Program-made: the position numbers and the translations under genes
Part shown: positions 1 through 64,000 of the stretch, in pieces
Position numbering within the stretch: position 1 is the stretch's first letter
Layout: each line of letters opens with the position of its first letter
The notes under the pieces: generated by a model
Told to the model about the DNA's origin: nothing
The model's input: only the letters and a program-made list of their open reading frames with translations
The model's database searches: none
Source: Chitinophaga pendula
GTDB taxonomy: Bacteria; Bacteroidota; Bacteroidia; Chitinophagales; Chitinophagaceae
Assembly (NCBI RefSeq): GCF_020386615.1
Contig: NZ_CP077769.1
Span: 6,311,501-6,375,500 of the forward strand
DNA: 64,000 nt
Reading direction: 5' to 3'

Positions 1-131
1 GTATGTGCCTGTTTCAGCGGAATACTTTGTAATAACTCCTGGGCCCATTTTTTTACCGGTGTGTATTGCGCTTGCGTGCTCGAATAGAAGGCGCCGGTCA
101 GCAACAACAGGATTAAAACACTTCTCTTCAT
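1..131 (-). CDS. Secreted protein, N-terminal fragment (partial)
   Basis: The gene runs off the left edge; only the first 43 codons are visible. It starts with ATG at 131 and opens with MKRSVLILLLLTGAFYSSTQA, a typical signal peptide with a likely cut after TQA or AQA. The mature part begins QYTPVKKWAQELLQSIPLKQ. Too little is present to name a family. It has the same orientation as the Gfo/Idh/MocA oxidoreductase just upstream of it, separated by 108 bases that hold a strong hairpin, so co-transcription is uncertain. Confidence 0.7.
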   Translation of the reverse strand, partial: MKRSVLILLLLTGAFYSSTQAQYTPVKKWAQELLQSIPLKQAH

Positions 132-169
132 AGATGGTATCTGGGTGATAAATACTGGCCTATAATGTC

Positions 170-211
170 GTGGGGACTACCGTATGCAATTCGGCATACA
201 GCAGTCCCCAC
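170..211. repeat. Two-tier perfect inverted repeat between genes
   Basis: A 9-bp outer stem (170-178 with 203-211) and a 6-bp inner stem (182-187 with 194-199) are separated by symmetric 3-nt internal loops, with a 6-nt apical loop. It lies downstream of the oxidoreductase stop codon and before the next minus-strand gene. There is no U-run on either side, so it may be a processing or stabilising hairpin, a factor-dependent stop, or a protein-binding palindrome rather than an intrinsic terminator. Confidence 0.5.
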
Positions 212-239
212 AAACATAATGTATAATTACAAGGGCCGG

Positions 240-1577
240 TTAGCTGAAATATTTGGTAATCCCCGGTTTGGCATATGCATAGAAACCATCCGCATCCGGT
301 GTTACAGGAGGTTTGGCATTAAAGGAATACTCCTTAGGCTGCAGATCAATACCACTGTTCAGTGCCTTATCCCAAGGGATGATCTGGCCGGAATAAGTCG
401 CCATCCTGCCGATAATAGCAGATAGGGTCGCCTGTGCTCCACGCTCCGCGTCCTGGAATTTATATTCTCCCTTGGCAATAGCAGCAAACAGCTCGTCGTG
501 CTCTACCTGGTAAGGACTTACATCACCTCCCGGCTTCCGCTGGTACTGGAACAATACCTTGCCTTTGTGATCCTGGATAATCCCTTTATCACAAATGATA
601 CGCCCTTTAGTTCCTACGATCTCCTCATCCACCCGGCTGGCAGCATCTTTCCAATGCCGGCATTGTGCATTCATTACCACACCATTGTTATAGCGGTACT
701 CTACAAAGTGATGGTCATAGATTTCACCGTACTCTTTGCCCGTACGAACAGCACGACCGCCCATACCCACAGCAGTAACAGGAGTAGCCCCCATAAACCA
801 GTTACCCACGTCTATATTATGAATATGTTGCTCTACGATATGATCCCCACACAACCAGTTAAAATAATACCAGTTACGCATCTGGTACTCCATTTCTGTA
901 TATTCAGGTTTACGGGGTTTTACCCATAATGCACCTTGGTTCCACCATACCTGCATAGACAGGATATCGCCGATCATACCGTCTTTCAGGCGTTTATACA
1001 ACTGACGGTAAGACTCCTGGTAATGACGCTGTAAACCCACTACCACGTTCAGACGTTTCGCTTTTGCCTGTTCTGCAGCAACCAATACGCGCTTTATACC
1101 GGCAGGATCTGTCGCCACCGGCTTCTCCATAAATACATGCTTATTCTGTTTGATCGCCTCCTCAAAATGAATAGGCCGGAATCCGGGAGGAGTCGTTAAG
1201 ATCACCACATCCGCTAACGGTATCGCTTTGAGATAGGCATCAAAACCTACGAACTTATGCTCCGGTTTTACAGCCAGGCGGGAAGATTGCTCTCCCAGTT
1301 CTTCTTTTATGCCTTCATAGCTGCTCTCCAGCCGGTCAGCAAACGCATCGGCCATTGCCACCAACTGCACATTCTGCTTGGTGCGCAAGGCTTGTACGGC
1401 AGCGCCCGTACCCCGGCCACCACAACCGATCAATGCTACCTTGATGACATCATTGCTGCCGGAAAAGAAATTGGCATGAGATAATATAGGCATCGCCAGG
1501 AGGCCGCCCGCTAATAGGGACGTCTGTTTCATAAATTCCCTCCGGCCTTGCGCGTGGAATGATTGTTGCTCTTTCAT
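240..1577 (-). CDS. Tat-exported Gfo/Idh/MocA family oxidoreductase
   Basis: Probable NAD(P)-dependent sugar or polyol dehydrogenase of the Gfo/Idh/MocA family, 445 aa. The N-terminus carries a twin-arginine signal (RREFMKQ, residues 12-18, then a hydrophobic stretch), so the protein is probably folded with cofactor and exported to the periplasm. The Rossmann motif GCGGRG is at 51-56, the family EKP motif at 151-153, and a His-rich segment (HIVEQHIHNIDV) at about 246-257, where catalytic residues lie in this family. The substrate cannot be read from the sequence. It lies near an exported TIM-barrel isomerase and an SGNH hydrolase, a grouping that fits sugar catabolism or glycan processing. 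Confidence 0.88.
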   Translation of the reverse strand: MKEQQSFHAQGRREFMKQTSLLAGGLLAMPILSHANFFSGSNDVIKVALIGCGGRGTGAAVQALRTKQNVQLVAMADAFADRLESSYEGIKEELGEQSSRLAVKPEHKFVGFDAYLKAIPLADVVILTTPPGFRPIHFEEAIKQNKHVFMEKPVATDPAGIKRVLVAAEQAKAKRLNVVVGLQRHYQESYRQLYKRLKDGMIGDILSMQVWWNQGALWVKPRKPEYTEMEYQMRNWYYFNWLCGDHIVEQHIHNIDVGNWFMGATPVTAVGMGGRAVRTGKEYGEIYDHHFVEYRYNNGVVMNAQCRHWKDAASRVDEEIVGTKGRIICDKGIIQDHKGKVLFQYQRKPGGDVSPYQVEHDELFAAIAKGEYKFQDAERGAQATLSAIIGRMATYSGQIIPWDKALNSGIDLQPKEYSFNAKPPVTPDADGFYAYAKPGITKYFS

Positions 1578-1724
1578 GATAAAAGTGTTTATGTTGGTTG
1601 AACCTCTTAGGTGTTAATTGCGCGCGTAGATATTATACATTGTTTAATGTGACGATCAGGACTTACAGGCTACATTTTCATTGTTCTCATTATGGGCTGT
1701 TGACCCACTTGCTTGACACTGTAC

Positions 1725-2696
1725 TTATCTGGCTCCGATATACTTATCGATCATTGTTTCATAGAATTCGGCTGCTTCTGCCGGCGTAGGTTGCTGTTGT
1801 GGTCTTACAACCCTGAATCCGATAAATGGCGCATCTGCATTCCACCATTTACTCTTAGGTATCTGTGGATCACGACGGTTCCAATTCGGATCAGATTTTA
1901 ATCTGGCAGCACTTCTTAACTTATCTGCGGTATCCTGATAATTTCCTCCTTTAATAGTCCTGGACGTTTTGGCTGTTGGCTTATTCCAGGGGTTCTCTTT
2001 CCCCGCCTTCTCCAGGAAATGCTCGTCATATTGATCCATCGTCCATTCCCCTACATTGCCTAACATATCATAAAGCCCCCAGGCATTAGGCTTCAGCTGT
2101 CCTACCTTATGATATTTGTTTTCGCTGTCACCTGCATACCAGGCATAGTCCTTCAACACACCGGCATCTTTGCCGAATGGATAAGCTGTAGTACTACCCG
2201 CCCGACAGGCATATTCCCATTCCGCTTCCGTCGGTAACCGGAAAAAGATCCCCGTTTTGGCATATAGCCAGCGACAATACATCAGGGCGCCATACTGACT
2301 CATACTGTTGGCAGGATATCCTCCGGATTTCCCCATTCCCAACGTCAGGTCTATATAAGGTGGACTCGGGCGGGTCATCCCGTCAGGAGTAGGTGTTTTG
2401 TCCTTTTCCGCATCAGCATAAATGTCATATTCGTCAAAGGTCACCTCGCAGGCACCCATCCAGAAAGGAGATATTTTTACCTGTTGCTGCGGCCCCTCAT
2501 CGGTACCCCGACCCTGCTCCCCGGCAGGACTACCCATCAAAAAAGAACCCCCTTGTATAGGCACCATCTTGAATTTTAGGTCCGTACCGGGTATTTGTTG
2601 CTCGTAAGGTGTAAATGCCGTCGCTGGCTGCTCCTGTGCAGCAGCTGCCTGGCACATAAAAGTACCAGCCGACATGATCATTAGGAAGTGTTTCAT
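1725..2696 (-). CDS. Secreted formylglycine-generating-enzyme-like (SUMF1/FGE-sulfatase domain) protein
   Basis: A 323-aa protein with a signal peptide (cleavage probably in AAAA|QEQ around residue 20) and one SUMF1-type C-lectin-like domain. Diagnostic motifs are MVPIQGGSFLMGS near 44-56, RLPTEAEWEYACRAG at 153-167, WGLYDMLGNVGEW at 206-218 and a terminal IGFRVVRP. Members include true sulfatase-activating oxidases and many proteins of other or unknown role, including GldJ/GldK-like components. The pair of catalytic cysteines of true FGE is not evident, so an oxidase role is doubtful. It lies 147 bases upstream of the oxidoreductase in the same orientation and diverges from the TIM-barrel gene. 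Confidence 0.85.
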   Translation of the reverse strand: MKHFLMIMSAGTFMCQAAAAQEQPATAFTPYEQQIPGTDLKFKMVPIQGGSFLMGSPAGEQGRGTDEGPQQQVKISPFWMGACEVTFDEYDIYADAEKDKTPTPDGMTRPSPPYIDLTLGMGKSGGYPANSMSQYGALMYCRWLYAKTGIFFRLPTEAEWEYACRAGSTTAYPFGKDAGVLKDYAWYAGDSENKYHKVGQLKPNAWGLYDMLGNVGEWTMDQYDEHFLEKAGKENPWNKPTAKTSRTIKGGNYQDTADKLRSAARLKSDPNWNRRDPQIPKSKWWNADAPFIGFRVVRPQQQPTPAEAAEFYETMIDKYIGAR

Positions 2697-2877
2697 TTAC
2701 GTTTATTAAAAATAGGCAGGTGAATTTATTAAATAACGAGCGGGAATGCAATATTTTTTTATAAACTCAAATATTTGCTGGATGAGCTGTTTTTTTTATC
2801 CTATAAGCTAGCATTTCCATAGAAAAGCGATTAAATTTATCGCTATTCCTTAAGTCCTGTAATTTTATCAAAGCGTT

Positions 2878-3807
2878 ATGGAAAGACGAAAATTCCTGCA
2901 GCAGAGCACCTTTGCCAGCCTCTCGGCCATGGCAATGGGCACCGGTATAGCCTCTTCTATTGCTGCTACCGCCGCTCCCCTTCAGACGGCTGGTAAAACA
3001 TTCAATCTCAATTATGCCCCCCATGCCGGCATGTTTAAGAACAGCGCCGGAGAAGATTTCCTGGACCAGATCCGGTTTATGCGTGATCAGGGATTCCGTG
3101 CCATAGAAGACAATGGGATGCTGAAAAGAGATGTCGCCTTACAGGAAAAAATAGGTACCCTCCTCGCCAAGCTGAATATGACCATGGGCGTATTCGTTGT
3201 AGACACGGGTAACAACTGGAAAACATCCCTGACTACCGGAAAACAGGAATTTATCGATGCCTTTGTCAAGACCTGCCACGAAAGCGTGGCTACCGCCAAG
3301 CGGGTCAACGCCAAATGGGCGACAGTAGTCCCTGGCTTTTTCGAACGCAATCTGCCACTAGGTATTCAAACCGCCAATGTCATCGAAGCCCTTCGTCGCG
3401 GCGCAGAAATATTTGAACAACAGGGCCTTACCATGGTACTCGAACCGCTCTCCGATACACCGGACCTGTTCCTTCGCCATTCCGATCAGACATTCATGAT
3501 CTGCAAAGCCGTAAAAAGCCCCAGTTGTAAGATACTTTTCGACATCTATCATATGCAACGCAATGAAGGTCATATCATTCCACATATGGAGTGGTGCTGG
3601 GACGAGATCGCATACATACAAATAGGTGACAACCCGGGTCGTAAAGAACCCACCACCGGTGAGATCAACTATAAAAATATATTCAAGTTCCTGTATGAAA
3701 AGGGCTACAAAGGTGTCATGGGAATGGAACATGGCAACTCCAAACCCGGCAAAGAGGGCGAATTAGCACTGATCAAAGCATACCGGGATAGCGATGATTT
3801 CAAATAA
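2878..3807 (+). CDS. Tat-exported TIM-barrel isomerase (hydroxypyruvate isomerase-like)
   Basis: A 309-aa protein of the AP-endonuclease-2-like sugar isomerase/epimerase fold. It begins MERRKFLQQS, a twin-arginine export signal followed by an Ala/Ser-rich hydrophobic region to about residue 35. Metal-site residues fit the family: Glu189 in VLEP, Asp222 and His225 in FDIYHM, Gln248 in IQIGD and Glu284 in GMEHG. The closest named family I recognise is hydroxypyruvate isomerase, but the substrate of exported members is not established. It is divergent from the SUMF1-like gene and followed 88 bases later by the SGNH hydrolase. ATG at 2878 is the only start that retains the Tat motif. Confidence 0.85.
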   Translation: MERRKFLQQSTFASLSAMAMGTGIASSIAATAAPLQTAGKTFNLNYAPHAGMFKNSAGEDFLDQIRFMRDQGFRAIEDNGMLKRDVALQEKIGTLLAKLNMTMGVFVVDTGNNWKTSLTTGKQEFIDAFVKTCHESVATAKRVNAKWATVVPGFFERNLPLGIQTANVIEALRRGAEIFEQQGLTMVLEPLSDTPDLFLRHSDQTFMICKAVKSPSCKILFDIYHMQRNEGHIIPHMEWCWDEIAYIQIGDNPGRKEPTTGEINYKNIFKFLYEKGYKGVMGMEHGNSKPGKEGELALIKAYRDSDDFK

Positions 3808-3895
3808 TATTTCCTGATAAACCCGCTTGCTACCTCCTGTCGGCCAGTCTCACATATCCCGGCAGTGGATGGCGTTCATAAAAAAATAAAATTCC

Positions 3896-4525
3896 ATGGT
3901 AAAACGGTTCCTGCTGTTGATGATGCTCGTTGCTACCGCCATCATCACCCACGCACAACAGAAAATAAAAGTAGCCTGTATCGGTAACAGTATCACGGAA
4001 GGACATGGTCTGGGCGATAGTACCTATCCAGCACACCTGCAAAGACTCCTGGGAGACAAATATGAAGTACGCAATTTCGGTCGTGGTGGACGTACGCTGC
4101 TCAAAAAAGGCGATTATCCCTACTGGAACGAAACCACCTTCACCGATGCTAAATCCTGGGAACCCAATATTGTGATCATCAAACTGGGTACCAACGATTC
4201 CAAGCCACATAACTGGAAGTATGGCAGTGAATTCTATACCGACTATGCAGCGTTCGTCAATGAATTCCGGCAACTGGCGTCTAAACCGAAAATATATGTA
4301 TGCTACCCCGTGCCGGTATTCAAGGATAACTTTGGTATACGTGAAGCCGTTGTGAAAGATGAGATCATTCCCATCGTTAAAAAACTGGCAAAAGCCGAAA
4401 AACTGAAAGTGATCGACCTGTATTCAGCCTTAAAACCATACGGCAGCCACTTTCCCGATGGCGTACATCCTGATAAGGTGGGCGCAACCATTATGGCTAC
4501 AACCATCCATAAAGCGATAAAATAA
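3896..4525 (+). CDS. Secreted SGNH/GDSL hydrolase
   Basis: A 209-aa esterase of the SGNH fold with a signal peptide (MVKRFLLLMMLVATAIITHA|QQ). All four blocks are visible: GNSITEG at 30-36 with Ser32 as nucleophile, GRGG at 62-65, GTND at 98-101 and DGVHPD at 188-193 supplying the Asp-His pair. Secreted relatives in Bacteroidota often act as acetylesterases on glycans, for example sialate O-acetylesterase-like enzymes; the substrate here is unknown. It follows the TIM-barrel gene on the same strand and is closed by a terminator hairpin at 4550-4596. Confidence 0.88.
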   Translation: MVKRFLLLMMLVATAIITHAQQKIKVACIGNSITEGHGLGDSTYPAHLQRLLGDKYEVRNFGRGGRTLLKKGDYPYWNETTFTDAKSWEPNIVIIKLGTNDSKPHNWKYGSEFYTDYAAFVNEFRQLASKPKIYVCYPVPVFKDNFGIREAVVKDEIIPIVKKLAKAEKLKVIDLYSALKPYGSHFPDGVHPDKVGATIMATTIHKAIK

Positions 4526-4549
4526 ATACACACACAATATCATACCCAC

Positions 4550-4596
4550 ACAGCCACTGGAAGAAACAGACCACTTCTGGGGGCTGTCTCTTTTAT
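4550..4596 (+). terminator. Intrinsic terminator after SGNH hydrolase gene
   Basis: A 14-position stem (4550-4563 with 4574-4587) with one mismatch and two wobble pairs closes a 10-nt loop and is followed by CTCTTTTATT. It sits 25 bases after the stop codon and separates this gene from the holin-like gene. Confidence 0.6.
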
Positions 4597-4674
4597 TCCC
4601 TCCCGGCAGATTTAGATACCCCTTCACCCCATTTCAATAGTATTTAGTTAATTTACTGTATAAAACAGTACATT

Positions 4675-5025
4675 ATGAACTTCCTGATCCGTCTTTTAGT
4701 GAGTGCACTGGCCGCGATGCTGACCGCCTATTTATTACCTGGTGTAAGGCTCAGCGATTTCCTGACTGCCCTCCTGTTGGCGCTCGTATTGGCCTTCCTG
4801 AATATGCTGGTAAAACCAATCCTGGTAATACTGACATTGCCTGCTACAATTGTCACACTAGGGCTCTTCCTGCTGGTTATCAATGCAATCATTATCCTGA
4901 TCGCTGCCAAACTGGTTCCCGGCTTTAAAGTGGAAGGCTTCTGGTGGGCCCTATTGTTCAGCATCGTAATGACCGTTATCAACAGCATCATGCACAGCCT
5001 GGCCGGTAGCAAAGACGAAAACTGA
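4675..5025 (+). CDS. Phage holin superfamily IV-like 4-TM membrane protein
   Basis: A 116-aa integral membrane protein of the 'mycobacterial 4 TMS phage holin' family (also DUF360/YvlD-like). It has about four hydrophobic segments: about 4-20, 28-46, 51-70 and 73-108. The conserved NMLVKPILVILTLPATIVTLGLFLLVINA region is the hallmark, with VKP in the centre. Despite the family name, these proteins are chromosomal in many bacteria and have no proven lysis role. No phage genes are nearby. The short C-terminus ends in a charged tail. Confidence 0.8.
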   Translation: MNFLIRLLVSALAAMLTAYLLPGVRLSDFLTALLLALVLAFLNMLVKPILVILTLPATIVTLGLFLLVINAIIILIAAKLVPGFKVEGFWWALLFSIVMTVINSIMHSLAGSKDEN

Positions 5026-5141
5026 AAATGCCTGTTTTCCCAACTGGCAACTGTCGCAACTTTTCAGCAGCAACCACTACCTTCAGCATTTACTGATAAT
5101 TCCTTACATCCGCCTGTTTCACCCCTTTCACGTTATACCAT

Positions 5142-7118
5142 ATGCATTTCGACCGTACGAATATCAACGACGAACAACTGGTACATTTCTACAAGACGCT
5201 ACTTTATCCGCGCCTGGTAGAAGAAAAGATGCTTTTATTATTACGTCAGGGAAAGATCAGTAAGTGGTTCTCCGGTATAGGACAGGAAGCTATTGCAGTA
5301 GGCGCCACACTGGCACTGGAAGAAGACGAATGGATACTTCCGCTACATCGTAACCTGGGCGTTTTTACAACCCGCCATATGCCACTGCATAAACTATTTC
5401 ATCAGTGGCAAGGTTCCCCCGACGGATATAGTAAAGGCCGCGAACGCTCGTTCCATTTCGGCAGCCGCCAACATCATATCTGCGGCATGATCTCCCACCT
5501 GGGCCCTCAACTGTCTATTGCAGATGGCATCGCACTCGCATATCAGCTGCAACAACAACAAAAAGTAGCCCTCACCTTTACCGGCGAAGGTGGCACCAGC
5601 GAAGGAGAGTTTCATGAAGCACTGAATGTAGCGGCGGTATGGGAACTCCCCGTGATCTTCCTCATAGAAAATAATGGTTATGGCCTCAGTACGCCGGTAG
5701 CAGAACAATATCGCTGCGAACAGCTAGTGAGTCGCGCTGCAGGATACGGAATAGAAGGCATTCGCATAGATGGAAACAATATCCTGGAAGTATATCACAC
5801 GATCCGCCATGCTAAAGAACATGCCTTGCTTCATCGCAGACCGGTGTTAATAGAAGCCATGACTTTCCGCATGCGCGGACATGAAGAAGCCAGCGGTACT
5901 AAGTATGTGCCCCCTGCCCTGCTGGAAGAATGGGCCCAGAAAGATCCCATACTGCATTATGAAGCCTTCCTCCAACATATAGGTATACTCTCCGGCAAAG
6001 CCATGACAGACATCCGCCATGAACTTCGCCAGCAAATAGAACAGGAATTAGCGAAGGCAGCCCATGATACGCCATTAACGGCAGATACGACGACAGAACT
6101 GGCTGACATCTACGCGCCGGCCCCTTCCGGTACGGTCACCCCCACCGGCGCCAGTCCGGAGAAGCGCTTTATCAATGCCATTGCCGAAGCACTCCGGCAG
6201 GCGATGGAACGGCATCCGGAACTGGTACTTATGGGACAGGATATTGCCGAATATGGTGGTGCCTTTAAAATAACAGAGGGGTTTGTAGCGCAGTTCGGCC
6301 GCCAACGGGTACGTAATACCCCCATCTGTGAAAGTGCTATCGTCGGCTCTGCCCTGGGACTTTCCCTCATGGGATATAAAAGCATGGTGGAAATGCAGTT
6401 TGGAGACTTCGTCACCTGCGCATTCAACCAGATTGTCAACAACCTGGCTAAAATCCATTATCGCTGGGGGCAAGCGGCAGATGTAGTGATCCGAATGCCC
6501 GCCGGCGCAGGTGTAGGTGCCGGGCCCTTCCACTCCCAGACTAACGAGGCTTGGTTTACACATACACCAGGATTAAAGGTGGTATATCCCTCAACACCAG
6601 AAGATGCCAAAGGACTCCTGCTGGCAGCCTTCGAAGACCCTAACCCGGTATTGTATTTTGAACATAAAGCATTGTACCGCAGCATCGCCGGCCCGGTCCC
6701 CGACGAATACTACCTTACGCCCATCGGAAAGGCCCGCATCGTACAGGAAGGTACTGACATCAGCATCATTACCTACGGTAGCGGAGTACACTGGGCTACA
6801 GAGTACGCTGCCCAACACCTCGATCTGTCTATTTATATACTCGATCTCCGTACCTTGCAACCACTGGATTATGAGGCAATACAAACTGCAGTAGCTGCTT
6901 CAGGGAAAGTGCTGATCCTCCATGAGGATACGCTCACTGGCGGATTAGGCGGGGAGATCAGTGCTTGGATCGCAGAACATTGTTTCCAGCTACTGGATGC
7001 GCCTATTTTACGTTGCGCCAGTCTCGACACACCCGTACCATTCGCCGCAGCCCTGGAGAAAAACTTCCTGGCCAAGTCCAGGCTGGACAGTACCATTAAT
7101 CAGTTGATGGAATATTGA
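5142..7118 (+). CDS. Fused alpha/beta E1 component of 2-oxoacid (branched-chain type) dehydrogenase
   Basis: A 658-aa fusion of both E1 subunits, which decarboxylate a 2-oxoacid with thiamine diphosphate and pass the acyl group to E2 lipoyl. The alpha half is about residues 1-325: GIGQEAIAVG near 46, and the ThDP-binding segment starting GEGGTSEGEFHEA and ending ENNGYG at about 148-182. The beta half begins near 339 (EKRFINAIAEAL), followed by GQDIAEYGGAF and the RMPAGAGVGAGPFHSQ loop. Such fusions are common in Bacteroidota and usually act on branched-chain 2-oxoacids, which supply iso-fatty acids. No E2 or E3 gene is in the window, so they are probably encoded elsewhere. Confidence 0.9.
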   Translation: MHFDRTNINDEQLVHFYKTLLYPRLVEEKMLLLLRQGKISKWFSGIGQEAIAVGATLALEEDEWILPLHRNLGVFTTRHMPLHKLFHQWQGSPDGYSKGRERSFHFGSRQHHICGMISHLGPQLSIADGIALAYQLQQQQKVALTFTGEGGTSEGEFHEALNVAAVWELPVIFLIENNGYGLSTPVAEQYRCEQLVSRAAGYGIEGIRIDGNNILEVYHTIRHAKEHALLHRRPVLIEAMTFRMRGHEEASGTKYVPPALLEEWAQKDPILHYEAFLQHIGILSGKAMTDIRHELRQQIEQELAKAAHDTPLTADTTTELADIYAPAPSGTVTPTGASPEKRFINAIAEALRQAMERHPELVLMGQDIAEYGGAFKITEGFVAQFGRQRVRNTPICESAIVGSALGLSLMGYKSMVEMQFGDFVTCAFNQIVNNLAKIHYRWGQAADVVIRMPAGAGVGAGPFHSQTNEAWFTHTPGLKVVYPSTPEDAKGLLLAAFEDPNPVLYFEHKALYRSIAGPVPDEYYLTPIGKARIVQEGTDISIITYGSGVHWATEYAAQHLDLSIYILDLRTLQPLDYEAIQTAVAASGKVLILHEDTLTGGLGGEISAWIAEHCFQLLDAPILRCASLDTPVPFAAALEKNFLAKSRLDSTINQLMEY

Positions 7119-7188
7119 AAAATCATCATTGGGATTTTTCATCCGAATGACCTAATTTGCAGCCGGAAATCTTAAACACATCAGTACT

Positions 7189-7323
7189 ATGACACTTTTA
7201 CAAGTAACGACGTCAGGATTTTATGAGACAGGCACTGCAATCGGACACGTGTTAGCATATGTTTTCCTGTTCTTGTTCGCTGCCATGTTCCTTTACGCTA
7301 CCTACCGGTATGTAAAGCGCTAA
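7189..7323 (+). CDS. Small single-pass membrane protein (44 aa)
   Basis: A short ORF with ATG at 7189 and TAA at 7321-7323. The product begins MTLLQVTTSGFYETGTAI and continues into a hydrophobic segment (HVLAYVFLFLFAAMFLYATY), ending in a basic YRYVKR tail, which suggests an N-out, C-in single-pass protein. It lies 70 bases downstream of the E1 gene on the same strand and is directly followed by a strong terminator, so it could be the last gene of that transcript. I do not recognise a family. Coding potential is supported by the membrane-protein layout and the terminator placement only. Confidence 0.5.
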   Translation: MTLLQVTTSGFYETGTAIGHVLAYVFLFLFAAMFLYATYRYVKR

Positions 7324-7353
7324 TTAATTGATTTTTATACCTTTTTATAAACG

Positions 7354-7378
7354 AAACGGCTACCAATGGTAGCCGTTT
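7354..7378. terminator. Bidirectional intrinsic terminator
   Basis: A perfect 11-bp stem (7354-7364 with 7368-7378) closes a 3-nt loop between convergent genes. The plus-strand side continues GTTATTTTT and the minus-strand side reads into a T-rich stretch, so it could serve both directions. Confidence 0.7.
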
Positions 7379-7379
7379 G

Positions 7380-8129
7380 TTATTTTTCCTTTACATATAC
7401 CAACTTCCCAGTCTTTCGCCCGCTCTCCCGGATATCTATCTCAAATACATCGAAGCTCTTGATCAGCTGTAGCAGCTTACTATACCCGTAGTTACGGGCA
7501 TCAAAATCCGGTTGTTTCTTCAACAGCAGATTCCCCAATTCACCCAGATAAGCCCATCCATCCTCATCGGCGATATCGTTGATACTGGTAGAAAGCAAAT
7601 TAATAACTTCGCGGTCCGCTTTACTGATACCTTTTGCCTTTTCTTTGGCGGATTTCTGCTTAGGTCCTTGTGTCGCCTTATCTTCACTGACTTCCAGGAT
7701 CTCCAGGTAAATAAATTTATCACAGGCCGCACGGAACGCGCTGGGCGTCTTCCGTTCCCCCAATCCGAATACCCGCATACCAGCCTCCCTTAACCGGGTA
7801 GCCAGCCTCGTGAAATCACTGTCACTGGATACAAGACAGAACCCATCTACCCTTCCGGTATATAATATGTCCATAGCGTCAATGATCATAGCAGAGTCCG
7901 TAGCATTTTTACCGGAAGTATAACTATACTGTTGTACAGGTGTAATAGCGTTGTCGAGCAACACCGTCTTCCAACCCGTCAGTGTAGGTTTGGTCCAGTC
8001 TCCATATATACGCTTAAAGGTCGGTATCCCATATTTGGCAACCTCCTCCAACATCGCCTTGATGTTGGCGTAAGGAATGTTATCAGCATCTATGAGTACC
8101 GCCAGCCTTAGTTCTTTTGTATTTTCCAT
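7380..8129 (-). CDS. NYN-domain putative ribonuclease with C-terminal OST-HTH/LOTUS domain
   Basis: A 249-aa protein. Residues about 8-145 form a NYN (PIN-like) nuclease domain with the expected acidic residues: Asp14 and Asp16 in LIDADN, Asp78 in ATDSAM, and Asp103 and Asp105 in SSDSDF. Residues about 168-249 fit an OST-HTH/LOTUS winged helix, a domain that binds RNA (G-rich or G4 RNA in studied eukaryotic members). The linker is Lys-rich. LabA/DUF88-like proteins of this architecture are widespread in bacteria but poorly characterised; RNA processing or degradation is inferred. Its stop codon abuts the bidirectional terminator, and it lies downstream of dps with a hairpin in between. Confidence 0.85.
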   Translation of the reverse strand: MENTKELRLAVLIDADNIPYANIKAMLEEVAKYGIPTFKRIYGDWTKPTLTGWKTVLLDNAITPVQQYSYTSGKNATDSAMIIDAMDILYTGRVDGFCLVSSDSDFTRLATRLREAGMRVFGLGERKTPSAFRAACDKFIYLEILEVSEDKATQGPKQKSAKEKAKGISKADREVINLLSTSINDIADEDGWAYLGELGNLLLKKQPDFDARNYGYSKLLQLIKSFDVFEIDIRESGRKTGKLVYVKEK

Positions 8130-8213
8130 GTTACCGTGTTCATTTCGCAGAAGTAAGTCGGATTAGTTAACAACTCGGACAAAAGTAGGACGCATTCTTC
8201 AATGAAACAAACC

Positions 8214-8254
8214 GGCCCTGGCGCCGTGCAGCATGACTGCACAGTACCAGGGCC
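8214..8254 (-). terminator. Hairpin terminator downstream of dps
   Basis: An 8-bp outer stem (8214-8221 with 8247-8254) and a 5-bp inner stem (8226-8230 with 8238-8242) lie 30 bases after the dps stop. In the minus-strand direction the stem is followed by GGTTTGTTTC, which is T-rich but not a clean U-run, so termination may be partial. Confidence 0.5.
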
Positions 8255-8283
8255 CAGCTTTGTACTTCGCCCATTATAAACAG

Positions 8284-8754
8284 TTATTTCAAATAAGCAC
8301 GGATCATCCAGGCCATCTTCTCATGCTGACGCAACAACCCAGTGATGAAATCCGCTGTTCCCTTATCCTTGTATTTTTCCTCCAGCTCATCGATCAGACC
8401 ACGTAATGACCTGATCACCGTCTCATGATCAACTAACAGGTTATTCAGCTGCTGTTGTTGATCGTTCGTATACTCCTGCTCCAGTAAAGAGGTTAACTTC
8501 AGATAATCTGCCAGTCGTCCCTCCGCAAAATGACCCAGCATACGGATACGCTCCGCTACCTCATCGATCGTCTCTGCCAGCTCATTGTATTGTTCCTCAT
8601 AAAACTTATGCATCTCCATAAAATTATCACCTTCCACATTCCAGTGATAATTTCGGGTTTTGGTATACAATATGGTCAGATCAGCCAATACTTTATTTAA
8701 TGCTAATGCTACCTGTTTTAAATGCTCTTCTGAGATTCCGATATTTGCTTTCAT
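8284..8754 (-). CDS. dps: Dps family DNA-protecting ferritin-like protein
   Basis: A 156-aa Dps that oxidises and stores iron and protects DNA in starvation or peroxide stress, forming a dodecamer. I chose the ATG at 8754 (MKANIGISEE) because the 22 residues upstream are not Dps-like and the usual length is about 155-165 aa. The inter-subunit ferroxidase ligands have the correct spacing: His37 (NYHWNV), His49, Glu53 (in place of the more common Asp), Asp64 and Glu68. The upstream region contains a near-palindrome (CTGACATATATCAG, 8817-8830 approximately), a possible regulator site. A hairpin follows the gene. Confidence 0.93.
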   Translation of the reverse strand: MKANIGISEEHLKQVALALNKVLADLTILYTKTRNYHWNVEGDNFMEMHKFYEEQYNELAETIDEVAERIRMLGHFAEGRLADYLKLTSLLEQEYTNDQQQQLNNLLVDHETVIRSLRGLIDELEEKYKDKGTADFITGLLRQHEKMAWMIRAYLK

Positions 8755-8958
8755 ATGTATTGATTTTTCAATGGTTACAGTATTAAATGTAAGTAATTTA
8801 ACCACGATAACGCCTGACATATATCAGGTTATGTGAAAAATAACTGTTAAATAATAACAGCCGCTCTCTGCATTTGTTTAAGTAGTTACAGCTGCTGCAA
8901 GAACAGTTTACAGATAAATAATTATAAAAAATCTCCCCGTCGATTCTACCATTGTTAA

Positions 8959-8966
8959 TACCTTTG
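8959..8966 (+). promoter_or_regulatory. Putative Bacteroidota -7 element for the MFS gene
   Basis: TACCTTTG matches the Bacteroidota -7 consensus TAnnTTTG. It ends only 7 nt before the ATG at 8974, so a transcript from it would have little or no 5' leader. No convincing TTTG box is seen at the usual distance upstream, so this is a tentative call. Confidence 0.4.
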
Positions 8967-8973
8967 CATCATT

Positions 8974-10206
8974 ATGGACCAGTCGTCGCCGTCGGGGAAA
9001 ATATATACCTTACAGTTTGTTTTACTCTGCCTCAGCAATGCGCTATTCTCAGCCAGTTTCAACATGCTGATACCTGAACTGCCCGCCTATCTGAGCAGCA
9101 TGGGTGGTGAAGATTATAAAGGATACATAATTGGACTATTTACGTTGATGGCAGGTCTCTCCCGCCCATTCAGCGGCAAACTTACAGACTCAATCGGGCG
9201 CATACCCGTGATGATATTTGGCTCAGTAGTATGTGTGATCTGTAGCCTCCTCTATCCGCTGATCAGTTCTGTAGGCGCGTTTTTATTGCTCCGCTTTTTC
9301 CATGGTTTCTCTACGGGCTTCAAACCTACCGGCACTTCTGCCTATGTATCTGACCTCGTTCCACATAATCGCCGGGCTGAAGCGATGGGTATGGTAGGGC
9401 TCTTCAGTACCATTGGTCTGGCTATGGGCCCGGCAATCGGCGGCTTTATTGCGGCACACTGGGGTATTAATATAATGTTCCAGGTCTCTGGCGTCTTCGC
9501 CTTGTTATCTGTCGTGATCCTGATAGGGATGAAAGAAACCCTGCACGATCGCCAACGCTTTAACCCCTCCCTGTTAAAAATCAACAGGAATGAAATATTT
9601 GAACCTTTGGTGCTGGCGCCGGTCATTATCACGTTCCTCACCTATGTGAGCTACGGCGCCTTATTGACTATCATTCCGGACTTCAGTAATCACTTGGGCG
9701 TAAAGAACAAAGGACTTTTCTTTACCTTCTTTACCATCAGTTCCATTGGTGTCCGACTGGTGGCAGGGAAAATGTCCGACCGCTATGGCCGGGTGCCGAT
9801 GTTGAAAATATCAGCCACGTTGATGGCAGTATCCATGTTCATGATGGCCGTAACGACCTCTCCTGCCATGTTAATGGCATCGGCCGTCGTATATGGGATA
9901 TCTCTAGGGATCAACTCTCCGGCAGTCACCGCCTGGACTATCGACCTGGGCTTGCCCACCCACCGCGGACGGGCATTGGCTTCTATGTATATTGCCCTGG
10001 AAGCAGGAATCGGTTTAGGGGCTTATATGTCTGCCTACATTTATAATAACAATGCAGCATTCTTCCCCCTCACTTTTGGTATCCTGGGCACTATCACGAT
10101 CATGGCTACTGTATATCTGCTACTGATCTATAACAACCAGCGCCTGAAAGTAAGATGGCGGTTCATACACATGAAAGCCGCACATATCAGGAGAGGGCGG
10201 CACTAA
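8974..10206 (+). CDS. Major facilitator superfamily transporter
   Basis: A 410-aa inner-membrane transporter with about 12 hydrophobic segments. The loop 2-3 MFS signature is visible (GLSRPFSGKLTDSIGRIPVM) and recurs in degenerate form in the second half (GVRLVAGKMSDRYGRVPML), as expected for two 6-TM halves. The layout resembles drug/metabolite:H+ antiporters of the DHA1 type, but the substrate is not readable. The C-terminus is basic (KVRWRFIHMKAAHIRRGRH) and its last 20 bases overlap the end of the convergent rmuC gene. Confidence 0.88.
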   Translation: MDQSSPSGKIYTLQFVLLCLSNALFSASFNMLIPELPAYLSSMGGEDYKGYIIGLFTLMAGLSRPFSGKLTDSIGRIPVMIFGSVVCVICSLLYPLISSVGAFLLLRFFHGFSTGFKPTGTSAYVSDLVPHNRRAEAMGMVGLFSTIGLAMGPAIGGFIAAHWGINIMFQVSGVFALLSVVILIGMKETLHDRQRFNPSLLKINRNEIFEPLVLAPVIITFLTYVSYGALLTIIPDFSNHLGVKNKGLFFTFFTISSIGVRLVAGKMSDRYGRVPMLKISATLMAVSMFMMAVTTSPAMLMASAVVYGISLGINSPAVTAWTIDLGLPTHRGRALASMYIALEAGIGLGAYMSAYIYNNNAAFFPLTFGILGTITIMATVYLLLIYNNQRLKVRWRFIHMKAAHIRRGRH

Positions 10207-11578
10207 CATCCTCAGTATCATCAGGCCCGCTTACCTGATCCCCCTTCATCCTGTCCGTCATTTCCCGTGGTATTTCCTTCTTATTATCCAATCCCAAACG
10301 GCGCATATTCTCCGTCCTGCTGATCAGATTGCCCTTACCGCTACTGAGCTTATTCATAGCACTATCATAGGCTTCCTGGCTGCGTCCCAATTGAATCCCA
10401 ATTGCTCGCATATCATCCACAAAACCGACAAACTTGTCATATAAAGCCGTGCCCTGTCTTACGATCTCTTCAGCATTTTTATTCTGATGCTCCAGTCGCC
10501 ACATAGAATCTATAATACGTAAGGTCGCCAGCAATGCAGGTACGCTGACCATGATCACCCGACGCCGGAAAGCATAGTCATACAAGTCGTCCTGGTGTAG
10601 TACCGCTAACCCATATGCCGGCTCTATCGGGATAAACAGCAATACAAAATCAGTAGTATTATTATAAAGTAGCGGATATTGCTTCCGGCTCAGTTCGTCC
10701 ACATGATTTTTTACAGATTGCAGGTGTGCTTTTAATGCCTGCTGCCGCTCTACATCTGTAGAGGCATGACAATACTGCTCATAGGCCTTTAAGGACACTT
10801 TGGAGTCAATGATCAGCTGTCGGTTATCCGGCAATTGCAATAACAAGTCAGGACGTTTCAGGTTACCCGCTTCATCCCGGCCACTTTCCTGGGTGGAATA
10901 GTGAATCCCTTTCTCCAACCCCGAAGCTTGTAATACTCTTTCCAACACCATTTCTCCCCAGTTACCTTGTTTTTTGGTATCCGCCTTGAGCGCATTAGTC
11001 AGGTTATTGGCTTCTTGGGTAAGCGTTTGATTTAGTTGCAGCAGCCGTTGCAATTCATTGTGCAAAGCGGCCCGCTGAGCGGTCTCAGATACCAACGATT
11101 GCTGTACACTGCTACGGAAACTTTCTATCTTCTCCGACAATGGTTGTAATACGTCCTGCATCTTCAACTGGTTCTGCTCCATAAAAGAACCGGATATACG
11201 TTGTAACAGCTGCTGCGCCGTATGTTCGAACTGTAGTTGCATTTGCTGTTGGACCTCCTGCAACTGATGCTTTTCTGTGGCCAGCAACTGCTGCAGGTGC
11301 CGGTTTTGTTCCTGAACACGGTGCAGATCAGCATTCATATCCTGGAACTGCGTATACACATGATCCAGTCGCTGCTGCTTTTCCTGCACTTCCTCTTTCT
11401 TTTCTTCCAGCAATTGCTGATAGTATTGCTGTCTGGATTCCAGCTGGGCCTGTTGCATACCCGCCTGTGCCTGCTGCTGACGGGATGTCTCCAGTTGTTT
11501 TCTGGCAGCCAGATATAGTATTGTCACAAGTACGGCTATGCTGCCAAACAATACTATTAATAGCCATAATAAGTTCAT
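10187..11578 (-). CDS. rmuC: DNA recombination protein RmuC family
   Basis: A 463-aa protein with an N-terminal membrane anchor (MNLLWLLIVLFGSIAVLVTILYL), then a long Gln/Glu-rich coiled coil to about residue 200, then the RmuC nuclease-like domain. Recognisable segments are NWGEMVLERVLQASGLEKG, RPDLLLQLPDNRQLIIDSKV with the PD...DSK-type active-site pattern, and VSVPALLATLRIID. RmuC limits rearrangements at inverted repeats in E. coli, and some homologues affect phage or foreign DNA. The 3' end overlaps the end of the convergent MFS gene by 20 bp. Confidence 0.9.
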   Translation of the reverse strand: MNLLWLLIVLFGSIAVLVTILYLAARKQLETSRQQQAQAGMQQAQLESRQQYYQQLLEEKKEEVQEKQQRLDHVYTQFQDMNADLHRVQEQNRHLQQLLATEKHQLQEVQQQMQLQFEHTAQQLLQRISGSFMEQNQLKMQDVLQPLSEKIESFRSSVQQSLVSETAQRAALHNELQRLLQLNQTLTQEANNLTNALKADTKKQGNWGEMVLERVLQASGLEKGIHYSTQESGRDEAGNLKRPDLLLQLPDNRQLIIDSKVSLKAYEQYCHASTDVERQQALKAHLQSVKNHVDELSRKQYPLLYNNTTDFVLLFIPIEPAYGLAVLHQDDLYDYAFRRRVIMVSVPALLATLRIIDSMWRLEHQNKNAEEIVRQGTALYDKFVGFVDDMRAIGIQLGRSQEAYDSAMNKLSSGKGNLISRTENMRRLGLDNKKEIPREMTDRMKGDQVSGPDDTEDVSAALS

Positions 11579-11599
11579 CAGTAATGTTTTAGTAACCTG

Positions 11600-12115
11600 C
11601 TACCGGTGTCTGCGTACAAACCCGATCTCTTCCCGATCATTGTTCTCCCATTCCAACATTTCCGTTAGGAATTTCTCCACGTTACGTAGTATACAGTCAT
11701 CATCTATTTCTTCCGGTTCCAAGGTCTCTAATGTGGAGCTTTTAGGCCCATCTTCCGTGAGGCCCTCTATTACAGGATAAGCCACCCATATTACGATTTG
11801 CCCGTTACGCGATTGCGAGAAGGATACGAGTCCGCCTTTCTTTATCTTCTGGATCACCTGCACCTCGTTTTTCTCTACAATGCCGCTGGGAGTATTGTTA
11901 AAGGTCAGGTAAACCGACTCCAAGTTTTCCCATGCCTCATTAATCGCCACTTTCCAATCCAGCATGGGATATTTGTTAGCATAATGGCCCAGTTGTTCTG
12001 CAATGAATCCCTTCGTATGCGAATGCCACTGTTGTCTGCGGGCATCTGTTTTTATAAAAGATGCCGCCAGTTCTTCTGTCAGCTTTTCTACATTTTTATT
12101 AATGTGCTGATTCAT
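11600..12115 (-). CDS. Hypothetical cytoplasmic protein
   Basis: A 171-aa acidic protein; I chose ATG at 12115 (MNQHINKNVEKLTEE) over an in-frame start 15 codons upstream because the extension looks non-coding. It has no signal peptide or membrane segment. The N-terminal half is helical and charged, the middle contains a beta-rich stretch (GGLVSFSQSRNGQIVIWVAYP), and the C-terminus is Glu/Asp-rich then basic (GFVRRHR). I do not recognise a family. It lies 21 bases upstream of rmuC on the same strand and is probably co-transcribed with it, so a link to DNA maintenance is possible but unproven. Confidence 0.7.
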   Translation of the reverse strand: MNQHINKNVEKLTEELAASFIKTDARRQQWHSHTKGFIAEQLGHYANKYPMLDWKVAINEAWENLESVYLTFNNTPSGIVEKNEVQVIQKIKKGGLVSFSQSRNGQIVIWVAYPVIEGLTEDGPKSSTLETLEPEEIDDDCILRNVEKFLTEMLEWENNDREEIGFVRRHR

Positions 12116-12221
12116 GATACTTGCTTTTATTGATGAGTTCCTTCTGCAATAGCCTCCCAACAGGGACAGGATAAATGATATCCAACAATTTAATCATTTC
12201 AACGCGCATATAACGCAGTGC

Positions 12222-12263
12222 AAACAAAAGGGCCTATACAAACGGTGTTTGAACAGGCCCTTT
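12222..12263 (-). terminator. Intrinsic terminator of the 8-amino-Kdo operon
   Basis: A 9-bp outer stem (12227-12235 with 12255-12263) contains an inner CAAAC/GTTTG stem. In the minus-strand direction it is followed by TGTTTG. It sits 31 bases after the stop codon of the alcohol dehydrogenase gene. Confidence 0.65.
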
Positions 12264-12294
12264 ACAGGTCTTGTAAGCTCTTCTGAAGTATAAA

Positions 12295-13371
12295 TTACAA
12301 CCGCTCGTACAACGCCCGGAGACGCTCACGGGTCATCTGCTGCTGCCAGTCTTTACCGAGTGCATTCTCCCACAACGGGGCCATACCGAGTGATACATTG
12401 ATCATAGTGTCAAACTGCTCATCAGTAAGTCCCTTGGTAATTCCTTGGGGGATTTCAATGTTATGTTTAGCCACCATCTGCTTAAACTCTTTCACTCCCT
12501 GCGGATAGAACTCTTCCAGCTTATCGAATACGATACAGTTACCGATACCATGTTTGGTACCCAACAGATAAGCGAGGCCATAACTTACCGCATGTGCTAC
12601 CCCCACCTGAGAGTACGCTATACTCATACCACCAGCATAAGAAGCCATCATCAGTTTCTCGTCTGCATCGTCATCCCAACGGTCTTTTTGCAAGAATATC
12701 TCCTGGCATAACTCGAGCGCCTTTTCTCCATAAGACCGGCTAAAGGCATTAAGATAGGTTCCTTCCAGGGACTCAATGCAATGTATGTAACAGTCCATTG
12801 CAGTGTAAAACTGCTGGTTCACCGGTACTCCTTTTATTAATTCAGGATCCAATACGATCTGATCAAAAGGTGTAAAGTCAGAGTTCATACCCAGTTTGCG
12901 GGTAGGTCCGGTAAGCACGCAGGTACGACTTACTTCTGCCCCCGTTCCGGAGATCGTAGGGATACCTACTTTGTATACCCCGGGTACTTTCACCAGGTCC
13001 CAACCTTGATAATCGGCAGAAGACCCCGGATTCTTCATCATCAGGGCAACGGCTTTGGCCATGTCCATTACAGAACCACCGCCAATACCGATGATACCGG
13101 ATACTTCGCCAAACTCAGCGACCAACTCATCACGTACCTGATCCACATAAGTAGTTTTGGGCTCATGAGTCACATCGATGAATACTACCTTGTCTTTCCC
13201 TTGTAAAGGTATTCGCGAAACAAATGCCGGCTGGTCCTGGAAAAAATGGTCCACAAAAAAGATCATCGGTGCATCTCCCTTCCGCTGTGGCGCAAGTATT
13301 TCGTCCAGCTGGTTAAATGATCCTCTTCCGAATATCACATATCCAACCAGTTTGAAGTTCCTGAATTTCAT
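12295..13371 (-). CDS. kdnB: Iron-containing alcohol dehydrogenase, probable 3-deoxy-manno-octulosonate 8-oxidase (KdnB)
   Basis: A 358-aa iron-type alcohol dehydrogenase. The NAD-binding GGGS is at 97-100 (GIGGGSVMDMAKAVALM) and metal ligands are Asp193, His197, His260 and His274. In Shewanella, KdnB oxidises the C8 hydroxyl of Kdo to an aldehyde, which KdnA then aminates to 8-amino-Kdo. The assignment here rests on the operon: the gene follows a KdsB-type cytidylyltransferase and a DegT-type aminotransferase in the same orientation. As a lone protein it could be any iron-type ADH. The gap to the cytidylyltransferase gene is 57 bases and a terminator follows. Confidence 0.85.
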   Translation of the reverse strand: MKFRNFKLVGYVIFGRGSFNQLDEILAPQRKGDAPMIFFVDHFFQDQPAFVSRIPLQGKDKVVFIDVTHEPKTTYVDQVRDELVAEFGEVSGIIGIGGGSVMDMAKAVALMMKNPGSSADYQGWDLVKVPGVYKVGIPTISGTGAEVSRTCVLTGPTRKLGMNSDFTPFDQIVLDPELIKGVPVNQQFYTAMDCYIHCIESLEGTYLNAFSRSYGEKALELCQEIFLQKDRWDDDADEKLMMASYAGGMSIAYSQVGVAHAVSYGLAYLLGTKHGIGNCIVFDKLEEFYPQGVKEFKQMVAKHNIEIPQGITKGLTDEQFDTMINVSLGMAPLWENALGKDWQQQMTRERLRALYERL

Positions 13372-13428
13372 ATGTTCAATAAGAATTTTATCGTGAATGA
13401 TGTTGACGAGCTGGTAATAGTCGTCTTA

Positions 13429-14157
13429 TTACAACAAACGCTCCGCTTTCACCAGATCTTCCGGTGTATCTATTTCCACCCCCATATAATCGGTTACCAC
13501 CATCTTCATCGGGATCCCGTTTTCCAGATAGCGAAGGCATTCAATCTTCTCTGCAGCCTCCAACGGACTCATAGGCAACTGCGTGAATTCCAGCAGCGTT
13601 TGTTTACGGAAAGCGTATACGCCTATATGCTCGTAATAGATACTGACTACTTCCTTATTCCGCGGATATGGTATCACTGAACGGGAAAAGAACAGGGCAT
13701 TGAATTGTTTATCTACCGCCACTTTTACAAAGTTCGGATCTTCTATGGAAACTGGATCCGTCAGTACCTGCATCAAAGATGCTACCTGTACTTTTTTTCC
13801 CTCCTCTCCTTCAAATACCTGCAGCAATTTTTCCAGGGGTTCCCTTTTGGTAAAAGGCTCATCTCCCTGTACGTTCACTACAATATCAACATCCATATCT
13901 ACCACTGCCTCTGCAATACGGTCAGTGCCACATTCATGCTCCTTTTGGCTCCTGATCGCCTTACCACCGTTGGACACGACCTCATTATAGATCACGTCAC
14001 TGTCACAAACGACGATCACATCATCGAATACACCGGTGTCCACGGCAGATTCATAAGTGCGAACAATCACTGATTTACCGCCTAACTTGGCCATCAGTTT
14101 ACCCGGAAAACGGGTAGCGCCGTAACGTGCCGGGATCAATGCTACTTTTTTCATCAT
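13429..14157 (-). CDS. kdsB: CMP-(8-amino-)Kdo synthetase
   Basis: A 242-aa cytidylyltransferase that activates Kdo or 8-amino-3,8-dideoxy-Kdo with CTP to give the CMP-sugar used for lipid A-core assembly. Motifs are [12 protein letters not shown] at 9-20, the substrate-binding HECGTDR at 74-80 and VQGDEP at 96-101. Classical KdsB has HxSGTxR at the second site; the Cys here could reflect the amino-sugar variant, but that is inference. The 5' neighbour ends 20 bases upstream, so the three genes form one operon. Two adjacent ATG codons (14157 and 14154) could both serve as start. Confidence 0.92.
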
Positions 14158-14177
14158 CAGCTGATTTACAGGTCAAT

Positions 14178-15368
14178 CTATAAAGCGCTTTTTACAGCGT
14201 TCACCAGCTTATCGGTACGCTCTTTTATCTCCGTCTCACTCCAGCCCAGGTTAATAGGCGTAAAGATACAACGGCTGATAATAGCATCGGAGGCAGGAAA
14301 TTCTTTCGTTTTATAGATCTCTATCGCCTGTTCCAGACCAGGTGCAAAACGGTTTAGTGTTGCTATCTGTTTGAAATGATGCCAGTTGCGTATATAGTGC
14401 CAGTTGTTATCGAAATAGTAAAAAGTAGGCAGACCCGCTGCTTTCATGGCAGCAGCGGCATTACGAGCCTGATCTGCCGTAGGCAGGAAAAATCCTAAGA
14501 AAGTAGCACTGTCACCAGCTTCATCTGGCAGACGGCGGAAAGTCACTTCCGGAATCGTTGACAACGCATCCTTAAATATCTTCTTAGTATTCCGTTGTAT
14601 CTCCAGGAATATATCCAGCTTTCTGATCTGGGCCAGTCCCACAGCTGCATGCAGTTCAGATATACGATAGTTATATCCCATATACGGATGCAGATCAGCA
14701 CCGCGGTCCACACCAAGATGATCATGGCCATGGTCGGAATAAGCATCACATTTGGTATACACCTCTTTATCATTGGTGATGATACCACCACCTTCTGCAC
14801 AAGTGATCGTCTTCACAAAGTCAAAGGAGAAAGTACCGGCATGACCGATACTACCTACTGCCTTACCTTTATAAGTAGCACCAAATGACTGGCAGGCATC
14901 TTCTAGCAATAACAGGTTATGCTTTTCACAGAGGCTCTTCAAGGCATCGAGATCTGCCATAGCTCCGCACATGTGAACAGGCATAATGGCTTTAGTCCGC
15001 GGCGTGATCGCTGCTTCAACGGCCTTGGGGTCCAGAGTAAGCGTATCATCAATATCAACTAGAACGGGAGTAGCTCCCACGGAGAATACAGACTCAAAAC
15101 TAGCTACGAAAGTAAAGGTCGGCATAATCACCTCATCACCGGCACCAATACCCAATGCAGCCATAGCGGTAGTTAACGCAGTGGTACCACTGGAAGTTAG
15201 CTGTGCATAGGTTACCTGCAACTTGTCGCAAATCGCCTGCTCCAGTTCCTTTGCCTTCCAAATCCCTTTACGAGGACCGTCAAAACCATAACGCATCAGA
15301 ATACCCGTTTCTAATACGTCGTTGACTTCCTTTCTTTCTTCTGCACCAAAGAATTCATATCCAGGCAT
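14178..15368 (-). CDS. kdnA: DegT/DnrJ/EryC1 aminotransferase, probable 8-amino-Kdo transaminase (KdnA)
   Basis: A 396-aa PLP-dependent sugar aminotransferase of the DegT family. The PLP lysine is Lys186 (SFDFVKTITCAEGG), the cofactor Asp is in LLEDACQSFGA (Asp157), and the glycine-turn SSGTTAL is at 59-65. KdnA transfers an amino group to the 8-aldehyde of oxidised Kdo in Shewanella, and pairing with kdnB and a KdsB-type enzyme supports the same role here. It is the first gene of the operon; a TACCTTTG -7 element lies about 48 bases upstream of its ATG. Confidence 0.88.
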   Translation of the reverse strand: MPGYEFFGAEERKEVNDVLETGILMRYGFDGPRKGIWKAKELEQAICDKLQVTYAQLTSSGTTALTTAMAALGIGAGDEVIMPTFTFVASFESVFSVGATPVLVDIDDTLTLDPKAVEAAITPRTKAIMPVHMCGAMADLDALKSLCEKHNLLLLEDACQSFGATYKGKAVGSIGHAGTFSFDFVKTITCAEGGGIITNDKEVYTKCDAYSDHGHDHLGVDRGADLHPYMGYNYRISELHAAVGLAQIRKLDIFLEIQRNTKKIFKDALSTIPEVTFRRLPDEAGDSATFLGFFLPTADQARNAAAAMKAAGLPTFYYFDNNWHYIRNWHHFKQIATLNRFAPGLEQAIEIYKTKEFPASDAIISRCIFTPINLGWSETEIKERTDKLVNAVKSAL

Positions 15369-15415
15369 AAGCGGTTCATTTAAGTGTATAAATTAAAAGG
15401 CTTTTTTTACGACTG

Positions 15416-15423
15416 CAAAGGTA
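15416..15423 (-). promoter_or_regulatory. Putative -7 promoter element of the 8-amino-Kdo operon
   Basis: On the minus strand this reads TACCTTTG, a match to the Bacteroidota TAnnTTTG -7 element, followed by CAGTC. It would give a leader of roughly 40 nt before the kdnA ATG at 15368. No well-placed TTTG -33 box is evident. Confidence 0.45.
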
Positions 15424-15481
15424 GTACAATGAATCGTGCATTACATCTCAAAAAATGTTTATCTTTTGCTAAAAATTTCAC

Positions 15482-15822
15482 ATGCGTTTTTTATTGTATT
15501 TTATCCTGTTGGTTAACCCTTTAACCAGTATTCGTGCCCAGCAATCCCCGGTTGATCAAATCAAAAAAGTATTGGCCTCCCAATCCGCGTCCTGGAATAA
15601 AGGCGATCTCGAGACCTTTATGCATTCCTATTGGAAATCTGACTCACTAATGTTCGTCAGCAAGGAAGGAGTAACCTATGGCTGGAAGGCTATGATGGAC
15701 TATTATAAGGTGGAATATCCGGGCAATGCCGGCATGGGCAAGCTGACCTTACCGGTCACTTTTCAGTACTGTTCCGTCGGATAGAGGGTGAGTGGAAAAT
15801 TATCGTAGACCACAGCAGCTAA
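15482..15822 (+). pseudogene. Disrupted SnoaL/DUF4440-like (NTF2-fold) secreted protein gene
   Basis: The first 95 or so codons encode a signal peptide (cut near IRA|QQ) and an NTF2-fold start (IKKVLASQSASWNKGDLETF, FVSKEGVTYGWKAM). The reading frame then ends at 15784. A different frame from about 15751 to the TAA at 15820-15822 encodes TGHFSVLFRRIEGEWKIIVD followed by HSS, the classic C-terminus of the same family. The total is about 30 codons shorter than the usual 140-150 aa, so the most economical reading is an internal deletion whose length is not a multiple of three. The NTF2 pocket would be lost. Confidence 0.75.
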
Positions 15823-16099
15823 TGTCTGTCGCGGCAAGCGAACCGGCAATATGGCCGGAACGCAGGTATTCATACTATATGATTAAAGTTCTTCAATGGG
15901 ATGTTGACAATCCGGGTTTTACCGGTGGTTTTAAAATACCATCCCAGGATTGGGACGGCCTACTATACACCACAACATTAAAGAAGAACTTAGAATGCTT
16001 TGTTTTCATCACTCCACTTTCTTGTGGGAGGTGCTTTCAATAATTATCAGATATGGAACAAAATATGTGGACCAGCTGTAAGCTGTGTCTATTCAGGCG
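15823..16099. other. Intergenic region without a convincing gene
   Basis: The stretch between the broken SnoaL-like gene and the small hydrophilic protein gene contains only weak open frames. One plus-strand frame (from 15879) has coding-like composition but no recognisable motif and no clear start signal. It may be debris from the same event that damaged the neighbouring gene. Confidence 0.4.
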
Positions 16100-16309
16100 C
16101 TAATCAGCGTCTTTATCATGATCTCTCACCACTTTATTCTCCCGCTCCGGCCGTTCAGACAGATCTTCATGCAAAGGAGTGCTGTTTGTATCTGCCTTAT
16201 CCGTTGTCAGAATTTCAGCCGGCTTTTTCTCTGTTTGCTTGTAAGCCGTAGAGTTTGGATCGATCTCTTTAGCATCTCCCCGCGTAGGCTTTTTTTCCTG
16301 GTCACTCAT
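16100..16309 (-). CDS. Small hydrophilic protein of unknown function (69 aa)
   Basis: Start chosen at ATG 16309 (MSDQEKKPTRGDAKEI). Residues upstream in frame are hydrophobic and Arg-rich without a sensible signal, so I treat them as leader sequence. The product is highly charged, rich in Lys, Asp, Glu, Thr and Pro, and probably disordered. Similar short acidic/basic proteins occur near stress genes in Bacteroidota, but I do not recognise a family. The next gene, on the opposite strand, encodes a CsbD-like stress protein. Confidence 0.6.
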   Translation of the reverse strand: MSDQEKKPTRGDAKEIDPNSTAYKQTEKKPAEILTTDKADTNSTPLHEDLSERPERENKVVRDHDKDAD

Positions 16310-16572
16310 GATAGTTCGCGTTAGTGTTGTTACAATTAATGACACAATATTTATTCCAACACGCAAAACCGTTATAATCACCACTTTCTGTATCACTCTC
16401 GTGGCGGCAATTCCACAGAATGCACCACACATAATGCGGTAAGGTTGTTCCTTCCCCTCTACAAATACACGTCACAATGCATTGTTATTGCATGGCATAG
16501 ATGTTGAATAACCTTTTGTATATCCGTGTTTTAATAACTTTTCTCAATTACAACAATAAATCTGCTGTTTTT

Positions 16573-16782
16573 ATGAACGCCCGGTTAGAAAGATGGTGGG
16601 AGCTGAAACCCATGTTGAAGCAACGATTTTCTCAACTGTCAGATGATGATCTGATGTATGAAAGAGGAAAAGAACAGGAGTTGCTGTTGCGCCTGCACAC
16701 CAAAACAGGAAAATCTACAGATGATATGCAGCGCATAATCAACAGCTTACAGGTCGCTTACCTGCACAACAGGTTGCTTTAA
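16573..16782 (+). CDS. CsbD-like general stress protein
   Basis: A 69-aa protein with the CsbD-like layout: WWELKPMLKQRFSQLSDDDL near the N-terminus, then YERGKEQELLLRLHTKTGKS and a helical end. I chose ATG 16573 (MNARLERWWE); the longer frame adds 24 non-conserved residues. CsbD family proteins are abundant in general stress responses, but their biochemical role is unknown. A long hairpin follows 22 bases downstream. Confidence 0.75.
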   Translation: MNARLERWWELKPMLKQRFSQLSDDDLMYERGKEQELLLRLHTKTGKSTDDMQRIINSLQVAYLHNRLL

Positions 16783-16804
16783 TAGCCTGTTGTTAAGCAA
16801 AAAA

Positions 16805-16840
16805 CAAAGCCGTATGGTCGCGCCCGACTATACGGCTTTG
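16805..16840 (+). terminator. Strong hairpin after the CsbD-like gene
   Basis: A 16-bp stem (16805-16820 with 16825-16840, one G-U pair) closes a 4-nt loop. The outer 11 bp are perfect. It lacks a downstream U-run (CTATAAAA follows), so it could act by another termination route or protect the transcript end. Confidence 0.5.
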
Positions 16841-17012
16841 CTATAAAACAGGGATCATTAACATCCGATTCACAAAATTCCGCCCCGAATATCCTTCAGC
16901 CTGCTTATCTTCGTACCCTGATTTTTTTAACCCTAGCCTATCTCAAACCTCCAATAGTTTTACCATCCTGTCAAAAACCCGGTAACTAATTATTCATTTT
17001 CATTTAGTCAAA

Positions 17013-17558
17013 ATGACCGGGAAATTTATTCGTCATACCCCTTTTTGCTTACTCTTGCTATGCATCTACCTGTGTAGTTGTACCAAAGACAAAACACTGA
17101 TCGCACCAGACACACCAGGACCGCTGCATCCTCCTGCCGTCGATTCATTTCCAGAAAACAAAGTGGACCGTACCGCCCTGCTAACGCTGGTAAATGGCCT
17201 GCGCTCCAGAGGCTGCAATTGCGGAGATGTGAAAATGCCCCCGGTACCTGCCCTCACTTGGAACGGCACCCTCGAAAAAGCTGGCTGGCTGCATAGTAAG
17301 GACATGTTTGAAAAGAAATATTTCGACCATATTTCTCCTGCTGGCACTACACCAGGCAACCGCGTAGACGCAGTTGGTTATAACTGGACAGCTGTAGGAG
17401 AGAACATCGCCCGGGGAGATATGGACGAGCAGGGAGTAATACTGGGATGGCTAACTAGCCCCAAACATTGTCAGAATATGATGGCTGCTCAATATCGGGA
17501 GTTTGCCGTAGGTAAATATGATAATAATTGGACCATGGTACTGGCCAATCGTAAATAA
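17013..17558 (+). CDS. CAP-domain (SCP/PR1-like) lipoprotein
   Basis: A 181-aa lipoprotein: the signal ends in a lipobox with Cys23 (YLCSC), and a Pro-rich linker leads to a CAP domain of about 50-181. Family features are LVNGLRSRGCNCG, WNGTLEKAGWLHSKDM, FDHISPAG, VGENIARG and HCQNMM. The domain's typical His/Glu cleft residues are present. Bacterial CAP proteins are extracellular and implicated in envelope or lipid-related roles, but their activity is uncertain. The second Cys pair (CNC) in the N-terminal part may form a disulphide. Confidence 0.88.
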   Translation: MTGKFIRHTPFCLLLLCIYLCSCTKDKTLIAPDTPGPLHPPAVDSFPENKVDRTALLTLVNGLRSRGCNCGDVKMPPVPALTWNGTLEKAGWLHSKDMFEKKYFDHISPAGTTPGNRVDAVGYNWTAVGENIARGDMDEQGVILGWLTSPKHCQNMMAAQYREFAVGKYDNNWTMVLANRK

Positions 17559-17611
17559 ACAATAAGCGTCAACTATTTATCAAGGGGGGAATATCATAAC
17601 GGCCGGGCGCC

Positions 17612-17908
17612 TCATGGCTCCGGCTGTTTTTTTCGCCACATCCGCCATACCAGGTAAATGTAACCCATCAGGGTGATAGTGAACCAACTGTAAAAAAAGA
17701 TCATCCGACCCGGAGTAGATGTCTCCGCTATGGCAAAGCCAAGGTACAACCCGATAAACACATCCACCATCAGCAAAAAGAAACCTAGAAAGATCGTCCG
17801 CATGATCTTTACAAAATAGTATACAATGCCCATGTCGAAGGGTTCTTTTAGGTCCCTTGGCGGAGGAGGCTCCTGGTGTATAGGCTCCTGTTCCTGGTCC
17901 ATAACCAT
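17612..17908 (-). CDS. Two-TM membrane protein of unknown function
   Basis: A 98-aa protein from ATG 17908 (or 96 aa from 17902). The first 25 residues are acidic and Pro-rich (QEPIHQEPPPPRDLKEP), followed by two hydrophobic segments at about 30-55 and 65-90, then a basic tail WRMWRKKQPEP. I do not recognise a family. It is 28 bases downstream of the GH25 lysozyme gene in the same orientation, so the two are probably co-transcribed. Confidence 0.6.
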   Translation of the reverse strand: MVMDQEQEPIHQEPPPPRDLKEPFDMGIVYYFVKIMRTIFLGFFLLMVDVFIGLYLGFAIAETSTPGRMIFFYSWFTITLMGYIYLVWRMWRKKQPEP

Positions 17909-17936
17909 AGTTTTGATCGTTTGGTAAAGGTAGGTA

Positions 17937-18704
17937 TTATGGCAGGCACATTTTAACAAGTGCCGCACTATCGCCCTTGAATACATTAAAGTCCACCGTA
18001 GTACTGATACCATTTACCCTGCCAATGTCACTATGTTGCCAAAACACCCAGGGACGTTCTATCCTGGGGCGCTGCTGCTGATAGTAATGGGCTATCCATA
18101 AAGGATAATCATCAAACTCACTACCAAGGTAGGTCTCATAGAATTTGAGGTTCGTATAAATAATGGGCTTTACCCCATAGACCTTTTCCATTTCCTCCAA
18201 CCAGATACGGGCCGTGCTCCGGATCACCGCGGCAGGCTGATTATTATGCACTTCTATATCCAGCACGGGTGGCAGATCGCCGGATTGCAGCTGCACTACA
18301 TTCTGAAAATTAATTGCTTGCTTCAAAGGGTCGCGGGTAGCATAAAAGAAATGATAGGCCCCCCGTATCAATCCTGCCTGCCCCGCTTTATGCCAGTTAC
18401 GTTGAAACGATGCATCCTGCCGGGTAATACCCTCCGTCGCTTTCACAAATACAAAGGATAAGCGAATGTTATCAACATTCATCTGTCGTACGGCCTGCCA
18501 GTTAATGTCCTTTTGGAACTTGGAGACGTCTATTCCATGCACGGAATAAGTGACTGGCATGGCAATGCCGAATTCCTCATACCGGACAAAATTGATTTCC
18601 TCCTCCCCTCGCCACCAAAGGTAGGCTCCGAACGCAATGCCCATTACCACCACTAATAGTAAAGGCAGGCGCCACGATTTTTTAATACGTAATCTTGCTG
18701 TCAT
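17937..18704 (-). CDS. Membrane-anchored GH25 lysozyme (N-acetylmuramidase)
   Basis: A 255-aa protein with an N-terminal anchor or uncleaved signal (residues 11-30) and a GH25 domain at about 54-255. GH25 enzymes cleave the MurNAc-GlcNAc beta-1,4 bond. Key features are HGIDVSKFQ with Asp59, FVKATEG at 86-92, the catalytic VLDIE (Asp149, Glu151), PIIYTN, PLWIAHY and FWQHSD. The anchor suggests peptidoglycan remodelling at the periplasmic face rather than phage-type lysis. No phage genes are nearby. Confidence 0.92.
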   Translation of the reverse strand: MTARLRIKKSWRLPLLLVVVMGIAFGAYLWWRGEEEINFVRYEEFGIAMPVTYSVHGIDVSKFQKDINWQAVRQMNVDNIRLSFVFVKATEGITRQDASFQRNWHKAGQAGLIRGAYHFFYATRDPLKQAINFQNVVQLQSGDLPPVLDIEVHNNQPAAVIRSTARIWLEEMEKVYGVKPIIYTNLKFYETYLGSEFDDYPLWIAHYYQQQRPRIERPWVFWQHSDIGRVNGISTTVDFNVFKGDSAALVKMCLP

Positions 18705-18905
18705 CGTTTATTTTTCCGCAGTTGGCAGGCTTGGGTACTGCAACATCCCGTTACATGACTTGCTGCTATCCTTGAGCGGCAATTATTTGGCAAGTATAGG
18801 GCAAAAATGTGGAAAGACACATCTCCATGACTTCCACTTCCCCGATCCGGCCTGATTTATGCTCATTATTGTCTACATTTACACGCGTAAAAGTTGTTTG
18901 ATCAT

Positions 18906-19931
18906 ATGCCGGATTTTAACCTGAATGATACGCTGAACCTGGCTTCTAAATTTACATTCCGTAGAGCCTGGAACGCGGGAAAAGTACTGAGTAGCTTCTT
19001 CATGAGCAAGTGGACCGGAAAACCTATACAATGGGGGTACCCCGTTTCCATGTCTTTCGAGCCTACCACCTCCTGCAATCTTCGCTGCCCGGAATGCCCC
19101 AGTGGCTTGAGAGCATTTACCCGCCCTACAGGTATGTTACAGGTGGATTTCTTCCGCAAAACGATCGATGAGATTTCGAAAGAGCTGTTATACCTGATCT
19201 TTTACTTCCAGGGAGAGCCCTATCTCAATACCGGCTTTCTTGAGATGGTTAAATATGCTTCGGAGAAAGGACTGTACACAGCTACCTCCACCAATGCCCA
19301 TTACCTGACAGATGCCAACGCCCGCAAAACCGTAGAAAGCGGCCTGGATAGACTCATCATCTCCATAGATGGTACTACACAGGACGTGTATACACAATAC
19401 CGGGTAGGCGGACAACTTCACAAAGTAATAGAAGGAGCCAAAAATATTGTGAAATGGAAAAAGGAACTGAAATCCAAAACACCCTTCGTTTTCTTTCAAT
19501 TCCTGGTGGTAAAACCAAACGAACACCAGATAGAGGACATTAAACGCCTGGCAAAAGAAATTGGTGTCGATGAAGTACGCTTTAAAACAGCACAGGTATA
19601 TGATTATGAAGAAGGAAACCGCCTTATTCCTACTATCGATAAATACAGCCGATATCACAAAAATGAAGACGGCACTTATTCCATCAAGAACAAATTAGGC
19701 AATCAATGTTGGAGGCTCTGGCACTCACCTGTAGTTACCTGGGATGGACTGGTGGTGCCTTGCTGTTTTGATAAGGATGCTCAACATCGCCTTGGCGACC
19801 TGAAAAAATCCTCTTTCAAAGCCCTATGGCATGACGAACAGTATATTCGTTTCCGTACCCAACTGATGTCAGGCCGTAAAAATATTGATATCTGTGCAAA
19901 TTGTAGTGAGGGGACAAGGGTGTGGGGATGA
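18906..19931 (+). CDS. Radical SAM/SPASM domain protein
   Basis: A 341-aa iron-sulfur enzyme. The radical SAM cluster is CNLRCPEC (Cys57, Cys61, Cys64 counted from ATG 18906). The C-terminal SPASM region carries further cysteines (NQCWRLW, VVPCCFD, ICANC) for auxiliary clusters. An upstream TTG at 18894 would add only four residues; ATG 18906 is preferred. SPASM enzymes modify peptides or small molecules and need a dedicated partner in RiPP pathways, but no precursor peptide is evident around it. The substrate is unknown. Confidence 0.9.
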   Translation: MPDFNLNDTLNLASKFTFRRAWNAGKVLSSFFMSKWTGKPIQWGYPVSMSFEPTTSCNLRCPECPSGLRAFTRPTGMLQVDFFRKTIDEISKELLYLIFYFQGEPYLNTGFLEMVKYASEKGLYTATSTNAHYLTDANARKTVESGLDRLIISIDGTTQDVYTQYRVGGQLHKVIEGAKNIVKWKKELKSKTPFVFFQFLVVKPNEHQIEDIKRLAKEIGVDEVRFKTAQVYDYEEGNRLIPTIDKYSRYHKNEDGTYSIKNKLGNQCWRLWHSPVVTWDGLVVPCCFDKDAQHRLGDLKKSSFKALWHDEQYIRFRTQLMSGRKNIDICANCSEGTRVWG

Positions 19932-20083
19932 GCCTAGGATAATTAAAATATACCTGCTGTTTAATGTCACTAACGCCAGCCAGGTGACCGTCGATTACGA
20001 CAATCTACTCCGCGTCGCCACGAACCGGTCCGTCTATCTAAACCTTATTACTATTCGATTACCGGTTATAAAACCCGCAGCGC

Positions 20084-20452
20084 CTAATCCTCATCGTTCA
20101 GTTTTGCTTCCTTTTCCGCCTTTTTCTTCTTTCTGCGTTTGCTGAACTGGTCAAAGAGATTAATGCCCAGCCGCACACCGACAAATTCAAGTGCTGTCAT
20201 CAGCGCCCCAGTAGCAAAAGATTTGAACTTGCCACTCTCCCAGGCAAACTGGGCAACCTTACCGGCAACACCCAGTACACTGCTATGTTTGCCCGCACCG
20301 GGAATGACCGCATTTAGGGCCATCTTCTTATAGTTGTCTTTGAAATAATCGACCCGGCCGGCCAGCTCATGCTCCAGCTGACGCTTACGCCTGTTCAGCC
20401 GGTTGATCTCCTGTTCCAGTGTGTCGAAATTGGTGACCTTCACCTTTTGCAT
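20084..20452 (-). CDS. Hypothetical protein linked to a holin-like/YtxH cluster
   Basis: A 122-aa protein with an N-terminal coiled coil (DTLEQEINRLNRRKRQLEHELAGR split over residues 9-32), a Gly/Ala-rich central part that may be membrane-associated (KSFATGALMTALEFVGVRLG), and a strongly basic then acidic tail (SKRRKKKKAEKEAKLNDED). I do not recognise a named family. It is the third of three consecutive minus-strand genes with a YtxH protein and a holin-like protein, an arrangement I regard as an envelope or general stress operon. The role is inferred from context only. Confidence 0.65.
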   Translation of the reverse strand: MQKVKVTNFDTLEQEINRLNRRKRQLEHELAGRVDYFKDNYKKMALNAVIPGAGKHSSVLGVAGKVAQFAWESGKFKSFATGALMTALEFVGVRLGINLFDQFSKRRKKKKAEKEAKLNDED

Positions 20453-20474
20453 CTGCGTAAATATTAATCATTCA

Positions 20475-20921
20475 TTAATGGTTACCATATTGATACGGTT
20501 CATCTTCATGCTCTACGCCAGAACTCTCAGGTGGCTTTGGCTGCTCTTCTTCTCTCTCCTCTTCCCGCTCTTCCAACTCCTCTACCAGCTCTGCGATCAG
20601 CATATTGGCTAGCGGACGTTGTATCAACGTCTTTCTGAATAACAATAATACCACCAGCAACAATACAAACAAGCCCGCAGCACAGCTGAAGCCGATCGTA
20701 AAACTATGCGTCATCTCCCCAATCCAGAAACCTACTACCATACCCAGGAACACTACCACGAAGAAAAACAGCAGAAAAGCCATGATAAGCGAAAAGAACA
20801 ATCCCATCGCCTTCGATAACTTTCCCGCTGCCTGGAGCTTTATAAGATCCAGCCGGGTTTCCAGATATTCCCTGGCGACCTGGCCGGTCTTATTAAAGTA
20901 ATTGCCGAAATTATCTTCCAT
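20475..20921 (-). CDS. Phage_holin_3_6-like (Holin-X) membrane protein
   Basis: A 148-aa protein: an N-terminal amphipathic region (YLETRLDLIKLQAAGKLSKA) typical of the Holin-X family, two hydrophobic segments at about 38-70 and 75-100, and an extended acidic tail (VEELEEREEEREEEQPKPPE). The name comes from distant similarity to holins; chromosomal members sit in stress or envelope operons and no lysis role is shown. It lies between the YtxH gene (28 bases upstream) and the coiled-coil protein (22 bases downstream), so the three are probably one transcript. Confidence 0.78.
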   Translation of the reverse strand: MEDNFGNYFNKTGQVAREYLETRLDLIKLQAAGKLSKAMGLFFSLIMAFLLFFFVVVFLGMVVGFWIGEMTHSFTIGFSCAAGLFVLLLVVLLLFRKTLIQRPLANMLIAELVEELEEREEEREEEQPKPPESSGVEHEDEPYQYGNH

Positions 20922-20949
20922 GCAAATAAATTTAAAACATCATAGGGTT

Positions 20950-21144
20950 TTAAGAAAGCTCGTTTTCCAGTGCATCTTCAAATTCAGAACGTTTCTGTTT
21001 GAACTTATCCTTCAATTTGTCTGCCTGGTATTTCAGCTTGTCTACCAGTTCATCTTTTTTATCAGAGTTCAGGAAATAACCAACCGCTACTCCTACTGCT
21101 GCCCCAACAATAAAAGAAACCACGGCTTTGGAACTGTTGTTCAT
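20950..21144 (-). CDS. YtxH-domain protein
   Basis: A 64-aa protein with a single hydrophobic segment (VVSFIVGAAVGVAVGYFLN) near residues 8-26, followed by a charged amphipathic helix (KKDELVDKLKYQADKLKDKF). This is the YtxH layout seen in many Gram-positive and Bacteroidota stress operons; the function is unknown. It is the first of three co-oriented genes. Confidence 0.75.
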   Translation of the reverse strand: MNNSSKAVVSFIVGAAVGVAVGYFLNSDKKDELVDKLKYQADKLKDKFKQKRSEFEDALENELS

Positions 21145-21450
21145 AGTAATCTTTTTAATGATGAATAAATAAGGTTTACTAAATGGATTAGTATGGGTAC
21201 AAACTTTGTTCCATAATTTCCTTGTAGGTTTAAATTACCGTTAATAAGCCCCTCTTCCGGCCTGTAATTTGTGCTATATGGACCGTATATGATTAAAAAG
21301 AACGTTTTCCCGATCGGATCTCCTATAAACGGCATACCTGACCACCTGGTCTATCAGACTGGCAGGAACAACGTACATCCCTGACAGGTTGACCATTATA
21401 AACAATTTTCTTTGTAGGTTTCATTTAATACCTCCCATCCTCATCAGACT
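21145..21450. other. Divergent intergenic region (ytxH-like / AI-2E transporter)
   Basis: No gene is supported here. A TTTCTTTG box at 21407-21414 on the plus strand resembles a -7 promoter element for the transporter gene at 21451. A similar string (CCTTGTAGGTTTAAAT) occurs about 190 bases further upstream, so the TTGTAGGTTT core appears twice, possibly as a regulator site. The 64-aa minus-strand frame at 21141-21335 has no family signal. Confidence 0.4.
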
Positions 21451-22491
21451 ATGAGTACACTTGATAACGAACGCCTCAAACAGATCGCCTTCCTCCTCAT
21501 CCTTATCCTCTGGGGAATATTATTGTTCTGCGAACTGTATGGACTTTTCCCAGGCCTCCTGGGAGCATTGACCCTCTACATCCTGTCCCGCAGATGGATG
21601 TTCCACCTTGTAGAACGACGCAAATGGAGACCGAGCCTGGCCGCCGCCTTGCTGATGTTCCTCTCGTTCATCATCATCCTGCTGCCTTTCGGTATGCTCG
21701 TTAACCTGCTTACTTCCAAAGTAAGTTATGCCGTTACTCACTCCTCCGAACTGCTCAAAGGCATGCAGACGATTAACAATCGTATCCAGGAACTGGCCGG
21801 CGTTAATCTCCTGTCTACCGCACGCCTGGAAAAATTCACGGAAAACATCACCGCTATCCTGCCCACCTTTGTAGGCGCCACGTTTAATACCCTCACCGCT
21901 ATCGCCATCATGTACTTCCTGCTTTATTTTATGCTGGTCAACGCCCGCAAAATGGAAGAGACATTATATGAATATATCCCCCTCAAAGATGAAAACGTGA
22001 TCCGCCTGGGACTGGAGTTTAAAACAACCATTTACTCCAATGCCGTAGGTATCCCCCTCATCGCGTTGTTGCAAAGCATCGTGGCATTGATAGGATATTT
22101 TATATTCCAGGTACCCCAACCCATCTTCTGGTTTGTAGTGACTTGTTTTACCGCCATGCTGCCTATTATTGGAGCCGCAGCTGTCTACGTCCCTATGGGG
22201 GTATACCTCATCGCTGCCGGCAATACCTGGCAGGGTATAGGCGTACTGGCGTATGGCTTCCTTGTAATCGGTACCTCTGATAACCTGTTTAGGATGATGC
22301 TTAACAGAAAGATAGGCGACGTACATCCACTGATCACCGTATTTGGAGTGATCATCGGTATCAGCCTCTTCGGCTTTATCGGACTTATTTTTGGTCCGGT
22401 ACTGATCTCCATGTTCATCATGCTGCTGAAGATCTATTCCAACGAATACCTGGTAAAAAAGAGAGAGGTGAAGATTATAGGGAAGAATTAA
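21451..22491 (+). CDS. AI-2E family transporter
   Basis: A 346-aa inner-membrane protein of the AI-2E/PerM (UPF0118) family with about 7-8 hydrophobic segments. Typical features are the paired N-terminal segments around LYGLFPGLLGALTLYILSRR, the amphipathic middle region and the GLIFGPVLISMFIMLLK end. The family includes the TqsA AI-2 exporter and Na+/H+ antiporter-like members, so the substrate is open. Its stop codon lies one base from that of the convergent nadD gene. Confidence 0.88.
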   Translation: MSTLDNERLKQIAFLLILILWGILLFCELYGLFPGLLGALTLYILSRRWMFHLVERRKWRPSLAAALLMFLSFIIILLPFGMLVNLLTSKVSYAVTHSSELLKGMQTINNRIQELAGVNLLSTARLEKFTENITAILPTFVGATFNTLTAIAIMYFLLYFMLVNARKMEETLYEYIPLKDENVIRLGLEFKTTIYSNAVGIPLIALLQSIVALIGYFIFQVPQPIFWFVVTCFTAMLPIIGAAAVYVPMGVYLIAAGNTWQGIGVLAYGFLVIGTSDNLFRMMLNRKIGDVHPLITVFGVIIGISLFGFIGLIFGPVLISMFIMLLKIYSNEYLVKKREVKIIGKN

Positions 22492-22492
22492 A

Positions 22493-23062
22493 CTATTTAT
22501 AATAGTTGTTCTCGTTAATATAGGCTAATACATTATCCGGCACCATATAGCGTACAGAACGCCCTTCCTTGATCCACTCCCGGATACTGGTGGCACTGAT
22601 ATCCAGCATAGGAGCATCCAATACCAGCACCCGTGCACCAGGCAGTTCCCCCACTTCATGTCCGGGACGACGGTATACATATATAGGATAACGCTGCACC
22701 AGCTGCTGATAGTTCTTCCAACGAGTAATGTTCTGGAAACTGTCACTTCCCATAATAATGGAGAACTCCTGTGTAGGGAACTTTTCTTCCAGATAAGTTA
22801 AGGTATCTATGGTATAAGAAGGACGGGGTAAGGAAAATTCAATATTGCTGGCCCTCAACCGGGGCTCATCCTTTACTGCCAGTTCTACCAAGTGAAAACG
22901 GTGATGCTCATTCAGCAGTGAAGAAGAGGCCTTCAGCGGATTTTGTGGAGATACCACCAGCCATACTTTGTCCAGGTCCGTATTATATGCCACATAATTG
23001 GCAATGATCAGATGCCCGGTATGTATTGGGTTAAAGGAACCGAAATACAAGCCTATCTTCAT
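22493..23062 (-). CDS. nadD: Nicotinate-nucleotide adenylyltransferase
   Basis: A 189-aa enzyme that joins nicotinate mononucleotide and ATP to give deamido-NAD in the NAD pathway. The nucleotidyltransferase signature is GSFNPIHTGH at 8-17 and the C-terminal ISATSIREWI motif matches the ISxTxIR box. Length is normal for the family. It lies downstream of the paa genes in the same orientation, 121 bases after paaD, without an obvious functional tie. Confidence 0.95.
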   Translation of the reverse strand: MKIGLYFGSFNPIHTGHLIIANYVAYNTDLDKVWLVVSPQNPLKASSSLLNEHHRFHLVELAVKDEPRLRASNIEFSLPRPSYTIDTLTYLEEKFPTQEFSIIMGSDSFQNITRWKNYQQLVQRYPIYVYRRPGHEVGELPGARVLVLDAPMLDISATSIREWIKEGRSVRYMVPDNVLAYINENNYYK

Positions 23063-23183
23063 GATACATTATCTGTTTCGGGAGTGAATGTAAAATGTAA
23101 ATAGTAAAATGCAAAATAAAAGTCCCCGCGCCGGCAGCCATTAAAGCCCGCAATCGTATTGTCTTACAGGAAAATAAGGCGTT

Positions 23184-23684
23184 TTACTCCACTGGCTTAA
23201 ATTGCTCAAAGGCCATCCCGCAGGCCTTGCAGAAGTGGATCGCACGACATAACGTCGAGCCGAAAGGCGACCGCAGATACGTCTGCTCACTACCACAATG
23301 AGGACATGCAGTATGTAGCATTATCTCCGCATGCACCTCTCCATTATGTACCTGGGGCGCCGCAATGCCAAAATTGCGCAGTTTTTCCTTGGCTTCCACA
23401 CTCAACCGGTTACTATGCCAGTGCGTCTCCTTATCTACTTCCACCTGTACCGGCATCCCCAGATCATGCGCCACAGTACTCCGGATATTATCTTTTATAT
23501 AGGTCACCGCCGGGCAGGCAGCAAACGTAGGGATCATCTTGATCAATATACCCGCTTCAGTTACACTGACTTGCGTAATCATCCCCAGGTCCAGTACCGT
23601 CAGCACTGGTATCTCAGGATCCATCACCTGCTCCAAGGAAGCATATACAGCTGATATGATCGCATCTTCTGACATGACTTGCAT
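23184..23684 (-). CDS. paaD: Phenylacetyl-CoA epoxidase subunit PaaD
   Basis: A 166-aa MIP18 (DUF59) family protein with a C-terminal zinc-ribbon-like region (CPHC...CKAC). PaaD is needed for maturation of the PaaABCE ring-1,2-epoxidase, probably of its metal centre. The longer frame to 23741 overlaps paaC by more than 40 bases; ATG 23684 (MQVMSEDAI), lying 10 bases after the paaC stop, is preferred. It is the last gene of the paaABCD run. Confidence 0.9.
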   Translation of the reverse strand: MQVMSEDAIISAVYASLEQVMDPEIPVLTVLDLGMITQVSVTEAGILIKMIPTFAACPAVTYIKDNIRSTVAHDLGMPVQVEVDKETHWHSNRLSVEAKEKLRNFGIAAPQVHNGEVHAEIMLHTACPHCGSEQTYLRSPFGSTLCRAIHFCKACGMAFEQFKPVE

Positions 23685-23694
23685 TTTTGAAGTT

Positions 23695-24474
23695 CTACCA
23701 GCTGGCCTGTGGATCCAGCCTAAATACAGCTCCCATCTCATTCAGCATAGGCACCAGCCATTTCGTATGCTGACCGCCACGCCCGCCGTAAGCAGGCCGC
23801 ACCTGTGCCACATCCGGCAGGTTCAACCCTGCCTGTGCCAGTATCGGATAGATCTGATCTAACCATTCATTATATAATACTTCCTCTCCGGGATATATCG
23901 CCTCTGCTATCAGCAAAGCCTCCACCTCGTCAGCAGCGGGCTCAAATATGCCGCAAGCCAGCGGAAAACAAGTATCTAATGCCGCCTGCATCCGCGCATG
24001 ACTGTCAGCACCAGCCCTGCACAATTGCAATAACCAGGCATTCGCGTGTAACGTGTGATACTTCAACTCTCCCTTCACCTTTTGCGACAACTGTTTCAAC
24101 GGGGTATAACTGCTTTGCAGCAAATGCCGGTATCGTACCGCCTCCGCATGATCAAATAAAAAGTGACGCATCAAGCTGAAATCATAGTCGCCAATCGGTA
24201 ACTCCACCAGATGACAACATTTAAAAGCCGACGCCTCCCTCATAAAGGCAAACTGATCAGGGTCAGCACCCTGTAACTGCTCATGTAATATGGTGTATAA
24301 AGCTAGGGCATGGCCGATTTTATCCTGGGCCATCGAAGAAAAAGCAATGTCCTCTTCCATCACCGGCCCTAACCCCGTCCATTCGGAATTACGATGCCCG
24401 ATGATCAGCTCATCATCTGCCATCTTGGTAATAAGATCGGTAACGGCAATATCTGTATTAAGTGATGTAGTCAT
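23695..24474 (-). CDS. paaC: Phenylacetyl-CoA epoxidase subunit PaaC
   Basis: A 259-aa ferritin-fold subunit that pairs with PaaA in the multicomponent phenylacetyl-CoA 1,2-epoxidase. It shares the PaaA fold with a degenerate metal site, giving structural rather than catalytic roles. Visible family segments are ELIIGHRNSEWTGLGP, AFSSMAQDKIGHALALYT and MRHFLFDHAEAVRYRHLL. Gaps to paaB (48 bases) and paaD (10 bases) fit one operon. Confidence 0.92.
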   Translation of the reverse strand: MTTSLNTDIAVTDLITKMADDELIIGHRNSEWTGLGPVMEEDIAFSSMAQDKIGHALALYTILHEQLQGADPDQFAFMREASAFKCCHLVELPIGDYDFSLMRHFLFDHAEAVRYRHLLQSSYTPLKQLSQKVKGELKYHTLHANAWLLQLCRAGADSHARMQAALDTCFPLACGIFEPAADEVEALLIAEAIYPGEEVLYNEWLDQIYPILAQAGLNLPDVAQVRPAYGGRGGQHTKWLVPMLNEMGAVFRLDPQASW

Positions 24475-24522
24475 AACGTTAATGGAAATACGTGGTAGAA
24501 GTGGTTGGGGGGAATAGTGCCG

Positions 24523-24906
24523 CTATTGCTGCGGCGCAGCCTTACCTGCCTGCTTAAATTTGTTGATCTTATCCATCACCTTAAAGCCGCTGGCATCCCG
24601 GTAGGTTTTCTCTATATTGTTGGCAAACATATCTTCGTCTTCTGCATCAAAAGCAAGGATATCCGCACTGCGCACCACCCAAAGATTTACACACTTCTTA
24701 CGGCGGCCAAACTGTTCCTTGGCAAATACCAATGCCAGTTGCGCATCCGGAGCATGTACACAACCCACATGTTCATGGTGCGCTCCCCTCTTTTCCTGGT
24801 GAAATACTTCATATACCTGCCAGTTCTCCCCTTCTTCCACCTTGATCACCTCTCCGGCATTCCCTAATTTTAACCGGTTTATACGTGGATCTAATGATTC
24901 GCTCAT
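24523..24906 (-). CDS. paaB: Phenylacetyl-CoA epoxidase subunit PaaB
   Basis: A 127-aa small subunit of the phenylacetyl-CoA epoxidase, proposed to bridge PaaAC pairs. Typical features are WQVYEVFHQEKRGAHHEHVG, the CVHAPDAQLALVFAKEQFGR stretch and VVRSADI. A C-terminal extension of about 30 residues beyond the core is Lys/Gln-rich. It lies 49 bases downstream of paaA. Confidence 0.93.
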   Translation of the reverse strand: MSESLDPRINRLKLGNAGEVIKVEEGENWQVYEVFHQEKRGAHHEHVGCVHAPDAQLALVFAKEQFGRRKKCVNLWVVRSADILAFDAEDEDMFANNIEKTYRDASGFKVMDKINKFKQAGKAAPQQ

Positions 24907-24955
24907 GTTCGTTGATTCAGTTTATTGAATGTCATTCATTTGCTGCCTGCCTGCA

Positions 24956-25954
24956 TCAGGCAGCAGGCACCGTCTTCTGTTGCGTAGGATTCATCAAAGC
25001 TTTCCTCACCCACCGGCCATGCTCTTCCGCCCATTTGCGCACACTCAACCGCTCCTGGTTGCAAGGGCCATCTCCATTGATCACTTTGAAGAAGAGATCC
25101 CAGTCCGGATCAGAATATTCCCACTTGCCCGTGCTGTCATTTTTCTTCAACAGCGGATCCGGTAAAGTAAGCCCCAGCTCCCATATCTTGGGGACGTAAG
25201 TATCCAGGAACTGATTACGCATATCATCATTGCTCGCCATCTTCACCTTCCACTGCATCAGCTTTTCACTGTGAGTAGAGTTTTTGTCCGGAGGGCCGAA
25301 AAAATGCATGATAGGTTGCCACCACCTGTTCAGCGCATCCTGAAGCATCGCCTTTTGCTCCGGCGTACCGGTAGCCAGCTCGATGAAAGCATCATGCCCT
25401 TGCTTCAGATGAAAACTCTCCTCATAACAGATCCTTTCCAACGCACGGCAATAAGGGCCATAAGACCCCTTAGAATTGGCAATCTGGTTTACAATAGCTG
25501 CCGCATCTATCAGGAATCCTATCACCGTCACATCCGCCCAGGTCTCCGCCGGATAATTAAATACATTGGAATATTTGGATTTACCACTGAGCAAGTCGTT
25601 GATCATCGCTTCCCGGGATTTTCCCAGGGTCTCCGCCGCATTATATAATAACTGACCATGCCCAATCTCATCCTGTACTTTGGCAATCAACGCCAATTTA
25701 CGCTTAAAACCAGGTGCCCGGGTGATCCAGGTACCTTCCGGCAACGCACCAATGATCTCGGAATGCGCATGTTGTTCTATCAATCGTATTAACTGCCGGC
25801 GATATTCAGCAGGCATCCAGTCCCCGGGCTCTATCTTCTCTCCCCGGGTGATGCGGTCCTCAAATGCCGCCAGCTTCTCAGGATCGTCGTGCAGCTGTTC
25901 CTCTCGCTGCTGTTTCCTGTTGGGCTCGTCAAAAATATATCCGCCACCGTACAT
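24956..25954 (-). CDS. paaA: Phenylacetyl-CoA epoxidase catalytic subunit PaaA
   Basis: A 332-aa di-iron oxygenase subunit that carries the active site of the ring-1,2-phenylacetyl-CoA epoxidase, the entry step of aerobic phenylacetate breakdown. Start chosen at ATG 25954 ([14 protein letters not shown]), which matches the family's N-terminus; the 39-residue extension to 26071 does not. Iron-ligand motifs are DEIGHGQ (Glu96, His99) and a second EESFH near residue 185. First gene of paaABCD. The reductase gene paaE and the downstream pathway genes are not in the window. Confidence 0.94.
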
Positions 25955-26053
25955 AGTGCGATTGTTTTGGTAGAATTGTAAATTACGAAATTTTGCGTGC
26001 TTGAAGGGCAAAAGCTTTGACAACATCCCGTTAAAATATCCGTTCTTTATTAC

Positions 26054-26650
26054 GTGATCTCCGCTCACCATATACTACTTCTGGCCATCCTCCTGTTACC
26101 TTGCGGCCATATTACCAGTGCGCAGCAAAAGAGTATATTAAAACTCTCATTCTCAATAGATAGTATCACCCTATCCGCAGATGGCGATACCATTATGTAT
26201 CCATCCCGGCCATTGCAATACCATGATTTTCCCGTAAGGACTTCGGCCAGCGGCACCAGCGCCGCCGTATCTTTTACCAGCTTTTCCTATACAGGCAGTA
26301 GTATGCGCCGCAAAGACACCTTACAGGTACAACTCTCCCTGCAGGTCTTTTTTGTGAAAAGCGGCTCCTGGATGCGACCCGATGCACGCAGTAATTACAC
26401 GCTTACACACGAACAACTGCATTTCGATATCACCTGGCTGGTCGCCATGCGGTTCCGCCAAAAAATACTGGATGCAGCCCTTAGCCTCGATGACTATGAT
26501 AGCTACATCCAGTATGAATATCTGGAATCCTTCCGGGAAATGAATCAGCAACAGGAACGTTTCGATCGCGATACCAGACATGGTCTCGACCCCTCCGCGC
26601 AAAAACGCTGGGAACAGAGCATACAACAACGCAAGCTCCCGGATGAGTAA
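26054..26650 (+). CDS. Secreted DUF922-like putative metalloprotease
   Basis: A 198-aa exported protein with a signal peptide (cleavage near TSA|QQK at about 23). The HEQLH at 119-123 is an HExxH zinc motif inside [12 protein letters not shown], the signature of the DUF922 family, which is annotated as predicted Zn-dependent protease without direct biochemical proof. The start is GTG 26054; no ATG lies early enough to keep the signal peptide. It diverges from paaA and ends 12 bases before the convergent M28 peptidase gene. Confidence 0.82.
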
Positions 26651-26662
26651 ACGCGGTGGTTA

Positions 26663-27565
26663 TTATAAACGCTGCGCGTCTAATAGCTGCAGAGTATTCA
26701 ATACCCCTTGCACTGCACGGTAATAAAAACTGGGATTAATACGGCTGAACTCATCCGTCAAACGGTGATAATCAGCATGATCTTCTACTCCAAAATAGAG
26801 AAAAGGGATGCTCTTCTTGTGAAACTCATAATGGTCGCTCTGGGATGTCCAGTTCTGGCTACCGTCCGTAGGCCGGTCATGCCCCATCAGTAACTTCACC
26901 TGGCTTGCGGCAGCGGCCTGGGTTACAAATGGTTTCAGGTTAGCATACAGGTAAGTGCCGCATACATACAACTCATTTTTGTTGTTGTGGCTGACCATAT
27001 CCATATTCAGGTTCAACCTTACCTTGGCGGCCGGTACCGGAAACGCATTCACAAAAGCGGCTGCTCCCCGAAGACCTACCTCTTCCGCATCAAATGCGGC
27101 AAATACCAGCGTATGCGTGGGCTTATTCCTCCGGTAGTAATCCGCTATGGCCAGCAACCCGCCTATGCCAGAGGCATTGTCATCAGCGCCGTTATAAATG
27201 CTATCAGCGCCATTCGCCCACCCGATATTCCCGAGATGGTCAAAGTGCGCAGAGATCACGTACACACTGTCCGACTTCCCTTGTATATAGCCATACAAGT
27301 TAGTCCCCATAATGCGTTTGGTGCCTTGCTGGAAAAAGAAGGAGTACTCATAAGTACCATTGTAAGGCTGAATACCCACTTGCCGGAACCGGTCTATAAT
27401 ATAAAGCTGCGCCTGGCGGTTTCCCTTCGTCCCAGTCGCACGCCCCTCATAAGCGTCGGACGATAAGGTTTTGATGTCTTTCATGAGGTTAACAGAGTCT
27501 ATGGGCTGCTGCGCATAGAGCGTGGCAATAGGGCTTATTAAAAGCAGGAATAGTAAATGTTTCAT
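26663..27565 (-). CDS. Secreted M28 family metallopeptidase
   Basis: A 300-aa aminopeptidase-type enzyme with a signal peptide (cleavage near YA|QQ). The co-catalytic zinc pattern is complete: His and Asp in ISAHFDHLGN and NGADDNASG, Glu-Glu in FDAEEVGLRGA, Asp in MDMVSH and a final His in VEDHADYH. It is likely to trim peptides in the periplasm or outside the cell. It lies convergent to the DUF922 gene and downstream of feoB on the same strand. Confidence 0.9.
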   Translation of the reverse strand: MKHLLFLLLISPIATLYAQQPIDSVNLMKDIKTLSSDAYEGRATGTKGNRQAQLYIIDRFRQVGIQPYNGTYEYSFFFQQGTKRIMGTNLYGYIQGKSDSVYVISAHFDHLGNIGWANGADSIYNGADDNASGIGGLLAIADYYRRNKPTHTLVFAAFDAEEVGLRGAAAFVNAFPVPAAKVRLNLNMDMVSHNNKNELYVCGTYLYANLKPFVTQAAAASQVKLLMGHDRPTDGSQNWTSQSDHYEFHKKSIPFLYFGVEDHADYHRLTDEFSRINPSFYYRAVQGVLNTLQLLDAQRL

Positions 27566-27685
27566 AAATGGATGGGTAAAATTTATTCATATACTGAATA
27601 TACACATTTTCGCAGGGAATACAATAAAGTATTGACTGCCAACGAATAGCAGTGGAGTACGGTATCACACATCAGTATATGAAAA

Positions 27686-29830
27686 TCAGCTGAATAGCTG
27701 AAAAGCAATGAAGCTGCTCACATAAGCCAGTACCGTCATATAGACCAATTGTATCGCCGGATACTTCCAGGATTTGGTTTCCCGCCGTACAATAGCCAGG
27801 GTACTCATACATTGCATCGCAAAAGCATAAAATAACATCAACGACAACCCGCTGGCCAGCGTATACACCGGCCGCCCATCCGGCCATACCGCAGCATGCA
27901 TTTTTTCTCTCAAGGTCGCATCATTATCTTCAGGCGTTTCCCCTACACTGTAAAGGGTCGCCATCGTACCTACAAATACTTCTCTCGCGGCAAAAGAAGT
28001 GATCAGCGCAATACCGATCTTCCAGTCGAACCCCAGTGGTCGGATCGCCGGCTCTATCGCATGCCCGAGTAACCCGGCATAAGAGTTGGCCAGCTTCTCG
28101 GACTGAAAGGCCCGCTCCAGCTCCTGCTGCTGCTCCGGGTTATTTTTTTGCGCTTCGATCATCGGCTCATATTTGGCCGTCACCTCCTCCATCCTGTTAC
28201 CAGGACCATAAGATGCCAGGAACCATAATATTACCGAGATGACCATGATCACCTTACCAGCATCCGTCACAAATATCTTGGCCTTCTCCACCATGGTAGT
28301 GCCAATGTTCTTCCAACGGGGTGCACGATATACCGGCAACTCCATGATGAAATAGCTCTTCTCCTTTACAGCGATGAACAACTTCATGATCGCCGCGATA
28401 ATAAGCGCCATAAAAAAGCCGAGTAAATACAACCCCATCATTACCAATCCTTTCAGGCTCAAAAAGCCCAACACATTATAATCGGGTATCACCAGGGCGA
28501 TCATCACCGTATAGATAGGCAATCGCGCAGAACAGCTCATTAAAGGGGTAACCAGTATCGTGATCAGCCGCTCTTTACGGTTTTCAATACTCCGGGTAGC
28601 CATGATCGCAGGAACCGCACACGCGACACCACTGATCAGCGGCATCACAGACTTACCGTTCAAACCCACCTGCCGCATCAGCCGGTCCGTCAGGAAACTG
28701 ATACGCGCCATATACCCGGTATCTTCCAGCAGAGTGATCAATCCGAACAGGATCATGATCTGTGGCACGAACACAGCAATACCACCCAAACCAGCTATAA
28801 TACCGTTAACCAGTATATCACTCAGCTTGCTCGCCGGTAACGATTCCGACAACCATCCGCCTAAAGCACCAAACCCTGCCTCAATCCAGTCCATCGGGTA
28901 AGAGGCCAGCCAGAATATGCTCTGAAACAAAACAAACATAACCGCCAGCAAGATCACATACCCCCAGAACCGGTGTAGCAGCAAGTCATCCAGCTTTTCC
29001 GTCTGCAACTGCTGCTGCAAGGGGTCCGTCTCCACCACCGAAGACTTCATAATATGTTTGATTCGGGCATAACGCTGCATGATCTCATCCGCCTGCACCT
29101 TGGTCTTGTTAAACCGGTGCAATTCCAGCGCCGTTCTGATCTGCGCCTTCTGCCCGTTATCCAGGAAATTAAGCTCTTCAAAATTTACCGCCACATGCAG
29201 CGCACCATAGTCGCTCCGGGACGGTGTTACCTGCTTCACCACCGAGATCACCTCCGGCGCCAGCGCCTCATTCTCAATAAAATCCCGGGAAGGAGCACGG
29301 AACTTTTCCTGGGCAACCAGTTCAACGATCTTTTTTAACTCACTGATCCCCTTATTTTTACGAGGGTTGATCGCCACCACTGGCACTCCCAGCTCCCGCT
29401 CCAGACCAGTCAGGTCTATCTCCACCCCCTTCTTACGGGCAATGTCCATCATAGTCAACCCGATGATGACAGGTATCTTCAAATCTATTATCTGGGAACA
29501 AAAAAGCAGGTTACGTTTTAAATTGGAGGCATCAGCAATGATTAATACCATATCGGGACTAAGCCCGCCGTCAGCATTGAGCAATACATCATACGTGACC
29601 ATCTCATCCGCACTCTTGGGATAAAGACTATAAGTACCGGGAAGATCGATAATATTGGCTTGCAACTGCGGACTAATAGTACTAGCGCCCGTCTTTTTGT
29701 CCACCGTCACACCCGGAAAGTTGCTTACTTTCTGATTTAACCCCGTCAGCGCATTAAAAAGAGAACTTTTCCCACTATTCGGATTCCCTACCAGCGCAAT
29801 GTTTATCGTCGCGTTCAATGTTGCCTGCAT
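27686..29830 (-). CDS. feoB: Ferrous iron transporter FeoB
   Basis: A 714-aa inner-membrane Fe(II) transporter. The N-terminal G domain has G1 GNPNSGKSS (15-23), a G2-like GVTVDKKTG (40-48) and G3 DLPG (62-65). At the G4 position the sequence is TMMD (126-129) in place of the common NMxD. Two gate domains follow with the SGVACAVPAIMATR and FSAREVFVG-type motifs (here SFAAREVFVG). No feoA, either fused or adjacent, is seen. The upstream region has no clear promoter. Length matches FeoB without a FeoA domain. Confidence 0.95.
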   Translation of the reverse strand: MQATLNATINIALVGNPNSGKSSLFNALTGLNQKVSNFPGVTVDKKTGASTISPQLQANIIDLPGTYSLYPKSADEMVTYDVLLNADGGLSPDMVLIIADASNLKRNLLFCSQIIDLKIPVIIGLTMMDIARKKGVEIDLTGLERELGVPVVAINPRKNKGISELKKIVELVAQEKFRAPSRDFIENEALAPEVISVVKQVTPSRSDYGALHVAVNFEELNFLDNGQKAQIRTALELHRFNKTKVQADEIMQRYARIKHIMKSSVVETDPLQQQLQTEKLDDLLLHRFWGYVILLAVMFVLFQSIFWLASYPMDWIEAGFGALGGWLSESLPASKLSDILVNGIIAGLGGIAVFVPQIMILFGLITLLEDTGYMARISFLTDRLMRQVGLNGKSVMPLISGVACAVPAIMATRSIENRKERLITILVTPLMSCSARLPIYTVMIALVIPDYNVLGFLSLKGLVMMGLYLLGFFMALIIAAIMKLFIAVKEKSYFIMELPVYRAPRWKNIGTTMVEKAKIFVTDAGKVIMVISVILWFLASYGPGNRMEEVTAKYEPMIEAQKNNPEQQQELERAFQSEKLANSYAGLLGHAIEPAIRPLGFDWKIGIALITSFAAREVFVGTMATLYSVGETPEDNDATLREKMHAAVWPDGRPVYTLASGLSLMLFYAFAMQCMSTLAIVRRETKSWKYPAIQLVYMTVLAYVSSFIAFQLFS

Positions 29831-30065
29831 TCCTTATCGTTGATCTTTTTTCCTCTGAATGAATCAATTACCGTAAAGCTGAGCATCGTCCAAGCCGGCA
29901 TCCCCACGGCCCAACAGCTAAATACACAAAGCTATGAATTAATAAGCCAGGGGAATGATCAAATCGGGAAAAACTACCTACCCCTTGAAATGGCACAAAT
30001 GCCCCTGTTCACACATGTAACGAAAATGAACCCAAACACAATACAGTAAAGGATTTCCAGCTCAA

Positions 30066-30120
30066 GTCCACCTATCCTGTATCATTCGTTTAATTAACCT
30101 ATATCATTTGTATAAGTAAT
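30066..30120. repeat. Dispersed intergenic element, copy 1 (TATCATTYGT type)
   Basis: Positions 30066-30089 match 59384-59407 at 22 of 24 bases. Inside it the core TATCATTCGT (30080-30089) is followed 22 bases later, two turns of DNA, by TATCATTTGT (30102-30111). The second copy of the element lies upstream of jetA. Function unknown; a protein-binding site or a small interspersed repeat are both possible. Confidence 0.55.
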
Positions 30121-30156
30121 GCCTATCCCGGCTATTCCATCCGGTCCTAACAGCTG

Positions 30157-30186
30157 AAAATAAAAAAACCACGGTGGACACCGTGG
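30157..30186 (-). terminator. Intrinsic terminator of the PspC-domain gene
   Basis: A perfect 8-bp stem (30169-30176 with 30179-30186) is followed on the minus strand by TTTTTTTATTTT. It lies 47 bases after the stop codon at 30234. Confidence 0.85.
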
Positions 30187-30233
30187 CTTATCGCGTTGAA
30201 CTATTGAACTTATTGTGATGTATCGTTGATAGC

Positions 30234-32078
30234 TTATTTTAACATGCTGCAAAGGCTCAGGATCAACAGTGCAGCACCTCCGATTGTAGCATCTACCGTT
30301 GGCTTCGCTGAAGCTGGAGCTGTACTGCTGCCACTTTTGGGTGCAGCTGGCGCCGCAGGTGCGGAGGGTGCAGCCGGTAACGGAGCTCCCTGGTAACGAT
30401 AGTTGTTCCGGAGAGAATCTTCATCCCGGTTTTCGCGGGTACGGTCATTATCCCGGTCCTCATTATCCCGATCCTGGTCTTCATCTTCATTCTTGTCATG
30501 CCTGCGATCCGTATTGATATTATCCAATCCGTCGATGGTCATTTTCAATTCTGCCGGGCCATCCTCATCCCACTCATTCCAGTTATCCCACCAATGTTCA
30601 TCCCCACCTTGTACAATATCATAGTGATGACGTACACTCCTGTCCACTTCTATCTGCTTATCTACCGGTATCCGGATGGCTACCGTGATCCGTTGCCCAC
30701 GGAATTTGGAATCCCGGGGGATAGACATACCGGAAGGCAAGTATAATACAGAGTCCTGTTGCTGCAGTTGGAAAAGTATCTGTTCTGCTAGTTGCCTGGC
30801 TTGACGAATCGTACGCCCTCTGGACAAGCGGTAGATCTCTACCTCAAACTTACCCGAGTTACTTTTTTCCAGCTTTAGCCGCACATTATCTATGATCGCC
30901 GTATCTTCTGTTACCCGCAGGCGCCCGTCCATAAATCCGATCACATCCATATCCACCAGGTCATCCGCACATTTGATGATCAGTTTACCCCCACTGGGCT
31001 GCGTGATCGTAAAGGCTTCCTTCGCACGATAGCTGGTCCTGAAATCTTTCATTAGTGACACCGTCAGGAACAGGGCACATATCACCCCTCCCACCCAAAG
31101 AAAACTTAATGTATACCCCACATAGCGGCTGGTTTCCCTCACACCGGTGATCTTTCTCACCAGGAAGATGATAATAGCCACCACCGGCACACCTATCACC
31201 AGTACGATAGCAGGCCAGAACAAAGTACTCTGCCCGGCAGTCAGCAACAGACTTTTGATCGGGAAAAGGGCCGCGGAAGAAGCTGCGATAGCGATGCCTG
31301 AAACAACCAGGGCAATCAGTATTACAACAGCCAGGAAATATATAAATCCTTTAGTCAGAAACAGTAACGCCTGCCCCAAACCGGCAAAGAGGCCACGGAA
31401 AAAGCGTTCTATACCATTACCGACTTGCTTGCCGCGGCCCTGCGAAAAATTTTTGACATCACTTCCCATGCGGCTGAACTGATCTTTCAATGAGTTGATC
31501 TCATCCTGTACGGTCGCCTTAATATTATTAAGGTCCACCCGCTCTCCTCTCATTTCCAGCTTTTCTGTAGCCGTGTTGGCTTCCGGCGTGGCGATCCACA
31601 GAATGAAATATACCAGTATACCAGAACCAAATCCGGCAATGGCAAAAAGGGCGAAAATGATCCGGAACACAACCGGGTCTACATTAAAGTAAGCACCCAT
31701 ACCACTACACACCCCACCCAGCACCTTGTTGTCCGGATCACGATACAGACGCTTGCGCGGACGAGCCTGAAACGCTGCATTCTCTGTATTCGACTGGGTA
31801 CCTTCCGACTCCGACATATCTCCAAACTGCTCCGGTGTACCCATGGAAGCTTTTACAGCCACCACATCCTCATCGGTAATACAGTGTGCTCCTTTCTTGA
31901 GCTTGTCCTGGAACAGCTCGGCAATACGACCCTCAATATCACTGATGATCTCATCGCCGCCCTCTTCCCTGGCAAAGTACCGCTTCAGGCTTTCCAGGTA
32001 CTGCCGCAGTATCTCGTAAGCACTGTCCTCTATAGGAATAAGGCGGCTAGCCAGGTTTATGTTAATAATCTTTTTCAT
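30234..32078 (-). CDS. PspC-domain transmembrane protein
   Basis: A 614-aa protein. The N-terminal 90 residues form a cytoplasmic helical domain common in Bacteroidota PspC proteins (EGRIAELFQDKL, TDEDVVAVKASMGTPEQFG). The PspC domain spans about 108-165 (KVLGGVCSGMGAYFNVDP). More hydrophobic segments follow to about residue 345, then a beta-rich domain, a low-complexity Asp/Arg/Asn/Glu region (about 520-560), a Pro/Ala stretch and a hydrophobic C-terminus. PspC-type proteins sense or relieve envelope stress. It overlaps the upstream padR gene by 17 bases, so the PadR repressor probably controls both. Confidence 0.88.
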   Translation of the reverse strand: MKKIININLASRLIPIEDSAYEILRQYLESLKRYFAREEGGDEIISDIEGRIAELFQDKLKKGAHCITDEDVVAVKASMGTPEQFGDMSESEGTQSNTENAAFQARPRKRLYRDPDNKVLGGVCSGMGAYFNVDPVVFRIIFALFAIAGFGSGILVYFILWIATPEANTATEKLEMRGERVDLNNIKATVQDEINSLKDQFSRMGSDVKNFSQGRGKQVGNGIERFFRGLFAGLGQALLFLTKGFIYFLAVVILIALVVSGIAIAASSAALFPIKSLLLTAGQSTLFWPAIVLVIGVPVVAIIIFLVRKITGVRETSRYVGYTLSFLWVGGVICALFLTVSLMKDFRTSYRAKEAFTITQPSGGKLIIKCADDLVDMDVIGFMDGRLRVTEDTAIIDNVRLKLEKSNSGKFEVEIYRLSRGRTIRQARQLAEQILFQLQQQDSVLYLPSGMSIPRDSKFRGQRITVAIRIPVDKQIEVDRSVRHHYDIVQGGDEHWWDNWNEWDEDGPAELKMTIDGLDNINTDRRHDKNEDEDQDRDNEDRDNDRTRENRDEDSLRNNYRYQGAPLPAAPSAPAAPAAPKSGSSTAPASAKPTVDATIGGAALLILSLCSMLK

Positions 32079-32451
32079 CGTCGTTTTCAGTTTTTAGGTT
32101 TTGGTAGTTCGAATCAGGGATGGTAGGTATTCTTGTTAATTGGTTGACTGCGTTGGCCAGCTCGTTCCAGGTATTTTCCAGTTCCCGGTAAAAGCCTTCC
32201 CCCTTATCGGTCATGGAAAAATATTTGCGCGGCGGCCCGGAGCTACTTTCTACCCAACGGTATGTGAGCAGTTCCGCATTCTTTAATCTCGTTAGTAAAG
32301 GGTATAAGGTACCCTCCAGGATGTCCAGCTTCGCTTCTTTCATCTTTTCAATAATGTCTGAAGGATAAGCTTCTCCTTGCTTGATGATGGAGAGAATGCA
32401 GAATTCAAGCACCCCCTTTCGCATCTGTGATTGTGTGTTATCAATATTCAT
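32062..32451 (-). CDS. PadR family transcriptional regulator
   Basis: A 129-aa winged-helix regulator. The PadR signature is clear: LEFCILSIIKQGEAYPSDIIEKM, the ILEGTLYPLLTRLKNAELL wing-helix region and SSGPPRKYFSMTDKG. These proteins usually bind their own promoter and respond to a ligand or an envelope signal. It overlaps the PspC-domain gene by 17 bases, a pairing common in Bacteroidota. A promoter with ATTG and TACTTTTG boxes 19 bases apart lies upstream. Confidence 0.93.
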   Translation of the reverse strand: MNIDNTQSQMRKGVLEFCILSIIKQGEAYPSDIIEKMKEAKLDILEGTLYPLLTRLKNAELLTYRWVESSSGPPRKYFSMTDKGEGFYRELENTWNELANAVNQLTRIPTIPDSNYQNLKTENDDEKDY

Positions 32452-32828
32452 GGCAAGCGAGCTTTAAACTTGTTTTAACTATTCGGGCCAGATCATATCA
32501 TTGCTTTTACGCCGACCCTTTCCTTACTTCCACAATACAAAAGTAGAGAAATTATACTACTATGCAATACCGAATACCAGACAAAGCAAAATAACTTGCT
32601 TTGGATATTACCGGCATTGCTCGCTTAAATGGCCTGCAGTAAAGCGTCTTGTATAGAAGAGACTGGCACCTTCGCCAAAAGAACATTGTGATGAGCGGTC
32701 ATTAACAAGGGATGAATGCACAAGTACCAGCAATTGGTCCCTTTTAACATTTTTTTAATGGTTTTCTGATAAAAAGTAGCTTTCAGGTAGTATTTTTGTA
32801 CCGGACACAATTGTCACATTATCTCCGG
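32452..32828. other. Divergent intergenic region (padR / small secreted protein)
   Basis: No gene is supported. It holds the padR promoter (32538-32568, minus) and, on the plus strand, TATTTTTG at 32791-32798, a -7-like box that would give a leader of about 25 nt before the ATG at 32829. The 61-aa minus-strand frame at 32625-32810 has no family signal. Confidence 0.5.
32538..32568 (-). promoter_or_regulatory. Putative padR-pspC promoter
   Basis: On the minus strand ATTG (32565-32568) and TACTTTTG (32538-32545) are separated by 19 bases, matching the Bacteroidota -33/-7 spacing (TTTG, 19 bases, TAnnTTTG). Confidence 0.55.
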
Positions 32829-33128
32829 ATGATCAAAAAGATTGTAAGCATATTTCTCTTGGCACTTATGTGCACACAACTCCTTCCAATAAAGGAGATG
32901 GGGAAACTGTTGTTTAACAATCAGATCGTAGAAGAGCACCCCTCCGATGGAGGTTGCGGCAACGATATTATTAAGCTGGCCAAAGAGCTTAAATATTGCA
33001 AACAATATGATGGCGCCCTCAAATTCGCGCCCGAATTATTCCTGAACATTATCCAATACCATCTCCTGGAAGATATTCCTAATGGTCCGGCTCAGGAAGT
33101 AAAAACACCCCCTCCCAATTACTGCTAA
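32829..33128 (+). CDS. Small exported protein of unknown function (99 aa)
   Basis: Start chosen at ATG 32829 (MIKKIVSIFLLALMCTQLLP), giving a signal peptide or an N-terminal anchor of about 20 residues. The rest is mostly helical and polar, with cysteines in DGGCGND, LKYCKQ and the terminal NYC. The pattern resembles small secreted Bacteroidota proteins, but I do not recognise a family. A -7-like box precedes it. The TTG at 32796 would add 11 residues that spoil the signal peptide. Confidence 0.6.
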   Translation: MIKKIVSIFLLALMCTQLLPIKEMGKLLFNNQIVEEHPSDGGCGNDIIKLAKELKYCKQYDGALKFAPELFLNIIQYHLLEDIPNGPAQEVKTPPPNYC

Positions 33129-33479
33129 TACCGGCAGCCAGCCCATCTTACACCTCCGATGTAACTGTTTTTCAATGAGCTAGATTGTCAAACAACTGCT
33201 TTGCACACTACCATGAAGTGTCGACTGCAATAATGCTGCACACCTTTGGTATAACTGCACCTGCTACTCGGATTTCGTTCACAAATTTCATAGACTATGT
33301 GAATTGCTCCCGCGCAAACACATGGCTGGCAATACCATCACACATTCACATCTTGATTTTATAGGGATTTTGCTACCGTTTTCACAACACAGGATACGTG
33401 TGTACAAAAATATGTACCTCGTCATTCTACTCTAATCATCAAGTTACTTCCTGATCTAACCACTTAATTTCTTTGATTT
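33129..33479. other. Intergenic region upstream of the SulP gene
   Basis: No gene is supported. The only clear structure is an inverted repeat, GTACA with TGTAC separated by six bases (33402-33417), about 60 bases before the SulP start codon; it could be an operator. No convincing promoter pair was found. Confidence 0.4.
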
Positions 33480-35126
33480 ATGAGCAAGCAGACATCATTA
33501 TTTGCCAATATAAAGGCCGACGCCTCCTCTGGGTTGGTAGTCTTCCTCATAGCCGTACCCTTGTGCCTGGGTATCGCATTAGCATCCGGCGCTCCCCTGT
33601 TTTCAGGCCTGATCGCTGGTATCATCGGAGGTCTCGTTATTGGCGCCCTCAGCGGCGCCCAACTGAGCGTGAGCGGCCCTGCTGCCGGCCTTACCGCCAT
33701 CGTATTGACCGCCATCACCAAATTAGGCGCATTCGACGTATTCCTCCTGGCTGTTGTACTGGGCGGCGCAATGCAGTTATTACTGGGTATCGCCAAAGCC
33801 GGCTCCGTAGCCAACTACTTCCCGTCCAACGTGATCAAAGGTATGCTCACCGCTATCGGTATTATCATTATACTGAAACAGCTGCCCCATGCCTTCGGCT
33901 ACGATAAAGACTCTGAAGGAGACTTTGCTTTCATACAGGTAGATGGAGATAACAGCTTTACCGCCCTACTTTCTACCTTAAATCATATCCACCTGGGCGC
34001 AACACTCATCACCGCGATATCGATTCTTATTATCCTGTATTGGAATAAAATACCCAAACTGAATGTCGTACCAGCACCACTGGTCGCCGTACTCGCAGGT
34101 ATCGCCCTCAACAAACTGTTCAGTACAGGGATCCTTTCTCTCGATCAGAACCACCTGGTAAGCCTGCCCGTAGCCGCCAGTGTTAACGATTTCATCGGGC
34201 AATTTTCCCTCCCTAAATTCAGCGCGCTCACCAACAAGGAAGTGTGGATCACCGCCGCTACCATCGCCATAGTAGCCTCCGTGGAAACACTCCTCAATGT
34301 CGAGGCCACAGATAAATTGGACCCGTTGAAAAGATATACCAACCCCAACCGCGAACTCCGCGCCCAAGGTATCGGTAATATGATCAGCGGCCTGATCGGA
34401 GGCCTACCCATCACTTCCGTGATCGTACGGTCTTCGGCCAACATCAATGCGGGCGGCAGAACCAAACTGGCAACCATGGTACACGGAGCCTTGCTGCTGG
34501 TTTGTGCCGCCCTCATTCCTGGAATACTCAATATGATACCGCTGGCCACACTCGCCGCCGTACTGCTGGTCACCGGTTATAAACTTTGTAAAATCTCCAT
34601 CTTCAAGGAGATGTTCAAAAATGGTAAATACCAATGGATACCGTTCGTCGTAACAGTAGTCGCCATCGTATTCACCGACTTGCTCATGGGTATCGCACTG
34701 GGTATGGCTGTCAGCATCATCGCCATCCTCCGGGGTAATATCAAGAGCTCCTACTTCTTCCGTAAGGAAAAATATAACACCGGCGATAGCATCCGCCTCG
34801 AACTGGCCCAGGAAGTATCCTTCCTCAACAAAGCCAGCATCATGCTTACCCTCGACCACCTCCCGGAAAACAGTACCGTGGTGATCGACGCCAGCAAAAC
34901 CTCCTACATCGATTTCGATGTACTCGAAACCATCCGTGAATTCAAAGACGTAAAAGCGCCTCAGAAAGACATTACAGTAATGCTCACTGGCTTTAAAGAT
35001 GTCTATAATGTCATGAATTCCAGTGATATCTCAGTAGAACAGCAGACCGCACAAACCAGCGGGCATGTCCATACTATCTCAACCGGTAACCACAAACAGC
35101 TGCTGAAAGAATTGCAGCCGAACTAA
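33480..35126 (+). CDS. SulP family anion transporter
   Basis: A 548-aa inner-membrane protein of the SulP/SLC26 family. The transmembrane core begins with the conserved region around VVFLIAVPLCLGIALASGAP and includes LSVSGPAAGLTAIVL and ASVETLLNVEATDKLD. The C-terminal 90 residues form a STAS-like domain (VVIDASKTSYIDFDVLETI). Because a beta-carbonic anhydrase gene follows 76 bases downstream on the same strand, bicarbonate is the likely substrate; SulP proteins can also carry sulfate or other anions, so this is inference. Confidence 0.9.
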   Translation: MSKQTSLFANIKADASSGLVVFLIAVPLCLGIALASGAPLFSGLIAGIIGGLVIGALSGAQLSVSGPAAGLTAIVLTAITKLGAFDVFLLAVVLGGAMQLLLGIAKAGSVANYFPSNVIKGMLTAIGIIIILKQLPHAFGYDKDSEGDFAFIQVDGDNSFTALLSTLNHIHLGATLITAISILIILYWNKIPKLNVVPAPLVAVLAGIALNKLFSTGILSLDQNHLVSLPVAASVNDFIGQFSLPKFSALTNKEVWITAATIAIVASVETLLNVEATDKLDPLKRYTNPNRELRAQGIGNMISGLIGGLPITSVIVRSSANINAGGRTKLATMVHGALLLVCAALIPGILNMIPLATLAAVLLVTGYKLCKISIFKEMFKNGKYQWIPFVVTVVAIVFTDLLMGIALGMAVSIIAILRGNIKSSYFFRKEKYNTGDSIRLELAQEVSFLNKASIMLTLDHLPENSTVVIDASKTSYIDFDVLETIREFKDVKAPQKDITVMLTGFKDVYNVMNSSDISVEQQTAQTSGHVHTISTGNHKQLLKELQPN

Positions 35127-35202
35127 TGCGAACAGAAAAAAGAGAATTGAATTATTGATCACAAGGCAGACTATTGATCGCTGCTAAAAACAAAGAGAAA
35201 AG

Positions 35203-35871
35203 ATGAAAACATTGAATAAAGACGCACAGGCAAATCTTACTCCCGTACAGGTATTGACAGTATTGAAGAATGGTAACGCCCGTTTTGTAGACAATCTGAG
35301 AGTTAATCGTAACCTGCTCCAGCAGGTAAACGAAACCTCCGCCGGCCAATATCCGATGGCCGCCATCGTAAGCTGCATGGACTCCCGTACCTCCGCCGAA
35401 TTGATCTTCGACCAGGGACTGGGCGATATCTTCAGCATCCGCCTCGCTGGCGCCGTTATTACAGATGATGTACTAGGTAGCCTCGAATATGCTTGTAATG
35501 CAGCGGGGTCAAAATTCATCGTAGTGCTGGGCCACACCAAATGTGGCGCTATCGCCGGTGCTTGCGACGCAGTGAAAATGGGTAAACTCACCGGCCTCCT
35601 CGACAGGATAGCCCCCGCTGTAGAAGCAGAGAAATCCATAACCGACAACCGGACCGCTAAAAACCCGGCCTTCGTAGAAGCAGTTACCTACCTCCAGATA
35701 GAAAGATCCGTTCAGGCTATCATGGAACAAAGTGAAATATTACGCGACCTGATCCGCAACGGCGCTATTGGTATTATCGGTGCTATGTATGATGTGGAAA
35801 CAGGTAATGTCAACTTCCTGGAGCACACCCTGGTACACCAGGAAGCAGTATCTCAACTGGCAACTGCTTAA
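35203..35871 (+). CDS. Beta-class carbonic anhydrase
   Basis: A 222-aa enzyme that interconverts CO2 and bicarbonate. The zinc site is complete: Cys58 with the Asp60-Arg62 dyad (SCMDSR), His111 and Cys114 (GHTKCGA). It lies directly downstream of the SulP transporter gene, so the two probably work together in bicarbonate supply or pH control. A terminator follows 58 bases after the stop codon. Confidence 0.94.
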   Translation: MKTLNKDAQANLTPVQVLTVLKNGNARFVDNLRVNRNLLQQVNETSAGQYPMAAIVSCMDSRTSAELIFDQGLGDIFSIRLAGAVITDDVLGSLEYACNAAGSKFIVVLGHTKCGAIAGACDAVKMGKLTGLLDRIAPAVEAEKSITDNRTAKNPAFVEAVTYLQIERSVQAIMEQSEILRDLIRNGAIGIIGAMYDVETGNVNFLEHTLVHQEAVSQLATA

Positions 35872-35929
35872 TCAGTTCCCGTTGAGGTCCATGCGACAAG
35901 CATACACCTCGCTCATAGATACAAAGACT

Positions 35930-35964
35930 GGCCGTCCCGATTTCTCGGGGTGGCCCTCTTTTTT
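35930..35964 (+). terminator. Intrinsic terminator after the carbonic anhydrase gene
   Basis: An 11-bp stem (35930-35940 with 35945-35955, two wobble pairs) closes a TTTC loop and is followed by CTCTTTTTT. It lies between convergent genes. Confidence 0.8.
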
Positions 35965-35973
35965 AAGACCGGC

Positions 35974-37116
35974 TTATATCTGCACCAACCGCTCCGCAGC
36001 CCGCTCCAGCGTTTCCTTTCGCTTCGCAAAACAGAACCTGATCACATGATCGTCATGCCCATCCCGATAAAAAGCAGAAATAGGAATACTGGCCACACCA
36101 TGCTCCTTCGTAATACGGGTAGCAAATGCCTTATCCCCCTCCTCCGATATCCGGTCATATTTCATCAACTGGAAATAACTACCCGATCCCGCCAACGGCG
36201 TAAACCGGCTGCCACGCATCAGCTGTAAAAAGTAATCCCGCTTCTCCTGGTAAAAAGCACTCAATGACAAATAATGCGAAGGCGTTTCCAGGAACTTCGC
36301 TAATCCATACTGCATAGGCGTATTTACCGAAAAACACAGGAACTGATGCACCTTGCGGTACTCCTGCATCAGATGAGAAGGCGCCACACAATACCCCATC
36401 TTCCACCCCGTGTTGTGAAACACCTTACCGAAAGAAAATACCACAAAACTATTACGGAACAGGTTCGGGTAACGCAACACACTCAAATGCTGCTGCCCAT
36501 CATATACCAGATGCTCATACACCTCATCAGAAAGTACCAGCAACTGATGTTGATGCACAATATCCTCCAGCGCTTGCAGATCTGATTCCCCAAGGATACT
36601 GCCAGTAGGATTGTGAGGCGTATTGATCATGATCATTTTTGTCCGTGGCGTAATTCGCTGCCTTACCTGCTCCCAGTCAATTTTGTATGTAGGAAATGAA
36701 AGGGGTATCAATACCGGCACCCCTCCGTTAACCAGTACGTTAGGAATATAACTATCGTAAGCCGGCTCGAAAATAATTACCTCATCACCAGGAGAAATAC
36801 AGGTAGCAATAGCAGTGAAGATAGCATAAGTACCCCCGGGCGTAACCGTGATCTCTGTATCCGGATGTACCTTCTGATCATATAACCGTGCTATTTTTTC
36901 CGCAATCACCTGCCGCAAAGGCAATATCCCCGGCATGGGAGCATATTGATTATATCCTTGTTGCATCGCTTCACTAACAAGGGCCTTCAGCTCATCGCTG
37001 CAGTCAAAATCAGGAAACCCCTGGGAAAGATTGATGGCGTTATGCTCCGCTGCCAACGCAGACATTACACTGAAAATATTAGTACCAATCGCAGGAAGTT
37101 TAGAGTTAAACAGCAT
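35974..37116 (-). CDS. PLP-dependent aminotransferase, methionine aminotransferase (YbdL)-like
   Basis: A 380-aa fold-type I class I/II aminotransferase. Visible features are NLSQGFPDFDCSDELKALV near the N-terminus, TPGGTYAIFTAIATCI, NTPHNPTGSIL, the AspX-Tyr segment SDEVYEHLVYDG and the PLP lysine in FSFGKVFHNTGWKMGYC. The order and spacing match YbdL-like methionine aminotransferases and kynurenine aminotransferases, which convert 2-oxo-4-methylthiobutyrate to methionine. It is a stand-alone gene facing the carbonic anhydrase gene. Confidence 0.88.
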   Translation of the reverse strand: MLFNSKLPAIGTNIFSVMSALAAEHNAINLSQGFPDFDCSDELKALVSEAMQQGYNQYAPMPGILPLRQVIAEKIARLYDQKVHPDTEITVTPGGTYAIFTAIATCISPGDEVIIFEPAYDSYIPNVLVNGGVPVLIPLSFPTYKIDWEQVRQRITPRTKMIMINTPHNPTGSILGESDLQALEDIVHQHQLLVLSDEVYEHLVYDGQQHLSVLRYPNLFRNSFVVFSFGKVFHNTGWKMGYCVAPSHLMQEYRKVHQFLCFSVNTPMQYGLAKFLETPSHYLSLSAFYQEKRDYFLQLMRGSRFTPLAGSGSYFQLMKYDRISEEGDKAFATRITKEHGVASIPISAFYRDGHDDHVIRFCFAKRKETLERAAERLVQI

Positions 37117-37226
37117 AGTATAATATAGTTGTTATGAAAAGGCCACTTACAATACGGTACACCAGCGTTGCTGTTGTCTGCCGTAACGTAAATGGCCAGT
37201 AATCAATTATTTTTCCCGGGGGATGT

Positions 37227-38318
37227 TCAGAGAAATTTCTCTCCCTTGTTCCGTTTTACTTCTGCCACGTATTCTTTGATCTGCTGCTCATTTTCTTTTT
37301 TGCAGATCAGCAACACATCATTCGTGTCGATGATAATGAAATCATCCAGCCCCTGTACCAGTACAAGTTTATCCTGCGGAGCTTTGATCATACACTTGGT
37401 AGCATCTACCACCATTACATTTTTGCCCTGTACAGCATTGCCGAGGTAGTCTTTTTCCAGGTTCTCATAGGCAGATGCCCAGGTACCCAGATCACTCCAG
37501 CCAAAATTAGAAGGGATAACGTATACATTGTCCGCTTTCTCCATGATACCATAGTCAATGGAAATATTGGTACACTGTGAGTAAATGCGGTCTATCTCTT
37601 CCTTTTCCGCAGGTGTATTTAATGCCGGACGGCTCTGTTCGAATAGCTCATCTATTTCCGGCAGGTATTTCTTGAATGCGGCCAGGATAGTCTTCACATT
37701 CCACACGAATATGCCTGCATTCCAGAGAAAGTCGCCGCTCTGGAGGAAAGTACGCGCTAGCTCCACATCCGGTTTTTCTGTAAAGGTCTTCACCTTATAT
37801 ACATTGTCGGCTGCCTGCTGCGTTTCAAACTGAATATATCCGTATCCAGTATCCGGACGCGTAGGCTTAATACCCAATGTTACGAGTGCGTTATCTTTCT
37901 GCACGAACAGCAATGCATTAAGACAGGCACTGATGAAAGCCGGACCATCCATGATAAGATGATCTGCCGGTGCACATATCACACACGCCTTAGGGTCCTG
38001 CTTACTGATCTTGTGTGAGATGTAGGCGATACAAGGCGCCGTATTCTTACGGGATGGCTCGCTTACAATATTCCCTATAGGTAGCTCCTCCAGCTGCTCC
38101 GCCACCTTGCTGGTGTACTGCTGGTGGGTCACCACATAGATATTCTCCTTGGGTATGAACTGAGAAAACCGTTCATAGGTCCACTGCAGTAACGTCTTCC
38201 CTGTATTAAGAATATCCAGGAACTGCTTGGGATAATCTGTGCGGCTATACGGCCAGAATCGGCTACCAATACCGCCGGCCATAATGGCCACGTAGAAATG
38301 CCTGTTCACATTTGTCAT
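37227..38318 (-). CDS. manC: Mannose-1-phosphate guanylyltransferase
   Basis: A 363-aa nucleotidyltransferase that makes GDP-mannose from mannose-1-phosphate and GTP, for polysaccharide, O-antigen or fucose synthesis. The pyrophosphorylase signature GGIGSRFWPYSR begins at 15, followed by YPKQFLDI, CAPADHLI, FTEKPDVELA and FLWNAGIFVW. There is no C-terminal isomerase domain, so it is the single-function type. Its start lies 4 bases after the stop of the Kdo-pathway isomerase gene, indicating one operon for surface-sugar precursors. Confidence 0.93.
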   Translation of the reverse strand: MTNVNRHFYVAIMAGGIGSRFWPYSRTDYPKQFLDILNTGKTLLQWTYERFSQFIPKENIYVVTHQQYTSKVAEQLEELPIGNIVSEPSRKNTAPCIAYISHKISKQDPKACVICAPADHLIMDGPAFISACLNALLFVQKDNALVTLGIKPTRPDTGYGYIQFETQQAADNVYKVKTFTEKPDVELARTFLQSGDFLWNAGIFVWNVKTILAAFKKYLPEIDELFEQSRPALNTPAEKEEIDRIYSQCTNISIDYGIMEKADNVYVIPSNFGWSDLGTWASAYENLEKDYLGNAVQGKNVMVVDATKCMIKAPQDKLVLVQGLDDFIIIDTNDVLLICKKENEQQIKEYVAEVKRNKGEKFL

Positions 38319-38322
38319 ACTA

Positions 38323-39297
38323 TCAAATAATTCCTTCCCTGATTAAATCGTGAAGATGAATGATGCCAATATAGCGTTTATCATCCATAACCAATAATTG
38401 CGTTATATCATGCTCCCGCATCTTATCCAATGCGTTGATGGCAAGCTCGTCTTTCTGAATGGTCTTTGGATGTCTAGACATAATATCCCGGGCAGATACC
38501 GTGGCAGTAGGAAGATTATTCTCCAACATGCGACGTAAATCCCCATCTGTGATAATACCCATCAACTCCGCTTTGTCATCCAATACCGCAGTTACCCCCA
38601 GCATTTTGGAAGATATCTCTACGATCACTTCCTGTAAAGAGCTGTGTTCCTGTACTTTAGGCGCCTGATGCAACTTGCTAAGGTCAGCCACTTTCAAATA
38701 TAATTTTTTGCCCAATGTGCCACCAGGGTGGAACTTGGCAAAATCAGCAGCCGTAAATCCGTGCCATTCTATTAGGCATACCGCCAGCGCATCTCCCATA
38801 GCCAGCTGAGCAGTGGTACTCGTAGTCGGTGCCAGGTTATTTGGACATGCCTCCTGGTCAACAGAAGTATTCAACACATAATCAGCCTCCCTCGCCAGGA
38901 ACGAGGCCATGTTACCCACCATCCCTACCAGCTTGTTACCAAAGTTCTTGACCAACGGTACCAATACCTTTATCTCGGGAGAATCCCCACTCTTGGAGAT
39001 ACAAAGCACCACATCCTGCTCCCGTATCATACCCAGATCCCCGTGAATAGCATCCGCAGCATGCATAAACAATGCCGGAGTACCGGTAGAGTTAAGAGTA
39101 GCGACCAGCTTTTGACCGATAATCGCACTTTTCCCAATGCCGGTTACTACCACACGGCCTTCACAATGAGCAATGAGTTTTACCGTATCTTCAAAATCCT
39201 GATCGATGAATTGTTGCAAGCCCGCTATCGCAGCTGCTTCCAGCTGTAAAGTCCTCCGTCCTGCTTCTCCGATACTGATCGTTGTTTGCTTTTTCAT
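38323..39297 (-). CDS. kdsD: Arabinose-5-phosphate isomerase (KpsF/GutQ/KdsD family)
   Basis: A 324-aa SIS-domain protein with two C-terminal CBS domains. It converts ribulose-5-phosphate to arabinose-5-phosphate, the first committed step to Kdo. The SIS part (VVVTGIGKSAIIGQKLVATLNSTGTPA) is at about 48-75, and the CBS repeats begin near 205 and 270 (VLDDKAELMGIITDGDLRR; VMDDKRYIGIIHLHDLI). It precedes manC by 4 bases and links to the 8-amino-Kdo operon 23 kb away in pathway terms. A TAAATTTG -7-like box is only 10 bases before the ATG. Confidence 0.92.
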   Translation of the reverse strand: MKKQTTISIGEAGRRTLQLEAAAIAGLQQFIDQDFEDTVKLIAHCEGRVVVTGIGKSAIIGQKLVATLNSTGTPALFMHAADAIHGDLGMIREQDVVLCISKSGDSPEIKVLVPLVKNFGNKLVGMVGNMASFLAREADYVLNTSVDQEACPNNLAPTTSTTAQLAMGDALAVCLIEWHGFTAADFAKFHPGGTLGKKLYLKVADLSKLHQAPKVQEHSSLQEVIVEISSKMLGVTAVLDDKAELMGIITDGDLRRMLENNLPTATVSARDIMSRHPKTIQKDELAINALDKMREHDITQLLVMDDKRYIGIIHLHDLIREGII

Positions 39298-39623
39298 TTC
39301 AATCCTACAAATTTATCATTTTTGTATAGCATTCAGCAGATTATTCATAACACTCACTATTAACTTTTACTGTTAATTTACCTGCCGCCGGCAAGCACTG
39401 TCCCTGCAGACGCTCGCTCAGTGATTTTAAATAATGATTCCCGATCATATTCAAAATGAATCCTATCGGATATTGATCTGACAAGGCTTCCCACTGCATT
39501 AAGCTTATGTAATTTAATTGGGTATCAGTACATTTTTAAGTAACTTCGTGTCCCCTAAAAAACACATAACCTTTATCCGTAATTTGTTAGTTCTTTAGAG
39601 TTTATTGTTAAAAATTGAATGCA
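39298..39623. other. Divergent intergenic region (kdsD / recQ)
   Basis: No gene is supported. Two promoter candidates are visible: TAAATTTG (39308-39315, minus) just ahead of kdsD, which would give a very short leader, and for recQ on the plus strand ATTG (39517-39520) followed after 20 bases by TAACTTCG (39541-39548). Confidence 0.5.
39517..39548 (+). promoter_or_regulatory. Putative recQ promoter
   Basis: ATTG at 39517-39520 and TAACTTCG at 39541-39548 are 20 bases apart, close to the Bacteroidota -33/-7 layout, with one mismatch in the TTTG part of the -7 element. The leader to ATG 39624 would be about 70 nt. Confidence 0.4.
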
Positions 39624-41825
39624 ATGGCTGTTGTAAAGGTAAGTTTGTTAGATGCATTACACGAACATTTTGGGTTCGATTCCTTTAAAGGGAACCAGGA
39701 AGTAATCATAAAAAGTATCCTTTCGGGGAAAGATACTTTCGTAATAATGCCAACCGGTGGAGGGAAATCACTTTGTTATCAGTTACCTGCGCTCATGAGC
39801 CCAGGCTGTGCACTGATCGTCTCCCCCCTGATCGCTTTGATGAAAAACCAGGTAGACCTGGTCCGCTCTTATAGTAGCAAAGACAATGTCGCACACTTTC
39901 TCAATTCAACGCTTTCCAAAGCACAGATAAAAAAAGTCAGGACAGACCTCCTCGCGGGTAAGACAAAGATGCTATATGTGGCTCCGGAGACACTGACAAA
40001 AACGGAAAACCTTGAGTTCTTCCGCGACCTGCAGATCTCTTTCATCGCCGTCGATGAAGCACACTGTATCTCCGAATGGGGACACGATTTCCGTCCGGAA
40101 TACCGCCGGCTCAAAGAAATGATCGAACAGATCAATGATAAACTACCCATCATTGCCCTCACCGCAACAGCTACTCCTAAAGTTCAAAGCGATATCGTAA
40201 AGAACCTGACCCTACGCACACCGCAGGTGTTCATCTCCTCCTTTAACCGACCCAATCTCTACTATGAGATCCGTCCTAAAAGGAAAAAGGAGCTGGTTAT
40301 CAAAGACATAGTAAAGTTTATCCACCAGCATAAAGGCAAAAGTGGTATCATCTATACCCTTAACCGCAAGACAACCGAAGAACTGGCCGATATGCTGATG
40401 GCCAATAATATCAAAGCCGTAGCCTACCATGCCGGCCTGGACCCCAACACCCGCGCCCAACGCCAGGACATGTTCCTGCTCGAAGACGTGGAAGTGATCG
40501 TGGCCACCATCGCATTTGGTATGGGGATCGATAAACCCGATGTGCGCTTTGTCATACATTACAACATCCCCAAAAGCCTGGAAAACTACTACCAGGAGAC
40601 CGGCCGCGCCGGCAGGGATGGCCTCGAAGGTATCTGCGTCTGCTATTACTCCCATAAAGATGTGCAGAAGCTCGAACACCTCATGCGCGACAAACCACTC
40701 AGCGAACGGGAAATGGGCGCACAACTGATCAACGAAACAGTAGCCTATGCCGAAAGCGCAGTATGCCGCCGTAAAGTCATCCTGCATTACTTCGGAGAAC
40801 AATTTGAAACAGATAATTGCGGCAATTGTGATAACTGCCGCAATCCTAAAGAAAAAATAGAGGTGAAGAACCGCGTGGTAATCGTTCTCAAAGCGATCAA
40901 ATCGCTGGAAGAAAGATTCGGAGCCGATTATGTCGTAAATATCATCACCGGCAAAATCAACCCGCAGATCACCACCTACCGACACAATCAGCTGGAAGTA
41001 TTCGGCGAAGGCAAAGAATTTGATGCCCACTTCTGGAACTCTCTCATCCGCCAGATGATGCTGGAAGGCCTGATCGAAAAGGACATAGAAGAATATGGCC
41101 TGCTCAAGATCATGGATAAAGGACATAAATTCCTGAAGAAACCCTATTCCATCATGGTCTCCCTGAACCACCAGTTTGAAGAAGATGGAGGCGACGATGA
41201 AGAAGAAGTAGCAGCAGAAGCACATGCCTCCGCAGATCCCGTACTGGTAGAAATGCTCAAAGACCTGCGCAAAAAGGTATCTAAAGAAAAGAACCTCCCT
41301 CCCTTCGTTATCTTCCTGGAAACCTCCCTGGAAGATATGGCTACCCAATATCCTACTACCACTCAGGAACTGGAAAAAATACAGGGAGTCAGCAAAGGGA
41401 AAGCCATCCGCTATGGCAAACAATTCATAGATGTCATCTCCAAATACGTAGAGGAGAACAATATCGTTAAGCCAGACGACTTCGTAATGAAGAGCGTCGT
41501 CAATAAAAGCGGCCTGAAGGTGTTCATCATCCAAAACATCGATAAAAAGATGTCCCTAGAGACCATCGCAAAAAATAAAGAACTGACACTCCCTCAACTG
41601 CTGGATGAAATGGAAACCATCGTAGCCAGCGGTACTAAATTAAATCTCGATTATTGCATCGATGAAGAGCTGGATGATTATGCACAGGACGAGATCCTGG
41701 AGTATTTCAAAGGCTGCGAAACCTCCAGCCTGGCTCTTGCCCGCGAAGAGCTCATCGACAGCGACTATACCATCGAACAGCTGAAATTAATGCGTATCAA
41801 GTTCCTGGTAGAATACGGCAACTAA
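39624..41825 (+). CDS. recQ: ATP-dependent DNA helicase RecQ
   Basis: A 733-aa superfamily 2 helicase that unwinds DNA 3' to 5' in recombination and fork repair. Walker A is MPTGGGKSLCYQ near residue 46, the DEAH box is AVDEAHCISEWGHDFRPEYR, and motif VI is YYQETGRAGRDG. The RQC zinc site is CRRKVILHYFGE...CGNCDNC. An HRDC-like domain (about 535-615) and a C-terminal helix-turn-helix region typical of Bacteroidota RecQ follow. Start ATG 39624 is preferred over TTG 39615. A terminator lies 16 bases downstream. Confidence 0.96.
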   Translation: MAVVKVSLLDALHEHFGFDSFKGNQEVIIKSILSGKDTFVIMPTGGGKSLCYQLPALMSPGCALIVSPLIALMKNQVDLVRSYSSKDNVAHFLNSTLSKAQIKKVRTDLLAGKTKMLYVAPETLTKTENLEFFRDLQISFIAVDEAHCISEWGHDFRPEYRRLKEMIEQINDKLPIIALTATATPKVQSDIVKNLTLRTPQVFISSFNRPNLYYEIRPKRKKELVIKDIVKFIHQHKGKSGIIYTLNRKTTEELADMLMANNIKAVAYHAGLDPNTRAQRQDMFLLEDVEVIVATIAFGMGIDKPDVRFVIHYNIPKSLENYYQETGRAGRDGLEGICVCYYSHKDVQKLEHLMRDKPLSEREMGAQLINETVAYAESAVCRRKVILHYFGEQFETDNCGNCDNCRNPKEKIEVKNRVVIVLKAIKSLEERFGADYVVNIITGKINPQITTYRHNQLEVFGEGKEFDAHFWNSLIRQMMLEGLIEKDIEEYGLLKIMDKGHKFLKKPYSIMVSLNHQFEEDGGDDEEEVAAEAHASADPVLVEMLKDLRKKVSKEKNLPPFVIFLETSLEDMATQYPTTTQELEKIQGVSKGKAIRYGKQFIDVISKYVEENNIVKPDDFVMKSVVNKSGLKVFIIQNIDKKMSLETIAKNKELTLPQLLDEMETIVASGTKLNLDYCIDEELDDYAQDEILEYFKGCETSSLALAREELIDSDYTIEQLKLMRIKFLVEYGN

Positions 41826-41841
41826 CAGATTTTTTTAACAT

Positions 41842-41880
41842 AAAGGTTCCCCTATTTATTTAAGGGAACCTTTTTCTTTT
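41842..41880 (+). terminator. Intrinsic terminator after recQ
   Basis: A 10-bp perfect stem (41842-41851 with 41864-41873) with a 12-nt AT-rich loop is followed by TTCTTTT. Confidence 0.85.
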
Positions 41881-41907
41881 CTCATTCAGCATCATAATAA
41901 TAGCATC

Positions 41908-42690
41908 ATGAGTATTGCACAGATACAAGCCACTATCGCCCCTTTGCGTCAGCAAATCGTGGCACACCCCTTATATAGTCACCTGCAGTCTATGAAAGAT
42001 GTACAGCTTTTCATGCAATACCATGTCTTTGCTGTATGGGATTTTATGTCCTTACTCAAAGCGCTGCAACAACAACTTACGTGCGTAACACTGCCCTGGG
42101 TCCCCGTAGGTAACGCCAATACCCGCTTCCTGATCAACGAAATAGTAACCGGCGAAGAAAGCGATATAGATGCCGCCGGTAACCGCTGCAGTCATTTTGA
42201 ACTCTACCTGGAAGCGATGCAACAGGCGGGTGCAGACACACAATTCATCACCGCGATGGTCGCAGCCGCACATGCCGGTCAGGACATCAATACCATACTG
42301 GATAATACCTCCTTACCTCCCGCGGTTAAAGGATTCCTGGGCTTTACATTTGATGTGATCGCCACCGGCAAACCTCACGTAATGGCAGCCGTATTCACCT
42401 TCGGCCGGGAAGACCTGATCCCAGATATGTTCTATTCAGTAGTAAAAGACCTGAACCAACAATTCCAGGGGCAACTGGATATCTTCACCTATTACCTCGA
42501 ACGCCACATCGAAGTCGATGGCGATCACCACAGCCACCTGGCCATGGAAATGGTACAACAACTTTGCGGAGCAGACCCTGCCAAATGGGAAGAAGCCGCC
42601 GCTTTCGCACTACAGGCACTGGAATGGAGAAATACGCTGTGGAATGGAATAATCACTGCAAAAGAAAAAATTGAAATTATTGCCCAATAA
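41908..42690 (+). CDS. DUF3050 domain protein
   Basis: A 260-aa soluble protein of the DUF3050 family, which has a haem-oxygenase/TENA-like all-helical fold. Typical segments are HPLYSHLQSMKDVQLFMQYH, FAVWDFMSLLKALQQQL, LINEIVTGEESD and the EVDGDHHSHLAMEM stretch, which contains several His and acidic residues that could bind metal. The function is unknown. It sits between the recQ terminator and tRNA-Phe, with its own short leader. Confidence 0.85.
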   Translation: MSIAQIQATIAPLRQQIVAHPLYSHLQSMKDVQLFMQYHVFAVWDFMSLLKALQQQLTCVTLPWVPVGNANTRFLINEIVTGEESDIDAAGNRCSHFELYLEAMQQAGADTQFITAMVAAAHAGQDINTILDNTSLPPAVKGFLGFTFDVIATGKPHVMAAVFTFGREDLIPDMFYSVVKDLNQQFQGQLDIFTYYLERHIEVDGDHHSHLAMEMVQQLCGADPAKWEEAAAFALQALEWRNTLWNGIITAKEKIEIIAQ

Positions 42691-42692
42691 AT

Positions 42693-42722
42693 TTTGAAAT
42701 TTCAAACTTTGTCTTACCTTTG
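42693..42722 (+). promoter_or_regulatory. Promoter of tRNA-Phe
   Basis: TTTG at 42693-42696 and TACCTTTG at 42715-42722 are 18 bases apart, a near-perfect Bacteroidota housekeeping promoter, 27 bases before the tRNA 5' end. The -33 box starts just after the stop codon of the DUF3050 gene. Confidence 0.75.
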
Positions 42723-42749
42723 CAATCCCTCCTCACAAAGGAGTTAGGC

Positions 42750-42822
42750 GGTGCGGTAGCTCAGTTGGTAGAGCAAAGGACTGAAAATCCTTGTGTCGCC
42801 GGTTCGATCCCGGCTCACACCA
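42750..42822 (+). tRNA. tRNA-Phe (GAA)
   Basis: A 73-nt cloverleaf: D arm GCTC/GAGC, anticodon stem AAGGA/TCCTT with loop CTGAAAA (anticodon GAA), T arm GCCGG-TTCGATC-CCGGC and discriminator A. CCA is not encoded. The acceptor stem (42750-42756 with 42815-42821) has a C-A mismatch at the fifth pair and a G-T at the seventh; the other five pairs are canonical. A promoter precedes it and a terminator follows. Confidence 0.95.
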
Positions 42823-42828
42823 CATAAA

Positions 42829-42861
42829 AGCGATTACGATACACGTAGTCGCTTTTTTTTT
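42829..42861 (+). terminator. Intrinsic terminator of tRNA-Phe
   Basis: A 10-bp stem with one wobble pair (42829-42838 with 42844-42853) is followed by nine T residues in all (counting the T that ends the stem). Confidence 0.88.
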
Positions 42862-42947
42862 ACCATATATTCCCACCATACCCATATCACAATACCCCTT
42901 TTTACCCGCTTCTTTTTTCTTATAAAATATTACTTTCTTTGCTCCAT

Positions 42948-43601
42948 ATGAAACGCCTTAAGATCAATATTAATTTTAAGTTCCGATTTCTTAGTAAGTC
43001 TTTTAGGAACAAACCCTTTTCTCTACTGGATGTTGGCGCAGGCAATCACTCCGCCTCCCGCATCACCTCCTTGTTCCCGAACTGTAATTATTACGGGCTG
43101 GACCTTGATAAGGAATACAATAATGCTCCTGAAGATTTCGCAGTAATGAAAGGCTTTTATGAACTGGACCTCACCAAACTGGACTACGGTGTTATCCCCG
43201 ACGCGAAGTTCGATGGCATATGGATGGCTCATGTTATAGAACACCTGTATAATGGTGACCAGGTAGTCCCTCATCTCCTCCAGAAACTTGCACCGGGAGG
43301 CTACTTCTATATAGAATATCCAGGTCAGAAAAGTACCACCTTGCCCTCCATGAAAGGAAGTCTTAACTTTAAAGATGACCCTACCCACGTACGCGTATAC
43401 TCAGTACCCGAATTAACGCAGATCTTTACCGCCAACGGTTGTACGGTCCTGCGTAGCGGAACACGTCGCAATTGGTATTATATTCTGGGCATGCCCTTCC
43501 GTATCATGTATTCGCTGCTCAAAAAGGGACATGTAGAAGGCAATATCTTCTGGGACGCCCTGGGATTCGCCGAATTCCTCTGGGTAAAGAAAAATAAATA
43601 A
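42948..43601 (+). CDS. SAM-dependent methyltransferase
   Basis: A 217-aa class I methyltransferase. The SAM-binding motif I is SLLDVGAGNHSASRI, then a GLDLD acidic loop, and WMAHVIEHLYNGDQVV resembles motif IV. There is a C-terminal extension (GHVEGNIFWDALGFAEFLWV) of unknown role. Its substrate is not readable. ATG 42948 is chosen over TTG 42939. A TTTCTTTG box lies 6 bases before the ATG, suggesting a short or absent leader. A terminator follows. Confidence 0.85.
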   Translation: MKRLKININFKFRFLSKSFRNKPFSLLDVGAGNHSASRITSLFPNCNYYGLDLDKEYNNAPEDFAVMKGFYELDLTKLDYGVIPDAKFDGIWMAHVIEHLYNGDQVVPHLLQKLAPGGYFYIEYPGQKSTTLPSMKGSLNFKDDPTHVRVYSVPELTQIFTANGCTVLRSGTRRNWYYILGMPFRIMYSLLKKGHVEGNIFWDALGFAEFLWVKKNK

Positions 43602-43618
43602 CCTACCATAATGGATAT

Positions 43619-43654
43619 ATGGGCCGGCAGCTAACCTGCCCATTTTTTTATTTT
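43619..43654 (+). terminator. Intrinsic terminator after the methyltransferase gene
   Basis: A 6-bp stem (43619-43624 with 43638-43643) and a T-rich tract follow the stop codon by 17 bases. The loop of 13 nt may pair further inside. Confidence 0.6.
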
Positions 43655-43944
43655 ACCACATACCCGCTGCCACCGGGCAGGATAGATGCACAATCATTGA
43701 TATACTGAATATTGTCAAACGCTGTCAGACGCTCCTGGTGATAGCTCCCAATATAAAAATTCGTCCCCCCTGCAGGAATGTTCTTCGTTGTATTCATATT
43801 ATCAAAATGATGCTGCCCGCCGCCGTAGGTGTGCTTCCTAACCTTCCTGTTTACAGTGAGTATACGACACCGTACAGGCCGCACATCAACTAGGTAGGGG
43901 ACTACTGGCAAACTATAAAATGATATTGGCTGATATCTATTCAA
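43648..43944 (-). pseudogene. Possible C-terminal remnant of an exported protein gene
   Basis: This 98-codon frame has no signal peptide at its start, and its first 30 codons look random, but the last 60 read like a folded domain end: TYGGGQHHFDNMNTTKNIPA, then GGTNFYIGSYHQERLTAFDN and ILPGGSGYVVK. I take it as a possible leftover of a larger lectin-like or glycoside-binding protein. It could also be chance. No upstream part is seen. Confidence 0.3.
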
Positions 43945-43999
43945 TATAATAATTTAGACAGGCAGTTCTCCATTATCAAATGATTAAGCCACCGCCATT

Positions 44000-44803
44000 A
44001 TGAACAATCACTTACTTCCTCTCTTACCTGCGGGCATTCATTGGGTGCCGGTGCAGCATGGAGAATCCGGCGATCTCGTATATCAACGCAGCGATGAAGA
44101 GGCTTATGCAAAGATCTCCACAGGCCCTCGCGCACTATCGCTGGCAGCAGAAAAAGACCGGTTGCTATGGCTGGCAGACAAAGACTTACCTACCCCAAAA
44201 GTGCTCGACTGGATCGAGACCGCAACCGGCAGCTGCTTGCTCATAAGCCCGATACCGGGCATTCCGGCGAGCAAATTGACAGCCGAACAATTGTCCATTG
44301 CCTGGACTTCTATAACCCGGCAACTGCAGGCATTACACCAGTTGCCGGTAAATAACTGCCCATTCGATCGCCGCCTCTCGCTGATGTTTGCGCAAGCCCG
44401 TGATGTAGTAGCAAGAGGAGCCGTCAATCCTGATTTTCTTCGCCCCGAACAACACCATATACCAGCCGCTACATTGCTGGCCAACCTCGAAATGTCATTG
44501 CAGGAAAGGCTGGCACAGGAGTCCGCAGAACAGGTCGTTTGCCATGGCGATGCCTGCCTGCCTAACTTCATGGTCGACCCGGTTACGTTACAATGTACCG
44601 GTATGATAGACCTGGGGCGACTGGGCAAAGCAGATCCGTATGTAGATTATACCTTGTTGCTGGCGAACAGTGAAGAGACCTGGCCACAGGCCGATCAACA
44701 GCAGGCGGCCTATATCCGGCTGTTCCAGCTATTACAGATCGATCATCCCGATACTTCCAGGTTGGATTTTTACCTCCAGCTGGATCCGCTGACCTGGGGA
44801 TAA
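44000..44803 (+). CDS. Aminoglycoside/choline phosphotransferase-like kinase
   Basis: A 267-aa protein of the APH (protein-kinase-like) fold. The catalytic loop is VCHGDACLPNFMVDP (HGDxxxxN) and the metal site is MIDLGRLGKADPYVDY. Upstream pieces include VYQRSDEEAYAKIS (possible ATP-binding Lys) and LPTPKVLDWIE. The pattern is closest to APH(3')-type aminoglycoside O-phosphotransferases, but environmental members act on varied substrates, so resistance cannot be claimed. A bidirectional terminator follows directly. Confidence 0.82.
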   Translation: MNNHLLPLLPAGIHWVPVQHGESGDLVYQRSDEEAYAKISTGPRALSLAAEKDRLLWLADKDLPTPKVLDWIETATGSCLLISPIPGIPASKLTAEQLSIAWTSITRQLQALHQLPVNNCPFDRRLSLMFAQARDVVARGAVNPDFLRPEQHHIPAATLLANLEMSLQERLAQESAEQVVCHGDACLPNFMVDPVTLQCTGMIDLGRLGKADPYVDYTLLLANSEETWPQADQQQAAYIRLFQLLQIDHPDTSRLDFYLQLDPLTWG

Positions 44804-44842
44804 AAAAACTGCCCGCTGGTAAATACCAACGGGCAGTAAAAA
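44801..44842. terminator. Bidirectional intrinsic terminator (APH-like gene / porP operon)
   Basis: A 13-position stem with one mismatch (44808-44820 with 44825-44837) is flanked by an A-run on the left and TAAAAAT on the right. The plus-strand stop codon is inside the left arm's margin. It serves the end of the minus-strand adhesin operon as well. Confidence 0.8.
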
Positions 44843-44859
44843 TAGTATGGCTGCTAAGT

Positions 44860-45765
44860 CTATCGCTTATTAAACAGGTTCACCGTTAGTCCGACTGTAA
44901 AATTGCCGGACAAGTAATTACTCAACCCAGCTGTCTGCGAAGAGTAGCTAAGCTGCAAACCAACGGTGTGGTGTATATTAAATCCAGCCCCTACCGTAAA
45001 GGTTTTCGAGCTGTGATACAAGCCATATACATTGGCTACATCATTCAACAGGACCAAGTTAGCACCCACATCTACAATGTTATCAAATCCACGCACGCCA
45101 CGGAAACAAACCTTAGGCTCCAGCGATGTAAACTGTCCGCCTAATGCAATCCGGTAACTCGCCGCAGTGAAAAAAGTAGAGCCGTTAACCAGGTTCTTGT
45201 CTGACTTAAAGTATCCCACTACATTCGGTAATGCCGCCTGCAGGCTTAATCCATTGCTGGTATAGGCAACACCGAAATCTCCATCAAAGTAATTATCCCG
45301 GCGATTAAAACGGCCGATAGATGGGTCCATCACCTCTCCGTTAATCCCTTTCAGATTGATACGTTCTGTACGGATACCCAACGACAGACCAAAATGCAGG
45401 AATTGATTCCGTTCCAATGATAAGGGAAGATGATAAGCATAAGTCAATGCCACACGCGTGCTTGTCATCAGACCAGCCTTGTCATTGAAAACCATCAAAC
45501 CAGCTCCTACCCTTTTCCCCGCCGCATAGTCTGCCGTAAAACTGATGGTCTCCGGCACCCCGGGTTGATTTTTCCATTGCCGTCTGTAGGCTGCATTCAG
45601 ATGTAATCCCGTATCAATACCTGCCATCGCGGGGTTGGCCAGATACTGGTTCTGGAAATACTGCGTAGGCAAGGGATCCACTAATGTATTGGTATTCCCT
45701 ACTTCCTGGGCTTTCAGACTTTGTGCGCCAGCAATCAGCAGCGCTATATATAATACCTTCTTCAT
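44860..45765 (-). CDS. PorP/SprF family type IX secretion system membrane protein
   Basis: A 301-aa outer-membrane beta-barrel protein with signal peptide (SLKAQEV near 17-23). The PorP/SprF hallmark is the segment DPLPTQYFQNQYLANPAMAG, followed by alternating beta strands and terminal aromatic residues. In Flavobacterium, SprF is needed to secrete the adhesin SprB, and genes for PorP/SprF proteins usually sit beside their cargo gene. Here it is 5 bases downstream of the giant adhesin gene, so it is the likely dedicated partner for surface display of that adhesin. Confidence 0.93.
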   Translation of the reverse strand: MKKVLYIALLIAGAQSLKAQEVGNTNTLVDPLPTQYFQNQYLANPAMAGIDTGLHLNAAYRRQWKNQPGVPETISFTADYAAGKRVGAGLMVFNDKAGLMTSTRVALTYAYHLPLSLERNQFLHFGLSLGIRTERINLKGINGEVMDPSIGRFNRRDNYFDGDFGVAYTSNGLSLQAALPNVVGYFKSDKNLVNGSTFFTAASYRIALGGQFTSLEPKVCFRGVRGFDNIVDVGANLVLLNDVANVYGLYHSSKTFTVGAGFNIHHTVGLQLSYSSQTAGLSNYLSGNFTVGLTVNLFNKR

Positions 45766-45770
45766 CGTGA

Positions 45771-48700
45771 TTAGTATTTATCTCTGATGATGGTAATGAA
45801 ACCTTTTACTTTTGGTAATCCGGGACCGAAGTCGAGGATATAATAATAAGTGCCTTCCTGCAGGGGTCTGCCGCTTAATGTTCCATCCCATTCATTCAGA
45901 TAACTCCGTTTGTTATAGATCAATCTTCCGACGCGATCAAATATCTTCAGCTCATTATTCGGATAGCTGTCAATGTTCTTTATCACAAAGCGATCATTGA
46001 TACCGTCTCCATTAGGCGTCAGTATATTCGTGGCGTCTACCTTATAATCATCTATTACTTCTATTGAGATCGTCTGAGATGCCGTACAGCCAGCATTGTT
46101 GGTTGCCGTAACGCGATAGGTCGCATTCGCTTTCGGACGGACTACCAACACAGCCTGGTTAGGATTATGCTGTATGTCTTCATTGGGATCCCATACATAA
46201 CTTACACCACCTGTTGCTGTCAGCCGTACCACATCGCCTTTGGATACTTTCAATCCCTTATCGCTGGTGATCACAGGCGTATTTATGCTGCTCACTGCAA
46301 TACGGAAAGTCCGCTGTATCTGGTCCACACCGCCATTAGCCGTGCCACCATTGTCCTTAGCTGTCACAGTAACGTTGGCAACACCTGATGCACCGGCCAC
46401 AAATCTGAACCGGAGTTCATTACCTGCGATCGTGAAAGAGGAGAAGAGGCCGTTGTTGTCATTGCTGGCAGTGAGGGTCACCGTCTGTCCTGCTTCAGGT
46501 CCTGCTGTTACAGTTGTGAATGCGATCCGCTCATCGTTGCCGGAAGCACAATAGCTCTTGTCTGTCACGACGTCAATGGTCGGCGCTTCATTTACATCTC
46601 TGATGCTGATCACGAACGTTTTCTCCAGGTACTCTCCATGCTGCGTAGTGGCTCTTACCCGGATACGGTAGCTGGATTGTTCTTCAAAGTTGAAGACCTT
46701 CAGACCTGTCAGCTTATCTCCTGCAATGCTGAAGCTGCTGTTATCATTACTACCGGTACCAGCTACCAGGGTGTAAGTGAATGTTGTTCCTGGTTCGTCA
46801 GCCGTAGCAGTCAATGTACCTACTGTGATATTGAGCAGGTTATTCTCTGCCACGAGCAGGTTGCTGAGCTGGATATCCAACGGAGGTTCCGGCATGTCGT
46901 TGAGGTTGATCTTCACTGTCTGTACAGCACTTTGATTCACCCCATCGCTTACCCTCACTGAAATTGTCAGACTGCTATTCACTTCATAATTCAGGTCGCC
47001 CGCATCATTTACCTTGATCACATTGCTCGCCGGATCCATGATGAACGCAGGTACTCCATCTCCATCCGCATCAACGTTAGTTGTAATAGTCCATTGTTGC
47101 AGTGTACCGGAAGAACCTGGATCATTAGCATCAACAGCTCCTACAGTCGTTCCTGCAGCACTGTTCTCATTGACACTAAATACTTGGTTGGTGGTGATCA
47201 CTGGCGGTACTGCATCTACCAGTACACCGGTAGTGGCTCCCATTCCTGTTAATACAAGCGTGGCATTATTACCGGCTGCATCTTTAATGGTAGCAGTGTT
47301 AAGAGAAATATTAGTGGCCGCAGCGATACCATCTCTGTCCAGATCACCGGCGGCTATTGTATAACTGAATGTAAGTGTGTTAGTGCCCGCACCGGCAGAG
47401 AGTGCAAAGTTTTTGATACTGCTGCCCATCGTTACCGAAATGAATGGTGTACCTCCCGCGATCGTTACGGCCTCAGAATAATGTACTACAAAGTTGAGTA
47501 CTTCACCAGCTTTCCAAAGTTTATTAGCAGGAATATCAACACTGGTCACTGCTGGTGCTACTGCATCTACGAGAACTGCGGTCGTTGGTGCCACGTTTTG
47601 TAAGGCGAGGTGAAGGTTATTTCCTGCCGCATCTTGTATAGTGGCGCCATTCAATTGCAATCCGCTTACATTAATGCCGTCTGTATCCAGGTCACCACTA
47701 ACAACAGTATAGCGGAACTGCATCGCCGTTGCCGGAGCTCCGGGTACATAAACTGCCTGTACGTTACTGCTGCCGATCTGTAATGTCAGCGTGGGTGAAC
47801 CGCCGGCAGTATTTACGGTAACCACTTCGGAAGTATTTACCGTGAATTGCAATACTTGTCCGGTAATATAAGTACCGTTCGCCGGCACTGCCACCGAGGC
47901 GATGGTCGGAACAATACCGTCGATCACCAGTGCCTTGTTCGCACCGAGTGATCCGGCGGCTCCTGGAGCTGCCAGCGTCAGCGCCGCATTTAGTCCTGCC
48001 GCACTCTTGATGCTACCACCATTGAGTTGAAGGGCCGTAGTAGCAGTGTAATCGAGATCTGTAGACTGATCTCCGCTTTGTACGGTATAACTAAATGTAA
48101 GCGTACTACTACCAGCACCACTCACATAATCGGCGTTACGATCTGTTGCGCCCGTTTCCAGTTGTACCTGTGGTGTACCTGTTACCAGCACTGGCATATT
48201 AAATGTTACAGTGACGGGTATTACATCTCCGAGTTTATAAGTACCGTTACCTGCTGTAGAAGATACCGCTGTAATGATCGGGAACGTCGGTTGTACATTG
48301 ATGCTGAGTATCTTTTCATCTGTTTGTGCTCCTCCTGCACCAGTGTTACCCTGATCATCAGCAGTCACTTTAATAGTAGCCGCACCGTAATAGTTTGCCG
48401 GAGGTATAAAGGTGAGTCCATTTAGCGCGGTGTTCACACTTGATAAGCTACCGGTAAACGTCATGGTCACATCACCAAGTCCATCCCCCGTACTGAAGCT
48501 CAATCCCGAAGTATTACCTAATGTCAGTGAACCGTTGGTCGCTGTCAATGTTATCTTCAGAACGCCTCCATTCAGATCAACATCGCTGATGCTGATCTTG
48601 TCAGCACCATTCAATACCAGGGCATTATTCATATCGACTGTCTGCGCAGCAGGTATGGTTATTACCGGCGCATCATTCACCGCGGTGATGTTGGCGTTGA

Positions 48701-51700
48701 AGACCAGCTGAGCAAACAGGTTGCCGCCGCTGCCGGTATTACCATTGTCATCAATCCTTACGGTCAATGATCTCGGAGTAACAGTACTATTCAACGGAGT
48801 GGTGTACGTTACCCCTCCAGCAGCAATGAACGTATTGATGTCGGTCAATGTCCCTTCCAGCGTCAGGGTAGCGCTGCCTGAATTATTGACGGTGACACCA
48901 CTACCACTGTTGGCAGCGAATGTTCCTCCACCGGCAGCAACAATAAAGCTAACCTTCACAATACCGGTACCCGCATCTACATCACTGAATGCCAACGGTC
49001 TTATTGCGGTCGGCACATCTTCCTGTACATTAAATGGTATCGGATTGCTGGAAATGCTTGGTACATCATTTACCGCTGCTATCTGCAACGTTACCGGCAC
49101 AGGCACCGCCTGCAGCGCTCCTCCCGCTCCGGTATGACCATTATCCGTCGCGGTCAGGGTTAATATAACATCGCCGTTCAAGTGGTTGGCCGGCATATAG
49201 GTGATATTATTACCGGCAATAAACGTATTGATATTGGCAACGGTTCCCAGCAGGGAGATTGTCGCGGTACCGTTACCGGTCACAGTTACTCCACCACCAC
49301 TGGTGGCAGTCAGATTACCGCTGGCAGCAGGCAGTGTAAATGTCATAGTAACGCTGCCACTTCCGGCATCCTCATCAGATAAGGTCATGCCGCTGATCGC
49401 TTTGCTAACATCTTCCGTTACAGCGATCGGTCCTGTACCGGCGATCACCGGTGCATCATTCATTGCTACCAATGTCAATACAACCGTAGTAGTTGCCTCC
49501 TCGCTGGTGGGGGACGGCCCGCCCGGATCGGCACCGGTATACCCGTTATCGTTAATATTGACAGACAAGTTTACATTACCTGTCGCATTAACTACTGGCG
49601 TATATTTCAGAGATCCTGCTGAGATAAAGCTATTGATAGCCGTAATAGTACCATTCAGTACCACCGTATTGGTGCCGCTACCGTTCACAGTTACTCCGCC
49701 ACCATCTGCGGCCGTCAGCGTACCTGCTGCTGCAAAAGTCGCCTTAACAACACCTGTTCCGGCATCAACATCTGCAAAGCTGATTCCGCTGATCGCTGTC
49801 TCAGTATCTTCATCCACATTAATCGTGGCTCCCGCCGTAATAGAGGGTGTATCATTTATCGCATTTATATTAATGGTAAATGTTTTCTGGTCTTGTTTAG
49901 CACCTCCCGTACCAGTATTACCCTGGTCATCAAACGTAACCGTAATTGTGATCGTCCCGTTAAAGTTGGCAGCAGGTGTAAAGGCCACTTTACCGGCAAG
50001 CAGATAACTATTCAGACCGGCCAGTGTTCCGCTGATCTGTATGTCATTGGTATTGTTGCCGGATACAATAGTAATACCTGCCTGGGGCGTTGCGAAGAAC
50101 GCTCCGCCGGAAGACTGCAGATGCAATAGGCCAGTACCCGCATTGATATCCTCATCTGCGATAGAAATATTGTTGATCTGTACGGCATTATCTTCATTAC
50201 CGGACAAGCTCGCTGGTGCGATCGTTAATACAGGTGCATCATTCACCTCGTCTACCACTAGTGTCACAGGGTCAGTATCTGTCAGACTACCACCTGTACC
50301 TGTATTACCATTGTCATTGATAGACACCGTCAACACCACATTACCTGCATTCGCTGTGGTAAAGGTCACTTTACCGCCGGAGATAAAGGTGTTGATAGTA
50401 CCAATAGTACCGCTCAGCGTCAGCGCAGTGCTGGTACCGCCTACCGTCACACCACTACCACTGGTCGCGGCCAGCGTACCCGTTGGTACACGCAGCGTTA
50501 CCGTAACCACTCCTGTGCCGGCGTCTACATCAGAGAAGCTGATACCTGTTAATACGGACGCCTGCTCTTCCGTCACTTGAATCGTAGCAGGAACATTATT
50601 TACAGGTGCATCATTCACCGCCGCAATAGTATAGTTGAGGGTAGCCGTAGCTGTCTTCGAACCGCCCGTACCAGTATTACCCTGGTCATCTACTGTCACG
50701 GTAACAGTAACGGCCTGCACATCATCTTGTGCTGTTGTATAAGATACAATACCTCCGCTAATGCCTGCATTAATGGCCGTTAGCGTACCGGTCAGTACCA
50801 GTGTACCACTACCGTTACCGGTTACTGTCACACCGGCAATAGCAGATGCTGACAGCCTGCCGCTGGATGCAGACAAGGTCAGTTTCACAGCGCCGGTGCC
50901 CGCATCTTCATCAGAGATCACGATATCATCTACCACCTTCGCAATATCTTCCTGGGCGGTCCTCGCAGTAGTGACAATAGCCAGCGTAGGCGCATCGTTC
51001 GCTGCTGCTACAACCAGGGTCACTAGGTCGGTATCTGTCAAGCTACCTCCCGTACCCGTATTACCATTATCATTGATGGACACCGTCAGGGTTACGTTAC
51101 CTGGATCTGCAGTGGTAAAGGTCACGTTACCGCCACCGATAAACGTGTTGATATTCGCAATAGAACCAGTCAGTATCAGCGCAGTGCTGGTACCGCCTAC
51201 AGTCACACCGCCACTGCTAGTCGCGGCCAGCGTACCCGTTGGTACACGCAGTGTTACTGTAACAGCGGCTGTGCCAGCATCTACATCGGAGAAGCCGATA
51301 CCTGTCAATGCAGTGACCGCATCTTCCGCTACATTAATAGTAGCAGGAACATTATTTACAGGTGCATCATTCACCGCCGCAATAGTATAGTTGAGGGTAG
51401 CCGTAGCTGTCTTCGAACCGCCCGTACCAGTATTACCCTGGTCATCTACTGTCACGGTAACAGTAACGGCCTGTACATCATCTTGTGCTGTTGTATAAGA
51501 TACAATACCTCCGCTAATGCCTGCGTTAATGGCCGTCAGCGTACCGGTCAGTACCAGCGTACCACTACCATTACCGGTTGCTGTCACACCGGCGATAGCA
51601 GATGCTGACAGTGTACCGCTGGATGCAGACAAGGTCAGTTTCACAGCGCCGGCTCCCGCATCTTCATCAGAGATAACAATATCATTTACTACCTTGGCAA

Positions 51701-54700
51701 TATCTTCCTGGGCGGTCCTCGCAGTGGTAACAATAGCCAGCGAAGGCGCATCGTTTACAGCCGCAACACGCAGCGTCACAGGGTCAGAGTCGGTTAATGC
51801 ACCTCCCGTACCGGTATTACCTTCATCACTGATCAGCACCGTCAGGACAACATCACTGCCAACAGTAGTAAGGAAGGTTACATTAGAAGCTGCTATAAAC
51901 GCATTGATAGCTGCGATCGATCCTGTCAGTGTCAGCGCGGTCGCTGTACCTCCAACAGTCACACCTGCACCGGCGGTGGCTGCCAACGCACCTGATGGTA
52001 CGCTTAGCGTCACTTTTACCGCCGCACTACCTGCATCTACATCGGAGAAGCTAATGCCCGTCAACGCAGACACCTGGTCTTCCGTCACGGATATATTAAC
52101 CGGCAGATGATTTACCGGCGCATCGTTCACCGCAGTAATGGTATAGTTGAGCGTAGCCGTTGCTGTCTTCGCCCCGCCGGTACCTGTATTACCCTGGTCA
52201 TCTATCGTTACGGTGATCGCAACCGGCAGTATATCATCCTGAGCTGTTTTATAAGAAATATTACCCCCGGTGATACCAGCATTGATAGCGGTTAACGTTC
52301 CTGTCAGTACTAAAGTTCCGGTATTATTACCTGTTACTGCTACACCGGCGATGACAGTGGCAGACAGGGTACCGCTGGATGCAGCCAACGTCAGTTTTAC
52401 ATTTCCGCTGCCCGCATCTTCATCAGAGATCACAATATCACTCACGGCTGTCGCTACGTCTTCCTGTGCGGCTCTGGCAGTGGTAACAATAGCCAACGCA
52501 GGCGCATCATTTACTGCAGTAACACTCAGCGTCACGGGATCAGAGTCGGTTAATGCACCTCCCGTACCAGTATTACCTTCATCACTGATCAGCACAGTCA
52601 GGATAACGTCGCTGCCAACCGTAGTAAGGAAGGTTACATTGGAGGCTGCTATAAAAGCATTGATATCTGTAATGCTACCAGTCAGTGTCAGCGCTGTTGC
52701 AGTACCGCCTACGGTCACACCACTACCGGTGGTCGCCGCCAGCGTACCGGAAGGTACACTCAACGTCACCTTCACCGGCGCATTACCAGCATCTATATCT
52801 GAAAAACTGATCCCTGCCAACGCCGTCGCTGCATCTTCCGTTACCGGGATACTGATAGGCACGTTATTTACCGGCGCATCATTTATCGCATTGATCGTCA
52901 ATGGTATCAGATCCAGATCTGTCTGCACGCCCCCGGTACCTGTATGCCCACCGTCCTGATTCCTTACACTGATCGATAACGTATTACCGTTAAAGTTAAC
53001 CGCTGGAGTAAATTTCACATTCCCTGCCAGCATAAAGGCATTCAGCGCAGCATAAGTACCTGCGATAGTGATGCCGGTATTGGTACCATCCGTATACGGA
53101 GCGACGGTTACACCCGCTCCGGTCGTTTGGAATGTACCGCTACCATTAGGTACAAAGAAATCAGAAGAAACGACAGCGCCATCCTGGTCCACATCGGTGA
53201 ACTGTATGCCTGTCAGTGTCAGCTGAGTATCTTCATTAAATATATATCCCGTAGGCACTGTATTTACTGGCGCATCATTTACCGCCGTCACCGCACAGCT
53301 AACACTCGCTACAGTGCTTGTACCTCCATCACCGTCATTCACCGTAAAAGTAATAGTGCGTGTATTTGCCGTTGGATTTTCTGTAGTATGTACGAACGTG
53401 ATCGCACGAAGCAATGCCGTGGCAGCAGCCGGAGTAGCATTGACAGTGGTAAAGGAAACTACCAGTGGAGCAGCGGAACCGTCTCCCGTGAAAGTACCGA
53501 TCAGGTTGCCATTATAATTGATGTTGCTGCCACTGATCGTAATCAGTCCTATATTACCTACTGCGAGTTTATCACCGGTTTCTTTATTGGTAGTAATAGT
53601 AACCGTTACATTCCCTCCGATGAAATCAGGAGAGTCACCATCCGTCACCGTCGCATTATTAGCAGCATCAAGTACCGTGGCGGTAGCGTTTTCCTGGTAA
53701 CTTACCATATCGCCATTCAGATTAACAACAGTAGGCGCAGTATTAGTTCTGGTCGTGAAGTTAAATGTTACGATATCATCGATACCTAGGAATGCAATAT
53801 TTGACGGCGCAGGCAACCTGAAGGTTGCCGGATCAAATAATATAGAATATCCAACGCCATATGCCAGGTTACTTGGCGGATCAATCGTCCAGGTAGTAGC
53901 TGGTGCCGCGCCAGCTGTCGTTACGCTGCCGCTGCTTACATCGATAGTCTGAATAGTCGCGTTATCGGAGGTACGTATAATATGGATATTGCCCGCTCCC
54001 TTGTTAACCGCTTTATTGAACGTGATAGTTATATTCCCGGTAGGATCTACGTTCACCGCATCATCCGCCGGTGTACTGGAAGTAATATAGGGAGGCTCCG
54101 CTATCTGCTGATAGAATCGCCCGTCTATATTATTCCTGGGTTGCCAGATGTCCATATCTGTGTCCCCATCAAAATCAGCTACGACAAAAGTATTATCATC
54201 ATAAAAAGTAAATCCTGCAAATATGGAGGCACTCGTATTAACAATGTTATAGTTAACGTTACCTCCGGTACTCGTATTGAGAGCTACATTATAGGGAGTG
54301 CCTGGAGCACCTGTCTGATATAGGATGTCAACATCGCCGTCGCTGTCAAAATCTCCCAGTACAGCATCCCCTATATCGCTGAGTTCCGGAAACGCACTAT
54401 TGGATGCCGCAGCAAAGCTGCTTCCATTATTCTTAAAGAACCATCCTTTCCTGTTAGCTACCGTAGGATCGTCTATATCGCCACCAAACCAGATATCGAT
54501 ATTACCATCTTTATCAAAGTCCGCAGCAAAAACATTGCCCCCCTGGTGCGTAGGGAAAGTAAGTCCCGCAAATGGTGAAGAAGCCAGCGGTATCTCCGTA
54601 AACGCGAGCGGAGCACCTTGTACCCCATTGTTTTTAAGATAATGATAGGCTCCCACGGTAGGGAATCCGTCCTGGAACAGGATATCGGGGAAACCGTCTC

Positions 54701-55217
54701 CCGAAAAGTCAGCAATGGTCACCCGCAGCTGCGATCCTATCGATGGAAAGACGCCGGCCGTAGCAACACCGGTAAACACACCACCATCATTACGGAAATA
54801 AGAACCGGTCCCCAGATTGGTCGTTAACCAAAGATCGATATCGCCGTCATGATCAAAGTCCGCCACATAGTCGTTAAACGCAGTCAGGTTAGGAAAACCA
54901 GCTGCAACATTCCGGAAAGGCGAAATAGGATCACCGATCGCCACAGTAGTAAAATTGGCATTAGCATCACACCTGGAATAGGTAAGTGCAGAGCCGTTTC
55001 CACCGGTCTGTGATAGGATGTCGGCATCACCGTCACCGTCAAAATCAGCTACCACGACCCTCCCCGGAAACTGTGGTTGCGGAAAGTTCTTGGCTTGACC
55101 ATTGCCTGCCGAAAAAGCCGTATAGGTCTGGGCGCGCAGGCTGACAGGAAGGGTAATAAGGAGCGTTGCCAGGACCATAGTCGCTCGGCAACATTTTCCA
55201 ATGTAGAGTTTCACCAT
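45771..55217 (-). CDS. Giant cadherin-like adhesin with T9SS type B sorting domain
   Basis: A 3148-aa secreted surface protein. Signal peptide to about 29; FG-GAP/VCBS-type Asp-rich repeats (DFDGDGDADI and similar) to about 370; a Big_5-like domain at about 375-495; then about 14 tandem cadherin-like units of about 126 aa from about 500 to 2290, each opening with a VNDAP-type motif; three Ig-like (Big) units to about 2660; two or more cadherin-like units; and a C-terminal gliding-motility-type region (ILTPNGDGINDRF..., about 3060-3148) that marks type IX secretion (type B). It resembles SprB-type gliding/adhesion proteins. It shares an operon with PorP/SprF. Acidic DxDxD loops suggest calcium binding. 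Confidence 0.93.
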   Translation of the reverse strand: MVKLYIGKCCRATMVLATLLITLPVSLRAQTYTAFSAGNGQAKNFPQPQFPGRVVVADFDGDGDADILSQTGGNGSALTYSRCDANANFTTVAIGDPISPFRNVAAGFPNLTAFNDYVADFDHDGDIDLWLTTNLGTGSYFRNDGGVFTGVATAGVFPSIGSQLRVTIADFSGDGFPDILFQDGFPTVGAYHYLKNNGVQGAPLAFTEIPLASSPFAGLTFPTHQGGNVFAADFDKDGNIDIWFGGDIDDPTVANRKGWFFKNNGSSFAAASNSAFPELSDIGDAVLGDFDSDGDVDILYQTGAPGTPYNVALNTSTGGNVNYNIVNTSASIFAGFTFYDDNTFVVADFDGDTDMDIWQPRNNIDGRFYQQIAEPPYITSSTPADDAVNVDPTGNITITFNKAVNKGAGNIHIIRTSDNATIQTIDVSSGSVTTAGAAPATTWTIDPPSNLAYGVGYSILFDPATFRLPAPSNIAFLGIDDIVTFNFTTRTNTAPTVVNLNGDMVSYQENATATVLDAANNATVTDGDSPDFIGGNVTVTITTNKETGDKLAVGNIGLITISGSNINYNGNLIGTFTGDGSAAPLVVSFTTVNATPAAATALLRAITFVHTTENPTANTRTITFTVNDGDGGTSTVASVSCAVTAVNDAPVNTVPTGYIFNEDTQLTLTGIQFTDVDQDGAVVSSDFFVPNGSGTFQTTGAGVTVAPYTDGTNTGITIAGTYAALNAFMLAGNVKFTPAVNFNGNTLSISVRNQDGGHTGTGGVQTDLDLIPLTINAINDAPVNNVPISIPVTEDAATALAGISFSDIDAGNAPVKVTLSVPSGTLAATTGSGVTVGGTATALTLTGSITDINAFIAASNVTFLTTVGSDVILTVLISDEGNTGTGGALTDSDPVTLSVTAVNDAPALAIVTTARAAQEDVATAVSDIVISDEDAGSGNVKLTLAASSGTLSATVIAGVAVTGNNTGTLVLTGTLTAINAGITGGNISYKTAQDDILPVAITVTIDDQGNTGTGGAKTATATLNYTITAVNDAPVNHLPVNISVTEDQVSALTGISFSDVDAGSAAVKVTLSVPSGALAATAGAGVTVGGTATALTLTGSIAAINAFIAASNVTFLTTVGSDVVLTVLISDEGNTGTGGALTDSDPVTLRVAAVNDAPSLAIVTTARTAQEDIAKVVNDIVISDEDAGAGAVKLTLSASSGTLSASAIAGVTATGNGSGTLVLTGTLTAINAGISGGIVSYTTAQDDVQAVTVTVTVDDQGNTGTGGSKTATATLNYTIAAVNDAPVNNVPATINVAEDAVTALTGIGFSDVDAGTAAVTVTLRVPTGTLAATSSGGVTVGGTSTALILTGSIANINTFIGGGNVTFTTADPGNVTLTVSINDNGNTGTGGSLTDTDLVTLVVAAANDAPTLAIVTTARTAQEDIAKVVDDIVISDEDAGTGAVKLTLSASSGRLSASAIAGVTVTGNGSGTLVLTGTLTAINAGISGGIVSYTTAQDDVQAVTVTVTVDDQGNTGTGGSKTATATLNYTIAAVNDAPVNNVPATIQVTEEQASVLTGISFSDVDAGTGVVTVTLRVPTGTLAATSGSGVTVGGTSTALTLSGTIGTINTFISGGKVTFTTANAGNVVLTVSINDNGNTGTGGSLTDTDPVTLVVDEVNDAPVLTIAPASLSGNEDNAVQINNISIADEDINAGTGLLHLQSSGGAFFATPQAGITIVSGNNTNDIQISGTLAGLNSYLLAGKVAFTPAANFNGTITITVTFDDQGNTGTGGAKQDQKTFTININAINDTPSITAGATINVDEDTETAISGISFADVDAGTGVVKATFAAAGTLTAADGGGVTVNGSGTNTVVLNGTITAINSFISAGSLKYTPVVNATGNVNLSVNINDNGYTGADPGGPSPTSEEATTTVVLTLVAMNDAPVIAGTGPIAVTEDVSKAISGMTLSDEDAGSGSVTMTFTLPAASGNLTATSGGGVTVTGNGTATISLLGTVANINTFIAGNNITYMPANHLNGDVILTLTATDNGHTGAGGALQAVPVPVTLQIAAVNDVPSISSNPIPFNVQEDVPTAIRPLAFSDVDAGTGIVKVSFIVAAGGGTFAANSGSGVTVNNSGSATLTLEGTLTDINTFIAAGGVTYTTPLNSTVTPRSLTVRIDDNGNTGSGGNLFAQLVFNANITAVNDAPVITIPAAQTVDMNNALVLNGADKISISDVDLNGGVLKITLTATNGSLTLGNTSGLSFSTGDGLGDVTMTFTGSLSSVNTALNGLTFIPPANYYGAATIKVTADDQGNTGAGGAQTDEKILSINVQPTFPIITAVSSTAGNGTYKLGDVIPVTVTFNMPVLVTGTPQVQLETGATDRNADYVSGAGSSTLTFSYTVQSGDQSTDLDYTATTALQLNGGSIKSAAGLNAALTLAAPGAAGSLGANKALVIDGIVPTIASVAVPANGTYITGQVLQFTVNTSEVVTVNTAGGSPTLTLQIGSSNVQAVYVPGAPATAMQFRYTVVSGDLDTDGINVSGLQLNGATIQDAAGNNLHLALQNVAPTTAVLVDAVAPAVTSVDIPANKLWKAGEVLNFVVHYSEAVTIAGGTPFISVTMGSSIKNFALSAGAGTNTLTFSYTIAAGDLDRDGIAAATNISLNTATIKDAAGNNATLVLTGMGATTGVLVDAVPPVITTNQVFSVNENSAAGTTVGAVDANDPGSSGTLQQWTITTNVDADGDGVPAFIMDPASNVIKVNDAGDLNYEVNSSLTISVRVSDGVNQSAVQTVKINLNDMPEPPLDIQLSNLLVAENNLLNITVGTLTATADEPGTTFTYTLVAGTGSNDNSSFSIAGDKLTGLKVFNFEEQSSYRIRVRATTQHGEYLEKTFVISIRDVNEAPTIDVVTDKSYCASGNDERIAFTTVTAGPEAGQTVTLTASNDNNGLFSSFTIAGNELRFRFVAGASGVANVTVTAKDNGGTANGGVDQIQRTFRIAVSSINTPVITSDKGLKVSKGDVVRLTATGGVSYVWDPNEDIQHNPNQAVLVVRPKANATYRVTATNNAGCTASQTISIEVIDDYKVDATNILTPNGDGINDRFVIKNIDSYPNNELKIFDRVGRLIYNKRSYLNEWDGTLSGRPLQEGTYYYILDFGPGLPKVKGFITIIRDKY
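50584..51756 (-). repeat. Near-identical 756-bp tandem repeats inside the giant adhesin
   Basis: The segment 50584-51000 recurs at 51340-51756 with only scattered base changes over more than 400 bp; by eye it is far more similar than the other unit pairs. The offset is 756 bp, or 252 codons, equal to two cadherin-like units (an A-B pair). The units between about 50.2 and 52.9 kb alternate A and B types. Confidence 0.8.
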
Positions 55218-55265
55218 ATAGGAGAATTGTGTATCGCTAAAATGTGATTGTCCTAAGTCTGTTGC

Positions 55266-56417
55266 TTATACGCATAAATAGGGATTCTGCCAGCCGCTCA
55301 AATGCTGAGCCGCACTGGCAGCAACGGATGGATCGTTCCACTCGATCCCGCTGTCCTCTGCTACAATGGCCTGCTTAATGATTCCGTTATCGATCCGCAC
55401 TTGTCGGATATATACCGGCTGGGGGTGCTGTGCCGCACTTCCTGCAATACTGATCATTCCTCTGGGGCCTCCCGTAATAGGGTTAGACAGGAGTGCTTGC
55501 AAAGAAGTTTTTAATTTAATTCTATCCGCTTTCATCCAGGCTGCTGCTATCGCCACGCCGGTCTCATAACCCAACATGGCATATACAGGGGGTTGCTGCT
55601 GATAAGCATCTTCGTATCGTTGTACAAATAATTGATTCGCTGCTGTAAGAATGTCTGCACTCCAGGTGGTAGCACTATATAACTGATCCACCAGCGACAG
55701 ATCCTCCAATGAAATACCTGCTGTCATCAACGGACTAATAGAAACCGGTATACGGTCCCTTAGCCCCGAAGCCCGGAACTGTTCCAGAAACATCCCGGCT
55801 TCCTTGCCGGATAACAACACATGCGCATGTCCGGGCAATTCTTCCTCCAGGATACGTACCAGGGGCGTAGTATCGTATACTCCTGGAGGCTGCATCTGCA
55901 GCATATGTATATGGACCCGCGAAGCGCCCCCCTCAGTAGCACCGAGGCGAAAACTCTCATGCAGGCTATAGCCGCCTTCATAAAAGGCCATACTGATGGA
56001 TGGCAGCCCGCCAAATTGCTGCTGCGCCCAACGGCCCATGCTCCACTGGCTCTTCCAGAGGTGCAGACTGTTGCAAAAAAGCCACGGATGACTCATATGC
56101 TCCGCCGGAATACGCTCACCCAGATTGTTCACAATAATAGGAACCTGGTACTGACTCAACTCCTCCGCACATCGACTGATCACCGATAAATTAACAACAC
56201 CAGTCACAATATCCACCCGCTCAAACATGATCAACTTCTGAAGCACCTCCCGCACCTTCACCAGATCCCCCATATTAATGAACGCTGGCACCAAAACAAC
56301 ATCTCCCGACACCTGCGCTTCATCAAGTGCCAGGGTAATTCCCTGAAGAAAATCTTCCCTGAGGGTGGGAAATATACCTGAATAGGGTATCAGGCAACCG
56401 ATCTTTGTCTTTTTCAT
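55266..56417 (-). CDS. Signal-less periplasmic-binding-fold protein (branched-chain amino acid/amide-type SBP)
   Basis: A 383-aa protein of the type 1 periplasmic-binding fold (Peripla_BP_6/LivJ-like). It starts directly with the first beta strand (MKKTKIGCLIPYSGIFPTL), so no signal peptide is seen, and no ABC permease or ATPase gene is nearby. Other family features are ALDEAQVSGDVVLVPAFINM, YQVPIIVNNLGERIP and AMLGYETGVAIAAAWMKA. ATG 56417 is chosen; the longer frame starts with GTG inside a terminator-like hairpin. It lies between the tail-collar gene and the giant adhesin gene on the same strand (48 bases from the latter). A cytoplasmic sensor or chaperone-like role is possible, but nothing proves it. 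Confidence 0.75.
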   Translation of the reverse strand: MKKTKIGCLIPYSGIFPTLREDFLQGITLALDEAQVSGDVVLVPAFINMGDLVKVREVLQKLIMFERVDIVTGVVNLSVISRCAEELSQYQVPIIVNNLGERIPAEHMSHPWLFCNSLHLWKSQWSMGRWAQQQFGGLPSISMAFYEGGYSLHESFRLGATEGGASRVHIHMLQMQPPGVYDTTPLVRILEEELPGHAHVLLSGKEAGMFLEQFRASGLRDRIPVSISPLMTAGISLEDLSLVDQLYSATTWSADILTAANQLFVQRYEDAYQQQPPVYAMLGYETGVAIAAAWMKADRIKLKTSLQALLSNPITGGPRGMISIAGSAAQHPQPVYIRQVRIDNGIIKQAIVAEDSGIEWNDPSVAASAAQHLSGWQNPYLCV

Positions 56418-56419
56418 AA

Positions 56420-56454
56420 CAATAAAAAAGGGAAGTAGCGTCTCCACTACCTCC
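56420..56454 (-). terminator. Terminator-like hairpin immediately before the binding-fold gene
   Basis: On the minus strand an 11-pair stem (with G-U pairs) and a 4-nt loop is followed by TTTTTTATTG, and the start codon ATG 56417 comes a few bases later. It lies 10 bases after the stop of the tail-collar gene. It could end most tail-collar transcripts or act as an attenuator for the downstream three genes. Confidence 0.65.
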
Positions 56455-56463
56455 CTCGTAATA

Positions 56464-57027
56464 TTAGTTCCTGGATGGATAGATCCCCTCCAGTGCTATA
56501 ATATAGTTCATAGCAATATAAGGCTGCATAATGGAAAACGGCTGACTGCCACCAGCAGGCTGAATAACAGTACCGGCAGTAGTGGGTACCAACGCGGTAT
56601 TAGGCGTCTTGTTATTATAACCATATACCTCGTTACCTCCTACTGAATCCAGGAACGTAGCCAGGGTGTTAGTACCCGCAGCCGCAGTACCTGTAGTACC
56701 CGATTCATTGGAAACAGAAATAGTTACCACACCAACGTGTGTGTGCATCGGCATCTGAGCAATGGTCAGCGTAATGTTGGGAGTACCGCCGATCTGACCT
56801 AGTTCATAACCTGGCAGGCCTGGTCCCTGACCATAACCAATAGGCGCACGGCCCCGAAAATCAGGTAAAGCAAATGTCGTTTGACCGTTACCGCCATAAG
56901 TCGTCCCCAATAAGGAAAACAAAGCAGTGTTCTGTGCAATTGATATAATCTGGCCCCAGCAGGTTGCCCAGCCTCTCGGCGCAAAGTTGCCGCCGAACAT
57001 ACAAATTAGCGCAATAAAAGGTTCCAT
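56464..57027 (-). CDS. Tail-collar-domain (microcystin-dependent-protein-like) protein
   Basis: A 187-aa protein with the phage tail collar fold: MEPFIALICMFGGNFAPRGW at the N-terminus, CWGQIISIAQNTALFSLLGT, YGGNGQTTFALPDFRGRAPI, then IAQMPMHTHVG, and the terminal PFSIMQPYIAMNYIIAL. The same layout is found in Bacteroidota and cyanobacterial MdpB-like proteins outside phages; no other phage gene is close. There is no signal peptide. It is the first gene of a minus-strand series that continues with the binding-fold protein, the giant adhesin and PorP/SprF. The function is unknown. Confidence 0.82.
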   Translation of the reverse strand: MEPFIALICMFGGNFAPRGWATCWGQIISIAQNTALFSLLGTTYGGNGQTTFALPDFRGRAPIGYGQGPGLPGYELGQIGGTPNITLTIAQMPMHTHVGVVTISVSNESGTTGTAAAGTNTLATFLDSVGGNEVYGYNNKTPNTALVPTTAGTVIQPAGGSQPFSIMQPYIAMNYIIALEGIYPSRN

Positions 57028-57631
57028 TCCTTCAAGTGTTTAGGTTAGGGTGAGAGTTATGTGACTAAATTTCTGGTTGACGGTGCAAAGAAGATACAGG
57101 GGCCAAAACATTCACAATCATTTAAATAGGGATGAATCAGTTGGTAACTATATAGGCTGCATACAACCCGCTCCGTTGGAATTCGGACCTAAAGTAAATA
57201 TTAATCCAATTGTCATGTAACACCACCGCATAGGCGGCAGGATTTCTTGTGTAACTGGCAGGATTTAGCACCTTTTCGCATTTCCCCCCTTTTGTTACTG
57301 TATTCCGTCTCTATTAAGTACATGGCCTCCAATGACCTTTGCTGCTTTTTTTAATCCCCCGATGCTCCTCGGATGCCTTCATCGATATAGGTAACGGACT
57401 GACCGCCATCATCTACCTCACTTCCGTACCAACCTGCTTTATAGCTAAAAATCCCCGCCCCTGGGGAATATCCATCAATACCTAAAACGTATACGCTGAT
57501 AACCAACCGTTTACCTATATTCTCGCCGGGGGCTCTACCTCCCCGGCATTTTTTTTATTTTTTCTAAAACGCTGCTGACATACCACTGTCACAACCCCGT
57601 AGTTTCTTTGTATTACAAAACACAACCTACT
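57028..57631. other. Long intergenic region with a decayed-looking frame and a terminator
   Basis: A 604-base stretch without a confident gene. On the minus strand, about 57350-57540, a frame lacking an ATG encodes an ordered-looking segment (VYVLGIDGYSPGAGIFSYKA and following, ending GIRGASGD before a stop); it may be a gene remnant. A terminator-type hairpin with a long T-run lies at 57524-57560 on the plus strand. GGCAGGATTT occurs twice near 57235-57265. Confidence 0.4.
57524..57560 (+). terminator. Orphan intrinsic terminator
   Basis: A GCCGGGG/CCCCGGC stem near 57525-57546 followed by ATTTTTTTTATTTTTT. No plus-strand gene ends before it, which suggests either an unannotated transcript (small RNA) or a lost gene. 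Confidence 0.65.
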
Positions 57632-58153
57632 ATGATACAGACATCCAAACAAACAAGAACACTCGCTACCCTGGTAAAAGATTATGCTGCCTACAACGCT
57701 TGGGCAAACAAAACCCTGATCAACTGGCTGCGCACTAAACCCGAAGAACTGATGGATGCCTCCGTCGCCTCCAGCTTCCACTCCATCAACAAAACACTCC
57801 AACACTACCTGGAAGCACAACAATACTGGCTGGCTATCATCAAAGATGAAGCGCCCGAACTCAGCACCTATCAGCGTACCGCTCCCATCCCCACCGCCGC
57901 ACTGTTTGACCTCGTTGTAGAACAATCCGCCGCCTTCTCCGATTTCGTTGCCACCCTCAACGACGAAGACCTCCAGGAATCCGTGCTGATCGTCACCGAA
58001 TACTTCCAGTCCAACCGCGATAAATTCGAATATATCCAGCACGTAATGAACCACAGCACCTATCACCGCGGACAGATCGTGACCATGGGCCGCCATATCG
58101 GTCTCACCGATGCCCCCATGACAGATTATAATTTCTTCTTGCTGATGGCATAA
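57632..58153 (+). CDS. DinB family protein
   Basis: A 173-aa four-helix-bundle protein of the DinB/YfiT metalloenzyme family. The metal-binding His pattern is visible: SSFHSINKTLQHY and the end HVMNHSTYHRGQIVTMGRHIG. Members act in thiol transfer (bacillithiol or mycothiol-dependent) or have unknown roles in DNA damage response. ATG 57632 is chosen; the frame's TTG at 57608 adds eight residues. It is followed 54 bases later by a winged-helix gene on the same strand. Confidence 0.88.
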   Translation: MIQTSKQTRTLATLVKDYAAYNAWANKTLINWLRTKPEELMDASVASSFHSINKTLQHYLEAQQYWLAIIKDEAPELSTYQRTAPIPTAALFDLVVEQSAAFSDFVATLNDEDLQESVLIVTEYFQSNRDKFEYIQHVMNHSTYHRGQIVTMGRHIGLTDAPMTDYNFFLLMA

Positions 58154-58207
58154 GACTTTGCACATAATCGGCTAATTTGTACCAGCGACCGCGTTTAATA
58201 TCAACCA

Positions 58208-59296
58208 ATGATGAACAATTCCAGCTTCCTGAAATACCGGCTTTTACAACAGCATATCTCCCTTCCTGACTTCGATACCCCGGCACAGGCAGCCGCCTGG
58301 CTGGGCGCCACCCAGGCTCAGGACTATTGGAGCGGTAAATGGTCGCTGGGCCTCCGCACCCGCCATAGCACCCAGGAACAGGTAGAAACCGCGGTCGCCG
58401 ACCGGCAGATCGTACGCACCTGGGCCATGAGAGGGACCTTACACCTCGTCGCCACAGAAGATGTACACTGGCTGCTACAGCTACTCCAACCCAGACTCAC
58501 ACAACAACAGGCGCCCCTCCTCAATGGCAGGGAGCTCACGGAGAAGATCGTCAGCAAAAGCCAGCAGCTCATTATCCGTGCCCTGCAAGACACACAGGAA
58601 CTCTCCCGCGAAGAGATCAAAACATTGCTCGAAAAGAATAAGATCCGCACAGATGAACAACGCCTGGGATTACTATTGGTCCGCGCTGCTACCGATAAAG
58701 TAATATGCCTCGGTTGCCGCCGTGGAAAAGAATATACCTATACACTCCTGGATAAGTGGATACCTGCTGCCTCCCCCATCCCCCGCGAAGAAGCACTAAG
58801 CCGCCTGGCGCTCCGCTACTTCATCAGCCGCGGCCCAGCCACCATACAGGATTTCGCAGGATGGTCAGGGCTCACCATCACCGAGTCCAAAACAGGCCTG
58901 CAAATCGTACAGGCGAAACTCCACCGGGAAGTGATCCATGGACAAACCTACTGGATGGCACCCCCTACTCCCGAACTGAAAACCGCCGGCAACAACGTAT
59001 ACCTCCTGCCCGGTTTCGACGAATATGTACTCGGCTATAAAGACCGCAGCCACTTCGTTACACCGGAACAGTTTAAAAGGATCGTACCCGGCCGCAACGG
59101 TATCTTCCAACCCACCATCGTCCTCAACGGAAAAGTAGCAGGCACCTGGAAACGAACCTACAAAAAAGACACCGTCACCATCGAGATCAACCCCTTCACC
59201 GCCTTCAGCCCCGCACAGCTTAAAAGCATCACCACCGCCGCCCGGCGTTATGGACAATTTGAAGGCCTCACCCCCATATTGCCTTTTTTGAAATAG
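58208..59296 (+). CDS. Winged-helix DNA-binding domain protein (HTH_42 family)
   Basis: A 362-aa protein of the HTH_42/YcaQ-type family. The typical motif is RQIVRTWAMRGTLHLVATED, and further matches are LPGFDEYVLGYKDRSHFV and the FQPTIVLNGKVAGTWKR block. Some members (AlkX, YcaQ) are DNA glycosylases for alkylated or crosslinked DNA; others are annotated only as winged-helix proteins. Its pairing with DinB in the same orientation is consistent with DNA damage functions, but unproven. ATG 58208 or 58211 could be the start. Confidence 0.85.
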   Translation: MMNNSSFLKYRLLQQHISLPDFDTPAQAAAWLGATQAQDYWSGKWSLGLRTRHSTQEQVETAVADRQIVRTWAMRGTLHLVATEDVHWLLQLLQPRLTQQQAPLLNGRELTEKIVSKSQQLIIRALQDTQELSREEIKTLLEKNKIRTDEQRLGLLLVRAATDKVICLGCRRGKEYTYTLLDKWIPAASPIPREEALSRLALRYFISRGPATIQDFAGWSGLTITESKTGLQIVQAKLHREVIHGQTYWMAPPTPELKTAGNNVYLLPGFDEYVLGYKDRSHFVTPEQFKRIVPGRNGIFQPTIVLNGKVAGTWKRTYKKDTVTIEINPFTAFSPAQLKSITTAARRYGQFEGLTPILPFLK

Positions 59297-59383
59297 TTTG
59301 TAATGGACTGTATATCAGACAATTATAACGGCGCCCTTTTTTATCCGCCTCCAACAAATTGATTGCTAACAGGTTATGCTCAC

Positions 59384-59435
59384 GTCCACCTCTCCTGTAT
59401 CATTTGTATAGCTTTCGTATAGCATTCGTATAACC
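59384..59435. repeat. Dispersed element, copy 2, with three 11-bp tandem repeats upstream of jetA
   Basis: 59384-59407 matches the element at 30066-30089 (22 of 24 bases). Overlapping and following it, three 11-bp units (59403-59413, 59414-59424, 59425-59435) share TTyGTATArC. The exact 11-bp period places the units on one face of the DNA, as in multi-site operators. It ends 108 bases before the jetA start codon. Confidence 0.6.
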
Positions 59436-59543
59436 ATCGCCATTTCAAGCGCCGAAACCACCGGTCTTATTACTCAAATCTTTTCCACAGCGTGCCCAGG
59501 GTCGATAATAAATTCTACTTTTATCCCTTAGCAATTGTGAAAA

Positions 59544-61016
59544 ATGTCGGTATCTACGCTTTCTGGCTTATTCGAGAATTCCCCGTCCGTGCAGATCATC
59601 CGTATGCGTAATGCGCATTGGGTACTGCCATTCCTGCATAGAGTGTTCAAGACAGAAAATGTATTTTCTATCCCGGAACCCGCACTCATCTCCCTGCTGG
59701 CAGAAGAGCTGCGTATGCACGTCGATGGTATGGAAGACCTCGAAGAAGCCCGCATAGAATATGGAGAAGATGAAGAGTCCAGGGCCCGTAAATATCTGCA
59801 GAACTGGGTACAACGCCGCTTGCTGCAGGACTTTCCCGATGCCAATGCCGAAACCCAATATCAGCTGAGCGCACATGCGGAGAAGTCATTCCAATGGCTA
59901 CAAACCCTGGAAAAACGACAATTCGTCGGCACTGAAAGCCGTTTCCGCTTCCTCTTCCAAACCCTCCGCGAAATGAGCGAATACGCCCAGGACGACCGCA
60001 GTACCCGCCTCACAGAACTCAAGAACAAACGCGCCGAAATAGACAAAGAGATCAAAAAACTTGAACTCGGCGGCGCCGTCACCGTATACACCAATGCGCA
60101 AGTACAGGAACGGCTGGAATGGTTCACCCGCCTCTGTTATGAACTACTAAGCGACTTCCGCGAAGTAGAAGACAACTTCAAACAGATCCATCGCAACATC
60201 GTAGAGCAACATACCAAAGCAGAAGTCAATAAAGGCGCTATCGTCGGCTACGCCTTCGAAGCATACAACGCCCTCCGCAACAGCGACCAGGGAAAAAGTT
60301 TCTACGCCTTCTGGGACTTCCTCGTATCCAGGGCCGGCCAGGAAGACTGGCGCTCCCTGACAGAAAATCTCGTGCAACTGCTCGAAGACCGTGGTATCGA
60401 AATGGATCGCAGCTTCCTCCAGAACACAAAATCACTCCTGCTACAATACGGCCGCAACGTTTACGATGCCAACGATAAAATGGCGGAAAAACTCAGCCGC
60501 ATCATCACCGAAAAAGAAATCGCCCGCCACCGCCGCCTGCGCAAACAGATCGGCAATATCAAAGAACTCGTTCTCCAAATGATCGATGATGAAGAACCGA
60601 CTTGTGGTATCAGCGTCACAGAACCCGCCTCCATACGCCTGAACATGGAACGCCGGCTTAACCTCACTCCCAAAAGAGTAGTGACCTCCTTAAAACAACC
60701 CACCAACGCGGAAGAACACATCGCCGACGCAGAACGTTTCGGTAGAATGATGAACATCTCTCATATCGACAAAAAACACCTCTGGCAACAGGTAGAAAAT
60801 ATCTTACAGGAAAAACAAACCGCCACCTTAAGAGAAGTAATAGAAACCGTAGGACTTACACATGGCCTGGCTGAAATAGTCGCCTACTTCAGCTTCCTGA
60901 AAGAGAAAAATGGCCGCGTACAGTCCGTCGAAAAAATTACCGAACTGATACCTCTCAACGAAGAACAAACCACCTTCGCAGAAGTGCCATACCTCCTGTT
61001 CAGCAAACAGGCATAA
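59544..61016 (+). CDS. jetA: Wadjet defence protein JetA (DUF3375, MksF-like kleisin)
   Basis: A 490-aa protein of the DUF3375 family. In the Wadjet system, JetA is the kleisin-like subunit (MksF/MukF type) that, with JetB and the SMC-like JetC, recognises and extrudes small circular DNA so that JetD can cut it. Features: RMRNAHWVLPFLHRVFK near the N-terminus, charged helical regions (RLTELKNKRAEIDKEIKKLE) and a C-terminal winged-helix-like end (ATLREVIETVGLTHGLAEIV). It is the first gene of the jetABC operon, followed 39 bases later by jetB. ATG at 59544. Confidence 0.9.
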   Translation: MSVSTLSGLFENSPSVQIIRMRNAHWVLPFLHRVFKTENVFSIPEPALISLLAEELRMHVDGMEDLEEARIEYGEDEESRARKYLQNWVQRRLLQDFPDANAETQYQLSAHAEKSFQWLQTLEKRQFVGTESRFRFLFQTLREMSEYAQDDRSTRLTELKNKRAEIDKEIKKLELGGAVTVYTNAQVQERLEWFTRLCYELLSDFREVEDNFKQIHRNIVEQHTKAEVNKGAIVGYAFEAYNALRNSDQGKSFYAFWDFLVSRAGQEDWRSLTENLVQLLEDRGIEMDRSFLQNTKSLLLQYGRNVYDANDKMAEKLSRIITEKEIARHRRLRKQIGNIKELVLQMIDDEEPTCGISVTEPASIRLNMERRLNLTPKRVVTSLKQPTNAEEHIADAERFGRMMNISHIDKKHLWQQVENILQEKQTATLREVIETVGLTHGLAEIVAYFSFLKEKNGRVQSVEKITELIPLNEEQTTFAEVPYLLFSKQA

Positions 61017-61055
61017 TTATCGCTAATCACTCGTTTTAAAATTTTCGTTCTAATA

Positions 61056-61640
61056 GTGGAGATATTACCTTACACATCTGTATTCATCAAACTGCTGAAA
61101 GGGCCTGTCGAATATCTTGAAAAGACCTCCTGGGAGCAACTGCTGCAATACCAGGGCGAACTGACCCGATTCTTACAACAACTGGGATTGACCCTCATCC
61201 TCGATAAGGAAGATGGATACGCCTATCTCGAAACGGCTAAAACAGAAGAAGAAGAAAGCGTCGCCGGTTGGACCCGCCGTACCTCCCTCGGATACGACGA
61301 AAGCGTATTGCTCGTTCTCCTCCGCGATATGATGGCCGAATTCGAAGTAGGCGAAGTCACCAGCCGCGAACTGGTCAAAAAACGCCGCGAAATCAAAGAA
61401 TTTGCAGAACTCTTCTTCCGCGAAGATGCCAGCCGCGTCAAATTCATCAAAGAACTCGACCGCCTCATCGATAAAGTAGAAGAACTTGGTTTCATCGATA
61501 AGATCGAGCACCACGAAGTGCCCGACGAACAGAAATTCCGTATCAAAAAGATACTCAAAGCCAAAGTAGACAACGAAATTCTGGAAGACTTTAAACAACA
61601 ACTTACAGCACATGCAGCTCAACGTATTCAGCACGGATAG
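61056..61640 (+). CDS. jetB: Wadjet defence protein JetB (DUF4194, MksE-like)
   Basis: A 194-aa DUF4194 protein, the KITE/MksE-type subunit of the Wadjet complex. It starts at GTG 61056 (MEILPYTSVFIKLLKGPVEY). The region DKEDGYAYLETAKTEEEESV, SLGYDESVLLVLLRDMMAEF and the charged C-terminal half (FIDKIEHHEVPDEQKFRIKK) fit the family. It overlaps jetC by 29 bases, so translation is probably coupled. Confidence 0.88.
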   Translation: MEILPYTSVFIKLLKGPVEYLEKTSWEQLLQYQGELTRFLQQLGLTLILDKEDGYAYLETAKTEEEESVAGWTRRTSLGYDESVLLVLLRDMMAEFEVGEVTSRELVKKRREIKEFAELFFREDASRVKFIKELDRLIDKVEELGFIDKIEHHEVPDEQKFRIKKILKAKVDNEILEDFKQQLTAHAAQRIQHG

Positions 61641-64000
61641 CGATAAATCCGGTTTCCGCCTGCAATACATGGAAATATACAATTGGGGCACCTTTGATGG
61701 ACATGTATGGCAGATAAAACCAGAAGGGGAAACATCCCTGCTCACAGGAGCCAACGGTAGTGGCAAAACCACCTACGTCGATGCACTCCTCACCCTGATG
61801 GTGCCGGAAAGAAAACACAGATTTTATAACCAGTCCTCCGGTAGCGAGAAAAAAGGAGACCGTACAGAAGAAAGTTATGTACTGGGTGGTTTTGGTAGCT
61901 TACATACCGAAAACAGTACCTCCGGCAAAACACTCTACCTCCGCGAAAACCGCGAAGAAGCATATAGCATCCTCCTCGCCTGTTTCGCCAACGAAGTCGG
62001 CCAAGAAGTCACCTTGTTCCAGGTACGCTACTTCGGTGGCAGCGATATGCGCCGCATATACGCCATCGCACACAAAGCCCTGCACATCGAAGCCGACTTC
62101 ACCCCCTTCGACCTCAATGGCGCCTGGCGCCGCCGTATAGACCAGCTATACAACAAAAGCAGCCGCCGCCAGGTAGAATGGTTCGACTCCGCCGGCCGAT
62201 ATGCACAACGCATGGTAGAAGTGCTGGGCATGCAAAGCCTGCAAGCACTCAGCCTCTTCAACCAGACCGTAGGTATCAAAGTCCTCGGCAACCTCGACGA
62301 GTTCATCCGCATGCATATGCTCGAACCGCGTAACATGGAAGAACAGTTCCAGGACCTCAAAAAACACCTCGCTACCCTCCTCGATGCCCAACGCAATATC
62401 GAAAAAGCAGAAGCCCAGATCGCCCTGCTGCTACCCCTCCAGGATCACTACGCCTCCTATCAGCAACAAGCAGCACAACTCGCACTGGCCAAACAGGAAG
62501 TAGAAATAGGCACCATCTGGAACAGCTACACCAAATACCAACTACTCGGAGAAGCCCTCACCAATGGCCAGAAAGCCCTCGAAGAACTCAAACTACGCCT
62601 CCAACAAGCCCGCGAACAAGTAGCGCGACTCCAGGACGAAGAACGCCAGATCAAAAACCAAATAGATCAAAATAAAGCAGGACAACGCCTCCAGGCCCTT
62701 ACCAAAGACCTGGAAGATGCCCGCCAGAAACTGTCCGATACACAAATCGCCCTCGACCAGTTCACCGAATGGTGCACCAACATCCACCTCGAAGAAACCA
62801 ACGCCTCCGATGATGCTGCCTACAGCCGCATCAAAAAAGAAGCAGACAAAGCCAATAAAAGACTCGCCTTGGAAACCCGCAATAACGAGGAAGACTGGTA
62901 CGACGCCCGCCAACAGCTCAAAAAAGCACAAGATGGCATCGTCACCGTGGAAAACGACCTCAACATGCTCCTCCAAAGCCGTAATAATATACCTGGCCAC
63001 CTGATCCACCTCCGTAAAGATATCTGCCAGGCCCTCAAACTGGAAACCTCCGAACTCCCGTTTGCAGGAGAACTCATGCAGGTAAGACCCGAAGACCTGG
63101 AATGGCAACCCGTACTGGAAAAACTACTCCATGGCTTCGCTCTCCGCCTGCTCGTTCCAGATAAACATTATAAAAAAGTAACCCGATACGTAAATACCAC
63201 CAACCTGCAAGCCAGACTAGTATACTACAACGTCGGCGAACTAGGCATGCACCAGTATGCAGAAGATGATACCGTTTGGCATAAACTGGACTTCCACCCA
63301 GATCACAAACTAAGCGACTGGGTAAGCCAACAGGTAATACGCATGTTCGAACACAGCTGCGTGGAAAGTGACAAAGAACTGGCCCGCTACGACAACGCCA
63401 TCACCATACATGGCCTTATCAAAAACAGAGACCGCCATGAAAAAGATGACCGCCCCGATCGTAATGATCCCAGCCGATACGTACTGGGCTGGAACAACGA
63501 AAAAAAGAAAGAAGCCCTCACCACTAAAAGGCTTCGCCTGATAGCAGAAGCAGAAAGCGCCAAAGAAGCACTCGACAGAGCCGATAATAAAAAGAAAAGA
63601 TTAGGCAAACAACTCGTCTCCGTTCAACATATCATCGATCATAACAGCTTCTCCCTGATCAATATCGCTGGCGTACAAAGAGCCATCCGTAATATAGAAG
63701 AGCAGATCAACGCCCTCAAACAAAGCAGCAACCAGCTGTCCGAACTGACCGGCCAGCTCACCGCCGTTCAGGAACAGATCATGCAGCAGGAAACCGACAG
63801 AGATGCCTTACTCACAAAAATCGGTATCAGCGAAAACAACCTGCAACAGGTAGAAACACAACAACAACACCTGCAGCCCCTCCTGCAGCAACTCACAGAA
63901 GAAGATACCCTGCAACTGCTCGACTTCCAGCGCAGACACGACTCCGTACTGCTTAATATCGGCCTCAACAACATCGACCTGGTATACCAGCAGATCAAAA
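61612..64000 (+). CDS. jetC: Wadjet defence protein JetC, SMC-like ATPase (partial, N-terminal 796 codons)
   Basis: The frame is open from ATG 61612 to the right edge; I read 796 codons and no stop. It has an ATPase head starting MQLNVFSTDSDKSGFRLQY, with Walker A GANGSGKT at residues 46-53, then a long coiled coil rich in Gln, Glu and Lys. From about residue 484 a segment FAGELMQVRPEDLEWQPVLE and the following LLHGFALRLLVP resembles the COG4913 hinge-adjacent core. The signature motif and Walker B, near the C-terminus in this family, lie beyond the window. The start overlaps jetB by 29 bases. Confidence 0.92.
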   Translation, partial: MQLNVFSTDSDKSGFRLQYMEIYNWGTFDGHVWQIKPEGETSLLTGANGSGKTTYVDALLTLMVPERKHRFYNQSSGSEKKGDRTEESYVLGGFGSLHTENSTSGKTLYLRENREEAYSILLACFANEVGQEVTLFQVRYFGGSDMRRIYAIAHKALHIEADFTPFDLNGAWRRRIDQLYNKSSRRQVEWFDSAGRYAQRMVEVLGMQSLQALSLFNQTVGIKVLGNLDEFIRMHMLEPRNMEEQFQDLKKHLATLLDAQRNIEKAEAQIALLLPLQDHYASYQQQAAQLALAKQEVEIGTIWNSYTKYQLLGEALTNGQKALEELKLRLQQAREQVARLQDEERQIKNQIDQNKAGQRLQALTKDLEDARQKLSDTQIALDQFTEWCTNIHLEETNASDDAAYSRIKKEADKANKRLALETRNNEEDWYDARQQLKKAQDGIVTVENDLNMLLQSRNNIPGHLIHLRKDICQALKLETSELPFAGELMQVRPEDLEWQPVLEKLLHGFALRLLVPDKHYKKVTRYVNTTNLQARLVYYNVGELGMHQYAEDDTVWHKLDFHPDHKLSDWVSQQVIRMFEHSCVESDKELARYDNAITIHGLIKNRDRHEKDDRPDRNDPSRYVLGWNNEKKKEALTTKRLRLIAEAESAKEALDRADNKKKRLGKQLVSVQHIIDHNSFSLINIAGVQRAIRNIEEQINALKQSSNQLSELTGQLTAVQEQIMQQETDRDALLTKIGISENNLQQVETQQQHLQPLLQQLTEEDTLQLLDFQRRHDSVLLNIGLNNIDLVYQQIK

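What the first reader, a model, noticed from the sequence alone, without database searches (positions are those of the whole stretch)
59544..64000. Wadjet (JetABCD) anti-plasmid system at the window edge
The three genes match DUF3375, DUF4194 and a COG4913-type SMC-like ATPase in the order of Wadjet operons, with translational overlap between jetB and jetC. The known system restricts small circular DNA by loop extrusion and cleavage. jetC is cut by the window end, so the nuclease subunit JetD (DUF3322/DUF2220) cannot be checked. DinB and winged-helix repair-type genes lie just upstream, which may mean a wider DNA-processing island.
Basis: partly seen in the sequence, partly recalled or inferred. 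Interest (0 to 1): 0.75.

Follow-up and report, generated by a model that had tools for sequence, protein, structure and literature searches.

The report
Wadjet DNA motor without its nuclease
This bacterium carries an intact three-gene DNA-looping motor of the Wadjet anti-plasmid kind but lacks the DNA-cutting fourth gene, and related bacteria have dropped that cutter many times while keeping the motor, which suggests the motor does a job of its own.

Summary
The three genes are real: jetA (DUF3375), jetB (DUF4194) and jetC (SMC ATPase), with a 29-nt jetB/jetC overlap. Beyond the window edge jetC is complete (1133 aa, ATPase motifs) and is followed by a convergent rpiA, not by jetD. No JetD is found in the complete 7.66-Mb genome. 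It is not an isolated accident. In the window's genus 61 of 79 genomes have JetA but only 12 of 79 have a JetD_C match. On a tree of 141 distinct JetC proteins the jetD state changes at least 18 times. In one pair sharing a site, jetD is cleanly deleted. JetD-less jetA/B/C are under strong purifying selection, dN/dS 0-0.08, and two D-less lineages sit at conserved chromosomal sites in 28 and 20-21 loci. The best reading is a nuclease-free, MksBEF-like loop-extruding SMC derived from Wadjet I. Nuclease-less Wadjet-group complexes are known (MukBEF, P. aeruginosa MksBEF), so this is a new variant. What the motor does without JetD is untested.

The parts
59544..61016 (+). jetA / mksF-like kleisin subunit, 490 aa
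   Evidence: PF11855 DUF3375 319 bits; PADLOC JetA1 594 bits; PDB JetA 8dk1/8q72 at E 8e-12 and 9e-11
61056..61640 (+). jetB / mksE-like KITE subunit, 194 aa, GTG start
   Evidence: PF13835 DUF4194 125 bits, PF21980 MksE 40 bits; alone no PDB match, but profile A3 matches PDB JetB 8dk1/8as8 at E 2.6e-9 and 1.6e-8; overlaps jetC by 29 nt
61612..64000 (+). jetC / mksB-like SMC ATPase, first 796 codons in the window; the gene continues to L002:10013 (equivalent to 65013), 1133 aa in all, complete
   Evidence: PADLOC JetC1 1113 bits; PDB JetC 8dk2/8as8 at E 1e-52 and 1e-47; Walker A at residue 46, LSGGEK at 1017, VDESF at 1055
57608..58153 (+). DinB-family gene upstream; neighbour, not shown to be part of the system
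   Evidence: PF05163 76.5 bits; no relative at E<=1e-20 in the other fetched loci
58208..59296 (+). AlkZ-like DNA glycosylase gene upstream; neighbour, not shown to be part of the system
   Evidence: PF06224 235 bits; no relative at E<=1e-20 in the other fetched loci

Best explanation
The window holds a complete, constrained type-I Wadjet motor (JetABC: kleisin, KITE and SMC) that has lost its nuclease JetD. It probably works as an MksBEF-like loop extruder: JetC dimers, bridged by JetA and bound by JetB, load on DNA and extrude loops using ATP, with no cleavage step, and so help organise or segregate the chromosome beside the canonical Smc-ScpAB. SHOWN by sequence: three intact genes, ATPase motifs, no JetD match in the genome, purifying selection on the same type of operon without jetD, repeated changes of jetD state, and conserved chromosomal sites in two D-less lineages. 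INFERRED: loop extrusion (from solved and assayed homologues) and the chromosomal role (by analogy with P. aeruginosa MksBEF and MukBEF). For the window's own copy, jetD was lost somewhere on the branch since the split from its nearest relative (L199, 82% JetC identity, jetD present), before or after the operon reached its present site; jetABC lies next to rpiA in the window only, among the 30 rpiA loci examined.
For: jetC is complete and rpiA follows. JetD is absent from the complete genome (where the control C. glutamicum rings). JetA occurs in 61 of 79 genus genomes but JetD_C in 12 of 79. There are at least 18 state changes on the JetC tree with 7 unreadable rows left uncounted; in group tables that keep those rows as a class of their own, starred branches force 17 (D+) and 21 (D-). 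An IQ-TREE check on a chosen 49-row subset needs 15, of which 12 are forced. JetC and JetD distances are congruent (r = 0.91, n = 17, 0 of 2000 permutations as high), which favours an ancestral jetD that was lost over one repeatedly gained. A clean in-place deletion is seen: L046 resumes homology 45 nt after the jetC stop, L079 1199 nt after. dN/dS in 18 close pairs (15 purely D-, 3 with one unreadable member): jetA 0.013-0.061, jetB 0-0.048, jetC 0.018-0.081. The window copy breaks only 1 of 153, 1 of 60 and 1 of 342 near-invariant columns in JetA, B and C, against 4, 1 and 2 for its D+ sister. ScpA is present in the own genome. No neighbour gene is shared by the D- lineages generally.
Against: No function was measured. 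The operon is not universal (18 of 79 genus genomes have no JetA match), unlike an essential condensin. JetABC cores of D+ and D- operons are alike, with no clear relaxation at any would-be JetD-docking surface, which also fits a nuclease supplied in trans. Some genomes have jetD away from jetABC (G119 about 73 kb away, G206 on another contig, G023 on another contig of a fragmented assembly). Four genus genomes (G202, G223, G241, G251) carry both a D+ and a D- operon, and a fifth (G195) a D- operon plus a jetC-jetD pair without recognisable jetA. The window's own lineage is a single genome, so persistence without JetD is shown for its relatives, not for it. The tree alone cannot tell loss from gain.
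Confidence: 0.52

Rival explanations
1. JetABC without JetD still acts against extrachromosomal circles, not by cutting but by extruding or entrapping them so that they are silenced or segregate badly (as proposed for Smc5/6 and viral DNA).
For: The motor is constrained about as strongly as in D+ systems, and the distribution is wide but not universal, as for a defence trait. The Smc5/6 precedent was read in PMC10586767 passages.
Against: Two D-less lineages keep one chromosomal site over 28 and 20-21 loci, more like a resident gene than a roaming defence gene; nothing here measures plasmids.
Confidence: 0.2
2. An unrecognised nuclease elsewhere in the genome, or an orphan JetD, serves JetABC in trans, so plasmid cleavage is intact.
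For: Orphan jetD genes exist: G119 (L084) has one about 73 kb from its jetABC, and G206 (L232) has one with no jetABC beside it. Four JetC rows have jetD 764-1611 nt away from jetC.
Against: No JetD_C and no JetD-profile match in the window's complete genome; 49 of 61 JetA-bearing genus genomes have no JetD_C match; no neighbour gene shared by the D- lineages generally.
Confidence: 0.17
3. The operon is a broken Wadjet on its way to loss.
For: The closest relative (L199) still has jetD. A multiply interrupted jetABC exists in Niabella defluvii (L167).
Against: Full-length ORFs and intact motifs; low dN/dS in D- pairs; the window is not enriched in breaks at near-invariant sites; D-less lineages have diversified over many species.
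Confidence: 0.08

Closest known systems
Wadjet type I (JetABCD / MksBEFG / EptABCD)
   Same: JetA, JetB and JetC families, gene order, overlapping jetB/jetC, SMC ATPase motifs; matches to the solved JetA, JetB and JetC chains 8dk1-8dk3 and 8as8/8q72. Solved cores are from P. aeruginosa PA14 and E. coli GF4-3 (passage); which entry is which is recalled
   Different: jetD, the nuclease that carries out plasmid cleavage, is absent from operon and genome. JetB is 194 aa against 249-250 aa in the solved forms, and the alignment offset suggests that their first 40 or so residues have no counterpart here; L199 JetB (D+) is also 194 aa
P. aeruginosa MksBEF (condensin without MksG)
   Same: Three-subunit, nuclease-free SMC complex; [quoted passage not shown]
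   Different: Not placed on one tree with it here; PADLOC scores these as JetA1/JetB1/JetC1; here the jetD state changes many times inside one bacterial family
MukBEF of Enterobacteria
   Different: Only a sub-threshold MukB N-terminal match (21 bits, cut-off 23); the host keeps ScpA. That MukBEF stands in for Smc-ScpAB in its hosts is recalled

Membership tests
Wadjet type I (JetABCD) | JetA (DUF3375) kleisin | tested here: met
   319 bits PF11855, 594 bits JetA1
Wadjet type I (JetABCD) | JetB (DUF4194) KITE | tested here: met
   125 bits PF13835, 170 bits JetB1; PDB JetB by profile, not by the single sequence
Wadjet type I (JetABCD) | JetC SMC ATPase with Walker A, signature and Walker B motifs | tested here: met
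   Complete 1133 aa, motifs at 46, 1017, 1055
Wadjet type I (JetABCD) | JetD Toprim nuclease (PF09983) in the operon or genome | tested here: not met
   rpiA follows jetC; 0 matches in the own genome with PF09983 and with a 15-row JetD profile at E<=1
Wadjet type I (JetABCD) | Cleaves small circular DNA | not testable with these tools
   Needs a bench assay
MksBEF/MukBEF-like nuclease-less SMC | SMC + kleisin + KITE operon without MksG/JetD | tested here: met
MksBEF/MukBEF-like nuclease-less SMC | Persists without nuclease under purifying selection | tested here: met
   For D- relatives, dN/dS 0-0.081 in 18 close pairs, 15 of them purely D-; for the window itself only 1 break each in near-invariant columns
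MksBEF/MukBEF-like nuclease-less SMC | Takes part in chromosome organisation or segregation | not testable with these tools
   Inferred by analogy only
MksBEF/MukBEF-like nuclease-less SMC | Phylogenetic clustering with P. aeruginosa MksB or MukB | not tested
   No MksB/MukB rows were put on the tree

The most novel reading that the evidence does not exclude
In type-I Wadjet the conserved, selected function is that of the JetABC motor itself, and the JetD nuclease is an optional, fast-evolving add-on that lineages shed. Chitinophagaceae have repeatedly turned mobile JetABCD defence into resident, nuclease-free chromosomal SMC complexes, giving many independent natural 'jetD deletions' in which the motor's own function can be read. 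Supporting numbers: jetD dN/dS is 0.10-0.14 in the six of ten D+ pairs where it could be measured, while jetC in those six is 0.03-0.04 in four, 0.098 in one and not measurable in one; and the jetD state changes many times.
Probability: 0.45. Interest if true: 0.75.

Novelty: new variant of a known kind. Interest (0 to 1): 0.55.

Why it matters
How a DNA-cutting SMC defence machine relates to chromosome-organising SMCs is an open question: a 2023 review suggests MukBEF and MksBEF arose from Wadjet (PMC10586767, passages). Here the step appears to have happened repeatedly within one bacterial family, with D+ and D- sister operons close enough to compare, one pair showing a clean jetD deletion at the same site. 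That makes 'what does the Wadjet motor do without its nuclease?' directly testable in cultured Chitinophaga. It also warns that counting JetA or JetC as 'Wadjet defence' overestimates plasmid restriction in this family.

Tried and rejected
1) JetD hidden beyond the edge, elsewhere, or as a remnant: rejected for the window. In 125 D- loci (some are the same place fetched twice) a tblastn of 46 JetDs gave one hit, E = 0.002, 46 aa, upstream and antisense, taken as chance; control 47 of 47 D+ loci. One search used PF11796, which is DUF3323, the wrong family, and rang in no control: it is not used as evidence. One search had no control genome.

2) A replacement fourth gene: neighbour clustering found mostly families shared within one lineage (synteny). 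Three cross between lineages: one of 113-173 aa in 18 loci, which by eye is a mixed bag of HxlR-like regulators in different positions and orientations, and families of about 294 and 216 aa in 10 and 7 loci, of which some are D+. None looks like an operon partner; none was pursued further.

3) Loss of JetD-docking residues in D- cores: entropy comparison over 80 rows showed only slightly higher variability in D- (JetA 0.235 against 0.216, JetB 0.223 against 0.213, JetC 0.264 against 0.246); no cluster was evident in the 15 top columns listed. The test is weak because effective sample sizes differ.

4) DinB/AlkZ as part of a wider island: no support.

5) Structure prediction and the search for homologous proteins were not run. 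PF11795 (DUF3322, number recalled) was not searched. SMC and ScpB were not searched, only ScpA.

6) A broad phylum sample (395 genomes) was dominated by one family (f18); there JetD usually accompanies JetA (46 of 59 JetA genomes over cut-off; 44 of 55 outside the window's family), so D-lessness is a speciality of the window's family and genus, not the rule. Several of the 13 exceptions are partial hits or low-completeness drafts.

7) The tree does not distinguish gain from loss; the loss reading rests on JetC-JetD congruence and conserved position. JetD distances saturate, and nearest neighbours by JetD and JetC differ for several rows. The 49-row subset was chosen around D+/D- borders, so its shuffles mean nothing.

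8) Motif patterns: the strict Walker A and LSGGEK patterns hit 91 and 93 of 94 D- JetC rows but only 31 and 21 of 40 D+ rows; I take this as natural variation between lineages and did not look further.
Full report
WHAT IS THERE. The three genes of the finding are real and correctly placed: jetA 59544-61016, jetB 61056-61640, jetC from 61612, all +, with a 29-nt jetB/jetC overlap. They match DUF3375, DUF4194/MksE and SMC/Rad50-type ATPase families, and the type-I Wadjet profiles of PADLOC at 594, 170 and 1113 bits. JetA and JetC match solved JetA and JetC chains directly. JetB alone matched none, but its family profile does (E 2.6e-9). The window lies in a complete 7.66-Mb, one-contig genome.

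THE MISSING PIECE. Reading past the edge, jetC is complete (1133 aa) with Walker A, LSGGEK and Walker B motifs. Eighty-four bases later comes rpiA on the other strand, then an MFS transporter. There is no jetD. PF09983 (JetD_C) finds nothing in the whole genome, while its control, Corynebacterium glutamicum, rings. A profile built from 15 JetD proteins of relatives also finds nothing at E <= 1, without a control. One search used the wrong family and is disregarded.

HOW COMMON THIS IS. In a sample of 195 genomes of the family, 42 have JetA and 23 have JetD_C; 22 of the 42 JetA genomes have both and 20 have JetA only, a few of these being fragmentary or cut at a contig end. In the genus, 61 of 79 genomes have JetA but only 12 have a JetD_C match, and two of those are weak (24 bits, partial): 49 of 61 JetA genomes have no match at all. 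In a phylum sample of 395, by contrast, 46 of 59 JetA genomes (over cut-off) also have JetD_C (that sample is dominated by one other family). Jet loci from the family and genus genomes and 79 named loci were read for gene order. Of 193 loci, 14 lacked a full-length JetC; the other 179 give 141 distinct JetC proteins, of which 94 have no jetD beside them, 40 do, and 7 cannot be judged. No jetD beside jetC is not always no jetD in the genome: G119, G206 and G023 have one elsewhere.

LOSS RATHER THAN GAIN, AND MANY TIMES. A FastTree of the 141 JetC proteins needs at least 18 changes of state (unreadable rows uncounted); in group tables that treat those rows as a class of their own, starred branches force 17 (D+) and 21 (D-). 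An IQ-TREE on 49 chosen rows needs 15, 12 of them forced. JetD and JetC distances are congruent (r = 0.91 in the window's clade, n = 17; r = 0.96 elsewhere, n = 22; 0 of 2000 permutations as high in each), and jetD overlaps jetC or starts within 33 nt of its end in 36 of 40 D+ rows. This favours one ancestral jetD lost repeatedly. In one sister pair, L046 (D-) and L079 (D+), JetC is very similar (dN 0.015) and the operons share a site: homology resumes 45 nt against 1199 nt after the jetC stop, i.e. jetD has been cleanly removed. In 125 D- loci no jetD remnant was found beyond one chance hit, while the same search found jetD in 47 of 47 D+ loci. All 39 full-length JetDs keep the three acidic positions E254, D298 and D300 in L199 numbering; that these are the Toprim metal ligands is recalled.

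THE WINDOW'S COPY. Its nearest relative is L199 (G204, same genus; JetC 82% identical), which has jetD 21 nt after jetC. DNA similarity between the two 20-kb loci covers the jetABC genes only: they sit at different places. An MFS gene lies beside rpiA in 27 of the 30 best rpiA loci (of 78 genomes with a match), the window's included, on either side of it, but jetABC lies within 1.5 kb of rpiA only in the window genome. So the operon was probably acquired horizontally, and jetD was lost before or after. The copy looks healthy: one break each in 153, 60 and 342 near-invariant columns of JetA, B and C, against 4, 1 and 2 in its D+ sister. Window against L199 dN/dS is 0.045, 0.036 and 0.076 with high dS, 1.6-2.9.

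THE MOTOR IS KEPT FOR SOMETHING. In 18 close pairs (15 purely D-, 3 with one unreadable member) dN/dS is 0.013-0.061 for jetA, 0-0.048 for jetB and 0.018-0.081 for jetC, similar to D+ pairs. In D+ pairs where it could be measured (six of ten) jetD has 0.10-0.14, above jetA, jetB and jetC of the same pairs wherever those could be measured; jetC is 0.03-0.04 in four of the six, 0.098 in one and unmeasurable in one. Two D-less lineages in the genus keep one place. One has a bestrophin-like gene upstream and cydAB among the next genes in 28 loci; the other shares its neighbours in 20-21 of 21 rows. The Niastella/Longitalea lineage has the same large neighbour in 8 loci. By contrast, seven D+ loci (six from another lineage, and L070) share a relaxase-type neighbour (Pfam Relaxase and T4SS coupling protein on L050, MobC/NikA-like on L060). 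This suggests mobile JetABCD and resident JetABC, though the other D+ loci lack this neighbour.

MECHANISM. Sequence homology to solved, assayed JetABC makes a dimeric, ATP-driven loop extruder the most likely machine (inference from the family). Without JetD there is no cleavage step. The own genome has ScpA, so canonical Smc-ScpAB is probably present (SMC and ScpB were not searched) and JetABC would be an accessory SMC. The closest functional model is P. [quoted passage not shown] Rivals are plasmid silencing without cutting, a nuclease in trans and decay; the last is the least likely.

WHAT IS KNOWN AND NEW. Nuclease-less members of the Wadjet group are in print (above), so the kind is known. 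Repeated jetD loss within Chitinophagaceae was not seen in the papers found. Searches were Wadjet+Chitinophaga (one paper, listing only), MksG+Bacteroidetes (none), Wadjet+domestication+nuclease+SMC (four listings) and (listings). Passages, not whole texts, were read of PMC10586767, PMC10123090, PMC10512200, PMC7617805 and PMC12647877.

Noticed in passing
L002:14796-16917 (about 5.8 kb beyond the window edge): An RtcB-family RNA ligase gene followed by an RF-1-domain (PrfH-like) gene, reminiscent of the RtcB-PrfH RNA/ribosome repair pair (that pairing is recalled), preceded by a 230-aa gene with no Pfam match.
   Followed up: no
L002:16960-19998: Large helicase with AAA_11/AAA_12, MTES_1575 REase and DUF3320 domains, cut by the end of the stretch.
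   Followed up: no
L050, L060, L069, L070, L071, L072, L078 (D+ loci): JetABCD operons with a shared neighbour that is a relaxase by Pfam in L050 (with a T4SS coupling protein; MobC/NikA-like in L060), hinting that some nuclease-bearing copies travel on mobilisable elements.
   Followed up: partly
L084:9465-10646 and L232:6347-7561: Orphan jetD genes with no jetABC beside them; the L084 one is about 73 kb from the D-less jetABC of the same genome.
   Followed up: partly
L081, L127, L149, L155: Close relatives in which jetD is still downstream but separated from jetC by 764-1611 nt, possibly an intermediate in uncoupling.
   Followed up: partly
L231:6977-11768 (G195): A jetC-jetD pair with only a 70-aa jetB piece and no recognisable jetA, in a genome that also has a D-less jetABC.
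   Followed up: no
L233:15-5468: Behind the weak JetD_C hit of G252: four consecutive genes (239, 219, 1057, 320 aa), the third starting with a Walker-A-like GANGVGKS; it looks like a diverged Wadjet-type operon (by eye only).
   Followed up: no
L167:7951-13395: jetABC of Niabella defluvii is broken into several frames, a decayed copy or sequencing error.
   Followed up: no
45771-55217 (-) and 56464-57027 (-): A 3148-aa repetitive protein (FG-GAP/cadherin-like repeats by eye) and, near it, a phage tail-collar-domain protein (PF07484).
   Followed up: no
JetB N-terminus, 61056 onward: JetB here is 194 aa against 249-250 aa in solved forms; the profile offset suggests about 40 extra N-terminal residues there. 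An IFDR motif at the JetB N-terminus is reported to contact JetD (PMC10586767 passage); none of the 20 aligned JetBs, D+ or D-, shows an extension of that size.
   Followed up: partly
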